From positions 8,246,001 through 8,310,000 of the forward strand of contig NZ_CP108474.1 of assembly GCF_036226445.1 (NCBI RefSeq): a stretch of DNA of 64,000 nucleotides, written 5' to 3'. This DNA is from Streptomyces sp. NBC_01255. Lineage in GTDB: Bacteria > Actinomycetota > Actinomycetes > Streptomycetales > Streptomycetaceae. Below are positions 1 to 64,000 of the stretch, in pieces. The notes under the pieces were generated by a model, which saw nothing but the letters and a program-made list of their open reading frames with translations, had not been told where the DNA came from and did not search any database. Position numbers and translations under genes: made by a program. Each line of letters begins with the position of its first letter. The stretch's first letter is position 1.

Positions 1-14
1 CGCCGAGGCCGCTG

Positions 15-1163
15 ATGGGCGAAGGAGAAATGGTCGCCCTCTTCCGTAAGAAGCTGGAGCAGGTTCACCGCTTGCGTGGGCGTATCGACTGGGAGACATT
101 GATCGGTCGCGCGGACGCGACACCCGGCGACTTCACCCCGGCGGACCGTGTCCGCATCCTGGCCGCGGTCGACTCGCCGCACACTCCCGGGACCCCCCTG
201 CTCTCCGCCGTGGTGCAGCTGAACCGGGAGACCCCGGGCCCCGCCCCCTTCTTCTCGGACATCCTCGCCCGCCTCGGCCTGGGCGCGGACCTCACCGACG
301 CCAGGGTTTACCACGCCTGGCGGAAGGCAATTCAGCACCGGGACCAGATCCCGGAAGCTCCGGGTCCGCCCGCCGTAGGCAATGAACGGCAGCTGCATGA
401 GCGAAAGTTGGTGAGCGCCCTCCGCCGAGAGCTGATGCTCGTGGCCAAGGCTGGTGGCCGGATCAAATGGAGCATGCTCCTGCAGCGGCAGGGCGTCGCC
501 ACGACGTCGGTGTCGTTCGATGCCCAGGTCCGCATGCTCGCCGCCGTGGACGGGTCGTACGAGCCAAATGGTCCGTTGTTGTCAGCGCTGGTGAAGGCGA
601 AAGGTACGAACGGCCCCGCCCCGTCCTTCGAGAAGGTACTGACCGAGTTGGGGTGGCGGCCGGACAGGAAGACACCCACGGTGACAGCCGCCTGGCGCAT
701 CGGGCGGGACCGTGCCTACGAGGCGGCCGGTCGTTCCCCAGACCACATCGCAGAGCGGAGCAGGGCCGCGCGGGTGCCCGACGGCATGGGCGTGATCAGC
801 AGGAGGGCCGTGCGACCTGTACGGCAGGCTCTTGTCGATGCCGCGCGCCGTCAGGTCTGCGTCGGCTGGCACACGCTTGCCGCAGCGGCTGGAACTGAGC
901 CGGGAGAACTCTCCGCCGAGATGCGGAGGGCCATCCTGACGGCTGTCGACAGGCAACCCCACATCCCCGGAGTGCTCCTGTCAGCCCTGGTCATCGGCCC
1001 CGGCCACACGCCTGTCCCGTACTTCGACGACATCCTCCGTGCCCTGGGCCGACCCTATGGTCTGCGCCCCATCGAACTGGGCCTGGTACGGAAGACCGAG
1101 CAAGCCCGCGCATTCGCCGCATACGCGCCCGCGAAGTCCACTGACCCCAAGGGAAGACCATGA
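15..1163 (+). CDS. Three-repeat protein of unknown function
   Basis: I do not recognise this 382-residue protein. It is made of three divergent copies of one unit of about 110 residues (roughly 8-115, 130-240 and 265-372). Each copy has a Trp-containing start, then [IM]L-x-AVD, then LLSA[LV]V, then P-x-P-x-F-x2-[IV]L-x2-LG. No signal peptide or membrane segment is visible, so it is probably cytoplasmic. GAGG lies six bases before the ATG at 15. Its stop overlaps the next start as ATGA, so the collagen-like gene is probably translationally coupled to it. The repeats suggest a binding scaffold, but that is only inference. Confidence 0.7.
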   Translation: MGEGEMVALFRKKLEQVHRLRGRIDWETLIGRADATPGDFTPADRVRILAAVDSPHTPGTPLLSAVVQLNRETPGPAPFFSDILARLGLGADLTDARVYHAWRKAIQHRDQIPEAPGPPAVGNERQLHERKLVSALRRELMLVAKAGGRIKWSMLLQRQGVATTSVSFDAQVRMLAAVDGSYEPNGPLLSALVKAKGTNGPAPSFEKVLTELGWRPDRKTPTVTAAWRIGRDRAYEAAGRSPDHIAERSRAARVPDGMGVISRRAVRPVRQALVDAARRQVCVGWHTLAAAAGTEPGELSAEMRRAILTAVDRQPHIPGVLLSALVIGPGHTPVPYFDDILRALGRPYGLRPIELGLVRKTEQARAFAAYAPAKSTDPKGRP

Positions 1164-1594
1164 GAACCACCCGCCGTCGCCTCGCAATCGGCATAGCTGC
1201 CACCCTCGCCGTCGTCACGCTCTCGGGCGCGGCCGGTGCAGTGGCCGGCGCATACGTCGTCGCGACCGGCCCCGCAGGCGCCCAGGGCCCGGCCGGGCCC
1301 ATTGGGGCTGAGGGCCCGCGAGGGGCACAGGGCGGACAAGGCCCGCAGGGAGAGCGCGGGGAGCAGGGGGAGCGGGGCGAGGAAGGTGCGCAAGGGCCTG
1401 CGGCCCTTCCCGTCGTCGCCGAGTTCCCTGACGACGAGTCCGGTCCTGATCTGTCCGGAGCCCTGGTCATCGCGGACGGTAGGTGTCCCTTGGGAACGTG
1501 GTACTCGGAGACCGTCTATGTCGGGCGGAGCTCCGTCCTGGGCTCTCCAGGTGAACTCGACACACGCTCGATGATGCTCTGCAAAATCTCCTGA
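1160..1594 (+). CDS. Collagen-like membrane-anchored protein
   Basis: A 144-residue protein. Residues 5-7 are RRR, followed by a hydrophobic segment at about 8-35 that is either an uncleaved signal anchor or a signal peptide. Residues 37-81 are 15 uninterrupted Gly-X-Y triplets (GPA, GAQ, GPI, GER, GEE and others), the hallmark of a collagen-like triple helix. The remaining 60 residues contain two Cys (one in GRCPLG, one four residues from the end) that could form a disulfide, and likely make a small globular trimerisation or display domain outside the cell. It overlaps the upstream three-repeat gene by 4 bp. Bacterial collagen-like proteins are usually surface stalks; the partner here is unknown. 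Confidence 0.75.
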   Translation: MRTTRRRLAIGIAATLAVVTLSGAAGAVAGAYVVATGPAGAQGPAGPIGAEGPRGAQGGQGPQGERGEQGERGEEGAQGPAALPVVAEFPDDESGPDLSGALVIADGRCPLGTWYSETVYVGRSSVLGSPGELDTRSMMLCKIS

Positions 1595-1637
1595 GCGCAA
1601 TCCCCCCACACCACCACAACCGAAACGCTGAGCGAGT

Positions 1638-1647
1638 CCCCCCCCCC
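1638..1647. repeat. Ten-C homopolymer
   Basis: Ten consecutive C residues in the gap between the collagen-like gene and the RsbW-like gene. Runs of this length are prone to slippage and to sequencing error, which matters because the downstream gene appears to lack its N-terminus. Confidence 0.9.
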
Positions 1648-1872
1648 TTGATCGACAGCACCACCCCTCTCCACGACACCACCCCCTCCGCGATACGCGC
1701 CGAGCGTCGGCGGGTCGTCGAGTCCGTCCAGGCGCACTGACGGCCGCTCTTGAAGCGGCGACTGTTCGAGGTCTCGGACCGGCAACGGCTGAACCGTGAG
1801 GCCAGGGAGCGCGACTGAAGCCAGCTCATCTCGTCCACTCGGCGCGGCGCGCGTCTCGCCCGGCTCCTGGCG

Positions 1873-2208
1873 GTGGCGCAACTCCACTCCTGGGATGTCT
1901 CGCAGGACGTCACGGAACGTGGGGAACAGATCGTCGCGGAGCTCGCCGCGAACGCCGTACTCCACGGAGGGCTTCCAGGGCGCGACTTCCGGTTCGCTCT
2001 CGCGCTCGACACGGTGGTCGGCGGGCTCCGCATCGAGGTCACCGACGCGCGGGGCGACCGGCTGCCAGTCGTGACATCGCCGGGCGAAGGCGACGGCGGC
2101 AGGGGGCTGCCGCTGGTGGCCGCCCTCGCCGACCACTGGGGAGTCGTCCCTTACCCACCCGGCGGCAAGACCGTGTGGGCATCCCTCGCCCTGCCGCCCG
2201 CCGCGTGA
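1873..2208 (+). CDS. RsbW-like ATP-binding protein, N-terminus probably lost
   Basis: A 111-residue HATPase-fold protein of the anti-sigma-factor kinase type common in Streptomyces. The N box is ELAANAVLHG (about residues 22-31), the G1-like motif is VTDARGD and the G2 glycine loop is GEGDGGRGLPLV. Family members normally have about 20-30 more residues. Here the reading frame stays family-like upstream of the GTG at 1873 (SSTRRGARLARLLA, about 1831-1872) back to an in-frame TGA at 1816-1818, with no ATG, GTG or TTG in between and no Shine-Dalgarno before 1873. The gene may therefore be truncated or disrupted. Known relatives phosphorylate or sequester anti-anti-sigma partners; none is encoded next to it. 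Confidence 0.55.
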   Translation: MAQLHSWDVSQDVTERGEQIVAELAANAVLHGGLPGRDFRFALALDTVVGGLRIEVTDARGDRLPVVTSPGEGDGGRGLPLVAALADHWGVVPYPPGGKTVWASLALPPAA

Positions 2209-2317
2209 GGATTCTGACCGGAACTCCGCCGCAGCGGCCGTACACCTCGCCGACCTGCGGTCCGCGTGGCCCGGGGGGAAGCTGGAGGCGGGGGAGCGCT
2301 CGGAAGGAGCCGTCGCC

Positions 2318-2989
2318 ATGGGAGGACACTCGCGTCGCCCTCACGGACTCGTACGCCTCGCGGCCGTCGGTGTCGCGGCGGTCGCAGGCGCCGCACTGCT
2401 GTCCGGATGGGGCGGCGACGGTACGGCGGGAAGAGTCCAGGGGCCGGCCCCGTATCTCACCGCCGCCGGACTGGCGGTTGCGGCACCGGCCGCGCCCAGC
2501 CCGTCGGCCGATGACGTACGCACCCTCAAGCAGGGCCAGACACTCACCGTCGCCATTTCGCCCAACAACACTTTCGACATCCCGGCGAGCTCGGCCGACG
2601 TGACCCTTACCGCCTTGAAGCAGGCGGACCGGCTCCCGCAGGGCGAACACCTGAAGCCCGAGGTCGCCAAGGCCGGCACCACCTTCGTCTGCCTGGAGTT
2701 CAAGGTCAAGAACGTGAGTACCGAGGAGTTCGACACCTCGCATCTGGCCAGGGCGCGTTGGACCGGCAAGGACGGCGAGACGACGAAGGTCGACCAGGAG
2801 ACCAGCGGGAACTGCGCCGCGCTCGGGCTCGTCGAGGAGAATCTGCTGACAGAACCGGACCCCCGCCCTGGTGAGTTCGTGCGAGGGACCACTGTGTTCG
2901 AAGTGCCCGACACACAGCCGGGAGTCCTGGAGTTCGCTGACGGCCTGGACCACCCCATGTTCAAGGTCGAGACGGCAGCCTCACGCTGA
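2318..2989 (+). CDS. Secreted DUF4352-like protein with altered lipobox
   Basis: A 223-residue exported protein. GGAAGGAG precedes the ATG with good spacing. The N-terminus has the charged-hydrophobic layout of a lipoprotein signal, but where a lipobox Cys is expected (LSGCGG) the sequence reads LSGWGG at about residues 28-33, so lipidation seems impossible unless the W is a sequencing change. Residues about 70-215 form a beta-rich domain like the DUF4352 immunoglobulin-like fold, with FVCLEFKVKNVS as the core strand and two Cys that may pair. These domains occur in surface proteins of unknown function in Gram-positives. The gene appears monocistronic. Confidence 0.65.
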   Translation: MGGHSRRPHGLVRLAAVGVAAVAGAALLSGWGGDGTAGRVQGPAPYLTAAGLAVAAPAAPSPSADDVRTLKQGQTLTVAISPNNTFDIPASSADVTLTALKQADRLPQGEHLKPEVAKAGTTFVCLEFKVKNVSTEEFDTSHLARARWTGKDGETTKVDQETSGNCAALGLVEENLLTEPDPRPGEFVRGTTVFEVPDTQPGVLEFADGLDHPMFKVETAASR

Positions 2990-3130
2990 CCTCTGTGCAT
3001 GATGGCGCGGCGGACCGGCGTGGCGGATGGGCATACGCCCGGACTGGAGCCAGGTCTCGGGCGACCGAGTGACAGCGGATTCTCCGGCTCAAGCCGCACG
3101 ACGAGAGGAGCGATGTGCTAGGCATGCGCC

Positions 3131-3496
3131 ATGCACGCTCCCGCCTCCCTACCGTATGTGGACCTCACAGGCCCTCAGTGGCACTTGCTTGAGCAGCTGG
3201 TGACGGCACCGCTTGAAGAGACCGCCGGGGAGACTACCGCCCGCGGCCTCGACCCCGACCAAGTGCGGGCCGACCTGCCAACTCTGCTCTGGCTCAAGCT
3301 CGTCGAGAGACGGGGAGAGCGGCTCACGGCCACTGACCGAGGGGCGGCTGTGCACTACCGGTCGCTGTACGAGGCCTCGGAGGAGCGCCTGAGTGAGATC
3401 GCCCGGTTCGCCCAGGCCCAGGGGACCGTCGCGCCCGACTTCGCGCGAGCCGTGCGCTTGCTGGCGCAGAAGCCCCTCTCCTCCACCGAGGCATAG
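3131..3496 (+). CDS. Small winged-helix-like protein
   Basis: A 121-residue protein with no membrane segment. Residues about 10-75 (LTGPQWHLLEQLV, then LPTLLWLKLVERRGERLTATDRG) look like a winged helix-turn-helix of the MarR or ArsR general type, ending in a beta wing, and residues 75-115 are helical, possibly a dimerisation arm. The good Shine-Dalgarno (GAGAGGAG, about 3102-3109) sits before a two-codon ATG TGC TAG rather than before this ATG, so initiation may occur by re-initiation. It lies just ahead of the defence island and converges with the methylase-nuclease gene. A regulatory role is possible but unproven. Confidence 0.6.
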   Translation: MHAPASLPYVDLTGPQWHLLEQLVTAPLEETAGETTARGLDPDQVRADLPTLLWLKLVERRGERLTATDRGAAVHYRSLYEASEERLSEIARFAQAQGTVAPDFARAVRLLAQKPLSSTEA

Positions 3497-3520
3497 GCCG
3501 GTCCCGGTGCGGAGCCGGCC
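3494..3520. terminator. Hairpin between convergent genes
   Basis: Seven-base inverted repeat AGGCCGG / CCGGCCT with a 13-base loop, overlapping the TAG of the small winged-helix gene and facing the methylase-nuclease gene. There is no U tract, as is usual for Streptomyces terminators. Confidence 0.5.
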
Positions 3521-3529
3521 TGACCCGCC

Positions 3530-6500
3530 TCATGAGATCGAGTCCTCACCGAACAGGCCGTTCGGCGCCGGCCGGCGCGCTTTGCGCGAAGCTTCCTTGA
3601 CCGGCAGCACACACGACGCGACCATTTGGGACCGCGTGAGGACAGGGCCGGCCAGTACCTCGTGGAGGAGTTCGCTCTGGGCCGGCGCGAGGTCAGTGAG
3701 ACGGCGCAGTACCGAGAGCAGCTCGATGAGCTCCATCGTCCACTCGGCCGGCCAGACATCCACATGGATGTCGTCCAGCGGACTCGTGCGCTTACTGCTG
3801 GGCCTGGCCTTGCGATAGCCGAACCACTTGGTGACGACGTGCATGCCACCGACGTCATAGGACCAGACGGCCTCGGGCACGGGGGCGAACGTACCGTCGC
3901 CGACATGGAGGGTTCGCGTGTCGACGTCGTACCGCATCTTCTCCGGAACTGCCCGGCCGATGGGCGTGAGATAGCGAACCTGCCGAGGATCCCCTGGCAG
4001 GAACTCGATGCCGCCTTCCTTACGTCCGGCATCGTGGTCCACGCGGCGATGGCCGTACGTCGATGCCCACATCACCTCCCCGCCCAGCGCGACCGCCCGG
4101 CCCCACAGCCCTGGATCGCGTGTCAGCGGCACGCGTACACCGGGGGTGAGGAGTTCCTCGGCGAAGTGCTCAGTGAACCGGCCGTGCCCGGTGATGCCGA
4201 GCACATACGCAGCCAGATCCACCGCGTCGACCGTCGTGCGGCCGAGAGCGCGTGCGAGTAGAGGAAGGAGGCCGCTGAGGACGTTCGGTGAACCGTCGGG
4301 GTGGAGAAGCGGCATCACTCTGCCGCCGCGTCCGTTGAAATGGTGAGTGTCCGGAATCAGGTGGGTCGCCATCACGGCGGGGCCGGACTCGATCTCATGG
4401 GACGACTGCTGGTTGAGGAAGAGTTGCCCAGTCTGTTGCGTTGCAGCCCACAGATCAGGACGGGGGAAGTCGATGACGCGGTGATCAGGAATCAGCCACT
4501 GCCGGTCGAAGCTCCGCAGAGCTGTCCGGACCGCTTGCGGCTGGGTCGACCCCTCCTGGGCGATCGAGCGTTGGTGGACCGGCTGACCGGGCAGGGGGTC
4601 TCTCTTCCCGGACAGAGTCCGGTCACGAGTCTCCTTGAACAACTCCGCCTTGGCCACTGGATCCGGCTCCCGAACCAATCGCGCCCACCTCTTTCGCAGA
4701 GTCTCGGCGGACGGGGCACTCACCCACGAGCGATTCGGCTTGACCCCCGGACTGCCCCAGGGGAACAGGTCGTCCAGTGCCGGGAATTCGTCCCAGCCGG
4801 ACTGAGTCCGCGGCGTGAACGGGAGCACGTCCTCGCTGTGCGCCTCTCGCCAGTTGTCGTCGTCCAACTCGATCGCCCGTAACGCCGCGAACTTCTCCGT
4901 CCGCTTCCCCGAAACGGACCGGTAGTGGACAACAGCCCTGGGATCCGACGCATGCCGCCCCCTCTGCCTCCGCACGAAGACACATATGGCGAGCGGTTGG
5001 GCGACTCCAGGGAACACGCGGGTGGCGACATCGGACCGCTGGCCTTCCGGGGAGAGGTTGATGACCCAGCCCTCGTCGCAGGTGCGCCGCAGGTACTCCC
5101 TCATGCCACGGCCGCCCGGCCCAGTGGTCCACCCGGAGGGTGAGATGAAGCAGACAACCCCCTGCCGGTTGTCTTCATGGGTGTCGAACACCTTCCAGGC
5201 CGCCCAACGCCAGAAGTACACGTACATGTTCTTGAGCATGTGCTCGTATCGGCCGTTGCCTGGAAGCCGGAAATCATCGAGCAGCGGCCTGCCGTGGCCG
5301 CTGCCCTTCTCCACCCACCCGCCCCGGTTCTCCGCCTTGTCGTCAAAGGGAGGATTGCCGATGACGACGGTCACGGGCGTCCTCGCCTTGACCTCATTGG
5401 CTCGGCGTCTGGAGTCGGACAGTGCGCCGTACAGGGAGGGGAGGTGGTCGTCCTCGACGAAGGGGTTGTCCAAGGTGTCGGTGACGAAAAGGTTGAGTCC
5501 GCCCTCGGGGAGGGCCGACTCATGGCGTTTGAGGATGTCGGAAGCACGTAGCTCCGCGACCGCGAAGGGGCCCATTTGCAGTTCGAACCCGTAGAGACGG
5601 CTTGCCAGCCGGGAAACGGCGTCCCCGGCCATGGCCGGGCCGTGTCGTTCGGCAGCCCACCCCGCCACCCGCTCGATGACGGTGTGCAGATACGTACCGG
5701 TTCCCATGGCCGGATCCACGATACGTACGTCCTCGCCGCCGAAGCCTTCCTGTTGCCCGAGGCGGGTACGCAGGACGTCCTCAGTGAGGCGGACCATCTC
5801 CGTGACGACCTCGTGTGGCGTGTAGTAGGAGCCGCTCTTCTGGCGCAGCGCCGGGTCGTAGACGGTCAGGAAGTGTTCATAGAGGTGAAGGTAGGCATCC
5901 TGGTTGCCGGAGCGGATCGCCGGCCAGTCGACTCCCGCGATTGTGCGCTGCAGGAGATCGAGGGTGACGGTGAACCGTTCGTTCACATGGTCAGTCAGAA
6001 GCTGGAGCGCCTTGCCCATCAGCGCGTGGTCCGCATCGAGGCGTCGGCCGATCTCGTGCAAGCTCGGGCCGTTGTCGAGCATCCCCTCGGACCGGGCCAG
6101 GAGGAGGGCGAACGTGACGGCCTGCGCGTAGCCGTCGGCGAACGTGGCATCGTCGGCGGAGGGGAAGAGTAACCGACGCCACTCGTTCTTCAGACCGGTG
6201 AACGGGCGGGCGCGCGCGTCGTCGTCCGGACTAGGTGACTTGGCCTCGGCGGCGAGCTGTTCCAGAACCGTCGACCTGAGCAGGCGGCACAGCGGGGCGA
6301 GATGTTGGACGAGCCGGGTGACATGGGCGATCCGGGGCGGTTTCCACAACAGGAACATCTGCAGCAGCGCGTCGAAAGAGGCAGGGTCGGCAAGAGCGAG
6401 TTTGTCCCCCGCGCTGTGGAGAGCGCCTGTGAAGTACACGGTCTCGCCGAGCTGTTGCCCGTCGCGGAAGAGCCGCCATTCGGTGCCGTTCGAGTACAGC

Positions 6501-6841
6501 AGGTTAGGCAGGTTCCGCAGCTTCTCCCACTGCTCCCTGTTGGTCCTGGCGAAGGTACCGGGGTCCACGGACAGCCCGGGCTTCTTGAGCTCGAGGTAGC
6601 CGGTGACTTCTCCACCCGCTCGTACCGCGTAGTCGGGTCTCACGCCGAGATCGGCGACACGGAACTCGTCGTGCCAGGAGACCTCTCGGAGATCGTGGTG
6701 TTCACCCATGGCCTGGAGGAGGTTTTCGAGCGGCCCGCGGATCGAAGCCTCCGGGCTTCCGGCGCCGGAAAGCTTCGCCTTGCAAGTGTGGCCGAAACGT
6801 GAAACGGCAGCGCGCAGCCAGTCGTACACGTCCCCCGACAT
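3530..6841 (-). CDS. Nuclease-methylase fusion (single-chain restriction-modification enzyme)
   Basis: An 1103-residue protein. The N-terminal part carries a PD-(D/E)xK nuclease signature: RPDY with D70, then E84-L-K86. The middle holds an N6-adenine methylase with motif I VDPAMGTGTYL (about residue 373) and motif IV NPPF (about 495). The C-terminal half, about 500 residues, resembles the target-recognition and C-terminal domains of type ISP and type IIG enzymes. No helicase is present, so it is closer to type IIG than to full type ISP. I chose the ATG at 6841 because GGGGGG precedes it; a GTG at 6880 has no Shine-Dalgarno. It diverges from the ATPase gene at 7128 and would both cut and modify DNA at an unknown site. 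Confidence 0.8.
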   Translation of the reverse strand: MSGDVYDWLRAAVSRFGHTCKAKLSGAGSPEASIRGPLENLLQAMGEHHDLREVSWHDEFRVADLGVRPDYAVRAGGEVTGYLELKKPGLSVDPGTFARTNREQWEKLRNLPNLLYSNGTEWRLFRDGQQLGETVYFTGALHSAGDKLALADPASFDALLQMFLLWKPPRIAHVTRLVQHLAPLCRLLRSTVLEQLAAEAKSPSPDDDARARPFTGLKNEWRRLLFPSADDATFADGYAQAVTFALLLARSEGMLDNGPSLHEIGRRLDADHALMGKALQLLTDHVNERFTVTLDLLQRTIAGVDWPAIRSGNQDAYLHLYEHFLTVYDPALRQKSGSYYTPHEVVTEMVRLTEDVLRTRLGQQEGFGGEDVRIVDPAMGTGTYLHTVIERVAGWAAERHGPAMAGDAVSRLASRLYGFELQMGPFAVAELRASDILKRHESALPEGGLNLFVTDTLDNPFVEDDHLPSLYGALSDSRRRANEVKARTPVTVVIGNPPFDDKAENRGGWVEKGSGHGRPLLDDFRLPGNGRYEHMLKNMYVYFWRWAAWKVFDTHEDNRQGVVCFISPSGWTTGPGGRGMREYLRRTCDEGWVINLSPEGQRSDVATRVFPGVAQPLAICVFVRRQRGRHASDPRAVVHYRSVSGKRTEKFAALRAIELDDDNWREAHSEDVLPFTPRTQSGWDEFPALDDLFPWGSPGVKPNRSWVSAPSAETLRKRWARLVREPDPVAKAELFKETRDRTLSGKRDPLPGQPVHQRSIAQEGSTQPQAVRTALRSFDRQWLIPDHRVIDFPRPDLWAATQQTGQLFLNQQSSHEIESGPAVMATHLIPDTHHFNGRGGRVMPLLHPDGSPNVLSGLLPLLARALGRTTVDAVDLAAYVLGITGHGRFTEHFAEELLTPGVRVPLTRDPGLWGRAVALGGEVMWASTYGHRRVDHDAGRKEGGIEFLPGDPRQVRYLTPIGRAVPEKMRYDVDTRTLHVGDGTFAPVPEAVWSYDVGGMHVVTKWFGYRKARPSSKRTSPLDDIHVDVWPAEWTMELIELLSVLRRLTDLAPAQSELLHEVLAGPVLTRSQMVASCVLPVKEASRKARRPAPNGLFGEDSIS

Positions 6842-7127
6842 ATGCCCCCCAGGATCGCGACTGATGACGAGGGTAGCCACGGCTGGTCAGTGAGGGAAGA
6901 CGGAGTGTGAGGGGGCGGCAGGCTGGCGCGACGATCGAACTTCCCTGTAGATCATCGGAGTTGTAGTGGACGGCCGGGAGGGATCGAATTCACGCTTCAG
7001 GAATCGAACATGCCGGAGCATCTGTTGACTACGTAAACGCGCATGTGTCAGCCTGGTTGTGCGGCTATGCCGGGCGGCCTCCCCGTGCCGATCTCGACGT
7101 CGATGCCCGACCTGAGGAGCGCCAGCC
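6842..7127. promoter_or_regulatory. Divergent intergenic region at the edge of the defence operon
   Basis: A 286-base gene-free gap between the divergent methylase-nuclease and zinc-hook ATPase genes. It must hold both promoters. The element ATCGAA followed by C/T recurs at about 6925, 6974 and 6999, twice within ATCGAAYTTC-like or ATCGAATTC contexts, and TTGACT occurs at 7025-7030, but I could not find a matching -10 with confidence. Confidence 0.3.
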
Positions 7128-9533
7128 ATGACCGAAGACACCCCTTCTAGCCCGGCCCCTCTCCATGACCTCGTCCTCGGTCGACTACTCGACTCCGGCC
7201 TGGCGCCCGAGGCGCAGGACGTCGTGCGAGCACTGCTGCCTGCCACTCCCGTCGGACACGGCCGGCGGACGGGAAACGTGTACCTGGAGTCGGTCTCGGC
7301 ATCCGGGTGGCGCGGCATCGGCCCGGGCGTCACGCTCGACGTTCCTCCCGGTCCGGGTCTGACGATCGTGGCCGGGCGTAACGGCTCCGGGAAGTCGAGC
7401 ATCGCCGAGGCGGCCGAGATGGCGCTCACCGGCGACAACTACCGCTGGCAGGACCGTACCCAGGTGTGGAAGCAGGGGTGGCGGAACCTGCATGACCACG
7501 ACAGTCCGCAGGTTTCCGTCACGCTGTCCTTCGGAGGTGCCGAGCCTGCCGGCACCGTGCGCCGGAGCTGGCACGGTATGGGACTGGCGGACGCCCGCAC
7601 ATTTGTCCAGCGATGTGACATGCCGGATGCTGCGCTTCAGGAGGTCATCTCCACGGACGACCTGGCGCTTTACCGGCCGTTCCTGCCCTATAGCGAACTG
7701 GGTGCGATGATCACCGCTTCGCCGAGCGTGCTGCATGATGCTCTCTCGCAGATCCTCGGATTGGACCTGCTCGGCGCGACCGACAAGAAGGCCCAGGTCC
7801 TCGCCAAGTCGCTGACTGACAGTGTCAACGCGGCGACCGCGATCGCGCGAGGCGTCCGCGAGAGGCTGTCGGAACTGGACGATCCCCGTGCGGCTGAAGC
7901 GGCGGACGCTCTCGCGGGCAAGGCCCCAGACCTCGGTCGGGTGCGGGCGCTCCTTGATGGGAGCACGCTCGCCGACGACGAGGATCTGGCGCGGTTGCGC
8001 CGACTGGCAGGGCTGGAGGCGCCTGACCCGCATACCGTCAAGATGACCGTCGCCCGCCTTCGTGAGGCAGCCGCAGCGGCCGACGATGCGCGCTTCAGTA
8101 CCGCCGAGGACGCACGGCAGCTCATCGAGCTGCTCGAGAAGGCTCTCGACCACCGCCGCCGTCACCCCGAGTCCGCCGACTGTCCGGTGTGCGGCAGCAG
8201 CGGCCGCCTCGACCGGGCGTGGGCGGCGCGTGCACGCGAACAGGTCGAGCGCCTCCAGGCCGAAGCCGCAGCGGCGCGGAGAGCGCGTCAGGACCTGGGC
8301 GCCGCCAAGCGGGCCGTTCACGATTTGGTGCACCCCGTGCCGCCTCACCTCGAATCGGACGAACCCGATCTCGCCCCGCTCTGGCATGACTGGACGACAT
8401 GCCGGGCAGTCGCCGACGCGCACGAGTTGGCGGTGCGCGCCGAGCGGGCCTCGGCCGTCCTCGGTGACGCCTGCGCCCAGGTGCGAGACGACGCAGCCAG
8501 GCGGCTCGCTGCCCGGAACGCCCGCTGGCAGACCGCGGCCGGGCAGCTCGGGGAGTGGCTGAGCCAGGCCGAGGCCGCTGAGGAAGCGAAGCCCCGGATC
8601 CGGCATTTGAAGGCCGTGCGCGCCTGGTTGAAGAAGACGACCGAGGAACTGCGCGACGAGCGACTGCGGCCCATCGCCGACCAGTCCCAGGCCGTGTGGA
8701 ACCTGCTGTGCGAGCGCAGCAGCGTCTCCCTCGGCGCGATCGCTCTCACCGGGACGACGACCAGCAGGAAAGTAGTACTCGATGTCTCGGTCGACGACAT
8801 CGAAGCGCCCGCCTTCGGGGTCATGAGCCAGGGCGAACTGCACTCTCTTGCCCTGGCCTTGTTCATTCCCCGGGCCACGCACGAGAACAGCCCGTTCCGG
8901 TTCCTCGTCATCGACGACCCGGTCCAGTCCATGGACACGGAGAAGGTCGACGGACTTGCCAAGGTGCTGGATCTCTATGCCCAGCATCGGCAGGTGATCG
9001 TCTTCACCCACGACACCCGGCTCGAGCAGGCCGTCAGGCGCCTCGGCATCAAGGCCACGGTCAAGTACGTGTCGCGCCAGACCGACTCGGTAGTCCAGGT
9101 GACCGACGTGAGCGATCCGGTGTCCCAGGCGCTGGACGAAGCCCGGGCGATCGCGCTGGACCCGAACCTGCCCTCCGACGTGGCGGACCGCGTACTGCCG
9201 GCGATGTGCCGGGTCGCTCTGGAAGCCGCCTACCTCGAACGTGCCCGCATCGCGTTGCGCGCCGCGGGACTCGACGAGCGGGCCGTGGAGGAGCGGATCG
9301 CCGCCGTCGGACCGCTCACGGAGTTGGTGGCCCTCACCCTCGCCCCGTCGGACGCCCGGCTCAACCGAGGTGACGTGCTCGACAGCATCGCGGCCGATTA
9401 CGGCACCTGGGCGAAGGCGCTCGTCCTTCTCTGTAACGAGGCTTCCCACCAGGCACCTCGCACCCCCGTCGGTGACCGCCGCGACCTCGTGCGACGCACC
9501 GAGCGGCTCGCCAAGGCGGTGCTCGCCCGATGA
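7128..9533 (+). CDS. Rad50/RloC-like zinc-hook ATPase
   Basis: An 801-residue ABC-type ATPase. The Walker A motif is GRNGSGKSS (about residues 84-92). Helical segments then lead to a CPVCG zinc hook at about 354-358 and return to a signature-like MSQGELHSLALAL, Walker B VIDDPVQSMD (about 595-604) and the H-loop FTHD (about 627). The last 150 residues are helical and contain LCNEASHQ, resembling the HEPN-like tails of PrrC/RloC-type ATPases; this is a tentative reading. Such proteins sense or bind DNA in defence systems (RloC, Lamassu LmuB). GAGGAG precedes the ATG. The gene overlaps the next by 4 bp, so the two products probably form one complex. Confidence 0.8.
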   Translation: MTEDTPSSPAPLHDLVLGRLLDSGLAPEAQDVVRALLPATPVGHGRRTGNVYLESVSASGWRGIGPGVTLDVPPGPGLTIVAGRNGSGKSSIAEAAEMALTGDNYRWQDRTQVWKQGWRNLHDHDSPQVSVTLSFGGAEPAGTVRRSWHGMGLADARTFVQRCDMPDAALQEVISTDDLALYRPFLPYSELGAMITASPSVLHDALSQILGLDLLGATDKKAQVLAKSLTDSVNAATAIARGVRERLSELDDPRAAEAADALAGKAPDLGRVRALLDGSTLADDEDLARLRRLAGLEAPDPHTVKMTVARLREAAAAADDARFSTAEDARQLIELLEKALDHRRRHPESADCPVCGSSGRLDRAWAARAREQVERLQAEAAAARRARQDLGAAKRAVHDLVHPVPPHLESDEPDLAPLWHDWTTCRAVADAHELAVRAERASAVLGDACAQVRDDAARRLAARNARWQTAAGQLGEWLSQAEAAEEAKPRIRHLKAVRAWLKKTTEELRDERLRPIADQSQAVWNLLCERSSVSLGAIALTGTTTSRKVVLDVSVDDIEAPAFGVMSQGELHSLALALFIPRATHENSPFRFLVIDDPVQSMDTEKVDGLAKVLDLYAQHRQVIVFTHDTRLEQAVRRLGIKATVKYVSRQTDSVVQVTDVSDPVSQALDEARAIALDPNLPSDVADRVLPAMCRVALEAAYLERARIALRAAGLDERAVEERIAAVGPLTELVALTLAPSDARLNRGDVLDSIAADYGTWAKALVLLCNEASHQAPRTPVGDRRDLVRRTERLAKAVLAR

Positions 9534-9913
9534 CTCTTCCCACGAGCGGACTGCTCGCCGCCGCCGACCAGTTGCTGTCGGGACACACCCCCCAGGGCGC
9601 GGCGCACACGCTCCCCCCTGGGCTCCGAGCCAGGGCCGCGGCAGTCCTGCTCCGGCTCGCTCTGGACGAGACGCTCGACTTCTTCTGGCAGAGCGTGAGC
9701 CCGCACATGACCCGCAACGGCCGCAGCCGGCTGATCTGCCTGCAGTGGTATGTCCGTCCCTCGGTCGCCCGCCAGTGGTACGCGGTATGGTCCGCCCTCA
9801 GCGCCGCCTGCCACCACCACACCTACGAACTGCCGCCGACTCCGGCCGAGGTACGTGCCTGGCACCAGGACGTGACCGAATTGCTGAGGATCCTTCCCTC
9901 GGCCCGGCTCTGA
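9530..9913 (+). CDS. Small helical partner of the zinc-hook ATPase
   Basis: A 127-residue, mostly helical protein starting inside the ATPase stop codon (ATGA), which implies coupled translation and a 1:1 partnership. The core reads LDFFWQSV, then SRLICLQWYV, then WSALSAACHHHTYELPPT and a terminal W-x2-DV helix. The His-rich end of a long helix may be a metal or RNA-binding site, and the fold could be HEPN-like, but the canonical R-x4-6-H motif is not evident. The arrangement of large ABC ATPase plus small helical protein is like LmuB-LmuC of Lamassu; that comparison rests on layout, not on sequence identity. Confidence 0.65.
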   Translation: MTLPTSGLLAAADQLLSGHTPQGAAHTLPPGLRARAAAVLLRLALDETLDFFWQSVSPHMTRNGRSRLICLQWYVRPSVARQWYAVWSALSAACHHHTYELPPTPAEVRAWHQDVTELLRILPSARL

Positions 9914-9970
9914 CCCTCGCCCCGCTCCGCACCGCGGAGCACGGCCTTCGATGACGACCAGAGGAGCATC

Positions 9971-11608
9971 ATGGACACCCGTCGCTACCGCATGGTGGTC
10001 ACCAGCGGACTCGACTACGTCAGGACCGGCGCCGCCGTCGACGACCAGCTACGCCGGTGGCTGAAGGAGGCGCCGAAGGGCTACGACGTGGACGCGTTCA
10101 CTGAAGGGCGCAACGAGATCGCCCGCGGCGTGACCCTCGACCACGACGCGAGCACCGGGACTACCGGTGCCTACGGACGATGGAGGCTTCGAGAGACAGC
10201 GCCTGGCGGCATCTGGCAGACAGTCGTACTGGCCCGGCAGGTGAACGACGGGCCGACATGGGTGCAACTCGACGTCGAACATCTGCCCGACGATCCCGAC
10301 ATACTTCCCGTCCCAGCGAAGACACCACGTCTGGCCAAGAGCCTGCTCACCGTGTTGGAAGCTCGTGACGGCCGCGCAGATGTGACAGCCATGCCGCAGG
10401 TTGTCGAGGCGGAAGACGTCGAATCGGTCATCGACGAGCTCTGTGACGCAGAACGGCGTCTTCCGATCGTCCTGGCGAGCACCCCATACGGAGAGGACTT
10501 CGACAAATGGCTGGAAAGGACCGTCGACCCGCTGGTCCGCCCCCTCGCCGGACTGGCGGTTCTGTACGTCCTGACCTCTGAGGCGGGTGCGGAGTTCAAC
10601 CGGCACCTCGAGCACCACCGTGTCTACGGCGGAGGCGTCCGTACGTACCTGCCGGGTGTCGATCCGGCCTGGTCCGCCGACGCCCAACGGCACCGGGTGA
10701 TGTCGCGCCGGCTGATCACCGAGAGGCCCCAGCACGCTCGCCGCATCCTCGCCCAGCTGCCCCAGAATCTCGCGGCTCGTATCCCGCTGCCGGCGGAACT
10801 GGACTCGGTCCCGGTGATGCGCACACGTACGAGGGAAGGTGTGGGCGGCTCCGAACTCGACTCGCTGCGCGACGAGAACCATGCACTGCTGGAGATTCTC
10901 GACGAGGCGGGGCGCGAACAGCGCGTGCGCGCGGACGAGATCCGGGACCTGAAGCACGAGCTGCGCAGGGCGGGGGACAACGAGACTCAGTTCATCGTCG
11001 ACTACGACGAGCAGTACCAGGAGCTTCACCGGGCGAAGGCGCAGGTACTGGATCTTCAGCAGCGGTTGGCTGTCTTCGTCGCCGCCGAGGAAGCTTACGC
11101 CGTGTCCGGGGGTCTCGGTGACGGCCCTTCCTCGTTCGATGAGATCCTCACCCGGATCGATGCCATGCCGAGAGTCCATTTCACGGGCTCCCGGAAGACC
11201 GCCCTGGAACTCGACGACCAGGCCTACGGCTCGTCGTGGGTGCGCATGGCCTGGGATGCTCTCCTGGCCCTGAGGGACTTCGCCGACGCTGCCGCAGAGG
11301 GCGAGGTCGCCAGCGACTTCAAGCAGTGGTGCGCATCCGCCCCCAGCGGAGTACACGTCCTGTCGCCGCGGAAGATCGTCCGTGACGAGTCCAAGAGCGT
11401 GAAGGCCAACACAGCCTGGCGCAAGGAACGCACTTTCCCGGTGCCGGCACGTGTGCACGAGGAACGGAAGATCTTCATGGGCGCGCACGTGCGGATCGGC
11501 GGGGGCAATACGGTGGCCCCCCGGCTCCATTACCACGACGCCGCTTGCGCGGACCACGGGATCTATGTCGGTTACATAGGACCCCACCTGACCAACACCC
11601 TGACCTGA
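9971..11608 (+). CDS. Coiled-coil protein of the defence operon, unknown function
   Basis: A 545-residue protein that I cannot name. Residues 1-270 form an alpha/beta region (with LPVPAKTPRLAKSLL and a segment VLASTPYGEDFDKWLE). Residues about 285-365 are a coiled coil rich in E, R, L and Q. The last 150 residues form a compact domain ending in RLHYHDA and YVGYIGPHL, a strand pattern I associate with actinobacterial defence-island proteins. No nuclease or ATPase motif is obvious. AGAGGAG precedes the ATG by five bases. Position between the ATPase pair and McrBC suggests an adaptor or sensor in the same system. Confidence 0.65.
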   Translation: MDTRRYRMVVTSGLDYVRTGAAVDDQLRRWLKEAPKGYDVDAFTEGRNEIARGVTLDHDASTGTTGAYGRWRLRETAPGGIWQTVVLARQVNDGPTWVQLDVEHLPDDPDILPVPAKTPRLAKSLLTVLEARDGRADVTAMPQVVEAEDVESVIDELCDAERRLPIVLASTPYGEDFDKWLERTVDPLVRPLAGLAVLYVLTSEAGAEFNRHLEHHRVYGGGVRTYLPGVDPAWSADAQRHRVMSRRLITERPQHARRILAQLPQNLAARIPLPAELDSVPVMRTRTREGVGGSELDSLRDENHALLEILDEAGREQRVRADEIRDLKHELRRAGDNETQFIVDYDEQYQELHRAKAQVLDLQQRLAVFVAAEEAYAVSGGLGDGPSSFDEILTRIDAMPRVHFTGSRKTALELDDQAYGSSWVRMAWDALLALRDFADAAAEGEVASDFKQWCASAPSGVHVLSPRKIVRDESKSVKANTAWRKERTFPVPARVHEERKIFMGAHVRIGGGNTVAPRLHYHDAACADHGIYVGYIGPHLTNTLT

Positions 11609-11670
11609 CGCCCACCGTCGACTGTCGAACGCCGCAGGTAGGGTCGAGAAGGCGTTGACGAGGAGTGAGT

Positions 11671-13527
11671 GTGAGCGAGCAGTACGACCAGAGTCCCGAG
11701 CCCGTGGCGTATCCGGAATTCCTGCTGCGTCTGCCCGGGGGAGGGCCCCGGGCGCGGGGGCGTCTCCTTGCGGAGAAAGGCACCAACGGCAGCCAGAAGT
11801 TCGTCGTCCTCGCGGGCTCGCCGGCACGGCCGGAGGTCGTCCCCTCCTTCCCGGAGCGGATGCCATCCTCGCACCGGTTCCGGGAGCAGCTCATCGAGCA
11901 GGGAGCGATCCGGGAATCCGCGACCTGGACGGGATGGCTGGAGACGGACCGCGACATCGAGTGCAACTCGCCGTCGGCCGCGGCGGAGATCCTCGTGGGA
12001 CGTAGCGCCAACGGATGGGTGGAGTGGAAGACCGCTGACGGGCACCCACTGGGAGACTTCCTGAACCACGCCGGCTGGGGCCCCAGCCGTGCCTGGCTCG
12101 TGCGCGGGTCCAACGTCACCGGCATCGACTTGGTGCAGCGCATGTGGCTGCCGGAGCAGCGCGTCTCCCTCGCCGCCACCCGACTGCGACAGGACGTCGC
12201 CCAGGGCGTGAGCAAGGACCGGCTGCGCTCCTTCGTCGAGGAGGACTACGAGTCGGCGGCCACGTACAACCAGAAGCTGGAACTGGTGGAGGAACTGCAC
12301 GCGTTCCTGTCGCGCATGAAGCCCGGCGACACCGTGTGCACGATCTCCCGGGGGCAGCTGTACGTCGGCGAGGTCGCCGGAGCCATGGAACAGACCGTCT
12401 CGGACGGGGGCCGGTCCAACCTGCGGCGGCCCGTCGAATGGCAGGCCCGCGGCTACCCGTACGACGAGCTGCCCGAGGAACTGCAGCAGAAGCTGTCGGT
12501 ACAGCACGACATCGTCGACCTGACCGTGGTCAAGCCGCTCCTTGACGGCCTTGGACTCTCTGACGCCGAACTGGCCACGGAAGCCGAGGCGGCGGCCGAC
12601 GGCGACGCGAGCGCCGAGATCGAGGTGATCACCCAGCGCCGGCGCGAGCTCGAACTACCCGAACCGGGAAAGGAACTGGCCGACGACCTCCTCGTCCACG
12701 ACGTGGACTGGCTCAATGAACTGCGCGACCTGCTCTGGGACGAGCGGCAGCTCGTGCTCTACGGGCCGCCCGGCACGGGGAAGACCTTCCTCGCGCTCCG
12801 CCTCGCCGAGTTCCTCGGCGGCGGACCCGAGCAGGTCAAGCTCGTGCAGTTCCACCCCTCCTACGCCTACGAGGACTTCTTCGAGGGCTTCCGGCCGCGC
12901 GAGGACCCGGACACCAGGGAGGTCGCCTTCCGGCTCACGGCAGGCCCGCTGCGCGAACTCGCCGACCTCGCCTCCCGGGAGGGCAACCGGCACATCCCCC
13001 ACTTCCTGATCATCGACGAGCTCAACCGCGCCAATCTGGCCAAGGTCTTCGGCGAGCTGTACTTCCTGCTGGAGTACCGCAACAGGTCGGTGCGCCTGAC
13101 CTACTCCGGCGACGACTTCGCCCTGCCGCCGAACCTCTTCGTCATCGGCACCATGAACACCGCCGACCGCTCCATCGCCCTCGTCGACGCCGCCATGCGC
13201 CGCCGTTTCGCCTTCGTCGAACTGTCACCCCGCACCGAACCCACCAGCGGCCTGCTCCGGCGCTGGCTCGCGGCCCAGGGCCTGGATCCCGAACCCGCCG
13301 ACCTGCTCGACGCCCTCAACGCCCGCATCGACGACCCCGATTTCCGGATCGGCCCCTCGTACCTGATGAAGAAGGGCGTCTACCGCGAAGGCGGTCTCGG
13401 CCGCACCTGGCGCACCAAGATCCTTCCCCTGCTCGTAGAGCACCACTACGGTGAAGGCGTCGACATCCAGGCCCGGTACGGGCTCGAAAGCCTGCGTAGG
13501 GCGATCGATCCGGAGAACGTGGTGTGA
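11671..13527 (+). CDS. mcrB: McrB-like AAA+ GTPase/ATPase with DUF4357 N-terminus
   Basis: A 618-residue protein. The N-terminal 130 residues contain a DUF4357-like module (SPSAAAEILVGRSANGW). A second module at about 150-290 (GDTVCTISRGQLYVGEV) has an OB/EVE-like look and may read modified or foreign DNA. The AAA+ domain carries Walker A YGPPGTGKT (about 364), Walker B IIDELNRAN (about 448) and the McrB-specific MNTADRS (about 493) followed by the RRRF arginine finger. McrB translocates DNA for the McrC nuclease. GTG 11671 follows GAGGAG with five-base spacing; GTG 11665 is an alternative. The stop overlaps mcrC as GTGA. Confidence 0.85.
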   Translation: MSEQYDQSPEPVAYPEFLLRLPGGGPRARGRLLAEKGTNGSQKFVVLAGSPARPEVVPSFPERMPSSHRFREQLIEQGAIRESATWTGWLETDRDIECNSPSAAAEILVGRSANGWVEWKTADGHPLGDFLNHAGWGPSRAWLVRGSNVTGIDLVQRMWLPEQRVSLAATRLRQDVAQGVSKDRLRSFVEEDYESAATYNQKLELVEELHAFLSRMKPGDTVCTISRGQLYVGEVAGAMEQTVSDGGRSNLRRPVEWQARGYPYDELPEELQQKLSVQHDIVDLTVVKPLLDGLGLSDAELATEAEAAADGDASAEIEVITQRRRELELPEPGKELADDLLVHDVDWLNELRDLLWDERQLVLYGPPGTGKTFLALRLAEFLGGGPEQVKLVQFHPSYAYEDFFEGFRPREDPDTREVAFRLTAGPLRELADLASREGNRHIPHFLIIDELNRANLAKVFGELYFLLEYRNRSVRLTYSGDDFALPPNLFVIGTMNTADRSIALVDAAMRRRFAFVELSPRTEPTSGLLRRWLAAQGLDPEPADLLDALNARIDDPDFRIGPSYLMKKGVYREGGLGRTWRTKILPLLVEHHYGEGVDIQARYGLESLRRAIDPENVV

Positions 13528-14741
13528 CCGCCATCCCCGCCGTCCGCCTCGTCGAGCATGCCCCGGCGGTCCGGCTGCCCCTGCCGGCAGCCGTCGGACA
13601 GGCGCTCGCCGCGTCCCGGATCGTCGACGCCGCACCCGACCCGGACCAGCCCGGCCAGTGGAGACTGCGGGCGGGCAGCAAGGTAGGCGCGGTCACCTTC
13701 CGGCTGCCCGGCACCGGGGACTTCATGCTGCGGATCACACCCAAGGTGCCCATCGCCCGGCTGTTCTTCCTCATGAGCTACGCGTTGTCCCCGTCCACCG
13801 CTCCGACCGGCCACGACGTCGACGTCGCCGAACACGCCGACGTACTGCCGGCCTTCGCGCACGCCTACGAACGCCAGCTCGCCAGAGCACTCGGCCAGGG
13901 ACTGATCCAGGGATACCGGACCACCGAGGAGAGCGCCCTCGTCGTCCGGGGCCGCGTCCGCGAGGCCGACCAGATACGGCGCCGCTTCGGACAGCCGCTC
14001 CCCGTGGAGGTCGTCTACGACGAGTACACGACCGACATCGCCGAGAACCGCATCCTGCGCGCCGCCACCGAGAAACTGCTCCGCTTGCCCCAAGTGCCCC
14101 GGGACGTGCGGCGCCGCCTTGCCCACCACCGTGGCCGGTTTGCGGACGTCGCACCGCTCGTCGGGGGCCAGCCCCTGCCCGCCTGGCGGCCGACCCGCCT
14201 CAACGCACGTCACCACAGTGCCCTCCGCCTCGCCGAGACCGTTCTGCGTGGTGCTTCCGTCGAGCACGGCGAGGGGCCGCTCCGCATCGAGGGTTTTCTC
14301 TTCGACATGAACAAGCTCTTCGAGGACTTCGTCTGCACCGCCTTGCGGGAAGCCTTGGCTCCATACGGCGGCCGGGCCGAACTCCAGGCCAAGGGCATCC
14401 ATCTCGACCAGGGCAACACCGTCCGCATGAGACCCGACCTCGTCTGGTACGCGGATCACGGCGTGGCCCGCGCGGTCGCCGACGCCAAGTACAAAGCGGA
14501 GAAACCCGAAGGCTTCCCGGAAGCCGACCTCTACCAGATGCTCGCGTACTGCACGGCACTCGGCCTGTCCGAAGGACACCTCGTCTACGCCAAGGGCAAC
14601 GCACCCCACGCCGCCCACCGCGTCCGCAACGCGGGCATCACCATCCACCAGCACGCGCTGGACCTGGACAGATCGCCGGACGTCCTCCTCCAGGACGTCC
14701 GAACCCTCGCCGAGCACCTCGCCTCCGGCGCACTCGTATGA
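13524..14741 (+). CDS. mcrC: McrC-like endonuclease subunit
   Basis: A 405-residue protein with the two-part layout of McrC: an N-terminal beta-rich region that docks on the McrB hexamer, and a C-terminal PD-(D/E)xK nuclease with MRPDLVWY (D about residue 302) followed by VADAKYK (D and K at about 317-320). The McrBC complex is a type IV, modification-dependent restriction enzyme that cuts DNA carrying foreign modification. The GTG start overlaps the McrB stop, so the two are co-translated. Which modification is recognised cannot be deduced, because the McrB N-terminus is not of the E. coli DUF3578 type. Confidence 0.85.
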   Translation: MTAIPAVRLVEHAPAVRLPLPAAVGQALAASRIVDAAPDPDQPGQWRLRAGSKVGAVTFRLPGTGDFMLRITPKVPIARLFFLMSYALSPSTAPTGHDVDVAEHADVLPAFAHAYERQLARALGQGLIQGYRTTEESALVVRGRVREADQIRRRFGQPLPVEVVYDEYTTDIAENRILRAATEKLLRLPQVPRDVRRRLAHHRGRFADVAPLVGGQPLPAWRPTRLNARHHSALRLAETVLRGASVEHGEGPLRIEGFLFDMNKLFEDFVCTALREALAPYGGRAELQAKGIHLDQGNTVRMRPDLVWYADHGVARAVADAKYKAEKPEGFPEADLYQMLAYCTALGLSEGHLVYAKGNAPHAAHRVRNAGITIHQHALDLDRSPDVLLQDVRTLAEHLASGALV

Positions 14742-14781
14742 TCGCCACGTCGATCCCCATGTCCCCTGAGGAGTCCGCCCC

Positions 14782-16920
14782 GTGCCCCAACTCGCCTTCG
14801 CCAACTCCTTCTGGGAGAGCTACGAGGTTCTGGAGAAGCAGGTCAGAGCAGGCGTACGTAAGGCGATGACCAAGTTCCAGCTGCTGACGGTCGCGGAACT
14901 GCACGCGGACAAGGGACTGCACCTCGAATCCGTCGACAAGGCGCGGGACCCGAGGATGCGGACGATCCGCATCAACGACTTCTGGCGCGGTGTCGTCCTC
15001 GCACCCGACGACGGCAGCGACACCTTCCTCCTGCTGAACGTGGTGCCCCACGACGACGCGTACACCTGGGCCGCCAAGCGCCTCTACACCGTCAACACCG
15101 CCACCCGTGGCCTCGAAGTGCGCAACGCCGTCGCCATCGAACAGCTCACGCCCGCGCTGGAGAAGGCCGCGAGCACGGCCCCCAAACTGCTCTTCGCCTC
15201 GTATTCCGACACCACCCTTCGCCACTTGGGCATCGACGACCAGGTACTCCGGGCGGTGCGGACCGTCATCGACAGGCCACAGCTCGACGCGTTCGGGACG
15301 CTGCTGCCCGAGGACCAGTTCGAGGTCCTCACCTTCCTCGCCGAAGGGTTCACACCCGACGACGTCTACCGGGACGTGGTCGCCGTGCGCAGGCCGGCGG
15401 ACGCCACACCCGAGCCGGACGAGGACCTGGCCACCGCCATCGCCAACACCAGCAGTCGGATCACCCTCATCACGGAGCCCGACGAACTCGCAGACATCCT
15501 GGCGAAGCCGTTCGCGGCATGGCGCGTCTTCCTGCACCCCTCCCAGCGGCGTCTCGCCTACCGGGTGTCGTACAACGGGCCCGCCCAGGTCTCCGGCGGC
15601 CCGGGCACCGGCAAGACCGTCGTGGCCCTGCACCGGGTGAAGCACCTGCTGTCCCGGTCGCCCGACGCCCGCGTCCTCCTGACCACGTACACCAACGTGC
15701 TCGCGGCCGCACTTCGGGATAACCTCGCCCTCCTCCTCGACGACGAGGCACAGCTCGCCCGCGTCGACGTGACCACGGTCAACGCCTACGCCTTTCGGCT
15801 GGTGCGCGACCTGGGCGGCCGGACACCCACCCCCATCGGGGACCAGGAGGAGCGGCGCGTCTGGCAGCAGGTGGTGAAGGATCTTGGGCTGCCGTGGACC
15901 GAACAGTTCCTGGCGCAGGAATACCGGCACGTGATCCTCGCTCAGGATCTGCGGACCGTCGACGAGTACCTCGGTGCCGGCCGCAAGGGTCGCGGGACAG
16001 CGCTCGGACCGCTGAAGCGGGCGCAGCTGTGGCGAGCGATCGACGCGTTCCGGACCACGCTCGCCGGGAAGGGGGTCCGCACCCACCTCCAGATCTGCGA
16101 CGAGGCCGCTCGTCTGATGACGGAAGCCGGCCGCGCGACCCATGGGTACACGCATGTGGTCGTGGACGAGGCACAGGACCTCCACCCGGCCCAGTGGCGT
16201 GTGTTGAGGGCAGCGGTCGCACCGGGATCGGACGACCTGTTCATCACCGGCGACCCGCATCAGCGGATCTATGACACCCACGTCTCGCTGGCGTCGCTCG
16301 GCATTCAGGTCACGGGGCGTTCCAGCCGTCTGCGGATCAACTACCGCAGCACGGAGGAGATCCTGGTGTGGTCCACCGGCGTACTCGCCGACGAGCCGGT
16401 CGCCGACCTCGGCGGCGACGGAGGGGACAGCCTCGCAGGGTATCGGTCGCTGCTGCACGGCAGGCGTCCCCATGTCGGCGGCCACCCTTCGGAACAGGCC
16501 GAGGTCGCGGCGCTGGTCGAACGCGTCCAGGGATGGCTGGGCCAGGGGATCCGCCCCGCCGAGATCGCCGTGTGCACGAGGTTCAACCTCCTGCTCGACA
16601 AGGTGCGCACCCGGCTCGAAGCGGCCGGCGTACCGACGGTGAAGGTGAAGGACAACCCGGCGCCGACCGCCGAGGGGGTACGGCTGGCGACCATGCACGC
16701 GATGAAGGGGCTCGAGTTCCGGTGCGTGGCGGTCGTCGGTGTGACCGAGGGCGCCGTGCCGTTCGCCCGCGAGATCACGCCGCCGGAGGTCGACCGGCTC
16801 CAGCACGACTCGGACATGCTGCGGGAGCGGTGCGTGCTCTTCGTGGCCTGCACGCGCGCCCGGGAGGCCTTGCACGTGTCCTGGAGCGGCGAGCCGAGCC
16901 CGTTCCTGCCGGAGGCATGA
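14782..16920 (+). CDS. UvrD-type helicase with RelE-like N-terminal domain
   Basis: A 712-residue superfamily 1A helicase. Motif I is GGPGTGKT (about residues 272-279), motif II VVDEAQD (about 459), motif III GDPHQRIYD, motif IV INYRSTEEI, then ATMHAMKGLEF and VACTRAREAL near the end. The first 120 residues, with RTIRINDFWRGVV and HDDAYTWAAKR, resemble a RelE/ParE-type fold; this combination is also seen in actinobacterial helicases of unknown role. The GTG follows GAGGAG. It ends in a bidirectional hairpin shared with the methylase gene. In this operon it may process DNA ends made by McrBC; that role is inferred. Confidence 0.8.
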   Translation: MPQLAFANSFWESYEVLEKQVRAGVRKAMTKFQLLTVAELHADKGLHLESVDKARDPRMRTIRINDFWRGVVLAPDDGSDTFLLLNVVPHDDAYTWAAKRLYTVNTATRGLEVRNAVAIEQLTPALEKAASTAPKLLFASYSDTTLRHLGIDDQVLRAVRTVIDRPQLDAFGTLLPEDQFEVLTFLAEGFTPDDVYRDVVAVRRPADATPEPDEDLATAIANTSSRITLITEPDELADILAKPFAAWRVFLHPSQRRLAYRVSYNGPAQVSGGPGTGKTVVALHRVKHLLSRSPDARVLLTTYTNVLAAALRDNLALLLDDEAQLARVDVTTVNAYAFRLVRDLGGRTPTPIGDQEERRVWQQVVKDLGLPWTEQFLAQEYRHVILAQDLRTVDEYLGAGRKGRGTALGPLKRAQLWRAIDAFRTTLAGKGVRTHLQICDEAARLMTEAGRATHGYTHVVVDEAQDLHPAQWRVLRAAVAPGSDDLFITGDPHQRIYDTHVSLASLGIQVTGRSSRLRINYRSTEEILVWSTGVLADEPVADLGGDGGDSLAGYRSLLHGRRPHVGGHPSEQAEVAALVERVQGWLGQGIRPAEIAVCTRFNLLLDKVRTRLEAAGVPTVKVKDNPAPTAEGVRLATMHAMKGLEFRCVAVVGVTEGAVPFAREITPPEVDRLQHDSDMLRERCVLFVACTRAREALHVSWSGEPSPFLPEA

Positions 16921-16942
16921 CGGCTCCCTTACAGGGGAGCCG
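16921..16942. terminator. Bidirectional hairpin closing the defence operon
   Basis: Perfect eight-base stem CGGCTCCC / GGGAGCCG with the six-base loop TTACAG, placed in the 27-base gap between the convergent helicase and methylase genes. Confidence 0.75.
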
Positions 16943-16947
16943 GGAAG

Positions 16948-18624
16948 TCAGCTGCCGTCGCCTTCCGACGGCGGCAGCAGGGCTCCACCGGTGAGACCGT
17001 CACGCGCCAGCGTGGCGGCGCGCTCACCGAGCTCGGTGAGGTCCCGCACGAGCCGCTCGAACTCGACGAGGGAGCGGAAGGCGGCGCCGTACCGGCGCTG
17101 GTCCTCGATCCCCATCTGAGGGATGCGAGCGCCACGCGTGTCGGTACGGAACGTGCCGCTCGCAGTGGTCGACCGGCGATTATTGGCGGAGCTTCGGAGG
17201 AACCCGTTGAGGTAGTCGGTGTCTAGCTGCTCGCTGGTCGACACCGCCGCGTCCTCGGACGTCCTGATGAGTCCGGCGCGGGCGAGTTCGGAGAGGCTCA
17301 CCACGGCGCCGTCCTGCAGGTTGCCGCCGGCGCCTTCGGACAGGGTGGGCAAGAGGTCCTGCAGCAGGGCCAGTCGCTTGCCGATATCGGCCCGGACAGC
17401 TGCGTACTGAGCTGCGTAGTCGGTCAGCCGGGCGGCGATGTGGGTCGACGGTGTCAGATCGACGGTGTCGTCGAGCAGCTCGATACGAGGTACCTCGGTG
17501 CTCTGCCCCGGCTGGGGTTCGAACGACGCGTCGAGCGCGTTGCCGGTGAGGTCGGTCATGCGAACGGACTCGACCAGCTGGTGAGCGTCCGTCGGACGCC
17601 TGAGCACCCACAGATGAACCGAAAGGGAGTGGGAGGCGGCCATCCCTGGAGGGAGGGCAACGACGTGGGTCAGCAGGCCACGACGTACCACCTCGGCCCG
17701 GATGCGGCGTCCGGCCTTTCGGTAGGCGACGGAGGTGGGCATCACCATGACGACCTGACCACCTGGGGTGGTGTGGAAGTAACAGTGCTGCAGCCAGGCC
17801 AGCTCGCTCTCGGCGCGGGATGGAACGCCGAACTCCCAACGCGGATCCAGGAGAAGGTCCTCCCGCCCCCAGTCGGCAACGCCCACCGGCGGTTCGCAGA
17901 CCACGAGTTCGGCTTTGAGATCTTGGTACTGGTCGTTGCGCAGGGAATCGCCTGCCCGGACTGTGACATCGGGGAGAGCCATGAGCCCCCCGCGAAGCTC
18001 GGCGAAACGGGCGTTCGCGGGGTCGACGTCCTGGCCGGACAGCGCGTCGGCCCGGCCGCCGAAGGAGAAGAGCAGCGAACCGATTCCGCAGGCGGGATCC
18101 AGGACGGTTCTCGCCTCCTCGCCTGCGAAGTACATGATCGCTTGCGTGAGTCGTGGGGAGGTGATGCCATCGGACCCGGCGCGCCCGGAGGAGTCGACGT
18201 ACCGGGCGGTGAGACCTGCGAGCAGCTCGGCGGGGGAGCGGTCCGCGGCCAGTTCACCGATGAGGGAACGGAGAGCATCCTCGCGGCTTCCCCTGCTGGC
18301 GCGGTCGCCCTGGACCAGGATCTCCGCGACCTGCGTGAGCCCGCGGACCATGTCGTCGCCGTAGATGGTGCGCAGCTGTTCCCACAGGCGGACCTCGGCG
18401 GACGCCTCCTTGCCCTTGCCCTTGCTCTGGTTCGCGAGCCAGGATCGGACCTCGGGAAGGGAGAAGAGCGGGCTGCCGGCACCACCCGCGACAGGGGCCG
18501 GGAAGTCCTCGTGACGCCTGCGCCAGTTGGAGACGGCGGCACGCGTCACTCCCGTCAGCCGGGCGATCTCGGCTGCGGTGACAAGGGGCTCTGTGGCTGC
18601 CAGGCGTGCGGTGTCATCCTCCAT
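16948..18624 (-). CDS. HTH-methylase-TRD fusion with degenerate motif IV
   Basis: A 558-residue protein. Residues about 10-65 form a MerR-like helix-turn-helix (TAAEIARLTGVTRAAVSNWR). The methylase core has motif I LDPACGIGSLLF (about 177), but where (D/N)PP(Y/F) is required it reads CEPPVG (about 243), so the catalytic aromatic is Val and the first position is Glu. Relatives I remember carry CDPPY here. The C-terminal 130 residues look like half of a type I specificity subunit (IPQMGIEDQRRYGAAF, then a long helix). It may bind a DNA site without methylating it. Start: ATG preceded by TTTGGAGGC. It converges with the helicase. Confidence 0.75.
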   Translation of the reverse strand: MEDDTARLAATEPLVTAAEIARLTGVTRAAVSNWRRRHEDFPAPVAGGAGSPLFSLPEVRSWLANQSKGKGKEASAEVRLWEQLRTIYGDDMVRGLTQVAEILVQGDRASRGSREDALRSLIGELAADRSPAELLAGLTARYVDSSGRAGSDGITSPRLTQAIMYFAGEEARTVLDPACGIGSLLFSFGGRADALSGQDVDPANARFAELRGGLMALPDVTVRAGDSLRNDQYQDLKAELVVCEPPVGVADWGREDLLLDPRWEFGVPSRAESELAWLQHCYFHTTPGGQVVMVMPTSVAYRKAGRRIRAEVVRRGLLTHVVALPPGMAASHSLSVHLWVLRRPTDAHQLVESVRMTDLTGNALDASFEPQPGQSTEVPRIELLDDTVDLTPSTHIAARLTDYAAQYAAVRADIGKRLALLQDLLPTLSEGAGGNLQDGAVVSLSELARAGLIRTSEDAAVSTSEQLDTDYLNGFLRSSANNRRSTTASGTFRTDTRGARIPQMGIEDQRRYGAAFRSLVEFERLVRDLTELGERAATLARDGLTGGALLPPSEGDGS

Positions 18625-18645
18625 GCCTCCAAAGGTACACGGAGG

Positions 18646-18665
18646 GCTAGCAGATTACGCCTAGC
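18646..18665. promoter_or_regulatory. Inverted repeat upstream of the HTH-methylase gene
   Basis: GCTAG and CTAGC separated by ten bases, beginning 22 bases upstream of the ATG. It lies between the start codon and a possible promoter, so it would suit a repressor; the HTH of the methylase itself is an obvious candidate for autoregulation. Confidence 0.45.
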
Positions 18666-18678
18666 TCATGTGTTGGCG

Positions 18679-18707
18679 ATGTAAACGAACTGCATGTCTG
18701 TGGTCAA
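18679..18707 (-). promoter_or_regulatory. Possible promoter of the HTH-methylase gene
   Basis: On the minus strand, TTGACC at 18707-18702 and TTACAT at 18684-18679 are separated by 17 bases. The -35 is good and the -10 is imperfect. Confidence 0.4.
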
Positions 18708-18720
18708 ATGCAGCCGAATC

Positions 18721-19392
18721 TCAGCCCCGGTCCAGGTCCAGGACTTCGCGGAGCGCCGCCACCGCGTGGGCGCGGTGGTCGTCGAGCCAGCGCACGGCGG
18801 CGTGCTCGTCGCCGTGGAGGAGCGCGGAGAGCACGGCGCGGTGCTCGTGGACGGCCTGTGCGCGGTGCGAGGTCTTCGTGTAGTAGAGCGAGCGGTACGC
18901 GTCGGTGGAGTCCCACAGGGTCGCGATGAGGCGGACCAGGCGCGGCATCCCGGACGCCTCGATCAGGGTGAAGTGGAAGCGCCTGTTCGCCGCCGCCATC
19001 CCCGGCACGTCACCGTCCTCGGCCGCCCGCTCCACCTCGCGCTGGATGGCTTCGAGCGCCTCGACCGTACCGTCCGGCATGCGGCGCACGGCCATGCGCA
19101 CCGCCTCCGTCTCCAGGAGCTCCCGGATCCGGTAGATCTCCTCCAGGTCGGCGAGCGAGAGCTCCGCGACGAAGTACCCCCGGTGTATGTGGTGCACGAC
19201 CAGGCCCTCGGCCTCCAGGGCCTTGAGCGCCTCGCGGAGGGGGACGCGGCTCACGTCGAACCGGGCCGCCAGCGCGTCCTGACGGATCTGGTCGCCCGGC
19301 TTGAGCTCCCCGCTGGTGATGGCGCGCCGCAGTTCCTCCAGGACGAACTGCTGGGCGGTCTGCGGCCGCCGTCTCTGCACCGCGCTGCTCAT
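18721..19392 (-). CDS. GntR/FadR-family transcriptional regulator
   Basis: A 223-residue regulator. The winged helix (about residues 10-75) includes PGDQIRQDALAARFDVSRVPLREALKALEAEG, here quoted only in part (SRVPLREAL) as the recognition region. The C-terminal FCD-type all-helical domain (about 85-215) carries the His and Asp residues that normally bind a metal and a carboxylate ligand. I chose the ATG at 19392 over 19434 because GGAAGG lies about ten bases upstream. It is transcribed in the same direction as the CoA-transferase gene upstream and probably controls that gene and the divergent acyl-CoA dehydrogenase through the operator near 20714. Confidence 0.85.
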   Translation of the reverse strand: MSSAVQRRRPQTAQQFVLEELRRAITSGELKPGDQIRQDALAARFDVSRVPLREALKALEAEGLVVHHIHRGYFVAELSLADLEEIYRIRELLETEAVRMAVRRMPDGTVEALEAIQREVERAAEDGDVPGMAAANRRFHFTLIEASGMPRLVRLIATLWDSTDAYRSLYYTKTSHRAQAVHEHRAVLSALLHGDEHAAVRWLDDHRAHAVAALREVLDLDRG

Positions 19393-19465
19393 CGCCTGTG
19401 ACCTTCCGTTCCCGATGTCGCCCACCGGCCGCATCCACCGCCGGTGACCACCATCTTCCTATGGA

Positions 19466-20650
19466 TCAGGGCGTACGCGCGGGCCGTCCCAGGGCCGCGA
19501 GCAGCGCGTCCGTGTGCTCGCCCAGACGCGGGGGAGCTGCTCGGTACGAGGGCGGGGTGGCGCCGAGCCGGATCGGGTTGACGACCTGACCGGGGCCGGC
19601 GGCAGGCTCGGGGACGCGCGGATCGAGCCCCAGCCGGTCGGCGAGGTCGAAGGCGGCGGCCAGGTCGTTGATGGGGCCGCAGGGCACCCCGGCGGCCGTC
19701 AGCTCCTCGAACCAGTCGTCGGCCGTGCGCGTGCCGAGCGGCCCGGACAGCGCCTCGACCAGCTCCTCGCGGTGCGCGACCCGGGCCGTGTTGGTCGCGA
19801 AACGCGGGTCCTCGGCGAGCTCCCGCCGGCCGAGCCGCTCACACAGGGCGCGGAACTGGCGGTCGGTGCCGACCGCGAGGACCAGCGGCCGGTCCTGGGC
19901 CTCGAAGACCTCGTACGGCGCGATGCTCGGGTGCCTGTTGCCCATCGCGCGCGGGACGACCCCCGCCCCGAGGTGGGCGGCGGCCTGGTTGGTGAGCGCC
20001 GAGAGGAGCGAGGTGAGCAGGGAGACCTCGACGCGCTGGCCCTCGCCGGTGCGCTCGCGGTGCCGGAGGGCGGCGAGGACCCCGAGGCCCGCGTGGAGGC
20101 CGGTGATGACGTCGACGAGGGCGACGCCCGCCTTCGTCCCCGGGCCCTCCGGCTCGCCCGTCACGCTCATGAGGCCGCCCATGGCCTGCACGAGCAGGTC
20201 GTAGCCGGGCAGCCGGGCGCCCTCGGCGGTGCCGAAGCCGGTCACCGAGCAGTAGACGAGCCCGGGATTGCCCGCGCGCACGTCCTCGTACCCGAGCCCC
20301 AGCTTCTCCATCGTGCCGGGCCGGAAGTTCTCCACCAGGACGTCCGCGCGGTCGACGATCGCGCGCGCCGTCGCCAGGTCCTCCGGGTCCGTCAGGTCGA
20401 GCGAGACGGAGCGCTTGTTGCGGTTCACCCCGAGGAAGTACGTGGCCTCGCCGCCGGCGAACGGCGGCCCCCACGCGCGGGTGTCGTCCCCGGAGCCCGG
20501 CCGCTCGATCTTGATGACGTCCGCGCCCAGGTCGGCGAGGAGCATCGTCATGTACGGCCCCGCGAGGACGCGGCCGAAGTCGGCGACGACGATCCCGTCC
20601 AGGGCACCCGCCGCGGCGGCGCCCGGTGTGCCCTCTTGGTCTGCGCGCAT
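19466..20650 (-). CDS. CaiB/BaiF-family (class III) CoA transferase
   Basis: A 394-residue enzyme that moves CoA between carboxylic acids. It starts with the typical LDGIVVADFGRVLAGP segment and contains IKIERPGSGDDTR, where the family's catalytic Asp normally lies nearby in the conserved YDLLVQAMGG region (about residues 145-155). The pattern VENFRPGTMEKLGLGYE is also diagnostic. The ATG at 20650 follows GAGGGAGAAG. It diverges from the acyl-CoA dehydrogenase gene across an operator-bearing gap, a layout seen for glutarate-type dicarboxylate catabolism: CoA activation by transfer, then oxidation. The exact acid is not determined by sequence. Confidence 0.88.
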   Translation of the reverse strand: MRADQEGTPGAAAAGALDGIVVADFGRVLAGPYMTMLLADLGADVIKIERPGSGDDTRAWGPPFAGGEATYFLGVNRNKRSVSLDLTDPEDLATARAIVDRADVLVENFRPGTMEKLGLGYEDVRAGNPGLVYCSVTGFGTAEGARLPGYDLLVQAMGGLMSVTGEPEGPGTKAGVALVDVITGLHAGLGVLAALRHRERTGEGQRVEVSLLTSLLSALTNQAAAHLGAGVVPRAMGNRHPSIAPYEVFEAQDRPLVLAVGTDRQFRALCERLGRRELAEDPRFATNTARVAHREELVEALSGPLGTRTADDWFEELTAAGVPCGPINDLAAAFDLADRLGLDPRVPEPAAGPGQVVNPIRLGATPPSYRAAPPRLGEHTDALLAALGRPARTP

Positions 20651-20696
20651 TCCGCTTCTCCCTCGCCGGCGATTCCGTCGGACGATACGACTCCAC

Positions 20697-20731
20697 GATC
20701 GGATTTTCCATACTGGATCCAATATCCGATC
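20697..20731. promoter_or_regulatory. Probable GntR operator between divergent catabolic genes
   Basis: GATCGGAT (20697-20704) and ATCCGATC (20724-20731) form an outer inverted repeat. Between them lies the perfect palindrome TGGATCCA (20714-20721), extended as CTGGATCCAAT. It sits between the CoA-transferase and dehydrogenase genes, and a GntR/FadR regulator is encoded in the same cluster. Confidence 0.6.
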
Positions 20732-20762
20732 TGACGCTACGCTTCGGATCGCCGAGTTGCAC

Positions 20763-20790
20763 AGTCGCCAGTCGCCAGTCGCCAGTCGCC
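20763..20790. repeat. AGTCGCC tandem repeat, four copies
   Basis: Four exact head-to-tail copies of the 7-mer AGTCGCC in the leader of the acyl-CoA dehydrogenase gene, ending 18 bases before its GTG. Copy number could vary by slippage. Confidence 0.95.
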
Positions 20791-20808
20791 CGTCACAGGA
20801 GGCCGTCC

Positions 20809-21990
20809 GTGAAGTCGCCGTCCACTCCCGTCCACCCCTTCGACCTGCTCGCCCTCGACGGCCTGCTCACCGACGAGGAGCGCGAGATCCGCCGGACCGT
20901 GCGCGCCGTCGCCGACCGCGAGCTGCGGCCGCACGTCGCCGGCTGGTTCGAGAAGGGCGAGATCCCGGCCCGCGAGCTTGCCCGCACCCTCGGCGGCATC
21001 GGTGTCCTGGGCATGCACCTGGAGGGGTACGGCTGCGCCGGCACCAACTCCGTCGCGTACGGCCTCGCCTGTCTGGAGCTGGAGGCCGTCGACTCCGGAC
21101 TGCGCTCCCTCGTCTCCGTCCAGGGCTCCCTCGCCATGTACGCGATCTGGAAGTACGGCTCCGAGGAGCAGAAGCAGCGCTGGCTGCCGAAGATGGCGGC
21201 CGGCGAGTACATCGGCTGCTTCGGCCTCACCGAGCCCGACGCCGGCTCGGACCCCGGGGCGATGCGGACCAACGCCAAGCGCGACGGCTCGGACTGGGTG
21301 CTCAACGGCACCAAGATGTGGATCACCAACGGCTCCGTGGCCGATGTCGCCGTCGTCTGGGCGCGCACCGAGGACGGCGTCCGCGGCTTCCTCGTCCCGG
21401 CGGGCACCCCCGGCTTCAGCGCCCCGGAGATCAAGATGAAGCTCTCGCTGCGGGCGAGCGTCACCAGCGAACTGGTCCTGGAGGACGTGCGCCTCCCGGC
21501 CGACGCGATGCTCCCCGACGCCCGCGGCCTCTCCGGCCCGCTCGGCTGCCTCAACGAAGCCCGCTTCGGCATCGTCTTCGGCGCCCTCGGCGCCGCCCGC
21601 GACTGCCTGGAGACGGCGATCTCCTACGCCCGCGACCGGACCGTCTTCGCCCGCTCGCTCGCCTCCTACCAGCTGACCCAGCAGAAGCTCGCCGACATGG
21701 CGGTCGAGCTCGGCAAGGGCATGCTGCTCGCCCTCCACCTCGGCCGCCTCAAGGACGCGGGCGAGATCACGGCCGAACAGATCAGCGTGGGCAAGCTGAA
21801 CAACGTACGGGAGGCCATCGCGATCGCCCGCGAGTGCCGCACGATCCTCGGCGCCAACGGCATCACGCTGGAATACCCGGTGCTGCGCCACGCCAACAAC
21901 CTGGAGTCGGTCCTCACCTACGAGGGCACGAGCGAGGTCCACTCCCTGGTCATCGGCAAGGCGCTCACCGGCGAGCAGGCCTTCCGCTGA
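20809..21990 (+). CDS. Acyl-CoA dehydrogenase, glutaryl-CoA dehydrogenase-like
   Basis: A 393-residue FAD enzyme. FGLTEPDAGSDPG (about residue 136) and WITNGSVADVAVVWA are the standard FAD/substrate-loop motifs. The C-terminal part holds RTVFARSLASYQLTQQKLADM and TYEGTSEVHSLVIGKALTG, where the Glu of YEGTSE is the usual catalytic base. The overall pattern is closest to glutaryl-CoA dehydrogenases. The true start is GTG 20809, preceded by CAGGAGG at seven-base spacing; longer upstream reading frames lack this. It is paired with the divergent CoA transferase and should share GntR control. Confidence 0.88.
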   Translation: MKSPSTPVHPFDLLALDGLLTDEEREIRRTVRAVADRELRPHVAGWFEKGEIPARELARTLGGIGVLGMHLEGYGCAGTNSVAYGLACLELEAVDSGLRSLVSVQGSLAMYAIWKYGSEEQKQRWLPKMAAGEYIGCFGLTEPDAGSDPGAMRTNAKRDGSDWVLNGTKMWITNGSVADVAVVWARTEDGVRGFLVPAGTPGFSAPEIKMKLSLRASVTSELVLEDVRLPADAMLPDARGLSGPLGCLNEARFGIVFGALGAARDCLETAISYARDRTVFARSLASYQLTQQKLADMAVELGKGMLLALHLGRLKDAGEITAEQISVGKLNNVREAIAIARECRTILGANGITLEYPVLRHANNLESVLTYEGTSEVHSLVIGKALTGEQAFR

Positions 21991-22038
21991 GCCGAGCCGG
22001 AGGCCCGACCATAGGTGCGGATGTCCGGGGGGCGGCGG

Positions 22039-22542
22039 TCAGGCCGCCGTCACCCGGCCGACGAAGGCGTCCAGGTTGGCCGTCGTCCGCGCGATCCGCT
22101 CGTCCACGGTGAGGGACTCCTCCTGGCGCCCGGCGCGCAGCTTCGGCTGTCGCTTGCCCCGGACGTAGAGGGAGCAGGCGAGGTCGGCGCAGAGATAGAT
22201 GCCGACGGTGTTCCCCTCGCGGCCGCGGCTCCCGGCGAGCGGCGCGACGAGGAGAGTGACGCCCGAGGAGGCGTGCGCGGTCAGACAGACCTGGCACATG
22301 CTGGACCTCACGGCGCTGGTCCGGCCGGTGGCCGGGACCCGCAGGGTCACGCCGAGCGGCCCGTCCTCATGGGGGACGACCAGGTGCGCGCGCAGCGGCG
22401 CGCCCGGGTCGACCCAGCCGAGGAAGTCCAGCTCCTCCCAGGGGAGTTCGGCGAAGTCGAGCGGCAGCTTGAGCCGCGCCGCCTCACCCTTCGTGCAGTT
22501 CACGAAGGACGAGCGGATCTCTTTGTCGGTCAGCGGTTTCAC
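22039..22542 (-). CDS. FBP-type treble-clef zinc-finger protein (EF-G-binding-like)
   Basis: A 167-residue protein of the family whose C-terminal half is a four-Cys treble-clef zinc finger found in fusidic-acid-resistance-type (FusB/FBP) EF-G-binding proteins. Visible ligands are MCQVCLTAH and YLCADLACSLY-like spacing (C-x2-C then C-x4-C). The N-terminal half (KEIRSSFVNCTKGEAARL) is the conserved start of the family. In Streptomyces these proteins are common and their role with the ribosome is unproven. The start is placed at GTG 22542 by family length; no clear Shine-Dalgarno is visible. It converges with the acyl-CoA dehydrogenase. Confidence 0.75.
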   Translation of the reverse strand: MKPLTDKEIRSSFVNCTKGEAARLKLPLDFAELPWEELDFLGWVDPGAPLRAHLVVPHEDGPLGVTLRVPATGRTSAVRSSMCQVCLTAHASSGVTLLVAPLAGSRGREGNTVGIYLCADLACSLYVRGKRQPKLRAGRQEESLTVDERIARTTANLDAFVGRVTAA

Positions 22543-22598
22543 TCGTTGGACCGTACACGGACCGCCGATGCGCGGCACCCGAATATGCGGCGACCCCA

Positions 22599-22623
22599 GG
22601 CCTGAGGACCGCGGCCTCAGGCC
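22599..22623 (-). terminator. Hairpin after the MocR gene
   Basis: Nine-base stem GGCCTGAGG / CCTCAGGCC with a seven-base loop, directly beyond the stop codon of the MocR-type gene (22631) and before the zinc-finger gene. Confidence 0.7.
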
Positions 22624-22630
22624 CCTGGCC

Positions 22631-24097
22631 TCAAGCCACCCAGTCCGGCAGCGCCGGGTCGGCGAACCGCCCCGGAGTCCCGTCGAGGGCCGCCGCGAGC
22701 CGCTCGGCCGCCGGCTCGTACACGTCCTCCGGCAGCGTGTACGGGATCCGCAGCCGGTGCTCGTGCGTCCCCGGGTCCACCCCGAACCGCGCGCCGCCCT
22801 CCACCCGCACCCCGTGCCGCAGGGCACGGGAGGAGACGGAGGAGGCAACGGGGCGGCCCAGGTCGATCCACAGGCACATCCCGCCCGGCGGCACCGTCCA
22901 GTGCCAGTCGGGCACGTGCCGGGCCAGCGCCGTCGTCAGAGCGTCCCGGCGCCGGCGCAACTCCTCAAGGCGTCGTGGCACGATCGTGTCGAGCCGCTCC
23001 ATCAGGGCGACCGCGACCAGTTGGTCCAGGACGGACCCCGACAGGTCGGCCGTGATCCGGACCCGGGCCAGCTCGGTCACGACCCGGGACGCGGCCCGGA
23101 CCCAGCCGACCCGCAACCCGCCCCAGCAGCTCTTGCTCAGCGAACCGACGGAGACGATCTGCTCGCCGTCGCCCCCGCCGGCCGCCGCCGCGAACGGCGG
23201 TGGCGCGGGCACGTCCAGGGCGATGTCGGCGAGCGTCTCGTCGGCCACGAGCCACGTCCCCGTGGCACGCGCGGCCCGCGCGAGCTCCCGGCGCTGCTCC
23301 TGCGGCATCAGATGCCCGGTCGGATTGTGGAAGTCGGGGATCAGATAGGCCAGCCGCGGCGCGGTCTGCCGCAGCGCGGCGTCGACGAGGCCGGTGTCCC
23401 AGCCGGTCTCGGTCACCGGCACCGGGGTGATGCGCAGCATGCGGCCGCGCATCGCGTCGAGCGCGTTCGTGTACGAGGGGTTCTCGGCGAGCACCCGGTC
23501 ACCGGCCCGGCCGAGCAGCGTCAGGACCAGCGACAGCGCCTGCTGCGCGCCCGTGGTGACGAGGATCTGCTCGGGCCGGGTCGGCAGGCCGCGGGCCGTG
23601 TACCGGTCCGCGATCGCGGCGCGCAGGACGGACAGTCCGTACGGGTGGTAGCCCTGCGTGCCGGCGTAGCGGGGGAGTTCGGCGGCGGCCGAAGCGAGCG
23701 CCGCGGCGAGCTCGTCCGGGGCCTGCGGCGCGGCCAGGGCGAGGTCGATGGTGGCCCCGGCGTCGTCCTGGAAGGCGCCGAGCGGGGTGGGCGCCTGACC
23801 GTCCGGCAGCGCGGTCCAGGTACCGGCACCGCGGCGGCTGTGCGCGTACCCGCTCTCCCGCAGCAGGTCGTACGCCCCGGTCACGGTCGTCCGGCTCACC
23901 TGCAGCACCGTCGCGAGCTCGCGCTCCGCCGGCAGCCGCAGGCGCAGCGCCACCCGCCCGTCGAGCAGGGCCTCGCGGACCGCCCGCGCGAGCTCCCGGT
24001 AGCCGAACCGCCCCTCGACCGGCGGGGTGAGGAGCGACGCGAGCTGGCGGCCCGTCAGGGTCCGGTCCGCTGTGTGGAACACGCGTGCCACTGCCAT
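22631..24097 (-). CDS. MocR-type regulator (GntR wHTH fused to aminotransferase fold)
   Basis: A 488-residue protein. Residues about 20-85 are a GntR winged helix (LPAERELATVLQVSRTTVTG). Residues about 120-480 are a class I aminotransferase fold with the PLP-lysine region SVGSLSKSCWGGLRVGW (about residue 325). In PdxR and GabR relatives this domain senses PLP or an amino compound rather than catalysing. The ATG at 24097 follows AAGGAG at eight-base spacing. An inverted GCCAAT/ATTGGC box overlaps the leader, so autoregulation is likely. The small gene at 24197 is divergent from it and may share control. The ligand is not known. Confidence 0.85.
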   Translation of the reverse strand: MAVARVFHTADRTLTGRQLASLLTPPVEGRFGYRELARAVREALLDGRVALRLRLPAERELATVLQVSRTTVTGAYDLLRESGYAHSRRGAGTWTALPDGQAPTPLGAFQDDAGATIDLALAAPQAPDELAAALASAAAELPRYAGTQGYHPYGLSVLRAAIADRYTARGLPTRPEQILVTTGAQQALSLVLTLLGRAGDRVLAENPSYTNALDAMRGRMLRITPVPVTETGWDTGLVDAALRQTAPRLAYLIPDFHNPTGHLMPQEQRRELARAARATGTWLVADETLADIALDVPAPPPFAAAAGGGDGEQIVSVGSLSKSCWGGLRVGWVRAASRVVTELARVRITADLSGSVLDQLVAVALMERLDTIVPRRLEELRRRRDALTTALARHVPDWHWTVPPGGMCLWIDLGRPVASSVSSRALRHGVRVEGGARFGVDPGTHEHRLRIPYTLPEDVYEPAAERLAAALDGTPGRFADPALPDWVA

Positions 24098-24142
24098 GCC
24101 AATCACTCCTTATTGGCTCTGCTGTCCAGGCCAATCAGAGTA
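24098..24142 (-). promoter_or_regulatory. MocR operator boxes and -10 element
   Basis: GCCAAT (24098-24103) and ATTGGC (24112-24117) form an inverted repeat with an eight-base spacer, and a third box GCCAATC lies at 24130-24136. On the minus strand TACTCT (24142-24137) is a good -10. Boxes downstream of the -10 fit repression or self-control by the MocR protein. Confidence 0.6.
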
Positions 24143-24196
24143 CAGACTCCTGTCCAGTGGCCTGGTGGCCACCTCCCCACGGGAAGGAGACGACCG

Positions 24197-24418
24197 ATGT
24201 CCGGACACTTCACCGACCGCGACGAGCGGATGTGGCAACAGCGCGCCGAGGAGCGCAAGGCCCGGCCCCTGACGATCGGAGCCTGGCTCCGTGGCCTGCG
24301 CAGGAACGCCCGTACCTCCGTACCGGGTGGATCCGGCACGGAGGTACGGGCGGACGGGGGCCGACGGGCCGAGAGGTCAGATGACGGGCGCGGCGCCCGG
24401 ACCGGCCCCCTGGACTGA
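24197..24418 (+). CDS. Small basic protein running through a hairpin
   Basis: A 73-residue reading frame with a strong Shine-Dalgarno (AAGGAG, eight bases before the ATG). Residues 1-35 (starting MSGHFTDRDERMWQQRAEE) look like a genuine small charged protein. Residues 38-52 are encoded by a 15-bp perfect inverted repeat that looks like a terminator, and the remainder is low-complexity R/G/D. The last 42 bases overlap the 3' end of the convergent DUF6777-like gene. The original stop may have been lost, extending the frame through the hairpin. No homologue recognised. It is divergent from the MocR gene and may belong to its regulon. Confidence 0.5.
   Translation: MSGHFTDRDERMWQQRAEERKARPLTIGAWLRGLRRNARTSVPGGSGTEVRADGGRRAERSDDGRGARTGPLD
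24307..24352. terminator. Strong bidirectional hairpin
   Basis: A 15-base perfect inverted repeat, CGCCCGTACCTCCGT and its complement, enclosing a 16-base loop that itself contains CCGG/CCGG. It lies inside the small plus-strand frame and 25 bases beyond the stop of the convergent DUF6777-like gene. Confidence 0.8.
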
Positions 24419-25804
24419 GCCCGGTGCCGAGCCCGACGCCGACTGCGGGACGGACGGCGCGTCCGACAGGGGCAGCGACGGGGACGGGGGCTGGGACTGG
24501 CTCTGCGGGGACGACGGGGGGAGCACCGACGCCGACTCGGCCGCCGGCGAGGTCGTCGTCAGCTCCGCGGACTCGTCGGTGGCCGGACTGGACTCCGGAG
24601 CGGGCGACTCCTCCGCCGGCGGCGACTCGGACGACGGCGACTCGTCGGCCGGGCTCGTCGAGTCGGACGGCGAGGACGGGGAGTCCGACGGGGACGTCGA
24701 GTCCGACGGGGACGTGGAGGCCGAGGTGGACGGCGACTCGGAGGGCGGCTTCGAGTGCGACGGCGGCGGAGGCGGCGGCGGAGTGGGCTTGTCCTGCGTG
24801 CCGGTGTCGCCGTGCTTCCGGGCGAACCAGCCGTCGTCCTCGGGGTCGTACACGACGAAGACGTTCACGACCGTCACCGACGGGGCCACGACCACGACCT
24901 GCGAGGAGTTGTACCCCTGCCAGGGCGTGCCCGTCGTCTTCGGCGCCTTCTGCGCCACCGGTTCGGTCAGCGGATTGCCGCACGCGCAGCGGACGCGCGG
25001 TACGCCGCGGCCGTCGACCAGGACCGCGGTCCCGCTCTGGAGGGTCGCCTGGTACGAGGTGGCGGCGCCGTCCCGGAAGCCGTGGTTCGTCACGCGGGTG
25101 TCGGCCCGGAGCTGAAGCGGGGTCAGGGAGCGGAGATAGCCGGGGACCGCGTTGGGCTCGATGTCGAGGACCCCGGCGAAGGCCGCGTTCTTCGCAGGCT
25201 GGGCGGAGAGGTAGCGCACCTGCTGCTCGACGTCGCAGCTCGCGACCGACTGGGTTCCGCCGTAGAGGCCGGGTGTCGAGCCCGACACCTGCGGCGTGCC
25301 GGCCTCGGCCGTCGCGGTACGGGGCGGCAGCGAGGGCGGCGAGGCGGAGGCGGCGCCGGTGCGGGCCGTCGACTGGGTGAACGGGTCGGGGCCGGACGCG
25401 GCGGCGTTCTGGAGGAAGACCTCGCCGCCGCCGGATCCGGTCGAGCCGTTCGTGTCGCCGGGCTGGTTGGTCAGGACGACGGCCAGGGCCACGCCCGCCA
25501 CGAGGACGGCGGTGGCCGACGCGACCTTCGGGACGGAGCGCCACCACGGGCCGCCACCGCCGCCCTTGCCGGCGTCGCCGCCGGACGGGCCGCCTCCGCC
25601 GGACGGGCCGCCTCCGCCGGGCGCGCCGCCTCCGCCGGACGAGCCGCCGCCCGGGCCGCCGCCCGAGGGCGGGCCGGGAGGTGGCGGGGGGCCGCCGCCG
25701 GTCCCGGGGCGGTTGCCCGGTTCCGACAAGGGGCCGGAGGGCGGGCCTGACGGCGGTACCGACGGAGGGCCGGACGGAGGGCCTGACGGCGGGTGGGAAG
25801 TCAC
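24377..25804 (-). CDS. Proline-rich membrane protein with DUF6777-like extracellular domain
   Basis: A 475-residue protein. Residues 1-75 are Pro/Gly-rich and disordered (PPSGPPSGPP repeats). One membrane helix follows (SATAVLVAGVALAVVLT). Outside the cell is a domain of about 200 residues beginning VFLQNAAASGPDPFT, which I recognise as DUF6777, a Streptomyces family of unknown role. The last 120 residues are S/P/E-rich and likely a flexible wall-spanning tail. GTG 25804 is chosen because GAAAGGG precedes it; longer frames run into the 22-bp tandem repeats. It diverges from the streptophobe-like gene across these repeats. Confidence 0.75.
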   Translation of the reverse strand: MTSHPPSGPPSGPPSVPPSGPPSGPLSEPGNRPGTGGGPPPPPGPPSGGGPGGGSSGGGGAPGGGGPSGGGGPSGGDAGKGGGGGPWWRSVPKVASATAVLVAGVALAVVLTNQPGDTNGSTGSGGGEVFLQNAAASGPDPFTQSTARTGAASASPPSLPPRTATAEAGTPQVSGSTPGLYGGTQSVASCDVEQQVRYLSAQPAKNAAFAGVLDIEPNAVPGYLRSLTPLQLRADTRVTNHGFRDGAATSYQATLQSGTAVLVDGRGVPRVRCACGNPLTEPVAQKAPKTTGTPWQGYNSSQVVVVAPSVTVVNVFVVYDPEDDGWFARKHGDTGTQDKPTPPPPPPPSHSKPPSESPSTSASTSPSDSTSPSDSPSSPSDSTSPADESPSSESPPAEESPAPESSPATDESAELTTTSPAAESASVLPPSSPQSQSQPPSPSLPLSDAPSVPQSASGSAPGSVQGAGPGAAPVI

Positions 25805-25851
25805 GTTTTTCCCTTTCTTCCGTTCCGGGCCCATTGTGTGCGCGGAACGGT

Positions 25852-25955
25852 GCCCACCCGCAAGCGGAGGAACACCCACCGGCAAGCGGAGGAACGCCCA
25901 CCCGCAAGCGGAGGAACACCCGTCCACAAGCGTGGGAGACCGTCCACAAGCGGGC
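25852..25955. repeat. Five 22-bp tandem repeats between divergent membrane genes
   Basis: CAAGCG recurs at 25861, 25883, 25905, 25927 and 25947. The first three units share CAAGCGGAGGAAC; the last two read CGTCCACAAGCG. The period is 22, 22, 22 and 20 bases, about two helical turns, so a protein could bind one face. The array lies just upstream of the streptophobe-like promoter. Confidence 0.85.
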
Positions 25956-25970
25956 GGCCGCCACCGGTAC

Positions 25971-25986
25971 TAGCGTGGACAGCGTG
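25971..25986 (+). promoter_or_regulatory. Probable leaderless promoter
   Basis: TAGCGT at 25971-25976 matches TANNNT and lies seven bases before the GTG at 25984. With no Shine-Dalgarno before that GTG, transcription probably starts at or next to the start codon. Confidence 0.5.
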
Positions 25987-27303
25987 AGCAGTCGGCTCTC
26001 CACCTCAGCGAGCCCCGTGACCCCGACCGGGCTCTTCGTACGCGTCGGCGTCCAGGCACTGGCAGCGGTGGTCGCCGGGTACGTCGCCATGGGCGTCGTC
26101 GCCGGACTCGGCCTCTGGGCCGCGGGCGCCGCCGACCTGCCGGGCGGCTTCACCGCCGTCCTCGCCGCGGTCGTCGTCATGGCCGCGGGCGGCAAGGTCG
26201 ACCTCTCCGGCGACGCCGGAGACCTCGCGGGAACCCAGGCCGAACTGACCGCGATGCCCCTCACCGTCACCCTGGTGGGCGCACTCGTCATCGGCTACTG
26301 CTTCCTCCGCCCCCTGCGCCACCACGCGGTCGCGGGCACCCGTGAACTCCTGCTCCGCGCCGCGGGGACCGTCGTCCTCTGGCTGGCCGGCCTCCTGGGC
26401 CTCTCCGCCCTCGCCCGGCACGACTTCCCGCTCACGATCGGCGGAGACACCTCGGAGGCGTCGCAGGATTCCCTCGGGGACCTCTTCGGCGAGCTCCTCG
26501 ACGCCGTCAACCCCACGGTGGGCTTCCGTACCGACGTCGGGCCCACCCTCTTCTACGGGCTCCTGTGGATCCTCGGCGTGCTCGTCGTCGCCCTCCTGGT
26601 GTCCCGCAGAACCCCGCTGCCGCCCCGCCTCGTCCGCTACCACGAGCCCGTCCGGCCCGCCGCCCACGCGATGCTCATGCTCCTCCTCGCGTACGTGGCC
26701 GTGGGCCTGGTCATCGGGATCGTCGTCGCGGCGGCCAAGGGCCATGCGGCGGAGACCCTCGCCGTCCTCCTGCTCGGCCTGCCCAACGTGTCCTGGCTCG
26801 CGCTCGGCGTCGGCATCGGCGGCTCGTGGGAGGGCAAGGTCGAGGGCCCGTTCGGCCTTCCCATGCCCCAGATCCTCGACGCCGTCCTCCGCGACGGCGG
26901 CGGCAGCACCGACCTGTCCACGGTCGACCTTTCCTCGCTCGCCGCGGAGGACGCGAGGGCCTGGTGGCTGCTGCCCATCGCGGTCGTCCTGGTCCTCGCC
27001 GCGGCCTTCGCGGCGGCGGTCCGCTCCCCGGCCAGGACCAAGCTCTGGCAGCACTCCCTGCGCATGGGCATCGCCTTCGCCGTGACGATGCTGGTCGTCG
27101 CCCCCCTCACCCTGGTCGAGGCCCGCTTCGGTCTCTCGATCCTCGGCATCGGCGACCTCGAGGCACTGGGCGGCGAGGTGCTGCTGCGCCCGGACGTCTG
27201 GAAGACGGTCGGCTTCGCCCTCCTCTGGGGTCTCGTCCTCGGCTTCCTCGGCGGCCTCCTCGCCTCCCGGGTCCACCGCAAGGGCGAGGCGGAGAAGAAG
27301 TAG
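25984..27303 (+). CDS. Streptophobe-like polytopic membrane protein
   Basis: A 439-residue integral membrane protein with about ten to twelve hydrophobic segments, for example VGVQALAAVVAGYVAMGVV, LTVTLVGALVIGYCFL and MGIAFAVTMLVVAPLTLV. I recognise the pattern as the streptophobe family, widespread in Streptomyces and of unknown function. Between helices there is a conserved-looking extracytoplasmic DLSG/AELTAMPLT stretch. GTG 25984 is chosen as a likely leaderless start; GTG 25975 is in frame. The stop lies three bases from the stop of the convergent kinase gene. Its divergent neighbour is the DUF6777-like protein, and the two may be co-regulated by the 22-bp repeats. Confidence 0.75.
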   Translation: MSSRLSTSASPVTPTGLFVRVGVQALAAVVAGYVAMGVVAGLGLWAAGAADLPGGFTAVLAAVVVMAAGGKVDLSGDAGDLAGTQAELTAMPLTVTLVGALVIGYCFLRPLRHHAVAGTRELLLRAAGTVVLWLAGLLGLSALARHDFPLTIGGDTSEASQDSLGDLFGELLDAVNPTVGFRTDVGPTLFYGLLWILGVLVVALLVSRRTPLPPRLVRYHEPVRPAAHAMLMLLLAYVAVGLVIGIVVAAAKGHAAETLAVLLLGLPNVSWLALGVGIGGSWEGKVEGPFGLPMPQILDAVLRDGGGSTDLSTVDLSSLAAEDARAWWLLPIAVVLVLAAAFAAAVRSPARTKLWQHSLRMGIAFAVTMLVVAPLTLVEARFGLSILGIGDLEALGGEVLLRPDVWKTVGFALLWGLVLGFLGGLLASRVHRKGEAEKK

Positions 27304-27306
27304 ACC

Positions 27307-28293
27307 TCAGAGCTCCCGGAAGACGGGCCGTGCCCACACCGGCGGTGCCGGCGGCGGTCCGGGCCGTCGGGTGCGCGACGTGACCACGGAGCCCCCGGCC
27401 GCGCCCGGGCCGGCCAGTGCAGCCCGCAGCTCCGCGACGAACTCCAGACACGTCCCGTACCGCTCTTCGGGGGACTTCGCCAGCGCCCTCGCGAAGACCG
27501 CGTCCGCCGCCTCCGGCAGCCCCGGGCGCACTTCGGAGAGGGGCGGCGGCGGATCGTACTGCTGCGCCCACAGCACCGCCCAGTCCGTGTCGCGCCGGAA
27601 GGGCGGCGCGCCGACCAGGGTCTCGAAGACCACGCACGCGAGGCTGTAGACGTCGCACCGGCCGTCGACGGGCTTGCCCGAGATCTGCTCCGGCGCCACG
27701 TAGTCCAGGGTGCCGACGAACTCGCCCACGGTCGTGAACCCGGTCAGCGAGAGCGACTTCTTCGTCAGCCCGAAGTCCGTGAGGTAGACGTGCTCCGGAT
27801 GGTCACGGTCGGTGCCCTCGGCCACCAGGATGTTGCCCGGCTTCACGTCCCGGTGCACCAGGTCGTGCGCGTGCGCCGCGTCCAGGGCGGAGGCCACCTG
27901 GATGGCGATCCGCCCCGCTTTCGCGGGCGGCAGTGGCCCCTCGCGGTGGAGCAGGGCCACCAGGTCCTGCCCTGCCACGTACCGCATCGCGATGTACAGG
28001 ACGCCCTCCGTCTCGCCGGCGTCGAAGACCGGCACGATGTGGGGGTGGTCGATGGAGGCGGCGACCCGTGACTCGTGCGCGAAGCGTTTGCGGAAGGTGT
28101 CGTTGCGGGCCAGTTCGGGCGCGAGGAGCTTCAGGGCCACCGTCCGGTCCAGGCGCAGGTCGCGCGCCCGGTACACGACGGCCATGCCCCCGCGTCCGAT
28201 CTCGCTCTCCACGCGGTAGCCCGCGATCTCCTTGCCGAGGAGCCCCGAGGGCCGGCCCGCCGGGAGCTCCGCGTCCTGCGCGCCGCCGGCCAT
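27307..28293 (-). CDS. Soluble serine/threonine protein kinase (PknF-like role)
   Basis: A 328-residue Hanks-type kinase. Gly loop GRGGMAVVY (about residues 33-41), Lys in VALKLL (about 54), catalytic HRDVKPGN (about 150), DFG (about 173) and APE in VAPEQIS. There is no membrane helix or PASTA repeat, so it is cytosolic or held by partners. Its ATG overlaps the TGA of the SH3-like gene (TGATG), and the FHA-ABC gene is four bases further upstream. In mycobacteria PknF phosphorylates the FHA-ABC exporter Rv1747; the same pairing here makes the upstream proteins the likely substrates. Confidence 0.88.
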   Translation of the reverse strand: MAGGAQDAELPAGRPSGLLGKEIAGYRVESEIGRGGMAVVYRARDLRLDRTVALKLLAPELARNDTFRKRFAHESRVAASIDHPHIVPVFDAGETEGVLYIAMRYVAGQDLVALLHREGPLPPAKAGRIAIQVASALDAAHAHDLVHRDVKPGNILVAEGTDRDHPEHVYLTDFGLTKKSLSLTGFTTVGEFVGTLDYVAPEQISGKPVDGRCDVYSLACVVFETLVGAPPFRRDTDWAVLWAQQYDPPPPLSEVRPGLPEAADAVFARALAKSPEERYGTCLEFVAELRAALAGPGAAGGSVVTSRTRRPGPPPAPPVWARPVFREL

Positions 28294-28991
28294 CAGTCCT
28301 CACCCGCCGCTCCGGGCGGCCGCTCCACGACCTGCGTCGGCGGCGGCCCGGCCGCCACCGCCGGGTCGGCCTGGGGCACCACCTGGGTCGGCTCGTACGC
28401 GGGAGGTGCCTCCGCCGCCCGGTCGCCGGGGGCGGGCCCGGCGGGCTCCGGGACCTCTTCAAGCCGCGGCGCGGGGGAGCCGGCGGCCGAGGGGGCCGCG
28501 GACGCCGCGTACGTATGGAGTCCGAGGCCGTCGCAGAACACCCAGCGCTCGTGCTCCGCGTCGTACAGCCACACCGACTCGCCGTCGACGACCATCCCCA
28601 CCCGCAGGCCGCGGGTCCGCAGCCGGAAGGCCTCGCCGTCCAGACGGCCGGCGCCCAGTTCGTCGGCCGCCCGCCGGTACCGGCCCAGCGCGTCCTCGGC
28701 GCGGGCGAGCAGGGGTCGCGGATCGGCCGTCCTGGTGAGCGGCCGGCCCGCCGCCGGAGGATCGTCCGGCACGGTGACGAGGAGCCGCGCGTCGACCCAC
28801 GCCGACCAGCCGTTGGAGCACAGCACGTGCCCCCAGTCCCCGGCCCGCTCCGTCAGCCGCACCGGCAGGAACGCGTCGAGCGAGACCGTCGGCAGTCCCG
28901 GATCGGGGGTTTCCCAGGCGGGCAGACCGTCGCGCGGCACGACGTGGGTGGGCCGGAAGTCCGGCACGCCTTCGGGTACGGGGACGCTCAC
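28293..28991 (-). CDS. SH3-like protein with three PT[HQ]VV motifs
   Basis: A 232-residue cytosolic protein between a kinase and a two-FHA ABC protein. Residues about 35-75 (LPVRLTERAGDWGHV, WVDARLLV) look like a bacterial SH3 barrel. Residues 90-170 form a helix followed by strands (VWLYDAEHERWVF), and the C-terminal 60 residues are P/A-rich and disordered. Thr15 (PTHVV), Thr202 (PTQVV) and Thr219 (PTQVV) each have Val at +3, the pattern bound by many FHA domains when the Thr is phosphorylated. I infer a phospho-dependent bridge between kinase and transporter. No name is assigned. Confidence 0.65.
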   Translation of the reverse strand: MSVPVPEGVPDFRPTHVVPRDGLPAWETPDPGLPTVSLDAFLPVRLTERAGDWGHVLCSNGWSAWVDARLLVTVPDDPPAAGRPLTRTADPRPLLARAEDALGRYRRAADELGAGRLDGEAFRLRTRGLRVGMVVDGESVWLYDAEHERWVFCDGLGLHTYAASAAPSAAGSPAPRLEEVPEPAGPAPGDRAAEAPPAYEPTQVVPQADPAVAAGPPPTQVVERPPGAAGED

Positions 28992-28995
28992 GGGC

Positions 28996-31611
28996 CTACC
29001 TCCGCATCACGACCGGCTCGTGGCGGCGCAGCAGCCGCGCCACGACCACTCCGAGGGCGAGACAGATCACGACCAGCATGCCCATGTCGAACAGCCAGGC
29101 GTCCAGGGTGTGGCGCATCAGCGGATCGTCGGTCTTGTCGGTCGGCGCGACCTCCCCGATGTCGAGCGTCGCGCCCATCGCGGCGAACGCCCAGCGCGAG
29201 GGCACCAGCCACGCCAGCTGTTCCAGGCCGGGCGTACGCACCGACAGGAGCGCCCCGCAGAACACCACCTGCACGATCGCGAGGAGGACGAGCAGCGGCA
29301 TCGTCACCTCCTCCTTGCGGACCACGGCCGACACGAGGAGGCCGAGCATCATCGCGGTGAAGGAGAGGAGCGCGACGGCGAGCGTGATCTCGACGAGCGG
29401 GGGCAGCAGGACGCCCTTGCCCCCGGGCACGTTCAGCGGGACGCCGATCAGGGCCACCAGGGTCAGGACCACCGCCTGCACGACCGTGATCAGGCCGAGG
29501 ACCACCACCTTGGAGGCGAGGTACGCGGAGCGGGACAGTCCGACGGCTCTCTCGCGCCGGTAGATCGTGCGCTCCTTGACCAGCTCGCGCACGGCGTTCG
29601 CCGCGCCGGTGAGGACTCCGCCCACACAGAGGATGAGCAGCACGTTCAGCGTCGACTCGGGATTGAGCTCGCCCTCGGACAGGGCGCGGGCCATCGCGCC
29701 CATCACGAACGGCAGCGCGATCATGATCGCGAGGAAGGTGCGGTCGGCGGAGAGCGCGGCCGTGTACCGGCGGACCAGGGTCCGCAGCTGGGAGCCCCAG
29801 CTCTGCGCCTTCGGCGGCGGATCGGTTTCCGGTACGAGCGGCACCGCGCCGGAGGGCCCGCCGTCCCCGGTGGGCAGCAGCGGGCGCGCGGTCGCGTCCG
29901 AGACGTACCGGCGGTGGAAGTGTGAGGACCGGTACTGTCCGGCCCAGTCGCGCTCCCGGTCGTTCTCGAAGGCCTCGAAGGCCTCCGGCCACTGCGTGTA
30001 GCCGAAGAAGCCGAGGGTGTCCGCGGGCGGTCCGTAGTAGGCCACCCGGCCGCCGGGGGCGAGGACGAGCAGCCGGTCACAGACGTCGAGGCTGAGGACG
30101 CTGTGCGTGACGACGACGACCGTGCGCCCGTCGTCCGCGAGCCCGCGCAGCATGTGCATCACGGACCGGTCCATGCCCGGGTCGAGGCCGGAGGTCGGCT
30201 CGTCGAGGAAGAGGAGCGAGGGCTTGGTGAGCAGTTCGAGGGCGACGCTCACCCGCTTGCGCTGGCCACCGGAGAGACTGTGGATCGGCTGCTCCGCGCG
30301 CTCCACGAGACCGAGCTCGCGGATCACCTCGTCGACCCGGGCGCGGCGCTCGGCCGGCGCCGTGTCCTCGGGGAAGCGCAGCTCGGCGGCGTAGCCGAGG
30401 GCCCGCCGGACGGTGAGCTGGAGGTGCAGGATGTCGTCCTGCGGGACGAGCCCGATGCGCTGGCGCAGCTCGGCGTAGTCCCGGTACAGGTCACGGCCGT
30501 CGTAGAGCACGGTGCCCCGGTCGGCGGGGCGCTGGCCGGTGAGTGCGCCCAGGAGGGTGGACTTCCCGGCGCCGGACGGTCCGACGACCGCGAGCAGGCA
30601 CTTCTGGCCCACCGGGAACGACACCTCGTCGAGGAGGGTCTTGCGGCCGTGGTCGACGGTGACGGCGAGCTCCTGGACGTCGAGGGAGATCTCGCCGTTG
30701 TCGGTGAACTCGACGAGCTGCCCGCCGATCAGGCAGAACGCGCAACGCCCGACGCCGACGATGTCCTCCGCCGTCACGCGCGCGTCCACGACGCGGCGGC
30801 CGTTGAGGAAGGTGCCGTTGTGACTGCCGAGGTCGTGGATCCAGTACGTGCCGTCGGGCTTGGCGCGCAGTTCGGCGTGACGGCGGGAGACGACGAGGTC
30901 GGAGACGACGACGTCATTGTCGGGCGCGCGGCCGATCCTGATGCTGTGGGCGGGCAGCGGCCGCACGGACGTCGGCTGCCGGAAGGTGCCGGTGGCGGCG
31001 GGGTACGAGACGGAGGAGGGTCGCAGCGGCTCGGCGGCAGGGGGCTCCGCGAGGGGTGCTGCGGGGACGGGGGGCGCGGGGGCGGACGGCTCAAGGGGCG
31101 CGGGCTCGGGGGGCGCGGGCTCCGGGGGCGCCGGCTCCGGCACCGGCGGTGCGGGGACAGGCGCCTCGTGGACCGGGGTTTCGTGGCTCGGCGGCTCGGG
31201 GCGCGGGGTTTCGTGGACCGGCGGCTCGGGCGGCGGGGCCTCGTGGTGCGGCGGCTCCGGGGTCGGGGGTGCCGGCGGGTGGGCCCGGGGCGCGGTCGAG
31301 AGCACCGCGCGCGGGCCGTCCTGCGGGTGTCCGAACCGTACGACCGTGCCGGGGCCGACCTCCCGTACCCCCGACACCCTCAGCCCGTTCGTGAAGGTGC
31401 CGTTCGTGCTGCCCTCGTCCGCCAGGTCCCAGTGGCCGGCGACGGCGCGCAACTGTGCGTGGTGCCAGGACGCCCGGGCGTCCGAGAGCACGAAGTCGCT
31501 GGTGGGGTCGCGCCCGATGCGATAGACGCGGCTCGGGTCCATGAGCGTCGCGTCCCCGTCGATCTCGAGGATCAAAGCGGGCGCGGCGGGTGCGACGGGC
31601 CGCTCTCCCAT
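28996..31611 (-). CDS. Rv1747-like exporter: two FHA domains, ABC ATPase, ABC2 membrane domain
   Basis: An 871-residue half-transporter. FHA1 (about residues 20-95: IGRDPTSDFVLSD, GSTNGTF). A Pro/Glu linker (about 105-205) with repeated HETP/HEAP units. FHA2 (about 220-295: IGRAPDNDVVVSD, GSHNGTFLNG). ABC ATPase (about 320-540) with Walker A GPSGAGKST, signature LSGGQRKRVS and Walker B LLFLDEPTSGLD. Six predicted helices (about 620-870) form the ABC2-type permease. In M. tuberculosis the analogous protein exports cell-envelope lipids and is phosphorylated between its FHA domains. It heads a tight three-gene operon with the SH3-like and kinase genes. Confidence 0.9.
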   Translation of the reverse strand: MGERPVAPAAPALILEIDGDATLMDPSRVYRIGRDPTSDFVLSDARASWHHAQLRAVAGHWDLADEGSTNGTFTNGLRVSGVREVGPGTVVRFGHPQDGPRAVLSTAPRAHPPAPPTPEPPHHEAPPPEPPVHETPRPEPPSHETPVHEAPVPAPPVPEPAPPEPAPPEPAPLEPSAPAPPVPAAPLAEPPAAEPLRPSSVSYPAATGTFRQPTSVRPLPAHSIRIGRAPDNDVVVSDLVVSRRHAELRAKPDGTYWIHDLGSHNGTFLNGRRVVDARVTAEDIVGVGRCAFCLIGGQLVEFTDNGEISLDVQELAVTVDHGRKTLLDEVSFPVGQKCLLAVVGPSGAGKSTLLGALTGQRPADRGTVLYDGRDLYRDYAELRQRIGLVPQDDILHLQLTVRRALGYAAELRFPEDTAPAERRARVDEVIRELGLVERAEQPIHSLSGGQRKRVSVALELLTKPSLLFLDEPTSGLDPGMDRSVMHMLRGLADDGRTVVVVTHSVLSLDVCDRLLVLAPGGRVAYYGPPADTLGFFGYTQWPEAFEAFENDRERDWAGQYRSSHFHRRYVSDATARPLLPTGDGGPSGAVPLVPETDPPPKAQSWGSQLRTLVRRYTAALSADRTFLAIMIALPFVMGAMARALSEGELNPESTLNVLLILCVGGVLTGAANAVRELVKERTIYRRERAVGLSRSAYLASKVVVLGLITVVQAVVLTLVALIGVPLNVPGGKGVLLPPLVEITLAVALLSFTAMMLGLLVSAVVRKEEVTMPLLVLLAIVQVVFCGALLSVRTPGLEQLAWLVPSRWAFAAMGATLDIGEVAPTDKTDDPLMRHTLDAWLFDMGMLVVICLALGVVVARLLRRHEPVVMRR

Positions 31612-31714
31612 GCGTGAATCCTATCCGTCGGCGCTGATCCCTGCCCGGGATGAGGCGCCGGTAGGGTGGGCGCTTCCGCCGCCGGACGCGGCGCCCGACG
31701 AAGGAGGCCCACCC

Positions 31715-32371
31715 GTGCCGAAAGGTGTCACCGGGCGACGGCCCCGCACGCGCGCGGCGCTTCTGAAAGCCGCCCTGGAGGCCTTCGCCGAGCACGGTTT
31801 CCACGCCACGACGATCGAGCAGATCTGTGAGCGCGCGGGTTACACGCGGGGCGCGTACTACTCGAACTTCGCCAGCAAGGAAGAGCTCTTCCTCGCGCTC
31901 TTCGACGAGCACAGCGACCGGACCGTACGACGGCTCGCCGACGAGATCGACGCGCTGACCGCCGAGGAGTACACGCTGGCGCGGCTGGCGGAGCTCGCCG
32001 CCCGGATCGAGCCGGACGAGCGGGACTGGTACCTGGTCACCACCGAGTTCACTTTGCACGCCATTCGCGACCGGCAGGCCGCCTGGGTGCTCGCGCGTCA
32101 CGACGAGCGGCTGCGCGCCGAGATCGCCCGCGGTCTCACCCTCGTCCTGCGCCGGGCCGGGCGGGAACTGACCGTGGACGCCGACCGGTTCGCCCGGCTC
32201 ATCGTGGCCCTGCGGGAGGGCGGACTCGCGCAGAGCTACGTCGAACCGGCGGCGCTGCCGCCGGGGAGCCTCGAACGCGAGTTCCTCGCCCCGCTCCTGG
32301 AGGTGTCGACGCGGGAACTCCCCGTCCCCGAAGGTCAGTCGAACAGGTCCGGGTCGGACGCGGTGATCTGA
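31715..32371 (+). CDS. TetR-family regulator
   Basis: A 218-residue regulator. The N-terminal HTH (about residues 10-55) reads ALEAFAEHGFHATTIEQIC then GYTRGAYYSNFASKEEL, typical of TetR. The ligand domain is helical and unassigned. GTG 31715 follows AAGGAGG at seven bases; upstream in-frame codons belong to the divergent FHA gene leader. The 3' end overlaps the convergent aldolase gene by 37 bp. A likely target is the aldolase promoter, where GATACA/TGTATC overlaps the -10. Autoregulation is possible but I see no matching repeat before its own start. Confidence 0.85.
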   Translation: MPKGVTGRRPRTRAALLKAALEAFAEHGFHATTIEQICERAGYTRGAYYSNFASKEELFLALFDEHSDRTVRRLADEIDALTAEEYTLARLAELAARIEPDERDWYLVTTEFTLHAIRDRQAAWVLARHDERLRAEIARGLTLVLRRAGRELTVDADRFARLIVALREGGLAQSYVEPAALPPGSLEREFLAPLLEVSTRELPVPEGQSNRSGSDAVI

Positions 32372-33141
32372 TCCCACAGGGGGCGCGCCTGGAACCAGCC
32401 CGCGAGGTGGCCGCCGACCTGGCCGCGGGTGAGGAGTGCCGTTTCCCGGTCGATCGGCTGCGGGGTGCCCGCCGCCATCGCGAGGAGCTGGGCCTGGCAG
32501 GACCGCTCCATGGTCACGAACCACCACACGGCCTCGGCGACGGAGTGACCGACCGTCAGGAGGCCGTGGTTCTTGAGGATGACGGCCTTGTGCCCGCCCA
32601 GGGCCTTCGCGACCCGCTCGCCCTCCTCGGTCTCGTTCACCACGCCCCGGTAGTCGTCGTAGATCCCGTGGTCCTCGAAGAAGGCACACGCGTCCTGGGT
32701 GATCGGGTCCAGTGGGATGCCGAGGCTGGAGAACGCCTTGCCGTGCAGGGAGTGCGAGTGCGCGGCGGCGACCGCGTCGGGCCGGGCGGCGTGGACGCGC
32801 GAGTGGATGACGAACGCGGCCCGGTTCACGGGCCTGCGCCCTTCGAGGACGGTCCCCTCGTGGTCCACCAGGATCAGGTCGGAGGCCTTGATCTGGTTGA
32901 AGCTCACCCCGAACGGGTTGACCCAGAAGGCGTTCGGATCCCCGGGATCGCGGACGGTGATGTGCCCCGCGACCCCCTCGGAGAACCCGAGCCGACCGAA
33001 GATCCGGAACCCGGCGGCGAGCTGCTCCTTGCGGTAGCGGCGCTCCTCCTCGACGGTCTCGAAGGAGGGCGGCAGCGGCAGGACGACCCCGTCGGGCAAC
33101 GGCCCGACAGCGGCGGCGAGCGCGGGCGGCACGGTGCTCAT
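32335..33141 (-). CDS. Class II aldolase/adducin family protein
   Basis: A 268-residue zinc enzyme of the fuculose-1-phosphate aldolase/RhaD fold. The metal-binding segment AHSHSLHGKAFS (about residues 118-129) supplies two His, and KNHGLLTVG (about 190) the third. N-terminal GVAGHITVRDP and WVNPFGVSFNQIKASDLILV are family signatures. ATG 33141 follows GAGGAG. Members of this longer subfamily are often annotated only as class II aldolase/adducin and their substrates are not established. The promoter carries an operator that suits the convergent TetR gene. Confidence 0.85.
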   Translation of the reverse strand: MSTVPPALAAAVGPLPDGVVLPLPPSFETVEEERRYRKEQLAAGFRIFGRLGFSEGVAGHITVRDPGDPNAFWVNPFGVSFNQIKASDLILVDHEGTVLEGRRPVNRAAFVIHSRVHAARPDAVAAAHSHSLHGKAFSSLGIPLDPITQDACAFFEDHGIYDDYRGVVNETEEGERVAKALGGHKAVILKNHGLLTVGHSVAEAVWWFVTMERSCQAQLLAMAAGTPQPIDRETALLTRGQVGGHLAGWFQARPLWDQITASDPDLFD

Positions 33142-33189
33142 GGCGGCTCCTCGGCTTCCTGGGCGAGCGGGTGGGGCACGGCGCGCCAA

Positions 33190-33218
33190 AAGATACAGAG
33201 ATGTATCCGATACGACAA
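33190..33218 (-). promoter_or_regulatory. Aldolase promoter with overlapping TetR-type operator
   Basis: Minus strand: -35 TTGTCG (33218-33213), 17-base spacer, -10 TATCTT (33195-33190). The inverted repeat GATACA-GAGA-TGTATC (33192-33207) covers most of the -10 and half of the spacer, an ideal place for repression. Confidence 0.65.
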
Positions 33219-33337
33219 TGGATCGGCGTCAGGCCGCCGGGCCCCGGAACCCGGGATGCCGCCGCACGGGGGAGTCCGCCCGAGTGGCGGGGCTTGCGGC
33301 GTGGGGTTTTCGCTGGTTACGTTCGGGGCCGACGATG

Positions 33338-33353
33338 CAGAAAGCGCTTTCTG
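33338..33353. promoter_or_regulatory. LacI-type operator palindrome
   Basis: CAGAAAGCGCTTTCTG, a 16-base perfect palindrome with the central GCGC and flanking AAA/TTT typical of LacI-family operators. It ends 57 bases before the ThuA-like start. No LacI-type gene lies in this window. Confidence 0.75.
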
Positions 33354-33410
33354 GCGTCGCCGCTCCACCGCACTTCTCTACTGAGCCCCAGCACCCCAGG
33401 AGTCCACCGC

Positions 33411-34070
33411 GTGCCCACCGCCGACGTGCTGATCTACACCCGCACCGCCGGGTACCGCCACGACTCGATCCCCGCCGGCGCCGCCGCCCTCGCCGAGATC
33501 GCCGGCGATCAGGGCTGGGGAGCCGAGGTCACCGAGGACCCGGCGGCCTTCACACCCGGGCGGCTGGCCGGGTGCGCCGCCGTCGTGCTGCTCTCCACCA
33601 CCGGCACCGTCCTGACGCCCGAGGGGCGCGACGCCTTCGCCGCGTACCTCCGGGGCGGCGGCGCCCTCCTCGCCGTCCACGCGGCGGCCAACGCCGAGCC
33701 GGACTGGCCCTTCTACGGGGAGCTCCTCGGCACCCGCTTCGACGGCCACCCGGAGATCCAGCCCGGCACCGTGCTCGTCGAGGACCCCGGCCACCCGGCG
33801 ACGGCGCCGCTCCCGGGCCGCTGGGCCTGGACCGACGAGTGGTACAACTTCACGGCCAACCCGCGCGGGACGGGCGTACGGATCCTGGCGCGGGCCGACG
33901 AGACCTCGTACAGCGGCGGCACCCTCGGCGACGACCACCCGCTGGTGTGGTGCCGGGAGGTCGACCAGGGGCGCGTCTTCTTCACCGCACTCGGGCACTC
34001 CTCGGAGGCGTACGACGATCCGGCCTTCCGCGCGCACCTCTCCGGCGCGCTGGCGTGGCTCACCGCCTGA
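33411..34070 (+). CDS. ThuA-like protein
   Basis: A 219-residue ThuA-family protein (glutamine-amidotransferase-like fold linked to trehalose or other sugar use). Family marks are VLIYTRTAGYRHDSI at the N-terminus, VVLLSTTG, GGALLAVHAAAN (about residue 85) and the C-terminal FFTALGHSSEAYDDPAF. GTG 33411 follows AGGAG. There is no signal peptide. The LacI-type palindrome just upstream argues for carbohydrate-responsive control, which agrees with the family's usual context. The catalytic role of ThuA proteins is still poorly defined; the substrate is not predicted. Confidence 0.85.
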   Translation: MPTADVLIYTRTAGYRHDSIPAGAAALAEIAGDQGWGAEVTEDPAAFTPGRLAGCAAVVLLSTTGTVLTPEGRDAFAAYLRGGGALLAVHAAANAEPDWPFYGELLGTRFDGHPEIQPGTVLVEDPGHPATAPLPGRWAWTDEWYNFTANPRGTGVRILARADETSYSGGTLGDDHPLVWCREVDQGRVFFTALGHSSEAYDDPAFRAHLSGALAWLTA

Positions 34071-34220
34071 GGCCGGAGGCCACCCGTCGGTGGGCGCCCC
34101 TCCCCGTCGGATCACCCTGCCCCACCAGGCCGGTGTCACCCCACCGCCCCGCCCCTGTTGCGCCGCCACGCCCGGCGCGGGAGGTTGCCGGTGGGGGCCG
34201 ATGGCAGGAGGAGAGACGTC

Positions 34221-35618
34221 ATGGGCATCGCCACGGTGAACCCCGCGACGGGCGAGACGCTGCGCACCTACGAGGCCCACGGGCCCGAGGAGGTCGAGCG
34301 GCGCATCGCGGCCGCGCACGAGGCGTTCCGCCAGTACCGCACCACGTCCTTCGCCGAGCGCGCCCGCCTGATGCGGGCCGCCGCCACACTGCTCGACGAG
34401 GACACCGAGGACATCGCCCGGACCATGACGGTCGAGATGGGCAAGCCGATCGCCGCCTCCCGCGCCGAGGCCGCCAAGTGCGCCAAGGCCATGCGCTGGT
34501 ACGCCCGCAACGCCGAGGAACTGCTCGCCGACGAGCATCCGGCCGAGAGCGACGTCCAGGACTCCGGCGCGGACCTGGCCCGCGTCCACTACCGTCCCCT
34601 CGGCCCGGTCCTCGCCGTCATGCCGTGGAACTTCCCGCTCTGGCAGGTGATCCGCTTCGCCGCGCCCGCTCTCATGGCGGGCAACACCGGCCTCCTCAAG
34701 CACGCCTCCAACGTGCCGAGGACGGCCCTCTACCTCGGCGACCTGTTCCGCCGCGCCGGATATCCGGACGGCTGCTTCCAGACACTCCTCATCGGCTCCC
34801 GAGACGTCGAGGCCGTCCTCCGGGACCCCCGGGTCGTCGCCGCCACCCTCACCGGCAGCGAACCCGCCGGCCGGGCCGTCGCCGCCGTCGCGGGCGACGA
34901 GGTCAAGAAGACCGTCCTGGAGCTGGGCGGCAGCGACCCGTACATCGTCATGCCCTCCGCCGACATCGTGCGGGCGGTGAAGACCGCCGTCACCGCGCGC
35001 GTGCAGAACAACGGCCAGTCCTGCATCGCCGCCAAGCGGTTCATCGTCCACCAGGACGTCTACGACGACTTCGCCGAACGCTTCACCGCCGCCATGAACG
35101 CCCTCACCGTGGGCGACCCCCTCGACGAGTCCACCGACGTCGGCCCCCTCGCCACCGAGCAGGGCCGCACCGACCTGGAGAGCCTCGTCGACGACGCCGT
35201 ACGCCGGGGCGCGCACGTCCTGTGCGGCGGCGGCCGCCCGGAAGCCGAAGGGCTACGGCGGGGCTGGTACTACCGGCCGACCGTGCTCACGGGCATCACC
35301 CCCGCGATGCGGATCCACCTGGAGGAGACGTTCGGGCCGGTCGCCACCGTCTACCCGGTGCGTGACATCGAGGAGGCCGTCACCGTCGCCAACGACTCCC
35401 CGTTCGGGCTCAGTTCGAACGTCTGGACCCGGAAGGAGGAGGACATCGCCTTCTTCGTCCGCGACCTGGAGGCCGGCGGCGTGTTCGTCAACGGAATGAC
35501 GGCCTCGCACCCGGCGCTCCCCTTCGGCGGGATCAAGCGCTCCGGCTACGGCCGAGAACTCTCCGGCCACGGCATCCGCGAGTTCTGCAACGCGACCACG
35601 GTCTGGCAGCGCGCCTGA
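34221..35618 (+). CDS. NAD(P)-dependent succinate-semialdehyde-type dehydrogenase
   Basis: A 465-residue aldehyde dehydrogenase. GPVLAVMPWNFPLWQ (about residue 132), TLTGSEPAGRAVA for the cofactor fold, the general base in LELGGSDP (E about 234) and the nucleophile in GQSCIAAKRF (C about 268) are all present. The short N-terminus and the MPWNFPLWQ form point to the GabD/succinate-semialdehyde branch. ATG 34221 follows GGAGGAG. It is 150 bases after the ThuA-like gene and may be transcribed separately. The substrate is likely succinate semialdehyde or a related short aldehyde. Confidence 0.9.
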   Translation: MGIATVNPATGETLRTYEAHGPEEVERRIAAAHEAFRQYRTTSFAERARLMRAAATLLDEDTEDIARTMTVEMGKPIAASRAEAAKCAKAMRWYARNAEELLADEHPAESDVQDSGADLARVHYRPLGPVLAVMPWNFPLWQVIRFAAPALMAGNTGLLKHASNVPRTALYLGDLFRRAGYPDGCFQTLLIGSRDVEAVLRDPRVVAATLTGSEPAGRAVAAVAGDEVKKTVLELGGSDPYIVMPSADIVRAVKTAVTARVQNNGQSCIAAKRFIVHQDVYDDFAERFTAAMNALTVGDPLDESTDVGPLATEQGRTDLESLVDDAVRRGAHVLCGGGRPEAEGLRRGWYYRPTVLTGITPAMRIHLEETFGPVATVYPVRDIEEAVTVANDSPFGLSSNVWTRKEEDIAFFVRDLEAGGVFVNGMTASHPALPFGGIKRSGYGRELSGHGIREFCNATTVWQRA

Positions 35619-35642
35619 CCGGATGACGTCCGGGGCGGGCCG

Positions 35643-36683
35643 TCAGCCCCGCGTCCACGCCAACAGCCGCTCCGCCGGCCAGGTGTTGACCACCCGGTCC
35701 TCCGGTACGCCGCACTCCTCGGCCCGTGCGCAGCCGAGGATCTGCCACTCCAGCTGACCCGGCGCGTGCGCGTCCGTGTCGACCGCGAAGTACGCGCCCG
35801 CGTCGACCGCGACGCGCAGCAGCTCGCGCGGGGGATCGAGGCGCTCCGGGCGGCTGTTGATCTCCACCGCCGTACCGGCCTCGGCGCACGCCGCGAAGAC
35901 CCGTTCCGCGTCGAACTCCGAAGCGGGCCGCAGCCGGCCGCCCGCCACGAGCCGCCCCGTGCAGTGCCCGAGCACGTCCACGAGAGGGTCGCGGACGGCC
36001 CGTTCGAGCCGGCGGGTCATCGGGCCCGCGTCCATCCGCAGCTTCGAGTGCACCGAAGCGACGACCACGTCCAGCCGTTCGAGCAGCTCGGGTTCCTGGT
36101 CGAGCGAACCGTCCTCCAGGATGTCGCACTCGATCCCGGTGAGCAGCCGGAAGGGCGCCCACTCCTCGTTCAGCCGCGCCACCACGTCCAGTTGCTCCCG
36201 CAGCCGCTCCGGCGAAAGACCCCGCGCGACCGTGAGCCGCGGCGAGTGATCCGTGAGCACCGCCCACTCATGCCCGATCCCCGCCGCCGCACGGCCCATG
36301 GACTCGATCGTGGCGCCGCCGTCGGACCAGTCGGAATGGAGATGGCAGTCGCCGCGCAGCGCCGCCCGCAATGTGGCACCGGCACCGGCAGCGTCACCGT
36401 CCGCCGGCTCCACCGGCCCCAGGCTCGCTTTGAGCTCCGCCTCAAGACCCGCCAGGTACTCCGGCACCCGGCCCTCCAGGGCTTCGCGCACCACCGCCGC
36501 CGTCTTCGGCCCGAGCCCCTTCACCGACTCCAGGGTCCCCGCTGCCGCGCGCCGCGCCGCCTCGCCCGCAGGCAGGGCGTCGACGGCGGCGGATGCCGTA
36601 CGGAACGCCCGCGCCCGGTACCCCGGTGCCTGGGTGCGCTCCAGCAGGAACGCGATCCGGTTCAACGCGGCCACGGGGTCCAC
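35643..36683 (-). CDS. PHP-domain protein, PolX C-terminus-like
   Basis: A 346-residue protein. The N-terminal 90 residues hold a helix-hairpin-helix (SVKGLGPKTAAVV) as in DNA polymerase X. The PHP phosphoesterase domain follows with metal ligands in GDCHLHSDWSDGG, LTDHSPRL, GIECDI, ASVHSKL, LGHCTGRL and the C-terminal DTDAHA. The palm/finger nucleotidyl-transfer domain is absent, so it is a PolX-like exonuclease/phosphatase module on its own, a form common in Streptomyces. GTG 36683 is preceded by GGAGGAGG. It is 10 bases downstream of the SpoIIE-type phosphatase gene and probably co-transcribed. Confidence 0.85.
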   Translation of the reverse strand: MDPVAALNRIAFLLERTQAPGYRARAFRTASAAVDALPAGEAARRAAAGTLESVKGLGPKTAAVVREALEGRVPEYLAGLEAELKASLGPVEPADGDAAGAGATLRAALRGDCHLHSDWSDGGATIESMGRAAAGIGHEWAVLTDHSPRLTVARGLSPERLREQLDVVARLNEEWAPFRLLTGIECDILEDGSLDQEPELLERLDVVVASVHSKLRMDAGPMTRRLERAVRDPLVDVLGHCTGRLVAGGRLRPASEFDAERVFAACAEAGTAVEINSRPERLDPPRELLRVAVDAGAYFAVDTDAHAPGQLEWQILGCARAEECGVPEDRVVNTWPAERLLAWTRG

Positions 36684-36693
36684 GGCCTCCTCC

Positions 36694-38778
36694 TCACCCG
36701 CCGCCCGGGGCGGCGTCTGCCGCCATCGGAGCCGGCTCGATCTCGCACCAGACCGCCTTCCCCTCGCCGCGAGGTTCGACGCCCCAACGGGACGCGAGCG
36801 CGTCGAGCAGGAGCAGTCCCCGCCCCGACGTGGCGGCCTCACCGGGGGTACGCCGCCGGGGCCAGGCGCTCGACCGGTCCTGCACCGAGAGCCGTACCCT
36901 CCGCACCGGCTCCGGCAGCACCTCCAGGGTCAGCACCGCGCCGCCCTCGGTGTGCAGCAGGACGTTGACGAGCAGCTCGCCCGTCAACAGCTCGGCGTCG
37001 TCGGCCAGTTCCGGCAGACCCCAGTCGCGCAGCGCCTGCCCCACGGCCGCCCGCGCGTCCGAGAGCCCCTGCGGATCGGCCTGGTGGATGTACTGGTGGA
37101 TGCGCGGCGCCCGGGGCGTGCCCGGGTCCGGGCTGCGCCGCAGCACGAGGAGCGCGACGTCGTCGCCGGAACCCCACCGCTCCCACAGCCGCTCCGAGAG
37201 GTGGTCGGCGAGAGCCTCCGCCTGCGGCGGGCCGCTGCCGATCGCCTCGGAGAGCGCGGCGAGCCCCGCGTCGATGTCGGAGCCGGGCTGCTCCACCAGG
37301 CCGTCCGTGCAGAGCACGAGCGTCTCCCCGGGCACGAGGTCGAGCCGCGTCTCCGGGAACTCCTCGTCCCCGAACACGGTCGCGAGCCCCAGCGGCAGTC
37401 CGCCCCGCAGGTTGGGCTGACCGACCCGGCCGTCGGTGTGCCGGATCAGCGGGCCGAGATGCCCGGCCCGTACGGCGCGCAGGGTGCCGCTCGCCAGGTC
37501 CACCTGTGCGTAGGTGCAGGTCGCGAAGCGGTTGGTGTCCAGCTCGGCGAGGAAGCGCGACGCCCGGGCGAGGACCGTGGACGGGGCGTGCCCCTCACCC
37601 GCGTACGCCCGGAGCGCGATCCGCAACTGCCCCATGATGGCGGCCGCGTGCGTGTCGTGCCCCTGCACGTCGCCGACGACGATCCCCACCCGGCCGCGGG
37701 GCAGCGGGATCACGTCGTACCAGTCGCCGCCGACCTGCCGTCCGCTCCACGCCGCGTGGTAGCGCACGGCGATCTCGCCGCCGGTGATCTCCGGAATCCG
37801 GCGCGGCAGCATCGTCGCCTGGAGACCCGTCGCGAGCTCTCGCTCCTCGTCGAAGAGGATCGCCCGCTGGAGCGACTGGGCGACGATCGCCGCGAGACCG
37901 AGCGCGAGGTTCCGCTCGTCGGCGTTGAAGGACGAACGGCCCCGGTAGAACAGCGCCATGCCGCCCAGCGAACGGGCCTGCGCCACCAGGGGCAGGTAGC
38001 AGGCGGACCGGAACTGCAGCCGCGACAGGTACGGCGCCAGCTCGGGGAAGTCCCGGCCCAGCGACTGGAACGAGGACACGAACCGCGGCCGGCCGCTCAG
38101 CACCGTCTCGGCCAGCGGAAGGCCGCGGTCGAGCCGCCGGGTGCGGAAGTCGTTCAGGGCGTCGAGGGACTCGCCGCTGAGCGCGATCACGTTGAGCGAA
38201 CCGTTCTCGACGAGCCCGAGCGCCAGCCCCTCGGCGCCGAGCCGGGCGAGCCCGCCCGGACCGGTCAGGGCGGCGGTCACGTCGTCGACCGTCACCGCGC
38301 GCGACAGCGCGTTCGTGGTGCGTTCGACGATGCTCGTCTGCAGCTCGCGCCGCTTCTCCAGCTCCAGTACGAACGCGGAGTGCGTGACCTCGGCGGTCGT
38401 GTCCCGCACGACTCCGACGATGCGCTGCGCCCTGCCGTCCGGCTTGCGCAGGATCCGTGCCTGCACGTGCGTCCAGTGGGGGGCACCCTCGTCCTGCGGG
38501 ATCGGGAAGTGCGCGGTGTACGACACCGAACCGCCCTTCACCGCGTCCCGGACGATCCCTTCGAGCCGGGTCCGCTCCTCGGGCGCCAGGCGCGCGACCA
38601 GTGTCGCCGGGCGCCCGTCGTAGGTGTCCGGGGCCAGCCCGAAGACCAGCAGCCCGGCCTCGTCGACATCGATCGTGCTCGTGTCGAGATCCCAGTCGAA
38701 GCTGCCGGTCCGGTTCATGGCGAGCCGCTCGGCGGGCCCGATCTCGCCACTGCGCGTATGCCGGTCGTCGTCGGTCAT
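36694..38778 (-). CDS. PAS-GAF-PP2C phosphatase with C-terminal HATPase (SpoIIE/RsbU type)
   Basis: A 694-residue signalling protein. PAS (about residues 18-125), GAF (about 160-310), PP2C-type SpoIIE domain (about 330-540, with GGDWYDVIPL and VVGDVQGHD as metal motifs), and an anti-sigma-type HATPase (about 560-685, with LLTGELLVNVLLHT and GRGLLLLDALA). The combination would let one protein both dephosphorylate and phosphorylate an anti-sigma-factor antagonist. No membrane segment. ATG 38778 is used; an in-frame ATG lies nine bases upstream (38787) and neither has a clean Shine-Dalgarno. It diverges from the AfsR-like gene. Confidence 0.85.
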   Translation of the reverse strand: MTDDDRHTRSGEIGPAERLAMNRTGSFDWDLDTSTIDVDEAGLLVFGLAPDTYDGRPATLVARLAPEERTRLEGIVRDAVKGGSVSYTAHFPIPQDEGAPHWTHVQARILRKPDGRAQRIVGVVRDTTAEVTHSAFVLELEKRRELQTSIVERTTNALSRAVTVDDVTAALTGPGGLARLGAEGLALGLVENGSLNVIALSGESLDALNDFRTRRLDRGLPLAETVLSGRPRFVSSFQSLGRDFPELAPYLSRLQFRSACYLPLVAQARSLGGMALFYRGRSSFNADERNLALGLAAIVAQSLQRAILFDEERELATGLQATMLPRRIPEITGGEIAVRYHAAWSGRQVGGDWYDVIPLPRGRVGIVVGDVQGHDTHAAAIMGQLRIALRAYAGEGHAPSTVLARASRFLAELDTNRFATCTYAQVDLASGTLRAVRAGHLGPLIRHTDGRVGQPNLRGGLPLGLATVFGDEEFPETRLDLVPGETLVLCTDGLVEQPGSDIDAGLAALSEAIGSGPPQAEALADHLSERLWERWGSGDDVALLVLRRSPDPGTPRAPRIHQYIHQADPQGLSDARAAVGQALRDWGLPELADDAELLTGELLVNVLLHTEGGAVLTLEVLPEPVRRVRLSVQDRSSAWPRRRTPGEAATSGRGLLLLDALASRWGVEPRGEGKAVWCEIEPAPMAADAAPGGG

Positions 38779-38895
38779 CCCCCCCATTGTCGAACCCGTA
38801 CCCCGTGGACGCCATGGCGGTGACACGGCGTGGCGCAAGTTCGCCTCGACGGGCCGGGCGCCCGGTGGGTGTCCCCGGCGGGGCAGAATGGGCCG

Positions 38896-41800
38896 GTGCA
38901 GCCGTCCTACCGTGTTCTCGGCCCCTGTCAGGCCCTCCGTACCGACGACGGGACGGAGGCCACGCTCGGCGGTGCCAGGCTCCGGGCGCTGTTCACCGCG
39001 CTCGCCGCGGGCGCCGACGGCGCCGGTGGAGCCGGGCGGCCGATGAGCACCGGCGCGCTGATCGCCCAGGTGTGGGCCGACGACGACCCGGCCGCCGACC
39101 AGGACCGGACGGCCGCGCTCCAGGCCCTGGTGGGCCGCCTGCGCCGGGCCCTCGGGCACGAGGCGATCGTCTCCGAGCCCGGCGGCGGCTACCGGCTGGC
39201 CGCCGACCCGGACGCCGTCGACCTCCACCGCTTCGAACGGCTCGCCGCCGAGGGCGCGGCCGCCCTCTCCGGCGGGGACGCCGTGCGGGCCGCCGCGCTC
39301 CTCGACGAGGCGCTCGGCCTGTGGCGCGGGCCCGCCCTCGCGGACCTGCCGGGCCGGGAGGGCGATCCCCTCGTCGTACGGCTCGAACAGCGGCACACGC
39401 GGGCGCGCCGCGACCGGTTCGCGGCGGATCTGGACCTGGGGCGGGCCGCCGACGTCCTCGCACCCCTCACCGCCCTCGCCGCCGGGCACCCGCTCGACGA
39501 GCCCGTCCAGGCCCTGCGCATCCGGGCCCTGCGGGCCGCCGGACGGCCCGCGGAGGCCCTCGCGGCGTACGAGGACGTGCGCACGGGCCTCGCCGACCGG
39601 CTGGGTACGGACCCGGGCCCCGAACTGCGCGCCCTGCACGCGGAGCTCCTCGAAGCGCCCGCGCCCGGACGCGCCGGGGACGGGAGCGGGGGCCTCCGGA
39701 GCGGGGGCCTGCCGGCCCGGCTGACCTCGTTCATCGGCCGGGACGGCGAACTGGGCGCGCTCGCCGCCGGTTGGGGCGGCCCGCGGCTCGTCACCCTCAC
39801 CGGACCGGGCGGCGTCGGCAAGACCCGGCTCGCCCTGGAGGCGGCCGAGACCTTCGAGGGCGGACCGGTGCACCTCGCCGAACTCGCCTCCGTACGGGAG
39901 GAGTCCGCGGTCGCCGCCGCCGTCATCGGTGCGCTGGGGGCCCGTGAGACCCACCTCTGGAACGGCCCGGCCGTCGCCGACGCGGCCGGGCCGAAGGACT
40001 CGCTCGCCCGCCTGGTCGAGTACTGCGCCGGACGGCGGATGCTCCTCGTCCTCGACAACTGCGAGCACGTGATCGCCGCGGCGGCGGAGCTCGCGCACAC
40101 GCTTCTCACGCAGTGCCCCGGCGTCACCGTCCTGGCGACGAGCCGGGAGCCGTTGGGGGTGCCGGGGGAGGTGCTAAGCCCGTTGGGGCCGTTGCCGGTG
40201 GAGATGGCGTTGCGGCTTCTGGGTGAGCGGGGTGCGGCGGCGCGGCCGGGTTTCCGGGTGGGGGACGACGTGGGGGCGGCGGAGGAGGTGTGTCGTCGTC
40301 TTGACGGGTTGCCGTTGGCGATCGAGTTGGCGGCGGCGCGGTTGCGGTTGTTGTCGGTGCGGCAGATCGCGGAGCGGCTTGACGATCGTTTCCGGCTGTT
40401 GACGTCGGGGGCGCGGACGGTGTTGCCGCGTCAGCAGACGTTGCGGGCGGTGGTGGACTGGTCGTGGGAGTTGCTGGACGGGGCGGAGCGGGCGGTGTTG
40501 CGGCGGCTCGCGGTGTTCACGGGCGGGTGTGATCTGGCGGCGGTGGAGATGGTGTGCGCCGAAGACCGGGATGGTGACGTCCTGGACGTCCTCGGTGCCC
40601 TTGTCGACAAGTCGCTCGTGGTCGCGGGGCCGGGTCCCGAGGGTGAGGGGATGCGGTTCCGGCTGCTTGAGACGGTGGCGGAGTACGCGGGGGAGCGGCT
40701 GGACGAGGCCGGTGAGCGGGCGGCGACCGAGCGGCGCCATCTCACGTACTACCGCGAGCTGGCCCGCCGTACCGACCCCGAGCTCCGCGGCGCCGGACAG
40801 GTCGCCGCCATCGCCGTCCTGGAACGCGAACACGGCAACCTCCGCACCGCGCTCCGGACGTCCGTGGCGCTCGGCGACGAGCAGGAGGCGCTCAGCCTCG
40901 TCCACTCCCTGAGCTGGTTCTGGCAGCTGCGGAACCACCAGACGGACGCCCGGACGTGGGCAGCGACGGCCGCCCGGCTCGGACCCGACCCGTTCCAGGA
41001 GCCCGTCCGCCCCGCCGAACCCTTCGAAGGCCGCTGCGTCGACGTGCCGCCGCCGTGGACCGGCGAAAGGCTCTGGGAGGCCCGTCGCGGAGCCCACCTG
41101 TACGCGTTCGCGACCGAGGGCGGCGAGGGCGCCACCGCCTTCGAACGGCCCGAGACCCGCGCCCGGCTCGCGGCCCTCGTCGCCGCGTACCGCCCGGGCC
41201 TCCCGCAGACCTGCCGCCAGCCGGGGACGATGTGGTACTACGCCCTCCTGATGACGGGGGAGTCGGCCGGCCTCGACGAGACCCTGAAGCTCATCGTCGA
41301 GTCCTGCCGCGACCACGGGACCGACTGGGACCTCGGCTTCGCCCTCCTCGTGCGCGGAAAGCTCCTCGGCCACGGCCCCGCGGACGCCGACGAGGCACTC
41401 GCCATCTTCGAGGCCGCCGAGGACGCCTGGGGCGTCGCGGAGTCCCTCTCGGCGCGGGGCGAGGCGTACGAGCGCGCCGGCCTGCTCATCGAGGCCGCCG
41501 CCGACTTCGAGCGGGCCGCCCACGCCGCCGCCTTCGTGGGTGCGCGCTCCCAGGTGCCGCTCTTCACCGCGCGCCTGGCCGCCGTACGCCTCCGGCTGCG
41601 CCCCGAGCGGAACGAGGCGGCCGAACGGCTCCTGGCCGAAGCCGCCGACGAGGCGGGCGCGTGGGGGGCCGAGGCCGCCGGCACCGGTCGGCTGCTGCTC
41701 GCCCAGCACTACGCCCACACCGGGCGAGCGGCCCTCGCCCGCGCGCAGCTCACCCGGCTGGAGGACGAGTTCGGCGAGCACACCCCGGCGCTCTTCTGGG

Positions 41801-42225
41801 GCTTCGTCGGTGGGATGCGGGGGTGGCTCGACTGCCTGGACGGCGCCCACGACCAGGCCCTGGACCGGCTGGCCCGTGCCGTCGTCGACCTGGAGACCCT
41901 CGCCCGCCTCGTCGCCCCCTACCTCGTCGTCGCCCAGTTCTCGACGGCCGCCTGGGCCCGAGGCGGGCGCGGCGCTCCGCGCGACGCCGAGACCGGAGCC
42001 GCGCTCCTCGGCGCGTACGACGTTCACAGTGGTCCCGGGACCGGCAGCGGCTTCCGTCCCTTCGCCCCGCAGACGGAGGCCGCGATCCGCGCCAGAGCGG
42101 AGCAGGCGCTCCGCGAGCGCCTCACCCCGGCGGAGTACATCCGCCACTACACGGAGGGCACGAAGCTCTCCGTCGCAACGGCCGTGGACCTCGTCCGGAG
42201 GCCTCAGGAGGCCCTGGATGCCTGA
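38896..42225 (+). CDS. AfsR/SARP-type regulator with NB-ARC and TPR regions
   Basis: An 1109-residue regulator. An OmpR-like winged helix (about 5-95) and BTAD helices (about 100-245) form the SARP half. Then comes an NB-ARC ATPase with Walker A TGPGGVGKTRL (about residue 300) and LLVLDNCEHV (Walker B, about 385), and about 550 residues of TPR-like helices. AfsR-type proteins activate secondary metabolism. Bases about 40150-40735, encoding the distal NB-ARC and winged-helix part, have a sharply different codon usage (many TTG, G/T third positions) from both flanks. GTG 38896 fits the family's start, VQPSYRVLG. Confidence 0.85.
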   Translation: MQPSYRVLGPCQALRTDDGTEATLGGARLRALFTALAAGADGAGGAGRPMSTGALIAQVWADDDPAADQDRTAALQALVGRLRRALGHEAIVSEPGGGYRLAADPDAVDLHRFERLAAEGAAALSGGDAVRAAALLDEALGLWRGPALADLPGREGDPLVVRLEQRHTRARRDRFAADLDLGRAADVLAPLTALAAGHPLDEPVQALRIRALRAAGRPAEALAAYEDVRTGLADRLGTDPGPELRALHAELLEAPAPGRAGDGSGGLRSGGLPARLTSFIGRDGELGALAAGWGGPRLVTLTGPGGVGKTRLALEAAETFEGGPVHLAELASVREESAVAAAVIGALGARETHLWNGPAVADAAGPKDSLARLVEYCAGRRMLLVLDNCEHVIAAAAELAHTLLTQCPGVTVLATSREPLGVPGEVLSPLGPLPVEMALRLLGERGAAARPGFRVGDDVGAAEEVCRRLDGLPLAIELAAARLRLLSVRQIAERLDDRFRLLTSGARTVLPRQQTLRAVVDWSWELLDGAERAVLRRLAVFTGGCDLAAVEMVCAEDRDGDVLDVLGALVDKSLVVAGPGPEGEGMRFRLLETVAEYAGERLDEAGERAATERRHLTYYRELARRTDPELRGAGQVAAIAVLEREHGNLRTALRTSVALGDEQEALSLVHSLSWFWQLRNHQTDARTWAATAARLGPDPFQEPVRPAEPFEGRCVDVPPPWTGERLWEARRGAHLYAFATEGGEGATAFERPETRARLAALVAAYRPGLPQTCRQPGTMWYYALLMTGESAGLDETLKLIVESCRDHGTDWDLGFALLVRGKLLGHGPADADEALAIFEAAEDAWGVAESLSARGEAYERAGLLIEAAADFERAAHAAAFVGARSQVPLFTARLAAVRLRLRPERNEAAERLLAEAADEAGAWGAEAAGTGRLLLAQHYAHTGRAALARAQLTRLEDEFGEHTPALFWGFVGGMRGWLDCLDGAHDQALDRLARAVVDLETLARLVAPYLVVAQFSTAAWARGGRGAPRDAETGAALLGAYDVHSGPGTGSGFRPFAPQTEAAIRARAEQALRERLTPAEYIRHYTEGTKLSVATAVDLVRRPQEALDA

Positions 42226-42228
42226 CCG

Positions 42229-42575
42229 TTATGCGTACCGCGTCACGTCCTGACGCGGGGACCGGCCCGCCGGCCGGCGGAGCGCGGCCACCACCGTGGC
42301 GAGGGCGGGCACCGCGCAGGCGTCGGCGTACAGGAGCGTCCAGTCGCCCGCGCCCGGGTCGAAGGGAAGCTGTTCCTCCCGCGGACGCACGACGCGGAGC
42401 CCGTCCTGCCCGCCGTCGGGGCGGACGGCGACGTGACCACCTGCCGGTCGGGTCCGTCGAGCGTGAATCCGGCCAGGGACGGGCCGCCGAGGGTGACACG
42501 CAGTGTACGCGGGGTGATCCGGCGGACGGAGGTCACCCGCAGGCGCCGCAAGGGGAAGGCGCGGGGCTGGGACAC
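42229..42575 (-). pseudogene. Remnant of a siderophore-interacting (SIP/ViuB) flavoreductase
   Basis: The first 45 codons from GTG 42575 encode the family's normal N-terminus (LRVTSVRRITPRTLRVTLGG, then GFTLDGPDRQV). Family similarity then jumps to another frame, which encodes DWTLLYADACAVPALATVVA near the C-terminus, the region corresponding to the NADPH-binding half. About 100 residues of the middle, including the FAD-binding RxYT motif, are missing. So there is both an internal deletion and a frame change. The 3' end lies four bases from the AfsR-like stop. Confidence 0.7.
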
Positions 42576-42757
42576 GGCTGACTCCTGGGGTGGGAACGGG
42601 CTCGCCGACGGGCTCACTCACCGTGCCGGGGCTCGTCGACACGCCACCGACACCCCTTCGTCCCCCTCGGCGGGGAAGGGCCGGGCACCGCCCCGGATGC
42701 GCTCCCGTCGGCAGGACACGAGAATGGCGAGTGCCGGAAGAACACGTAGGAGGCGGC

Positions 42758-42958
42758 ATGAACGCTGAGCCCGACAAGATGTCCGCGGGGGATCTCCCGA
42801 CGCCCGACCGGCTGCTCCACGCCGGATCGGAGGGCGAGTTCACGGCGGAGGACCTGGTCCTGGCCTCCGGCCGTGACGTGAATCAGAAGAGCCTCGCCTG
42901 GGCCGAACGCCGTATGGCGGAGAAGGGGCGCGCCTCCATGGACGAGCTCCTTCCCTAG
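42758..42958 (+). CDS. Small conserved-looking cytosolic protein
   Basis: A 66-residue acidic protein with AGGAGG just before the ATG. The sequence has GDLPTPDRLLHAGS, then EGEFTAEDLVLASGRDV, then a helical tail ending ASMDELLP. No membrane segment or enzyme motif is visible, and I cannot name it, though I have the impression of similar short proteins in Streptomyces. It is followed by a very strong terminator hairpin, showing that it is a transcribed unit of its own. Confidence 0.65.
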   Translation: MNAEPDKMSAGDLPTPDRLLHAGSEGEFTAEDLVLASGRDVNQKSLAWAERRMAEKGRASMDELLP

Positions 42959-42981
42959 ACCTGTCGTCTCACCCGTCCCCT

Positions 42982-43014
42982 CGGCCCCGGATCGGCTTGC
43001 CCGATCCGGGGCCG
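42982..43014 (+). terminator. Very strong hairpin terminator
   Basis: Fourteen-base perfect stem CGGCCCCGGATCGG / CCGATCCGGGGCCG with the five-base loop CTTGC, starting 24 bases after the stop of the small gene and just ahead of the acyl-CoA dehydrogenase promoter. Confidence 0.9.
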
Positions 43015-43030
43015 CGGCCTTCCGTATTTG

Positions 43031-43044
43031 TGAAACACGTTCTA
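43031..43044. promoter_or_regulatory. KstR-type operator
   Basis: TGAAACACGTTCTA matches the published KstR consensus TNNAACNNGTTNNA at every fixed position. It is 62 bases upstream of the acyl-CoA dehydrogenase start. KstR is the TetR-type repressor of sterol catabolism in actinobacteria. Confidence 0.65.
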
Positions 43045-43106
43045 CCGTGGCCGCCGTCACGCGACGCCACAGGACGCCGTAGGGCGCGCCGCCACGGGAG
43101 GCCCCC

Positions 43107-44297
43107 ATGCACCTCGAGTACACGCCCGCCCAGAAGAGCCTGCGCGCCGAGCTCCGTGCGTACTTCGCCGGGCTCGTCCCGGACGACTTCCACACCCGGT
43201 ACGAGGACCCCGCCGCGCAGAAGCGTTTCTACCGGGAGACCGTGCGCCGGCTCGGCGCGGACGGCTGGCTGGGGGTGGGCTGGCCCGCCGAGTACGGGGG
43301 GCGCGGGCTCTCCCCGATGGAGCAGTTCATCTTCTTCGACGAGGCCGCCCAGGCCGGCGTGCCCCTGCCGCTCATGGCGCTGAACACCGTCGGGCCGACG
43401 ATCATGCGGTTCGGCACCGACGAGCAGAAGGCCTACTTCCTGCCCCGGATCCTCTCCGGCGAGATCGACTTCGCCATCGGGTACAGCGAGCCCGACGCGG
43501 GCACCGACCTCGCCGCGCTCAAGACCCGCGCGATCCGGGAGGGCGACGAGACCACCGGCCAGTACACGGTCAACGGGCAGAAGATCTGGACGACCAACGG
43601 CGACACGGCCGACTGGGTCTGGCTCGCCGTCCGCACGGACGTCGACGCCCCGCCCCACAAGGGCATCACGATGCTCCTCGTCCCGACGAGCGACCCCGGC
43701 TACTCCTGCACGATCATCAACACCCTCGCCTCGCACGACACGACCGCCAGCTACTACGACAACGTCCGCGTCCCGGCCTCGCGCCGCGTCGGCGAGGAGA
43801 ACAAGGGCTGGCGCCTCATCACGAACCAGCTCAACCACGAACGTGTGACGCTCGCGGCCCACGGGACCATGGCGATCCGCGCCCTCCATGACGTGCAGCG
43901 CTGGGCCGCCGACACGACACTCACCGACGGCCGGCGCGTCCTGGACCTCCCGTGGGTCCGCCGCACCCTGGCCCGCACCCACGCCCGGCTGGACGCGATG
44001 AAGCTCCTCAACTGGCAGATGGTGAACGCCGTCCAGCACGGCACCCTCACCCCCCAGGACGCCTCGGCCGTCAAGGTCTACGGCTCCGAGGCCCGCCGCG
44101 ACGCCTACGCGGCCCTGATGGAGGTCGTCGGCTCGGCGGGCGCCCTCAAGGAGGGCTCGGCGGGCGCGGTCCTCCACGGCGAACTGGAACGAGGCTACCG
44201 CTCCGCCGTCATCTTCACGTTCGGCGGCGGCAACAACGAGATCCAGCGCGAGATCATCTCCTGGATCGGCCTGGGCATGCCCCGCGTCCGCCGCTGA
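43107..44297 (+). CDS. Acyl-CoA dehydrogenase (FadE-like, possible steroid/side-chain type)
   Basis: A 396-residue FAD enzyme. GYSEPDAGTDLAALKT (about residue 127), VNGQKIWTTNGDTADW and NQLNHERV are characteristic of the bacterial FadE/CaiA-like branch, and the C-terminus ends FGGGNNEIQREIISW. The YEG-type Glu of mammalian enzymes is not at the same place. Steroid-degrading FadE proteins often work as heterotetramers of two unlike chains; only one chain is encoded here. GGGAGG precedes the ATG. The KstR-type operator upstream supports a role in sterol or branched acyl-CoA breakdown, which is inference. Confidence 0.85.
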   Translation: MHLEYTPAQKSLRAELRAYFAGLVPDDFHTRYEDPAAQKRFYRETVRRLGADGWLGVGWPAEYGGRGLSPMEQFIFFDEAAQAGVPLPLMALNTVGPTIMRFGTDEQKAYFLPRILSGEIDFAIGYSEPDAGTDLAALKTRAIREGDETTGQYTVNGQKIWTTNGDTADWVWLAVRTDVDAPPHKGITMLLVPTSDPGYSCTIINTLASHDTTASYYDNVRVPASRRVGEENKGWRLITNQLNHERVTLAAHGTMAIRALHDVQRWAADTTLTDGRRVLDLPWVRRTLARTHARLDAMKLLNWQMVNAVQHGTLTPQDASAVKVYGSEARRDAYAALMEVVGSAGALKEGSAGAVLHGELERGYRSAVIFTFGGGNNEIQREIISWIGLGMPRVRR

Positions 44298-44346
44298 GCC
44301 GATGTGACGAGGGGCGGCGGGCTTGAGCGGTGCTGCCGGCACACTC

Positions 44347-45909
44347 TCAGACGGAGCTGCGGGCCTCCTCGTAGTCCGGCTCCGGTGTCGGATCCTTCTT
44401 CTTTCCGGCAGCAGGCAGGGTCATCAGCAGCACGGCCGCTCCGAGGAGTGTGATGGCCGCGATCCAGCCCGCACCGACGTGCATGGCGTGGATGAACGCA
44501 TCATCAGCGGCCTGAGCAAGAGTGGGCCGGTGGACGGCGGTGGCGACGTGGCGGGCCTGTTCGGCGGAAACGCGCGCCTGATCCTGTACCGGACCGGGTG
44601 CACCCTCCAGCGAGGGTTCGATCGCACGTCGGTACATGATCGACATGATCGTGCCGCCTACGGCGATTCCGATCACGCTGCCGGTTTGTCGCACGGTGTT
44701 GGTGACGGCCGATCCTGCGCCGGCCCGTTCCAACGGCAGGTCGCTGATCAATGCGGCCGTGACGGGGCCGATCACCATGCCGACCGAGAGGCCCTGTACC
44801 AACAACAGGATCTCGATCCAGACGAGTGGAGTGTGGAGTCCGAGGAATCCGTACCCGCCCATGGTCAGAGCGGCCACGGTGAGCGCCGGCACGGTGACAA
44901 GGCGTAGTGGCAGGCGCCGAACCAGGCGCGAGGCAAGGGGCGCCCCCGCGAGCGCGCCGACTGCGGTCGGGATATTGGCCAAACCCGCCTCCATCGGCGA
45001 AAATCCGCGCGCGCCTTGCAGGTAGAACGCGTTATAGAAGGTGATGGCGGCCACGCCGAAGAGCAGCAATCCGAGCGCCGCATTTCCGCCACCGAATGTG
45101 CGTTGCGCGAACAGTCGCGGATCGAAGCTGGGCACCTTGACGCGCAGTTCGACGCATACGAAAACGGCCAGCAGAACCAGACCGACAACGATCGGCACCC
45201 AGACGCCGGTGCGACTCCATGCCGCCACCTGACCCGCCCGGATCAGCCCGTAGGTCAACGCCACGAGCCCACTGATCGACAGCAGCATTCCAGCGGGGTC
45301 CAGTGGCCGCAGAGTGGGGCTGCGGAAATTCGGAACCAGCACGGCGAGCCCGACCGACGCCAACAGCGCGACCGGGACATTGATCAGAAAGACCGAGCCC
45401 CACCAGAAATGATCGAGCAGGAACCCCGCCAGCACCGGGCCTGCAGCCATTCCGACACCGGCCGACGTCGAGAAAATGCCGATCGCGGCAGCTCGCGCGG
45501 GGCCGGTAAAGGTCCACATGAGGATGGCCATCATGGCGGGCGTGATCAGCGCGCTGCCCACCCCCATCGCAGCTCGAGCTGTGATCAGCAGGCCCGCATC
45601 GCTTGCGTACGCCGCCCACAGCGAGGATCCGGCGAAGATGATCAAACCACTGGAAAACACAGTCCGGTGACCGAACCGATCGCCCAACGCGCCTGCAGTG
45701 AACATCAAGGTGGCGAAGGCCAGAGTGTACGAACCGGTCGCCCATTGCAGCTGACCGGGATCGGCCCCCAGTCCACGGACCGGGTCTGCAAGGGTCTCCA
45801 GCGTGGCACTCAGGACGGTATTGTCCAGCCAAATCAGCAGCGAACACAGCATAAGAACGGCAAGAATCAACTGCTGCCTGAACTTCGGCAACGTTGGAGG
45901 CGCGGTCAT
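44347..45909 (-). CDS. MFS drug exporter, DHA2 (14-helix) type
   Basis: A 520-residue transporter with about 14 hydrophobic helices. The N-terminal WLDNTVLSATLETLA, the motif A region GDRFGHRTVF and the antiporter motif C region near GVGMAAGPVLAGFL are typical of EmrB/QacA drug-proton antiporters. Codon use is looser and GC lower than in neighbours, both here and in the upstream gap, suggesting recent acquisition. ATG 45909 follows GAAGG. It has a near-consensus promoter and a set of tandem degenerate repeats upstream, but no regulator gene beside it. The substrate is unknown. Confidence 0.88.
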   Translation of the reverse strand: MTAPPTLPKFRQQLILAVLMLCSLLIWLDNTVLSATLETLADPVRGLGADPGQLQWATGSYTLAFATLMFTAGALGDRFGHRTVFSSGLIIFAGSSLWAAYASDAGLLITARAAMGVGSALITPAMMAILMWTFTGPARAAAIGIFSTSAGVGMAAGPVLAGFLLDHFWWGSVFLINVPVALLASVGLAVLVPNFRSPTLRPLDPAGMLLSISGLVALTYGLIRAGQVAAWSRTGVWVPIVVGLVLLAVFVCVELRVKVPSFDPRLFAQRTFGGGNAALGLLLFGVAAITFYNAFYLQGARGFSPMEAGLANIPTAVGALAGAPLASRLVRRLPLRLVTVPALTVAALTMGGYGFLGLHTPLVWIEILLLVQGLSVGMVIGPVTAALISDLPLERAGAGSAVTNTVRQTGSVIGIAVGGTIMSIMYRRAIEPSLEGAPGPVQDQARVSAEQARHVATAVHRPTLAQAADDAFIHAMHVGAGWIAAITLLGAAVLLMTLPAAGKKKDPTPEPDYEEARSSV

Positions 45910-45951
45910 GAACACCTTCGAATATCGATCGGCGGGAACCTGAACGACTGG

Positions 45952-45980
45952 ACCATAAACAAGCTCAACGGCGCCGTCAA
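45952..45980 (-). promoter_or_regulatory. Promoter of the MFS exporter gene
   Basis: Minus strand: -35 TTGACG (45980-45975), 17-base spacer, -10 TATGGT (45957-45952). This is one of the clearest sigma-70-type promoters in the window. Confidence 0.7.
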
Positions 45981-45983
45981 GCT

Positions 45984-46140
45984 TGGAATTTCTTGTCGAA
46001 ACTGTTGCGACTGAACGGAATTTATGTCCTCTGCAGGATTTGCGGACTGAACAATTTCGTGCCCTCTTTTGGATTTACGAGTTGAAGGATTTCATGACTT
46101 CCGGAGGGTTGTGACGGGGCAGTTATCATGCCCTCCAGTG
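45984..46140. repeat. Tandem degenerate repeats of about 35 bp upstream of the MFS promoter
   Basis: Units begin near 45984, 46017, 46053, 46087 and 46122. Shared elements are GGAATTT or GGATTT, then ATGTCCTC/GTGCCCTC/ATGACTTCC/ATGCCCTCC, and in the earlier units GGATTTGCGGACTGAAC or TTGCGACTGAAC. The whole gap 45910-46227 has no gene and is AT-richer than its surroundings. Confidence 0.7.
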
Positions 46141-46227
46141 AGCCGGGGAGGGTATTTCCTTCGGGGGCTCCCGCCGAACGACTCGCGCCGCGATCGGTTG
46201 ACTGACGAGAGGGACGAGGAACAGCGC

Positions 46228-47238
46228 ATGAACCATCCCCGTGTACCCGCACGGCTCCTCGCCCGCGAGTTCCTGCCCGGTGTCAGCGAGGCACTGGGGA
46301 ACATGGACGGCTGGCTCCTGCGCGACGGCGCGCACTGGCTCGTCACGCGGCACGACGGCGTGATCACCGCCGGAAGGGTCGCCACCGACTCTTCCCGGGT
46401 ACTCGCCGACCGCGCCACGTGGAGCGACCCGGTTCCGGGCGGCTCCGGTACGTACTGCTCACCGCTGCCCGACGGCGCCCTGGCTGTCAGCGGCCGGGAG
46501 GCCGTCACCGTCCACGAGGCCGACGGCACCGTCCGCTGGGAACACCGCCACGGCAGCTGGTTGCATTCGCCCGCGGCCTCCGGCGCGTGCACGCCCGACC
46601 CCTCCGGCCGTGCCCTCCTGACGGCCATGGCGGGACCCCACGGCCCCGGCGGGTCCTACGCCGGCGACATCTGCCGCGCCCTCGACCTGGCCACCGGCGA
46701 GGTGCTGGCCGAGCATGTCCTGCCGTCCTTCTCGGCGACGTACGCCTTCCAGCAGTTCCCGGACGCACGCTCCGAGGTGCTGCTCACCGCATCCATGGGC
46801 CAGGACGGCACCCTGTGCCTGCTGGTCGCCCGCACGGCCGCCGGGCTCGACATCCGGGCAGCGGGCACCGCGGAGGAACCCTACGTCGGCCTCGGCGGCG
46901 GCGGGGTGGTGGTCGGCCAGGACGTCGGCGGAGGGTACCTCTGCCGTACGCAGGGCGGCGCCGACGACGTGATCGTCGAGGCCGGTGAGGTTCTCCCCGA
47001 GGGGTGGGTCTTCGTCGGCTACACCCCGGGATTCGCCGACGACCGGCAGATCCTGGTCGTGGCGGCCGAGGAACAGTGGGCGGAGGAGGGCACCCATCTC
47101 CTCCTCGACGCCCGTACGTTGAGGCCCCTCGCCGCAGTCGCCTACCCGCGGACGCCGGGGGTGGCCGCCATCCCGCTCGGCGACGGCACATGGCTCACCC
47201 ACGACGAAGAGACGGTGCAGCGCTGGACGACGACCTGA
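46228..47238 (+). CDS. Beta-propeller-like protein of unknown function
   Basis: A 336-residue protein without signal peptide or membrane helix. It contains repeated four-stranded units such as DGWLLRDGAHWLVTRHDGV, ALAVSGREAVTVHEADG, TVRWEHRHGSW and GGYLCRTQGGADDVIVEAG, which look like the blades of a PQQ- or WD40-like beta-propeller. No catalytic motif is visible. ATG 46228 follows ACGAGGAA at good spacing; longer frames run back into the degenerate repeats. It is divergent from the MFS exporter and converges with the CdsA-like gene. Function unknown. Confidence 0.7.
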   Translation: MNHPRVPARLLAREFLPGVSEALGNMDGWLLRDGAHWLVTRHDGVITAGRVATDSSRVLADRATWSDPVPGGSGTYCSPLPDGALAVSGREAVTVHEADGTVRWEHRHGSWLHSPAASGACTPDPSGRALLTAMAGPHGPGGSYAGDICRALDLATGEVLAEHVLPSFSATYAFQQFPDARSEVLLTASMGQDGTLCLLVARTAAGLDIRAAGTAEEPYVGLGGGGVVVGQDVGGGYLCRTQGGADDVIVEAGEVLPEGWVFVGYTPGFADDRQILVVAAEEQWAEEGTHLLLDARTLRPLAAVAYPRTPGVAAIPLGDGTWLTHDEETVQRWTTT

Positions 47239-47286
47239 TCCGGATCCGCCCGCGAGTGAGGCCGTGAGCGGAACCCGTGCCGTGCC

Positions 47287-48093
47287 TCAGCTCAGAACGA
47301 GCAGTACCGCCAGGGCGACGAGGAGCGAGTCGATCCGGTCCAGCAGACCGCCGGAGCCGGCCAGCCAGCGGCCGGCGTCCTTCGCGTGGGCACCCCGCTT
47401 GACCATCGACTCCAGCAGGTCCCCGAGCGGGCCGCCGACCGCCACGGCCACCGCCGTCTGCCACGTCAGGGACGACAGCACGGCGAGCGCGCAGAGACCG
47501 GCCGCCGACCCGGCCAGCGTGCCGCTCCACCGCTTGGCGGGCGACAGCGGGGAGAGCCGGGGGCCACCGAGACGGCGACCCGCCGCGTACGCGACGATGT
47601 CGGCGATCGACACGGCCACGAACAGGACGAGACCGAGGGCGCCCGACGGCACGAGGCCGGCCAGGGCACCCAGCCACACGAGCCCGAGCAGCCCCGCCCC
47701 CAGGCGGCGGAGCCCGTGCTCCGCGTCGCCCGACAGCAGGGGCACCCCGGCGATCGCGAGCGCCCCGACCGCCGCCACCCGGAGCATTTCCCCGGGTGCC
47801 AGCCAGGCGGTCAGGATCAGCCCGACGAGCGCCGCGCCGAGCACCGCCCGGTCCACCGGGCCCAGCCGCAGCAGCCCGCCGTACTCCGCCACCGCGATCA
47901 CCCCGACCGCGGCCGCGAGGACCGCGATCCCCGGCGGGCCGAGCCAGAACGCGACGGTGACCAGGGGGACTCCGAGCGCCCACACGCACCAGCGGACCAT
48001 CAGCTCGCGCTGCCGGGTCGCCGCCACCGCGATCCCGCCGACCGCCAGTGCCCCGCCCAGGTACGGCACGAGACCGGCGACCGTCGGCGTCAC
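47287..48093 (-). CDS. CdsA-like CTP-dependent cytidylyltransferase
   Basis: A 268-residue membrane protein with about eight helices. The C-terminal signature SMVKRGAHAKDAGRWLAG, then GGLLDRIDS, matches the phosphatidate cytidylyltransferase pattern (S-x-x-KR-x4-KD...GG-x2-DR-x-D) except that the usual PxHGG is AGSGG, so a conserved His is Ser. Canonical CdsA makes CDP-diacylglycerol. The GTG start overlaps the stop of the acyltransferase-PLP gene (GTGA), so the two products probably act in sequence. I infer a non-housekeeping CDP-lipid or CDP-alcohol, since the canonical gene normally lies with frr and tsf elsewhere. Confidence 0.75.
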   Translation of the reverse strand: MTPTVAGLVPYLGGALAVGGIAVAATRQRELMVRWCVWALGVPLVTVAFWLGPPGIAVLAAAVGVIAVAEYGGLLRLGPVDRAVLGAALVGLILTAWLAPGEMLRVAAVGALAIAGVPLLSGDAEHGLRRLGAGLLGLVWLGALAGLVPSGALGLVLFVAVSIADIVAYAAGRRLGGPRLSPLSPAKRWSGTLAGSAAGLCALAVLSSLTWQTAVAVAVGGPLGDLLESMVKRGAHAKDAGRWLAGSGGLLDRIDSLLVALAVLLVLS

Positions 48094-49874
48094 CAGGAGA
48101 CCCGCCCGTCCCGCACGCCCGACGCCACCGGCGCGCCCGACGCCACCGGCACCGGTGCGCCCAGGGCCTCCAGGGCGCTCCGGCAGGCCGCCACGATCCG
48201 CGCGTTCTCCGCCGTGTCGCGGACGGCGACGCGGACGGTCCGCCCCTCGTACGCCGGGGACATCGGCGACAGGTCCCGCAGGTACACGTCGTGGCGGCGG
48301 CACTCGCGCACCAGCAGGGGCGCGCTCGGCCCGTCCGGCGGCAGGGTCACCGTGAGGAAGTTCGACACACCCTCGTCGACCGAGGCGAACCCGTCGAGCT
48401 CCGCGAGCCCGGCGGCGAGCTCCCGGCGCAGCACAGCGGTGCGCGCCCAGCGTTCCGCGTAGTACGCGGGGTCGCGCAGCGCTGTCACGGCGGCCAGCTG
48501 GGCCGGCAGGCTCACGGGCCACGGCGGCGTCCAGCGGCGCAGCTCCCCGGCCGTGTCCTGGTCCGCCACCAGATACGCGGCCCGCATCCCCGACAGCGCG
48601 TACATCTTCGACAGCGAGGTGCAGACCACGACCCGGGGGTCGACCGAGGCGAGCCCGGCCAGCGAATCCGCCGGATCGACATAGCCCAGGTACGCCTCGT
48701 CGATCCACCACCGGGTCCGCGCGGGCGAGGCCTCGATCACCGCGCGCAGCGCGTCGGCGGGAGCGTGGCGACCGGTCGGGTTGTTCGGATTGACCACGAC
48801 CACGAGGTCGTACCGCCCGCTCGTGGTCGCGGCGGCGAGCCGGGCCGGATCGAGCAGCCAGCCGTCCTCCCGGCGCAGGCTCAGCCGGTCGACATGGCAG
48901 CCGATCACCCGCTCGGTGACGTGCGCGTACTCGCCGTAGCTCGGATCCAGCAGGAGCACCCGGCTGCCCGGCGTCAGCCACCGGCCGAACGCCCGGAAGA
49001 TCAGGTCGGACGAGCCCGCCCCGACGACCAGCGACTCCACCGGCAGCCCACGGACTCCGGCGATCTCCGCGAGCAGCCCTTCCGCGCCCGTCGGCGGCGA
49101 GGTCCGCGCCGCCCACCCCGGATCCTCCGACAGGACCGCGCGGACATCGGGGGACGGCGGGAACCAGGCGTCCAGCACGTCTGCCGCGACCACCTCGTGA
49201 CGGCGGTTCAGCGTCCGGAAGTCCGTACCGATCGCCGAGAAGAACGCACCGCCGTGCTCGCAGCCGTCCGCGCGCGGCGCGAACGCCACGTCCAGCCGCC
49301 AGTCGAGGTCCGCCCGCAGCCGCTCCAGGGTCCGCCCGTGGCGCTCCGCGACCGTCCTCGTCAGCTCGGCCACGGAGCCGGTCAGCACCTCGAAGGAGAC
49401 GGCGCCCGAGTGGACCGTCCGCCCCACCGGCCGCAGCCCGGCGGCGAGATACATGTCGAGCAGCTCCGTGCGCCCCATCGCCACCACCCGGCGACCGCCC
49501 CGCGCCGCGACCCAGCGCAGCGCCGCGTACATGAGGAGCGGCGCCGCCGCGGTGGACCGCCAGCGCTCTTCGACGGTCAGGACGCGGATCTCGAAGGGCG
49601 CCTCCTCCGTCAGGACCGGCAGCTCCTCGCGCGTCAGGTACTTGTCGAGCGAGTAGCGGCCGACCCACGGCGGGGTGAGGCTGACGAAGCCGATCCGCGT
49701 CTCGCCGCGCGCGGCCACGAGATACACGTTGTCGCCGTCGAGCCCGTCGCTCAGCCGCCCCGACGGATCCACCGGATGCTGGCCCAGCTCCTCCGCGTAC
49801 ACGCGATGGCGCAGCTGGTGGATCCAGTCGTGATCCGCGGGAGTGGCAGCGCGCAGCTGCAAGGCGTGGTTCAT
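48090..49874 (-). CDS. GNAT/LuxI-like acyltransferase fused to HisC/CobD-like PLP enzyme
   Basis: A 594-residue fusion. Residues 1-165 are an acyltransferase of the GNAT superfamily; LRHRVYAEELGQ near the start and EIRVLTVEERWR recall LuxI/FeeM-type N-acyl synthases. After a linker of about 60 residues, residues about 230-580 form a fold-type I PLP enzyme with VVVNPNNPTGRH (about 345) and the PLP lysine in SLSKMYALSGMR (about 410), closest in look to histidinol-phosphate aminotransferase and CobD threonine-phosphate decarboxylase. ATG 49874 follows AGGGGGA. It overlaps the CdsA-like gene. Together they could acylate an amino-alcohol phosphate precursor and load it onto CMP; this is a hypothesis. 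Confidence 0.8.
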   Translation of the reverse strand: MNHALQLRAATPADHDWIHQLRHRVYAEELGQHPVDPSGRLSDGLDGDNVYLVAARGETRIGFVSLTPPWVGRYSLDKYLTREELPVLTEEAPFEIRVLTVEERWRSTAAAPLLMYAALRWVAARGGRRVVAMGRTELLDMYLAAGLRPVGRTVHSGAVSFEVLTGSVAELTRTVAERHGRTLERLRADLDWRLDVAFAPRADGCEHGGAFFSAIGTDFRTLNRRHEVVAADVLDAWFPPSPDVRAVLSEDPGWAARTSPPTGAEGLLAEIAGVRGLPVESLVVGAGSSDLIFRAFGRWLTPGSRVLLLDPSYGEYAHVTERVIGCHVDRLSLRREDGWLLDPARLAAATTSGRYDLVVVVNPNNPTGRHAPADALRAVIEASPARTRWWIDEAYLGYVDPADSLAGLASVDPRVVVCTSLSKMYALSGMRAAYLVADQDTAGELRRWTPPWPVSLPAQLAAVTALRDPAYYAERWARTAVLRRELAAGLAELDGFASVDEGVSNFLTVTLPPDGPSAPLLVRECRRHDVYLRDLSPMSPAYEGRTVRVAVRDTAENARIVAACRSALEALGAPVPVASGAPVASGVRDGRVSW

Positions 49875-49937
49875 GTGTGTCCCCCTGTGACGCATGACGC
49901 TCCGGTGTTCGAGCATCAGCATCGCGGAGGCCGGGCG

Positions 49938-49961
49938 ACGATACCTGAGTACGCCTACTCA
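49938..49961 (-). promoter_or_regulatory. Palindromic operator and -10 upstream of the fusion gene
   Basis: TGAGTA-CGCC-TACTCA (49946-49961) is a perfect six-base-arm palindrome. On the minus strand it lies just upstream of TATCGT (49943-49938), a TANNNT -10 without a -35, as expected for an activator-dependent promoter. Confidence 0.55.
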
Positions 49962-50010
49962 CCTCGGGGGCACTACGCATAGGGCCGTGGCGTGCGGCCC
50001 CGTGCCGACG

Positions 50011-50778
50011 TCAACTCCGCAGATGCGAAGCGCCATTGAGGTCGAGGATCGTGCCCGAGGACCACTCGGCGGCGGGGGAGGCGAGCCACAGCACCGCCGC
50101 CGCGACCTCCTCGGCCGAGCCCACCCGCCCGAACGGGCTCTGCGCCCGGATCGCTTCGCCCTCGGGCCCCTCCACACGCGGCGCCACCCGTTCCGTCGCG
50201 AAGAAGCCGGGGGCGACGGAGGCGACGGCGATCCCGTACGGCGCGAGCGAGACCGCGAGCGACTGACCCAGGGCATGCACGGCGGCCTTCGTCGCCCCGT
50301 ACGCCGGATGGTCCGGCTCGCCCCGGAAGGCGCCTCGGGAGCCGATGTTCACGATCCGGCCGCCCCCGCCCTGGTCGATCATCCGCCGTGCGGCGAGATG
50401 GCTCAGGTTGGCCGTGGCGAGCAGGTTCACGGCCACGTGCCGCTGCCACACCTCCACCCACTCCTCGTACGGGGTCTCCGCCAGGGGGTGGCGGATATTC
50501 ACGGCCGCGTTGTTCACCAGCACGTCGATTCCGCCGAGTGCCTCCGCCGCCGCGTCCACCACGGCCACCGCCCCCGACGGGTCCGCGAGGTCGCCGCCGA
50601 CCAGGGTGTGGCCGCCGCCGGCCAGGGAGGCGAGAGTGGTACGGGCCTCCTCCTCGCGCGAGCCGAAGTGGACTGCCACCCGGTCGCCGTTGGCCGCGAA
50701 CGCCCGGGCCACCGCGCGGCCGAGCCCCCGTGACGCGCCGCTGACGAGCACGCGTCGACCGGATGCGGGTACGTTCAT
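50011..50778 (-). CDS. Short-chain dehydrogenase/reductase (FabG-like)
   Basis: A 255-residue SDR. Cofactor motif SGASRGLG (about residues 13-20), NNAAVN (about 88), catalytic Ser in NIGSRGAF and YGATK (about 155-159), and a C-terminal LDLNGASHL. Basic residues after the second strand suggest NADP. ATG 50778 follows GAGAGG. It is in the same direction as the acyltransferase-PLP gene, 136 bases upstream of it, with the palindromic operator between them, so it may or may not be in the same pathway. It diverges from the Clp ATPase gene. Confidence 0.88.
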   Translation of the reverse strand: MNVPASGRRVLVSGASRGLGRAVARAFAANGDRVAVHFGSREEEARTTLASLAGGGHTLVGGDLADPSGAVAVVDAAAEALGGIDVLVNNAAVNIRHPLAETPYEEWVEVWQRHVAVNLLATANLSHLAARRMIDQGGGGRIVNIGSRGAFRGEPDHPAYGATKAAVHALGQSLAVSLAPYGIAVASVAPGFFATERVAPRVEGPEGEAIRAQSPFGRVGSAEEVAAAVLWLASPAAEWSSGTILDLNGASHLRS

Positions 50779-50967
50779 GACTGGTGCCTCTCGAAGATCG
50801 GGTGTTCTGCCCGGCGGTGACGATACGGCTCGGCCCGACCGCCTCACCGTCCGACCGCCTCTCCGCTCGACCGCCTCTCCGTCCGCCGTCGCTCCGTTTG
50901 CGGACATGTCGACATCGGGTTTGGGTGTGAGACGAGGACCACCCCCCCTGCGCATCAGGAGCTCGGC

Positions 50968-53523
50968 ATGTCGATGGCGTTCGGTTCACCCTTCGGTTCG
51001 TCCGACGACCCGTTCAGCGATCTGCTGAGCCGGTTCTTCGGGATGTCGCCGGCGTCGTCGCCCCCTGCCGTGCAGCGCGTACCGATCGGGCGGCTGCTGA
51101 CGGAGTCGTCGCACGAACTCCTCAACCTGGCCGCGCGCAAGGCGGCCGAGGACGGCACGTCCGACCTCGACACGGAACACCTCCTGTGGGCGACGACCCA
51201 GGTCGACCCCGCGCGGCGGCTCCTCGCCCAGGCCGGGGTGGACACCGAGGCGCTCGCCGCGGAGATCGACAAGGTGCTTCCCGGGGAGTCGCAGGAACCG
51301 TCCGCCGAGCCCGGGCTCACCCCCGCCGCCAAGCGCACGCTCGCCCTCGCCCACGCCACGTCGCAGGCGTCCGGGGTCTCGTACATCGGCCCCGAGCACA
51401 TCCTCGGCGCGCTCCTCAACGACGCCGACTCGGGCGCCGGGCGGTTCCTGCGCGCGGAGGGTGTCGACGTACGGAAGGTGCGCGGCGTCGCGGACCAGGC
51501 GGTACGCGCGGACGGCGCCGCCGGGACCGGGACCGGGACCGGAGCCGGGGCGGGCAGGCAGGGCAAGGCGGGCGCGCAGGCACAGCAGCCGTCGACGACG
51601 CTCGACGAGTTCGGCAGGGACCTGACCGAGGAGGCGAAGGCGGGCAGGCTCGACCCGGTCGTCGGCCGGGCGGAGGAGATCGAGCAGACCGTGGAGATCC
51701 TCTCGCGGCGCTCCAAGAACAACCCCGTGCTGATCGGCGAGCCCGGCGTCGGGAAGACCGCCATCGTCGAGGGACTGGCCCAGCGCATCGTGGCGGGCGA
51801 GGTGCCCGACGCCCTGAAGAACAAGCGCGTCGTCTCCCTCGACATGTCCGGCCTGGTCGCGGGCGCCCAGTACCGCGGCCAGTTCGAGGAGCGGCTGAAG
51901 AAGGTCATCGAGGAGGTGCAGGAGGCCGGCGGCGACATCATCCTCTTCATCGACGAACTGCACACGGTCGTCGGCGCGGGCGCCGGCGGCGAGAGCTCGA
52001 TGGACGCGGGCAACATGCTCAAGCCCGCCCTCGCGCGCGGCGAGCTCCACGTCGTCGGAGCGACGACGATCGACGAGTACCGCAAGTACGTCGAGAAGGA
52101 CGCCGCCCTCGAACGCCGCTTCCAGCCCGTCCTCATCCCCGAGCCCACCGTCGAGGAGACGGTGCAGATCCTCGAAGGACTGCGGGACGCCTACGAGGCC
52201 CACCACCAGGTCCGCTTCGCCGACGGCGCCCTGACCGCGGCCGCGGAACTCTCCGACCGCTACATCAGCGACCGCTTCCTGCCCGACAAGGCCATCGACC
52301 TGATGGACCAGGCCGGCGCCCGGGTACGGCTGCGCAGCGCCGGCCGGTCGACCGAGGTCGTCAGCCGCGAGGACCGCCTCGCGAAGCTGACGCGCGAGAA
52401 GGACCAGGCCGTCGCGGGCGAGGAGTTCGAGAAGGCCTCGGAGCTGAAGCGGCAGATGGCCGAGATCGAGGGCGAGCTCGCGGGCATCGAGGAGCGCCGC
52501 GAGGGCGTCGTCTCGGTCACCGCCTCCGACATCGCCGAGATCGTCTCCCGCCGCACGGGCATCCCGGTCTCCCAGCTCACCGCCAGCGAGAAGGAGAAGC
52601 TCCTCAGGCTGGAGGAGGAGATGCACGCGAGGATCGTCGGCCAGACCGAGGCGGTCACCGCGGTCTCCGAGGCCGTACGCCGCAACCGGGCGGGCATGGG
52701 CGACCCGAACCGCCCCGTCGGATCGTTCCTCTTCCTCGGGCCCACGGGCGTCGGCAAGACGGAACTCGCCAAGACACTCGCCGAGCTGCTGTTCGGCGAC
52801 GAGGACCGCATGATCCGCTTCGACATGAGCGAGTTCCAGGAGAAGCACACCGTGGCCCGGCTCGTCGGCGCGCCTCCCGGATACGTCGGTTACGAGGAGG
52901 CCGGCCAGCTCACCGAGAAGGTCCGCCGCCAGCCGTACAGCGTCGTGCTGTTCGACGAGGTGGAGAAGGGGCACCCCGACGTCTTCAACACACTGCTCCA
53001 GATCCTCGACGACGGCCGGCTCACCGACGGACAGGGCCGCACCGTCGACTTCCGCCACTGCGTCGTCATCATGACGTCCAACATCGGCGCCCATCGCATC
53101 CTCGCCCACGAGGGCGACGCGGCCGAACTCAAGGACGAGCTGATGCAGGACCTGCGGGGGAAGTTCCTGCCGGAGTTCCTCAACCGCATCGACGACATCA
53201 TCGTCTTCCACAGCCTCACCGAGGGAGACCTGTCGGAGATCCTCGAACACCTCCTCGACCGCAGCAAGCACCGCGTCCACGCCCAGGGCATGACCCTCGA
53301 GGTCACCGAGGCGGCGAAGAAGCTGCTCGTCGCGCACGGCTACCAGCCGGCGTTCGGCGCCCGCCCGCTGCGCCGCACGATCCAGCGGGAACTCGACAAC
53401 CGCGTCGCCAACCTGCTGCTCGGCGGCGAGGCCGGGCCCGGCGACACGATCGTCGCCGACATCGTGGACGACTCGCTCCACTGCACGGTCCGCAAGGGCG
53501 AGCCGCAGGAGCGGGCCGCTTAG
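50968..53523 (+). CDS. ClpC-like AAA+ unfoldase lacking an evident ClpP loop
   Basis: An 851-residue Hsp100 protein. Two Clp-N repeats (about 45-175), a G/T/A-rich linker, AAA1 (GEPGVGKT about 255, [12 protein letters not shown]), a UVR-type middle segment ([17 protein letters not shown]), and AAA2 (GPTGVGKT about 590, [16 protein letters not shown]). After SNIGAHRIL the sequence goes directly to [11 protein letters not shown] without the LGF/IGF tripeptide loop that docks ClpP in ClpC and ClpA. It may therefore act as a stand-alone disaggregase. AGGAG precedes the ATG. The short N-terminal leader [10 protein letters not shown] is typical of the Streptomyces paralogue. No HspR-type operator was found. 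Confidence 0.88.
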
Positions 53524-53533
53524 GGCCTGTCCG
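53521..53533. repeat. 13-bp direct repeat, left copy
   Basis: TAGGGCCTGTCCG, beginning with the stop codon of the Clp gene. The identical 13-mer occurs at 57690-57702, again beginning with a stop codon, so the pair brackets the MoxR-VWA cassette. Confidence 0.8.
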
Positions 53534-53657
53534 GCGGACGTTCCAGAGAGGCGAGAATTCGGTGGCGGGTCGTCATGAGCAGCCCTACGATCATCGCGAT
53601 GACGACTACTCACTCTGTTCACAGATTGGGGGACCCGTCCGCGCAAGGTGAGTGCTG

Positions 53658-55091
53658 ATGCTCACCTCGACAGCGAACGGGGCCTCCCGCCTCTCCCTCT
53701 GGCTGCGCGTGCGCGAGTTCGCCGTGCCGCCCTCCATGATCGAGACAGCCTCCACCCGCCGCCTCGGCGGCGACTGGGCGGGGGCCTGTGCCGCCGCCGG
53801 GATCGATGTCGATCTCGATCTCCGTTCCGTGGGCCGCGTCCACGGCCGGGAACTCGCCCGCCGCGTCCGCGACGATCTGCGCCATCTGGCACCCGATCTG
53901 CTGCGGTGGCACATGCCGCGGATCGCTCCGGACGGACTGCTGCGACCGGGCCTGACCATTGCTCTGGCCCGGTACGGGCAGACCGGCCCGGACGGTGCGG
54001 AACCGGCGCCGCACCTCGTGGTGCGGACTCCGCCCGCCTGGGCGGACGCCGGTCAGCGGATCAGCCTCGCCCTGTGGGACGGTCACCCCACGGGCGCCGC
54101 GGCACGGCATCCGCATCCCCGCCCCAGCCGGCGGTTCCGCCTCGACCTGCACCGCCACCTGTGGGACGCCCGCAGGGCTGATGAGCTCCGCGTCCGGTCG
54201 GGGGACGGCCGCGAACCCGCTCCCGCTCCCGCTCCCGCCTCCGGTCCGGCGGAACTCCTGACGGTGCCTCTGCCGCCCGGGCTCAGCTGCGCCGTCGACC
54301 GGTGGGCGGCCGAGGCGGAGCTCGTGAACCGCGCGGAGGGCCGACCCGGCGGCGGCGCCGTCGTGGTGCGGCTCGGCTCCCGGCGGCGGGTGCTCCTGGA
54401 ACCACTCCTCGACGGGTTCGCGGCGGTCACTCCGCAATCCCCGCAGACCCCGCAGACCCCGGAACCCGCGGAGCCTTCGGAGAACCTCGCCGACACGCTG
54501 CCCGTTCTGCCCGACGCGGCCACATGGGTCCTGCCCGACCTCGAACTGCTCCGCGCCGGACTCGTCGAGGTCGACCGACTGCACCCGCTCGTCGCCGCGG
54601 CACTCGTACCGGACCATCGGCCGACCGGCCCCTTCCGGCCACCGGACCCGGCGGGACAGCCCCGCCTCGTGGAGTGCCGGGGCGCCCGGCACCGGATCGG
54701 CCTGGTCGACGGCGTACTGGCCGCACTGGACCACGAACCGGCCGAGGTCGGACGAGAGGAACTCCTCGCCGCCCTGACGGGTACGCCGCTGCCCTGCCTC
54801 CAGGCCATCGACGAGGCCCATCGCCGACCGGACTGTCTCACCGGCGTCCGCGAACGCCTGGACCACGGGGACACCGCCGGCGCGCTCGCCGTCGTCGAAA
54901 GCCTCCTCGGCCCGGACGCACTGCTGCGCGGCGGCGCCCTGCGCGACGAACTGGAGGCGGCCGCGCACCGGCGGATCACGTACGGCCTCTACCGGGCCGG
55001 CCTGATCGGCCCAGCCCCCGACCGACTCCTCCCGGGCGCCCGCCGTCCCCGCGACCGGCGTTCGCACCCGCGCGACGTGACCCGTCGCTGA
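53658..55091 (+). CDS. MoxR-VWA cassette protein 1, unknown function
   Basis: A 477-residue protein that I recognise only by context: a similar first gene often precedes this MoxR/VWA pair in Streptomyces. Residues 1-190 form an alpha/beta region (LSLWLRVREFAVPPSMIETA, then LLRWHMPRIAPDG). A P/T/E-rich stretch lies near 255-280, and the last 150 residues are helical. There are no enzyme motifs or membrane helices. ATG 53658 has AAGGTG at eight bases; GTG 53652 is an alternative. It probably acts as the third component (substrate or adaptor) of a MoxR-VWA ternary system. Confidence 0.65.
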   Translation: MLTSTANGASRLSLWLRVREFAVPPSMIETASTRRLGGDWAGACAAAGIDVDLDLRSVGRVHGRELARRVRDDLRHLAPDLLRWHMPRIAPDGLLRPGLTIALARYGQTGPDGAEPAPHLVVRTPPAWADAGQRISLALWDGHPTGAAARHPHPRPSRRFRLDLHRHLWDARRADELRVRSGDGREPAPAPAPASGPAELLTVPLPPGLSCAVDRWAAEAELVNRAEGRPGGGAVVVRLGSRRRVLLEPLLDGFAAVTPQSPQTPQTPEPAEPSENLADTLPVLPDAATWVLPDLELLRAGLVEVDRLHPLVAAALVPDHRPTGPFRPPDPAGQPRLVECRGARHRIGLVDGVLAALDHEPAEVGREELLAALTGTPLPCLQAIDEAHRRPDCLTGVRERLDHGDTAGALAVVESLLGPDALLRGGALRDELEAAAHRRITYGLYRAGLIGPAPDRLLPGARRPRDRRSHPRDVTRR

Positions 55092-55167
55092 CCGGGGAAC
55101 CTCCATCCCTGCCCTGCTTCCGCCCCCCCGGCCGAATCGGCCGTCCCGAACCCTCAGGTGATCACCC

Positions 55168-56427
55168 ATGCCGACGAACACCCTGTACGCCGCCACCCCC
55201 GCGCACCCCGACGGGATCGACCAACTCGACGTCGCCGGTGAGCTGCTGGACCTGCTGCGCGACACGAGCACCGAGCCGCGCCCCGACCCCCAACTGGAGG
55301 CCCTGACCCTGGCCGTCGCCGCCGACCTGCCCGTACTCCTGTGGGGCGAACCGGGCATCGGCAAGACCGCGGCCCTGACCCAGCTGGCCGCGTCCCTCGA
55401 CCTTCCGCTGACCACGGTGATCGCCAGCGTCCACGAGCCCTCGGACTTCTCGGGACTCCCCGTCGTCGGGGACGATCCCGCCGAGCAGGGCATCCCGATG
55501 GCGCCGCCGGACTGGGCCGTGCGTCTCGTACGGGCCGGGCGGGGGCTGCTGTTCCTCGACGAGCTGTCCACGGCGACCCCCGCCGTGCAGGCCGCCCTGC
55601 TGCGCCTCGTGCTCGAACGGCGGGTGGGCGCCCTGCGGTTGCCGCCCGGTGTGCGCATCGTGGCCGCCGCCAACCCGCGCGCCTCGGCGGCCGACGGCTG
55701 GGAGCTGAGCCCGCCCCTGGCCAACCGGTTCGTGCACCTCCAGTGGACCCACGACCACGAGGTGGTCGTCCGCGGTCTCGGCGGGACCTGGCCGCGGGCC
55801 ACCCTGCCGCGGCTCGACCCGGCGAAGCTGCCGGAGGCCGTGGACTTCGCCCGCCGCGCGGTCTGCGGGCTCCTCGCCGCCCGCCCCGCGCTCGTCCACC
55901 GACTGCCGAGCGGAGAGACGCGCCGGGGTGGCGCCTGGCCGTCACCCCGGAGCTGGGAGATGACCCTCCATCTGGTCGCCTTCGCGACCGCGGCGGGCTC
56001 CGCGCGCGACGTCCTGTCCCTGCTCGTCAGAGGCACCGTGGGCGACGGGCCCGGCCTCGAACTCCTGGCCGCCCTGGACCGGATGGACCTGCCGGACCCC
56101 GAGACGCTGCTCGCCGACCCCGACAACGCCGGCCTGCCCGAACGGGGAGACCTGCGTCAGGCCGCACTGGACGGAGTCGTGGCGGCGGTCCGCGCCCGCC
56201 CGGACAAGTCCCGCTGGGACGCGGCCTGGGCCCTCCTGGCCCGTGCGATGGAGACCGGGGCCCCCGACCTGGTCGTCGTCCCCGCGACGACCCTCGCCGC
56301 GCTGCGGCAGGAGGACTGGGACGTTCCGGCGTCGATCGAGCGGCTCGCCGGAGCGGTGTCCCTGTCCCGGCGGGCGGATCGCGCGGCCGACCGGGTCGCG
56401 GTCGCGGAAGAGGTGGCGGCCCGATGA
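55168..56427 (+). CDS. MoxR-type AAA+ ATPase
   Basis: A 419-residue AAA+ protein. Walker A GEPGIGKT (about residues 58-65), Walker B LLFLDELSTA (about 128), sensor-1 AAANPRASAADG and an arginine region LANRFVHLQW. MoxR ATPases remodel or load a VWA-domain partner, here the next gene, which overlaps its stop by 4 bp (ATGA). The C-terminal 180 residues include the lid helices and a helical extension. The product is probably cytosolic and hexameric. Expression with protein 1 and the VWA protein is expected from spacing. Confidence 0.85.
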   Translation: MPTNTLYAATPAHPDGIDQLDVAGELLDLLRDTSTEPRPDPQLEALTLAVAADLPVLLWGEPGIGKTAALTQLAASLDLPLTTVIASVHEPSDFSGLPVVGDDPAEQGIPMAPPDWAVRLVRAGRGLLFLDELSTATPAVQAALLRLVLERRVGALRLPPGVRIVAAANPRASAADGWELSPPLANRFVHLQWTHDHEVVVRGLGGTWPRATLPRLDPAKLPEAVDFARRAVCGLLAARPALVHRLPSGETRRGGAWPSPRSWEMTLHLVAFATAAGSARDVLSLLVRGTVGDGPGLELLAALDRMDLPDPETLLADPDNAGLPERGDLRQAALDGVVAAVRARPDKSRWDAAWALLARAMETGAPDLVVVPATTLAALRQEDWDVPASIERLAGAVSLSRRADRAADRVAVAEEVAAR

Positions 56428-57692
56428 CCCGACGTACACCGAACGGCCCGGCCGCTCCCCACGCGCCGGAGGCACTCGACCGCGACAAACTCTTCGCCGC
56501 CCGGCTGCACGCCGTCCGCGCACGGCCCTATCTGGCGACCGCGCTCTTCGCCCTCCACACCATCGAGTCACGGCAGGTGCCGACGATGGCCGTCGACCGG
56601 TACTGGCGTTGCTACGTCTCCCCGGCCTTCGTCGACCGGATGCCGGTGGAGGAGCTGGCCGGGGTGTGGGTGCACGAGGTGTCGCATCTGCTCCGCGACC
56701 ACCACGGGCGGGGTGACCGGGTCGCGAGACAGCGCGGTCTGACCCGCCCGGGCGACCGGTTGCGGATCAACATCGCCGCGGACTGCGAGATCAACGACGA
56801 CGTGTTCGGCGACGGCCTTGCCCGGCCCGAAGGCGCCGTCGATCCGGAATCCCTGGGGCTCCCGGAAGGCGAGCTCATGGAGGACTACCTGCGTCAGTTC
56901 CGGCTCGGTCCGCACCTGGAGAGCGCGGCCTGGCTGGACTGCGGCAGCGGCGCCGACGGCTTGGAACGGCCGTGGGACCTGGGGCCGGACGGTGCGCACG
57001 GGCTCAGCGAGCAGGAGCAGGACGCCGTCCGGTTCCGGGTGGCCCAGGGCATCACCGGCCGGCCGGGGGACGCCCCCCAGGGCTGGCGGAGGTGGGCGGA
57101 GGAGGCCTTCCACGCGCCCCAGCCGTGGCGGGAGCTGCTCGGAGCGGCGGTGCGCTCGGCGGCCACCGGCTCGGGAGCGGGCGAGGACCACACGTACGGA
57201 CGGCCCTCGCGGCGCGCGACGGCGGTGCCAGGAGCCGTCCTGCCGAGCCTGCGGCGCAGACCGCCCAGGGTCTCCGTGATCATCGACACGTCCGGCTCGG
57301 TGAGCGACGGCGAGCTGGGCAGCGCGCTCCTCGAAGTCGCCGCGATCTCCCGGGCCGTCGGAGGCCGTCGTGACCTGGTCACCGTGGTGCCGTGCGACGC
57401 GGCGGCCCGGATCGCGCACCCGCTGTGCCGCGCCGAGGGCATCCCGCTGATCGGCGGCGGGGGTACGGATCTGCGGACCGGCTTCGCCGCGGCACTGGCC
57501 GCGCGGCCCCGGCCGGACGTCGTCGTCGTGCTGACCGACGGCCAGACACCCTGGCCACGGAGACGACCGCCGTGCCGGACGGTGGTGGGACTGTTCTCCC
57601 GCCAGTACGCGCGCTGGAGCTGGGACGAGGACGACCCCGACCACGTACCGGACTCGCCGCCCTCCTGGGCGCGCGTGGTGGACATCGGCTAG
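56424..57692 (+). CDS. VWA-like protein with metallopeptidase (DUF2201-type) N-terminus
   Basis: A 422-residue protein. The N-terminal half has the zincin-type motif VHEVSHLL (H-E-x2-H, about residues 76-80), as in DUF2201 putative metallopeptidases. The C-terminal 150 residues are a VWA-like domain with the MIDAS sequence [12 protein letters not shown] (about 290), a second metal residue in GGGGTDLR, and [12 protein letters not shown]. It overlaps the MoxR gene, so the two are made together. Known classical MoxR-VWA pairs insert metals or remodel complexes; what this one acts on is unknown. The final stop is part of the right 13-bp repeat. Confidence 0.85.
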
Positions 57693-57702
57693 GGCCTGTC
57701 CG
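57690..57702. repeat. 13-bp direct repeat, right copy
   Basis: TAGGGCCTGTCCG, beginning with the stop codon of the VWA gene; identical to the copy at 53521-53533. Confidence 0.8.
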
Positions 57703-57708
57703 AGGCCC
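57692..57708. terminator. Hairpin between VWA and LuxR genes
   Basis: GGGCCT-GTCCG-AGGCCC, a six-base stem with a five-base loop in the 19-base convergent gap. It shares bases with the right 13-bp repeat. Confidence 0.55.
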
Positions 57709-57711
57709 GGC

Positions 57712-58854
57712 TCAGGTGCCCAGCGCGCGGGCCAGGAGCCCGCGGCGGTGGCGGGTGCCGGTCTTCGTGAAGACGGACTTGAGATGGTCCTGGACGGTGT
57801 GCGCGGACAGGGACATCGCGTGCGCCGCCGTGCCGGTGTCGGCGCCGTCCGCGAGGTGGCCGAGCAGTTCCGTCTCGCGAGCCGTCAGGCCGTGGGCGCG
57901 GCAGAACACGTCCAGGCGGTCGGTCGGGGTGGTCTCCTCGATGGTCACGGCGATCTCCCGGTCGAGCGGTGTCGATCCCTCCGCGCCCGGCACACCCGCG
58001 CCCGGCACGCCCGCGCCCGACCCGCCTGCGCCCGGCACGCCCGCGCCCGCGCCTGTCACTCTCGATCCGTGGTCGATCCGTGCCGCGCGCAGCGTCAGCC
58101 ACAGGCCGTCGGCGAGGTGCACGCGCGCGCGTGGCGGGTTCGGATCGACGCCCGCCTCGCGGGCGAGCAGCTGCGCGGCCACGTTGTACGCGGCCGCCGG
58201 GACCGGCGCCCGGCCCTCCTCCGGCGGGATCAGGCCCGCCAGATAGGCCGGGGCCTCGGGCGTCTGGCCGCGCACCCGCAGGTCCGGGGAGAGCAGCAGC
58301 ACCAGCGGGCCCGGCCCGGCCGCACCGGGCGGGCGCGCCGGGAACCCCGCGGCCTGGGCGCGCCGCAGTGCCTCGGTGACCGGCGCGGCCACCGCGTCCA
58401 GATACGCCAGGTCGGCCGCGCCGAACTCCGCCCCGTACCGCCACAGATCGAGGAAGCCCCAGCAGCCGAACCGGTCGCGGAACACCGCCGACGCCACGTC
58501 CCGCACCCCGGCCGGCCGCAACAGCTCCTCCCACAGCGGCCCCCGTTCCACCTCCGGCAGGCCGCTCAGCGCGGCGGCACCCTTCAGGGACGTCCAGCGG
58601 TCCGCGCGGGTCAGGTACTTGAGCCGGATCAGCCGGGGCAACTCCGGCAGGACCGGTACCCGGGCCACCGGCGCGCACCCCACCGACGTCACCGGATCGG
58701 TCAGGAGGAACGCGAACGCCTCGGCGCCGAGCAGCGCCCGGAACTCCCGGAGCAGCCGGACCCGCAGCGTGTGCGCGTCCCCGTCGGCCCCGCCGGCCGC
58801 GCAGATCCGCAGGACGCGCTCGCGGGAGCGGGCGTGCGCGGCGGGAAGGGGCAT
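57712..58854 (-). CDS. LuxR-type regulator with PGAG linker repeats
   Basis: A 380-residue regulator. The C-terminal 65 residues are a LuxR HTH ([18 protein letters not shown], then [18 protein letters not shown]). The N-terminal 200 residues look like a GAF-like sensor ([11 protein letters not shown], then [11 protein letters not shown]). Between them lies a low-complexity PGAG linker encoded by five 15-bp repeats. There is no receiver domain and no adjacent histidine kinase. ATG 58854 is used; no better start is seen. It is divergent from the small monooxygenase-like gene across an inverted repeat that could be its operator. Confidence 0.8.
57983..58057. repeat. Five 15-bp in-frame repeats inside the LuxR gene
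   Basis: Five consecutive 15-bp units starting at 57983, 57998, 58013, 58028 and 58043, based on GCGCCCGGCACGCCC. On the minus strand they encode a pentapeptide repeat of the form G-V-P-G-A. Unit number could change without a frameshift. Confidence 0.9.
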
Positions 58855-58861
58855 GGGCGGA

Positions 58862-58899
58862 GCGTACGGGCCGATACCCCAGAGATCTGGGATGTACGC
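58862..58899. promoter_or_regulatory. Inverted repeats in the LuxR/monooxygenase divergent gap
   Basis: CCCAGA-GA-TCTGGG (58878-58891) is a perfect inner palindrome. GCGTAC (58862-58867) and GTACGC (58894-58899) form a slightly off-centre outer repeat. It lies between divergent starts in a 102-base gap. Confidence 0.5.
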
Positions 58900-58956
58900 G
58901 ACGCGGTGCCGCGGTCCACGCTGGAAGCGTTCCCCCGGACGCCGGGAGGAGGAGCC

Positions 58957-59250
58957 GTGATCACCCTGCACATCGAACACCCGATCACCGACTACACCGT
59001 GTGGAAGGCGGCGTTCGACCGCTTCGCCGACGCCCGCAGGGACGCCGGAGTGCTCCGGCACCAGGTGCGCCGGCCCGTCGACGACCCCGCCTACGTCGTC
59101 GTCGACCTGTCCTTCGCGACCGCCGAGCGCGCCGAGGGCTTCCTGGACTTCCTCCGTACGCGCGTGTGGGCGAGTCCCGAACGGGCCCCGGCGCTGGTCG
59201 GCACGCCTGCCACCCGCGTACTCGTCACGGAGGAGGAAGCGGAGACCTGA
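58957..59250 (+). CDS. ABM-type small monooxygenase-like protein
   Basis: A 97-residue ferredoxin-like protein of the dimeric alpha/beta-barrel (ABM/EthD-like) class. The pattern [20 protein letters not shown], quoted only in part here as [11 protein letters not shown], is followed by [15 protein letters not shown] and FLDFLRT. Members are small cofactor-free oxygenases or merely structural; no catalytic residue is certain. GTG 58957 follows GGAGGAGGAG. The divergent LuxR-type gene is the likely regulator. The next gene, an MpaB-type oxygenase, follows after 75 bases. Confidence 0.75.
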
Positions 59251-59325
59251 CCGGGCCCGAGTCGTTCGGGACCGGTTCTCCCGGGACCTGCTGTCCGGGG
59301 CGGCTTCCGGCGTAGCCTGAGCGCC

Positions 59326-60180
59326 ATGAGGCAGGACGCCGACCCCGGGCTCTTCGGACCCCGCTCCGTCACCTGGCAGCTCCACGGCGACCCCGTGATG
59401 TGGATCGCCGGCGTCCGGGCCCTCTGGCTCCAGGCGCTCCACCCCGTCGCCGTCCGCGGCGTCATGATCAACAGCAGCTTCCGCGAAGACCCCTGGGGCC
59501 GCCTCATGCGGACCGCGAACTTCGTCGGCACGCTGAGCTACGGGACCACCGGGGCGGCGGAGGCGGCCGGCGCCCGCGTCCGCCGGATCCACCGGCTGCT
59601 CGGCGTGGACGACCCCGAACTCCTTCTCTGGGTCCACTGCGCCGAAGTCGACTCGTACCTCTCGGTGGCGCGCCGCTCCGGGATCCCGCTCACCGACGCC
59701 CAGGCCGACCGCTACCTCGACGAGCACCGCGTCTCCGCCCGTCTCGTCGGCCTCGACCCGGACGCCGTACCGGGCTCCGCCGCCGCGCTCGCCCGCTACT
59801 TCGCATCGGTGCTTCCCCGGCTCGCCGCCGGGCCGGACGCGCGGACCGTCGAGGAATTCCTGCGCCGTCCGCCGGTCAAACCCGCCCTGGTACCGGCGCG
59901 CGAGGTGATCTGGCGGCGCGTGACGGCCCTCGCGTACGACACCCTGCCTCCCTACGCCCACGCGCTCTACGGCAGGCCCGCCCCGGCGCCCGAGACCGTC
60001 ACCCACCGGCTCACCGCGACGGCCAACCTCCTCCGGTGCGTCCCCGACCGCCTGCGCTGGCGGCTGCCGCCGCGGCACATCCTCCGGGCCATGGACCGCC
60101 TCGGCCAGGACACCCGCCCCGACCCCCACGCCCTCCTCGGCGCCCCGGGCGCGGGCGTCGGTACGCCCCCCGACCCCTGA
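59326..60180 (+). CDS. MpaB/DUF2236-family oxygenase
   Basis: A 284-residue protein of the MpaB family (DUF2236, which includes the latex clearing protein Lcp). Near the N-terminus WQLHGDPVMWIAGVRALWLQALHP is conserved family sequence (quoted in part: GDPVMWIAGVRAL), with the His that normally binds heme b. Later motifs are RTANFVGTLSYGT, LLLWVHCAEVDSYL and a C-terminal RWRLPPRHIL. No signal peptide. The physiological substrate of most family members is unknown. It may be co-transcribed with the small monooxygenase-like gene. Confidence 0.8.
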   Translation: MRQDADPGLFGPRSVTWQLHGDPVMWIAGVRALWLQALHPVAVRGVMINSSFREDPWGRLMRTANFVGTLSYGTTGAAEAAGARVRRIHRLLGVDDPELLLWVHCAEVDSYLSVARRSGIPLTDAQADRYLDEHRVSARLVGLDPDAVPGSAAALARYFASVLPRLAAGPDARTVEEFLRRPPVKPALVPAREVIWRRVTALAYDTLPPYAHALYGRPAPAPETVTHRLTATANLLRCVPDRLRWRLPPRHILRAMDRLGQDTRPDPHALLGAPGAGVGTPPDP

Positions 60181-60272
60181 CACGCGCCCTACCTGTACCC
60201 ACTGTCGGACCCTGCGGCCATACTGGACATGTCGGGGAGGGTGCACGCAAGCGACGGGGGCGACAGCACACG

Positions 60273-62558
<2,286 letters not shown>

Positions 62559-62578
62559 GCATGAGCCCCGACGCTCGG

Positions 62579-62634
62579 CTGCGGCTCTGCGGCTCTGCGG
62601 CTCTGCGGCTCTGCGGCTCTGCGGCTCTGCGGCT
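62579..62634. repeat. CTGCGGCT tandem repeat, seven copies
   Basis: Seven exact copies of an 8-bp unit directly after the kinase-TPR gene, followed by AGCCGC, which can pair with the last unit and may form a terminator. Not in any supported gene. Confidence 0.95.
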
Positions 62635-62654
62635 CAGCCGCCCAGTGGCCCAGC

Positions 62655-62850
62655 GGCCTCCCGCCCTGCGTTCATCCGGGTCCCCAAGTCCAGTTCACGC
62701 CCGTCGGGCCGACCAGGGTGAGGTCGACGGCCGCGCCCGCACTGTGCGGCGCGATCTCGGGCGGGGACACGTACCGGCTCGCGGCCGTACGGATCCGCTC
62801 CGTCGGCCATCCGGTGGCCCGCGGTCCCGCGGTCTTCCCCAGCCCGTCGA
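62655..62850 (-). pseudogene. Fragment of a VanX-like D-Ala-D-Ala dipeptidase (M15D)
   Basis: On the minus strand one frame encodes ERIRTAASRYVSPPEIAP followed by HSAGAAVDLTL, the zinc-binding S-x-H-x2-G-x-A-x-D core of M15D dipeptidases. Similarity then continues in another frame as GRELDLGTRMN, so there is a 1-nt frameshift near 62705. Everything before and after this stretch of about 60 codons is missing. It lies between the kinase and the partial oxidoreductase gene. Confidence 0.65.
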
Positions 62851-62869
62851 TGCCGTGTGAGCATGAGCC

Positions 62870-64000
62870 ATGACCGCCCGTGCCCCGCTTCCCGGCGCCC
62901 CCGGCGCACCCCGCGCGTACGACGCCGTGATCGTCGGAGGCGGTCACAACGGCCTCGTCGCCGCCGCCTATCTGGCCCGTGCCGGCCGGTCCGTCCTCGT
63001 CCTGGAGCGGCTCGGTTCCACCGGTGGGGCGGCCGTCTCCACACGGCCCTTCGCCGGGGTCGACGCCCGCCTCTCCCGGTACTCGTACCTCGTCTCGCTC
63101 CTCCCCGAGAAGATCACGCGGGAGCTGGGGCTGCGCTTCGCCGTACGGAAGCGGTCCATCTCCTCGTACACCCCGAAGGGCGACGGCGGTCTCCTCGTCG
63201 GCGGAGGGTCCGACCGCACGCGGGCCTCCTTCGCCGCGCTCACCGGCTCCGACCGCGCGTACGAGGCCTGGCAGGCCTTCTACGGCCGTACCGGCCGGGC
63301 CGCCCGCCGCATCTTCCCCACGCTCACCGAGCCGCTCCCCACCCGTGCCGCGCTCCGCGCCCGCGTCGACGACGCCGAGACGTGGCGGATGCTCTTCGAG
63401 GAACCCCTCGGCGTCACCGTCGAACGCGCCTTCGCCGACGACCTCGTGCGCGGGGTCGTCCTCACCGACGCCCTCATCGGCACCTTCGCCGACGCCCACG
63501 ACCCCACGCTCCTCCAGAACCGCTGCTTCCTCTACCACGTCATCGGCGGCGGCACCGGCGACTGGGACGTCCCCGTCGGCGGCATGGGCGCCCTCACCGA
63601 CGCCCTCGCGGACGCGGCCCGCACCGCCGGGGCCCGCATCCTCACGGGCCACGAGGTCACCCGTATCGAGACCGACGGACGCCGTGCGGCGATCACCTAC
63701 CGCACGGCCGACGACGGCGAGGGCACCGTCGAGGCCGGCCAGGTGCTCGTCAACGCCTCCCCGCAGGCGCTCGCCGGTCTGCTCGGCGAGACGCCCCCGC
63801 CGCCCCCGGAAGGCGCCCAGCTCAAGGTCAACATGCTGCTCACCCGGCTGCCGAGGCTCCGTGACCGTTCCGTCGACCCGAGCGAGGCCTTCGCGGGGAC
63901 GTTCCACATCGCCGAGGGGTACGGGCAGCTCGCCGCCGCCCACGCCGAGGCCGCCGCCGGACACCTCCCCACCGCCCCGCCCTCCGAGATCTACTGCCAC
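62870..64000 (+). CDS. Phytoene-desaturase-like FAD oxidoreductase (3' end outside window)
   Basis: The first 377 codons of a gene that runs off the window. The N-terminal Rossmann motif is VIVGGGHNGLVAAAYLARAG, with the next strand ending LVLERLGSTGGAA, the layout of NAD(P)/FAD-dependent oxidoreductases of the phytoene desaturase/CrtI-like superfamily. VPVGGMGALTDALADAA (about residue 235) and VLVNASPQ are further family signs. The true catalytic role in this subfamily is usually not carotenoid-specific. The ATG follows CATGAGCC without a clear Shine-Dalgarno. Confidence 0.8.
   Translation, partial: MTARAPLPGAPGAPRAYDAVIVGGGHNGLVAAAYLARAGRSVLVLERLGSTGGAAVSTRPFAGVDARLSRYSYLVSLLPEKITRELGLRFAVRKRSISSYTPKGDGGLLVGGGSDRTRASFAALTGSDRAYEAWQAFYGRTGRAARRIFPTLTEPLPTRAALRARVDDAETWRMLFEEPLGVTVERAFADDLVRGVVLTDALIGTFADAHDPTLLQNRCFLYHVIGGGTGDWDVPVGGMGALTDALADAARTAGARILTGHEVTRIETDGRRAAITYRTADDGEGTVEAGQVLVNASPQALAGLLGETPPPPPEGAQLKVNMLLTRLPRLRDRSVDPSEAFAGTFHIAEGYGQLAAAHAEAAAGHLPTAPPSEIYCH

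Follow-up and report, generated by a model that had tools for sequence, protein, structure and literature searches.

Several described systems come close to the locus analysed here. McrBC restriction systems are known in outline to be linked with predicted methyltransferases; the census which calls this link surprising also announces the NxxD clade for later publication (Bell et al. 2024, PMC11090510). The anticodon nuclease RloC is defined by a zinc hook together with an R-X3-E-X36-52-H motif in which a serine often precedes the histidine (PMC2610378). PrrC, also an anticodon nuclease, guards a Type I restriction-modification (R-M) system, and HEPN domains have been linked to many R-M systems (PMC3710099). 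Lastly, LmuB of Lamassu generally has the Walker B glutamate replaced by glutamine, a general but not universal trait (PMC10586767). The sequence-only reading knew of no system joining the present genes, and the open-licence literature searched showed no description of the gene set; for NsnC/HEC-07, names used by PADLOC, no relevant open-licence literature was found.

The locus belongs to Streptomyces sp. NBC_01255 and comprises eight genes within positions 3530-18624 of the window, i.e. the whole stretch of 64,000 nucleotides that was analysed. Genes were called by third-position GC with our own script, and no standard gene finder was used. The eight open frames lie where the sequence-only reading had placed them, with the six operon genes all on the plus strand:

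3530..6880, minus strand: Type IIG (Type ISP) restriction-modification enzyme, 1116 aa, outside the recurrent set
7128..9533, plus strand: Rad50/SMC-like ABC ATPase with a zinc hook and an additional helical domain at the C-terminus, 801 aa
9530..9913, plus strand: small helical partner of the ATPase, 127 aa
9971..11608, plus strand: coiled-coil protein, 545 aa, putative adaptor
11665..13527, plus strand: McrB-like AAA+ GTPase with N-terminal DUF4357, 620 aa (PF14267, PF07728)
13524..14741, plus strand: McrC-like nuclease, 405 aa (PF10117)
14782..16920, plus strand: UvrD/GajB-like SF1 helicase whose N-terminal domain is conserved, 712 aa (PF00580)
16921..16942, plus strand: 9-bp stem-loop, possible terminator without a T-run, between the UvrD gene and the methylase-like gene, which converge 27 nt apart
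16948..18624, minus strand: HTH and N6-methylase-fold protein, 558 aa, convergent, predicted pseudo-methylase (PF02384)

Three overlapping or nearly overlapping junctions had been proposed. Two do overlap, by 4 nt each (ATPase/small protein and McrB/McrC), but the third does not stand, as coordinates and junction sequences give gaps of 57, 56 and 40 nt elsewhere in the operon. The single terminator proposed for the operon corresponds to the 9-bp stem-loop, but this lacks a T-run, the terminator scan made no call there, and the plus-strand fold around it is no better than shuffles (z -1.43). The minus strand around the same positions gives a different fold (z -3.20). Of the two methylase genes described as facing in from both sides, the right one is convergent whereas the left one reads leftwards, away from the operon. 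This left gene encodes a full Type IIG/ISP enzyme (PDLC03631, E 5.8e-295; PF18135, E 1.2e-77) with an intact NPPF motif, and a relative of it occurs in 2/57 related loci.

The McrB protein carries the expected DUF4357 (PF14267, E 5.7e-18) and AAA_5 (PF07728, E 1.4e-18) domains in Pfam, and McrC carries the McrBC domain (PF10117, E 1.7e-54), which agrees with the sequence-only reading. Walker A, Walker B and the MNTADRS motif (NxxD type) of McrB are each kept in 97% or more of the 44 proteins aligned; the same holds for the PD-(D/E)xK residues D305, D320 and K322 of McrC among 47. The pair thus has the gene features of Type IV McrBC, namely an NxxD GTPase with Walker motifs and a PD-(D/E)xK McrC. 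The RAMA domain, found in restriction and methylase proteins and proposed to read modified adenine, matches McrB weakly (E 0.025 with the whole protein, 0.0097 with the N-terminal part). Plasmid records contain McrB relatives in six cases, just one above 60% identity, and ATPase relatives in three. Proteins with an internal stop were excluded from the alignments.

The helicase is UvrD/GajB-like (PF00580, E 1.7e-20; GajB is the best among the PADLOC matches listed, E 6.9e-34) and its motifs I and II are kept in 97% or more of the 39 proteins aligned; in locus L010 the match spans 536 of 712 residues. The RelE head ascribed to this protein is not confirmed by sequence profiles. Pfam returned nothing relevant for the N-terminal domain, a PDB profile search returned DNA polymerase kappa alone (E 1.2-1.3), hhalign against a small ParE set gave P 0.14, and one homologue had a weak CARF_RelE match (E 0.056). 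By eye the domain looks RelE-like, which is not proof. Locus L057, with a misplaced helicase start, was left out of the N-terminal alignment.

The coiled-coil protein comprises an N-terminal beta-rich domain, a thioredoxin-like fold (residues ~140-270), a coiled coil (295-369) and a further C-terminal domain. Foldseek gave zero matches at E 0.001 or better. The thioredoxin-like fold points to no function. Paralogues of the protein adjoin an MZB helicase, a DpdE/DrmD-like helicase and a DrmMI-like methylase.

Recurrence was followed in 150 Streptomyces genomes, in which McrB occupies 29 orthologous places. McrC adjoins McrB in 28/28 fetched loci, and of the 29 places 24 have the convergent methylase-like gene nearby, 21 have UvrD, 12 have the ATPase with its zinc hook and 7 have a close coiled-coil protein. 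These counts depend on how rows were chosen. McrB rows below 64% were left out; six at 48-52%, whose match starts at residue 133-141, have no orthologous-level UvrD or methylase in the fetched loci. For UvrD 42/63 rows were used (at least 53% identity and full length, plus the pieces in G099 and G144), and for the methylase the first 37 rows (at least 52%). Partial matches were excluded from the ATPase count (G095, G099 and G036; four rows) and from the coiled-coil count (G085:C68, G035 and G069; four rows). Counts of the small protein and of McrC come from fetched loci.

One explanation of this recurrence is a single concerted machine of seven genes (the six operon genes and the methylase-like gene), of which the smaller sets would be decayed or reduced forms. 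The order ATPase-small protein-coiled coil-McrB-McrC-UvrD with the convergent methylase-like gene is present in 16/23 loci found by a full-length coiled-coil gene whose product is 71-77% identical. In the 150 genomes each of the seven close coiled-coil proteins is accompanied by ATPase, McrB, UvrD and methylase, and McrB is near 12/13 of the ATPases that reach 53% identity. The six-gene order noted in the sequence-only reading recurs, but its parts also occur separately. In 17/29 places McrB has no nearby ATPase, and in 22/29 no close coiled-coil protein (the G099 contig is too short to tell). The ATPase and the small protein occur together in all 22 counted places, the window included, and ten of these are without McrB, nine belonging to a distant subgroup with 40-49% identity. 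Furthermore, L007, L019 and L020 have the coiled coil and the core without the ATPase, and in 6/16 full loci the junction between coiled coil and McrB is interrupted by inserted genes, three times on the opposite strand.

Gene-distance correlations, computed over loci with distinct McrB from two overlapping locus sources (e.g. L006/L092 and L005/L105), divide the genes in a similar manner. The ATPase and the small protein correlate at 0.86, and McrC, UvrD and methylase at 0.75-0.82 among themselves, whereas the ATPase reaches 0.23-0.49 with the core genes. Its value with McrB, 0.23, partly reflects McrB's own behaviour, since McrB-McrC is itself moderate (0.59). The coiled-coil protein correlates at 0.81 with McrC and 0.56 with the ATPase. 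Although the former value, and the 19/21 gene pairs which exceed permutations at 1 in 500 or fewer, speak for a single machine, the separate occurrences, the low ATPase-core correlations and the junction insertions argue against the concerted system that the tight operon had suggested, and we regard it as fairly unlikely.

The right-hand protein has the methylase fold (PF02384, E 6.2e-24), and the SAM motif (motif I) is present in 43/43 members of its family. The canonical motif IV that the name methylase would imply is however absent: its first residue is D or E and its fourth-place aromatic is missing in 43/43. In the window protein the motif reads EPPV, which an alignment to 7vru sets on NPPF. 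An inactive methylase with EPPV or DPPV instead of NPPF would be comparable to METTL14. More distant paralogues retain the aromatic in 11/12 cases, a count from which a 732-aa HTH protein of L128 without methylase motif was excluded. Since the aromatic is missing throughout the family, the protein is predicted to be an inactive methylase; it probably binds SAM and DNA.

This motif bears on a second explanation, an LlaJI-like R-M system in which McrB/McrC would cut unmodified sites while the methylase protects the host. LlaJI combines McrB- and McrC-like proteins with methylases (PMC12707154), the linkage of McrBC with methyltransferases is known in outline (PMC11090510), and after McrC no neighbour is as constant as the methylase-like gene (24/29). 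Against this, the methylase-fold protein of the window is probably not an active enzyme, the recognition domain of the locus differs from that of LlaJI (PMC12707154), and no second constant methylase was found among the clustered gene families. A methylase that is probably inactive more likely serves recognition or regulation than acts as the protective half of a classical R-M pair, and the LlaJI-like explanation appears unlikely.

The zinc hook of the ATPase is confirmed: CPVC occupies residues 352-355 and both cysteines are present in 36/36 aligned homologues. Its C-terminal domain contains the triad R695-x3-E699...H774, with an E-to-H spacing of 70-74; the residue before the histidine is Ser in 13/36 homologues, Ala in 22 and Thr in one, and Ser in the window. 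The small protein has a triad of its own (R42-x3-[D/E]46-x48..51-H95), kept in 37/38 aligned rows (37 distinct) and in 10/10 distant members. Both triads are also found in distant Actinomycetota. Judging from these motifs, each domain may be HEPN-like, while Pfam gave no HEPN match for either of them, in the window or in the distant members. Compared by hhalign, the small protein and the ATPase C-terminal domain gave P 7.4e-4 and a probability of 26% in local mode, and P 2.5e-5 and 50% in global mode; eight control segments of the ATPase stayed at or below 0.8%. A first comparison had yielded 2-8%, and the rise came only after distant members were added. As one single comparison, the likeness is suggestive.

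A third explanation places a Lamassu/ABC-3C-type system (ATPase as LmuB, small protein as LmuC, coiled-coil protein as effector) upstream of an unrelated McrBC locus. LmuB is the ATPase's best among the PADLOC matches listed (E 3.5e-22) and its Foldseek matches include 9hqx_B, a solved LmuB of Lamassu (E 2.4e-9); a viral fold search listed chiefly Rad50/SbcC/SMC-like proteins. Among the matches listed, up to 25 each for the ATPase and UvrD in PADLOC, none is named LmuA. A Rad50-like ATPase with a CPxC hook, a small partner (PMC10586767) and the order ATPase-small protein-third gene are shared. However, the Walker B of the ATPase is DD (D597) in 36/36 homologues, in contrast to the Gln general in LmuB (PMC10586767), and the third gene is inconstant, with seven close coiled-coil proteins against 22 ATPase places in the 150 genomes. 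Furthermore, the small protein matched no PADLOC family. Lamassu is thus the best-scoring label, but Walker B and third gene do not fit it, which makes membership quite improbable.

The sequence-only reading had itself considered a chance stack of separately conserved systems, and this is borne out in part: modules that are conserved separately are stacked here, but the stack is recurrent and not random. Mere accumulation in a hot spot near the chromosome end, for which one may cite the third-position GC of the locus (0.81-0.90, below 0.91-0.96 in the right flank) and the further systems found at the same place in other loci (a second McrBC in at least 9/23 coiled-coil loci), is highly improbable, because the order is shared by 16/23 loci, ATPase identity across the 17 full loci that differ in McrB has a median of 58%, and such recurrence in other genomes makes the gene set more than chance.

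On balance, and with some reserve, we favour a locus built from interchangeable modules: a core for McrBC restriction that includes a pseudo-methylase, joined by a guard module of ABC/HEPN-like type and by an adaptor. What we observe is the gene content and its recurrence, the boundaries of the modules, the conservation of the core's catalytic residues and of the triads, and the altered motif IV; from these we infer the biochemical steps, the guard role and any antiphage effect. The core would consist of McrB, McrC, UvrD and the convergent HTH/methylase-fold protein. McrB, as a GTP-driven ring, would recognise target DNA via its DUF4357 head and translocate it, McrC would cut, the helicase would open or process the DNA, and the methylase-fold protein would serve as recognition or regulatory subunit. 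The ATPase and the small protein may form an add-on guard which senses DNA ends or failed restriction and releases RNA cleavage through two HEPN-like sites, one on each protein, in the manner of PrrC/RloC. The coiled-coil protein would tie this guard to the nuclease core.

The neighbours of the ATPase pair are consistent with a guard. Where McrB is missing, 9/10 places adjoin Type I R-M or GmrSD genes, as against 0/20 random stretches in a small control whose queries were drawn from the test loci; near-copies among the nine make the independent events fewer than the counts. Outside the genus, 2/10 loci adjoin restriction genes with the query set used (three stretches end at contig ends), so the link between guard and restriction may be a Streptomyces-only feature. 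It is quite possible, though somewhat less likely than not, that the pair represents a new family of ribonuclease guards, made of two proteins with a Rad50-like ABC ATPase and a HEPN-type site on each partner, which stands alone across Actinomycetota and in Streptomyces is plugged into McrBC, Type I and GmrSD loci as a second line of defence, and that the McrBC core employs an inactive methylase as DNA-recognition or SAM-sensing subunit. With a guard pair on one side and an inactive methylase on the other, neither half of the locus would be a classical R-M system. Such a locus would show how these bacteria put defence loci together out of exchangeable parts, the borders of each module being traceable from gene to gene.

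It remains to set this modular locus beside the other known systems. PADLOC matches include mad1, mad2, mad3 and mad8 (mad3 E 2.7e-18 for the ATPase, mad2 E 2e-19 for the right methylase). MADS was rejected, as each gene matches another family better and, with the NCBI MAD2 model NF047738, the right methylase has no match at E 0.01 or better and the left enzyme scores 20 bits against a cut-off of 720. In ARMADA Type II the helicase is GajB-like and carries a RelE-like domain at its N-terminus (PMC12458937, preprint), and the window helicase is GajB-like with a suspected RelE domain; the helicase and methylase genes beside the paralogues of the coiled-coil protein are a further likeness to ARMADA; YprA-like, BrxHII-like and PglX-like genes are absent among the matches listed for the eight genes. 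CoCoNuT systems share McrB/McrC homologues and coiled coils, some types also having a helicase with a RelE-like domain, but the window has NxxD instead of NxD and a UvrD-type instead of a UPF1-like helicase, and the coiled coil identified lies on a separate 545-aa protein, whereas CoCoNuT has it fused to the McrB homologue (PMC11090510). Membership was rejected, with MNTADRS in place of the shortened NxD GTPase motif.

RloC resembles the ATPase in its zinc hook, ABC ATPase and C-terminal R-x3-E...(S)H triad (PMC2610378), and both RloC and PrrC share some link to restriction loci (PMC2610378, PMC3710099). The E-to-H spacing is nevertheless 70-74 in the window ATPase against the published 36-52 (PMC2610378), the small protein having 48-51, and a second triad domain sits on a separate small protein (PMC2610378, PMC3710099). 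The ATPase also differs in falling below the AAA_13 cut-off (23.4 bits, cut-off 36), and its C-terminal domain gave no significant hhalign match to three AAA_13 C-terminal domains (P 0.1), the best short match being the His motif. Walker B reads VIDDP, as in three of the four AAA_13 proteins parsed (six fetched; L265 and L266 left out), the fourth having VFDDP; one of the four has a CPxC hook (L262). If the guard role is true, the PrrC idea of a suicide RNase watching a restriction enzyme would extend from Type I R-M to McrBC and GmrSD, with the guard nuclease split over two proteins.

The NxxD clades of McrBC Type IV are alike in the NxxD GTPase, the PD-(D/E)xK McrC and the neighbouring methylase-fold gene; the window differs in its DUF4357 head, the UvrD/GajB helicase within the operon, a methylase fold without canonical motif IV and the ATPase-small protein add-on (PMC11090510). 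A pseudo-methylase, if true, would help to explain why McrBC, although a modification-dependent nuclease, is often paired with a 'methylase' (PMC11090510).

All eight frames named in the sequence-only reading are present in gene calls on the window. They are listed from left to right, the plus-strand series being named by family and profile matches.

3530-6880, minus strand: Type IIG/ISP restriction-modification enzyme, leftmost, pointing outwards and divergent from the operon, NPPF intact
7128-9533, plus strand: zinc-hook ATPase
9530-9913, plus strand: 127-aa protein (small protein)
9971-11608, plus strand: 545-aa coiled-coil protein
11665-13527, plus strand: DUF4357-McrB
13524-14741, plus strand: McrC
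14782-16920, plus strand: UvrD/GajB helicase
16948-18624, minus strand: HTH/methylase-fold (methylase-like) protein, right end of the set, convergent with UvrD

Two methylases had been described as facing in from both sides; this holds for the convergent right gene but not for the left one, the outward-reading Type IIG/ISP enzyme. The ATPase/small and McrB/McrC junctions are 4-nt overlaps, the remaining gaps of the series measure 57, 56 and 40 nt, and a hairpin of 9 bp lies within the 27-nt convergent gap. The window covers 8,246,001-8,310,000 of its contig in a genome of 8.57 Mb; GC content is 72%, and its closest named proteins come from Streptomyces. Third-position GC falls into three bands: 0.81-0.83 (ATPase, coiled coil, both methylase-type genes), 0.87-0.90 (small protein, McrB, McrC, UvrD) and 0.91-0.96 (right flank). 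Metabolic enzymes and GntR-type regulators are among the genes scanned in that flank. At locus L195, a 44% relative of the Type IIG/ISP enzyme follows directly after another McrBC and is encoded on the other strand.

The gene order recurs in other genomes. Scanning the coiled-coil alignment against one genome per species yielded 57 loci, none from the window's own genome, 23 of which encode a full-length coiled-coil protein with 71-77% identity. ATPase, small protein, coiled coil, McrB, McrC, UvrD and the convergent methylase-like gene follow the window order in 16 of these 23 close loci; parts are missing or rearranged in the other seven (L002, L007, L019, L020, L021, L022, L028). Because locus choice by the coiled-coil gene was to be avoided, five of the genes were also searched in 150 genomes of the genus and the places then joined. 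In this sample 27 genomes contain McrB orthologues (at least 64% identity, window included), at 29 places in all. The genes within 15 kb of McrB are the methylase-like gene (24/29), UvrD (21/29), the ATPase (12/29) and a close coiled coil (7/29), and McrC was found in all 28 fetched McrB loci. In one genome (G144) McrB is close to a contig end, which cuts its UvrD, and another contig opens with a UvrD piece and a methylase. All seven close coiled-coil proteins of the sample accompany the whole set, and McrB is nearby for 12 of the 13 ATPases of at least 53% identity.

The observation in the sequence-only reading was largely right, and its surprise at a gene set matching no named system justified, but the one concerted system suggested there is not supported: the unit is a recurrent composite. 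The locus is a four-gene McrBC core (McrB, McrC, UvrD and the methylase-like gene) joined to an autonomous, guard-like ATPase-small module and a putative shared coiled-coil adaptor. Of the 16 full loci, 6 have at least one extra gene inserted at the coiled-coil/McrB junction, and in three of them (L004, L006, L013) the insertion is on the other strand. In five other places (L091, L096, L102-L104) the ATPase-small pair is followed by McrB without the coiled-coil protein. Pairwise gene distances over 17 full loci with distinct McrB correlate most highly for ATPase-small (0.86), UvrD-methylase (0.82), coiled coil-McrC (0.81), McrC-UvrD (0.78) and McrC-methylase (0.75). The ATPase gives 0.56 with the coiled coil, 0.49 with McrC and with UvrD, 0.37 with the methylase and 0.23 with McrB, and McrB reaches no more than a moderate value with McrC itself (0.59); these values are without species-tree control, and the contrast between pairs is their sole meaningful part. 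Since 19 of the 21 gene pairs stand above permutations at a level of 1 in 500 or below, some history is common to all genes. In another McrB locus (L107:9400-14149), two divergent genes lie upstream of McrB in the place of the ATPase module, one for a sigma-70-family protein of 522 aa and one for a helicase-like protein of 1047 aa; genes of L111 have similar starts.

The ATPase and small genes adjoin in 22 of 22 counted places, window included. Ten of these places are without nearby McrB, and nine of the ten carry restriction genes inside a 19.5-kb stretch: Type I R-M in L126-L132 and GmrSD in L124 and L125. Pfam supports the proteins from eight of the nine loci and tblastn, with queries drawn from the nine test loci themselves, supports all nine; none of 20 random stretches of the same genus has such restriction genes. 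As these genes are 90-97% identical among several of the nine, about three kinds of neighbourhood are represented. A phylum-wide sample placed the pair in other genera also, where the same queries detected restriction genes in 2 of 10 fetched pair loci (L259, L260), three of the stretches being short, and the remaining loci have neighbours resembling housekeeping genes. The module thus stands on its own, and it is mainly in this genus that it is linked to restriction. We predict that it cleaves RNA. The R-x3-[D/E]...H triads, HEPN-like by motif, include E699 of the ATPase and H95 of the small protein. One locus (L132) has the sole ATPase with E699 altered (Ala) and the sole small protein with H95 altered (Lys), a single case which hints that the two sites may act together.

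In the core, the Walker motifs and NxxD signature of McrB, the PD-(D/E)xK site of McrC and the helicase motifs are intact, each with a conservation of at least 97% among the relatives aligned. The N-terminal head of McrB is DUF4357; a RAMA match is weak. At least 9 of the 23 close loci (L003, L004, L005, L006, L007, L009, L010, L013, L051) carry a second, distinct McrBC pair ahead of the set, on the upstream side of the ATPase or coiled-coil gene; its McrB measures 701-749 aa and its McrC about 412-422 aa. McrC alone was called in L009, L010 has a shorter McrC (340 aa), and in L003 the N-terminus of the second McrB is PD-T4-1-like.

The DPACGIG motif of the convergent protein is retained in all 43 aligned members, and motif IV reads [DE]PP[V/A/T/I] in every one of them. 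The adenine-specific DNA methyltransferase 7vru has NPPF at the aligned position, and more distant HTH-methylases carry F or Y at that motif IV place in 11 of 12 (L133 and L229 being the same protein), with N, H or Y at the first. In N6 methylases this aromatic is the base-stacking residue. Because it is missing in the whole clade, the protein is predicted to be an inactive methylase, similar to METTL14, that would add no methylation. The predicted inactivity speaks for a recognition or regulatory role. A self-protecting R-M system of the LlaJI kind (PMC12707154) is disfavoured by the same clade-wide lack of the aromatic.

Parts of both modules are reused elsewhere, as seen from UvrD relatives (54-56% identity) which adjoin HsdR and a protein kinase in L136 and HsdM in L137, and from coiled-coil paralogues (about 48% identity) which accompany three large genes, two families in 13 loci and the third in 8. 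The L025 trio matches an MrfA/DruE-like helicase, a DpdE/DrmD-like helicase and a DrmMI-like methylase, a composition much like ARMADA as outlined in a 2025 preprint (PMC12458937). Both L136 and L137 carry Type I R-M genes, and the Ser/Thr kinase gene of L136 lies directly 5' of the UvrD relative. The ARMADA-like trio (families checked in L025) stands beside the paralogue in L025, L031, L034, L036, L037 and similar loci, and the paralogue is often followed by a cluster of three recurring genes to which no family is assigned. A distant ATPase-small pair (34% and 32%) at L201:15910-18470 (approximate) is downstream of a different McrBC, some 3 kb away, and the genes upstream of that McrBC match the trio in size.

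Neither a published description of the window gene set nor a published two-protein ABC/HEPN guard was found in the open-licence literature, which is weak evidence of absence as open-licence papers alone were searched. A census of McrBC mentions, giving no detail, clades accompanied by methyltransferases and by a DISARM-like cassette (PMC11090510). The tie of HEPN RNases to restriction systems is established, as is the guarding of a Type I enzyme by PrrC (PMC3710099).
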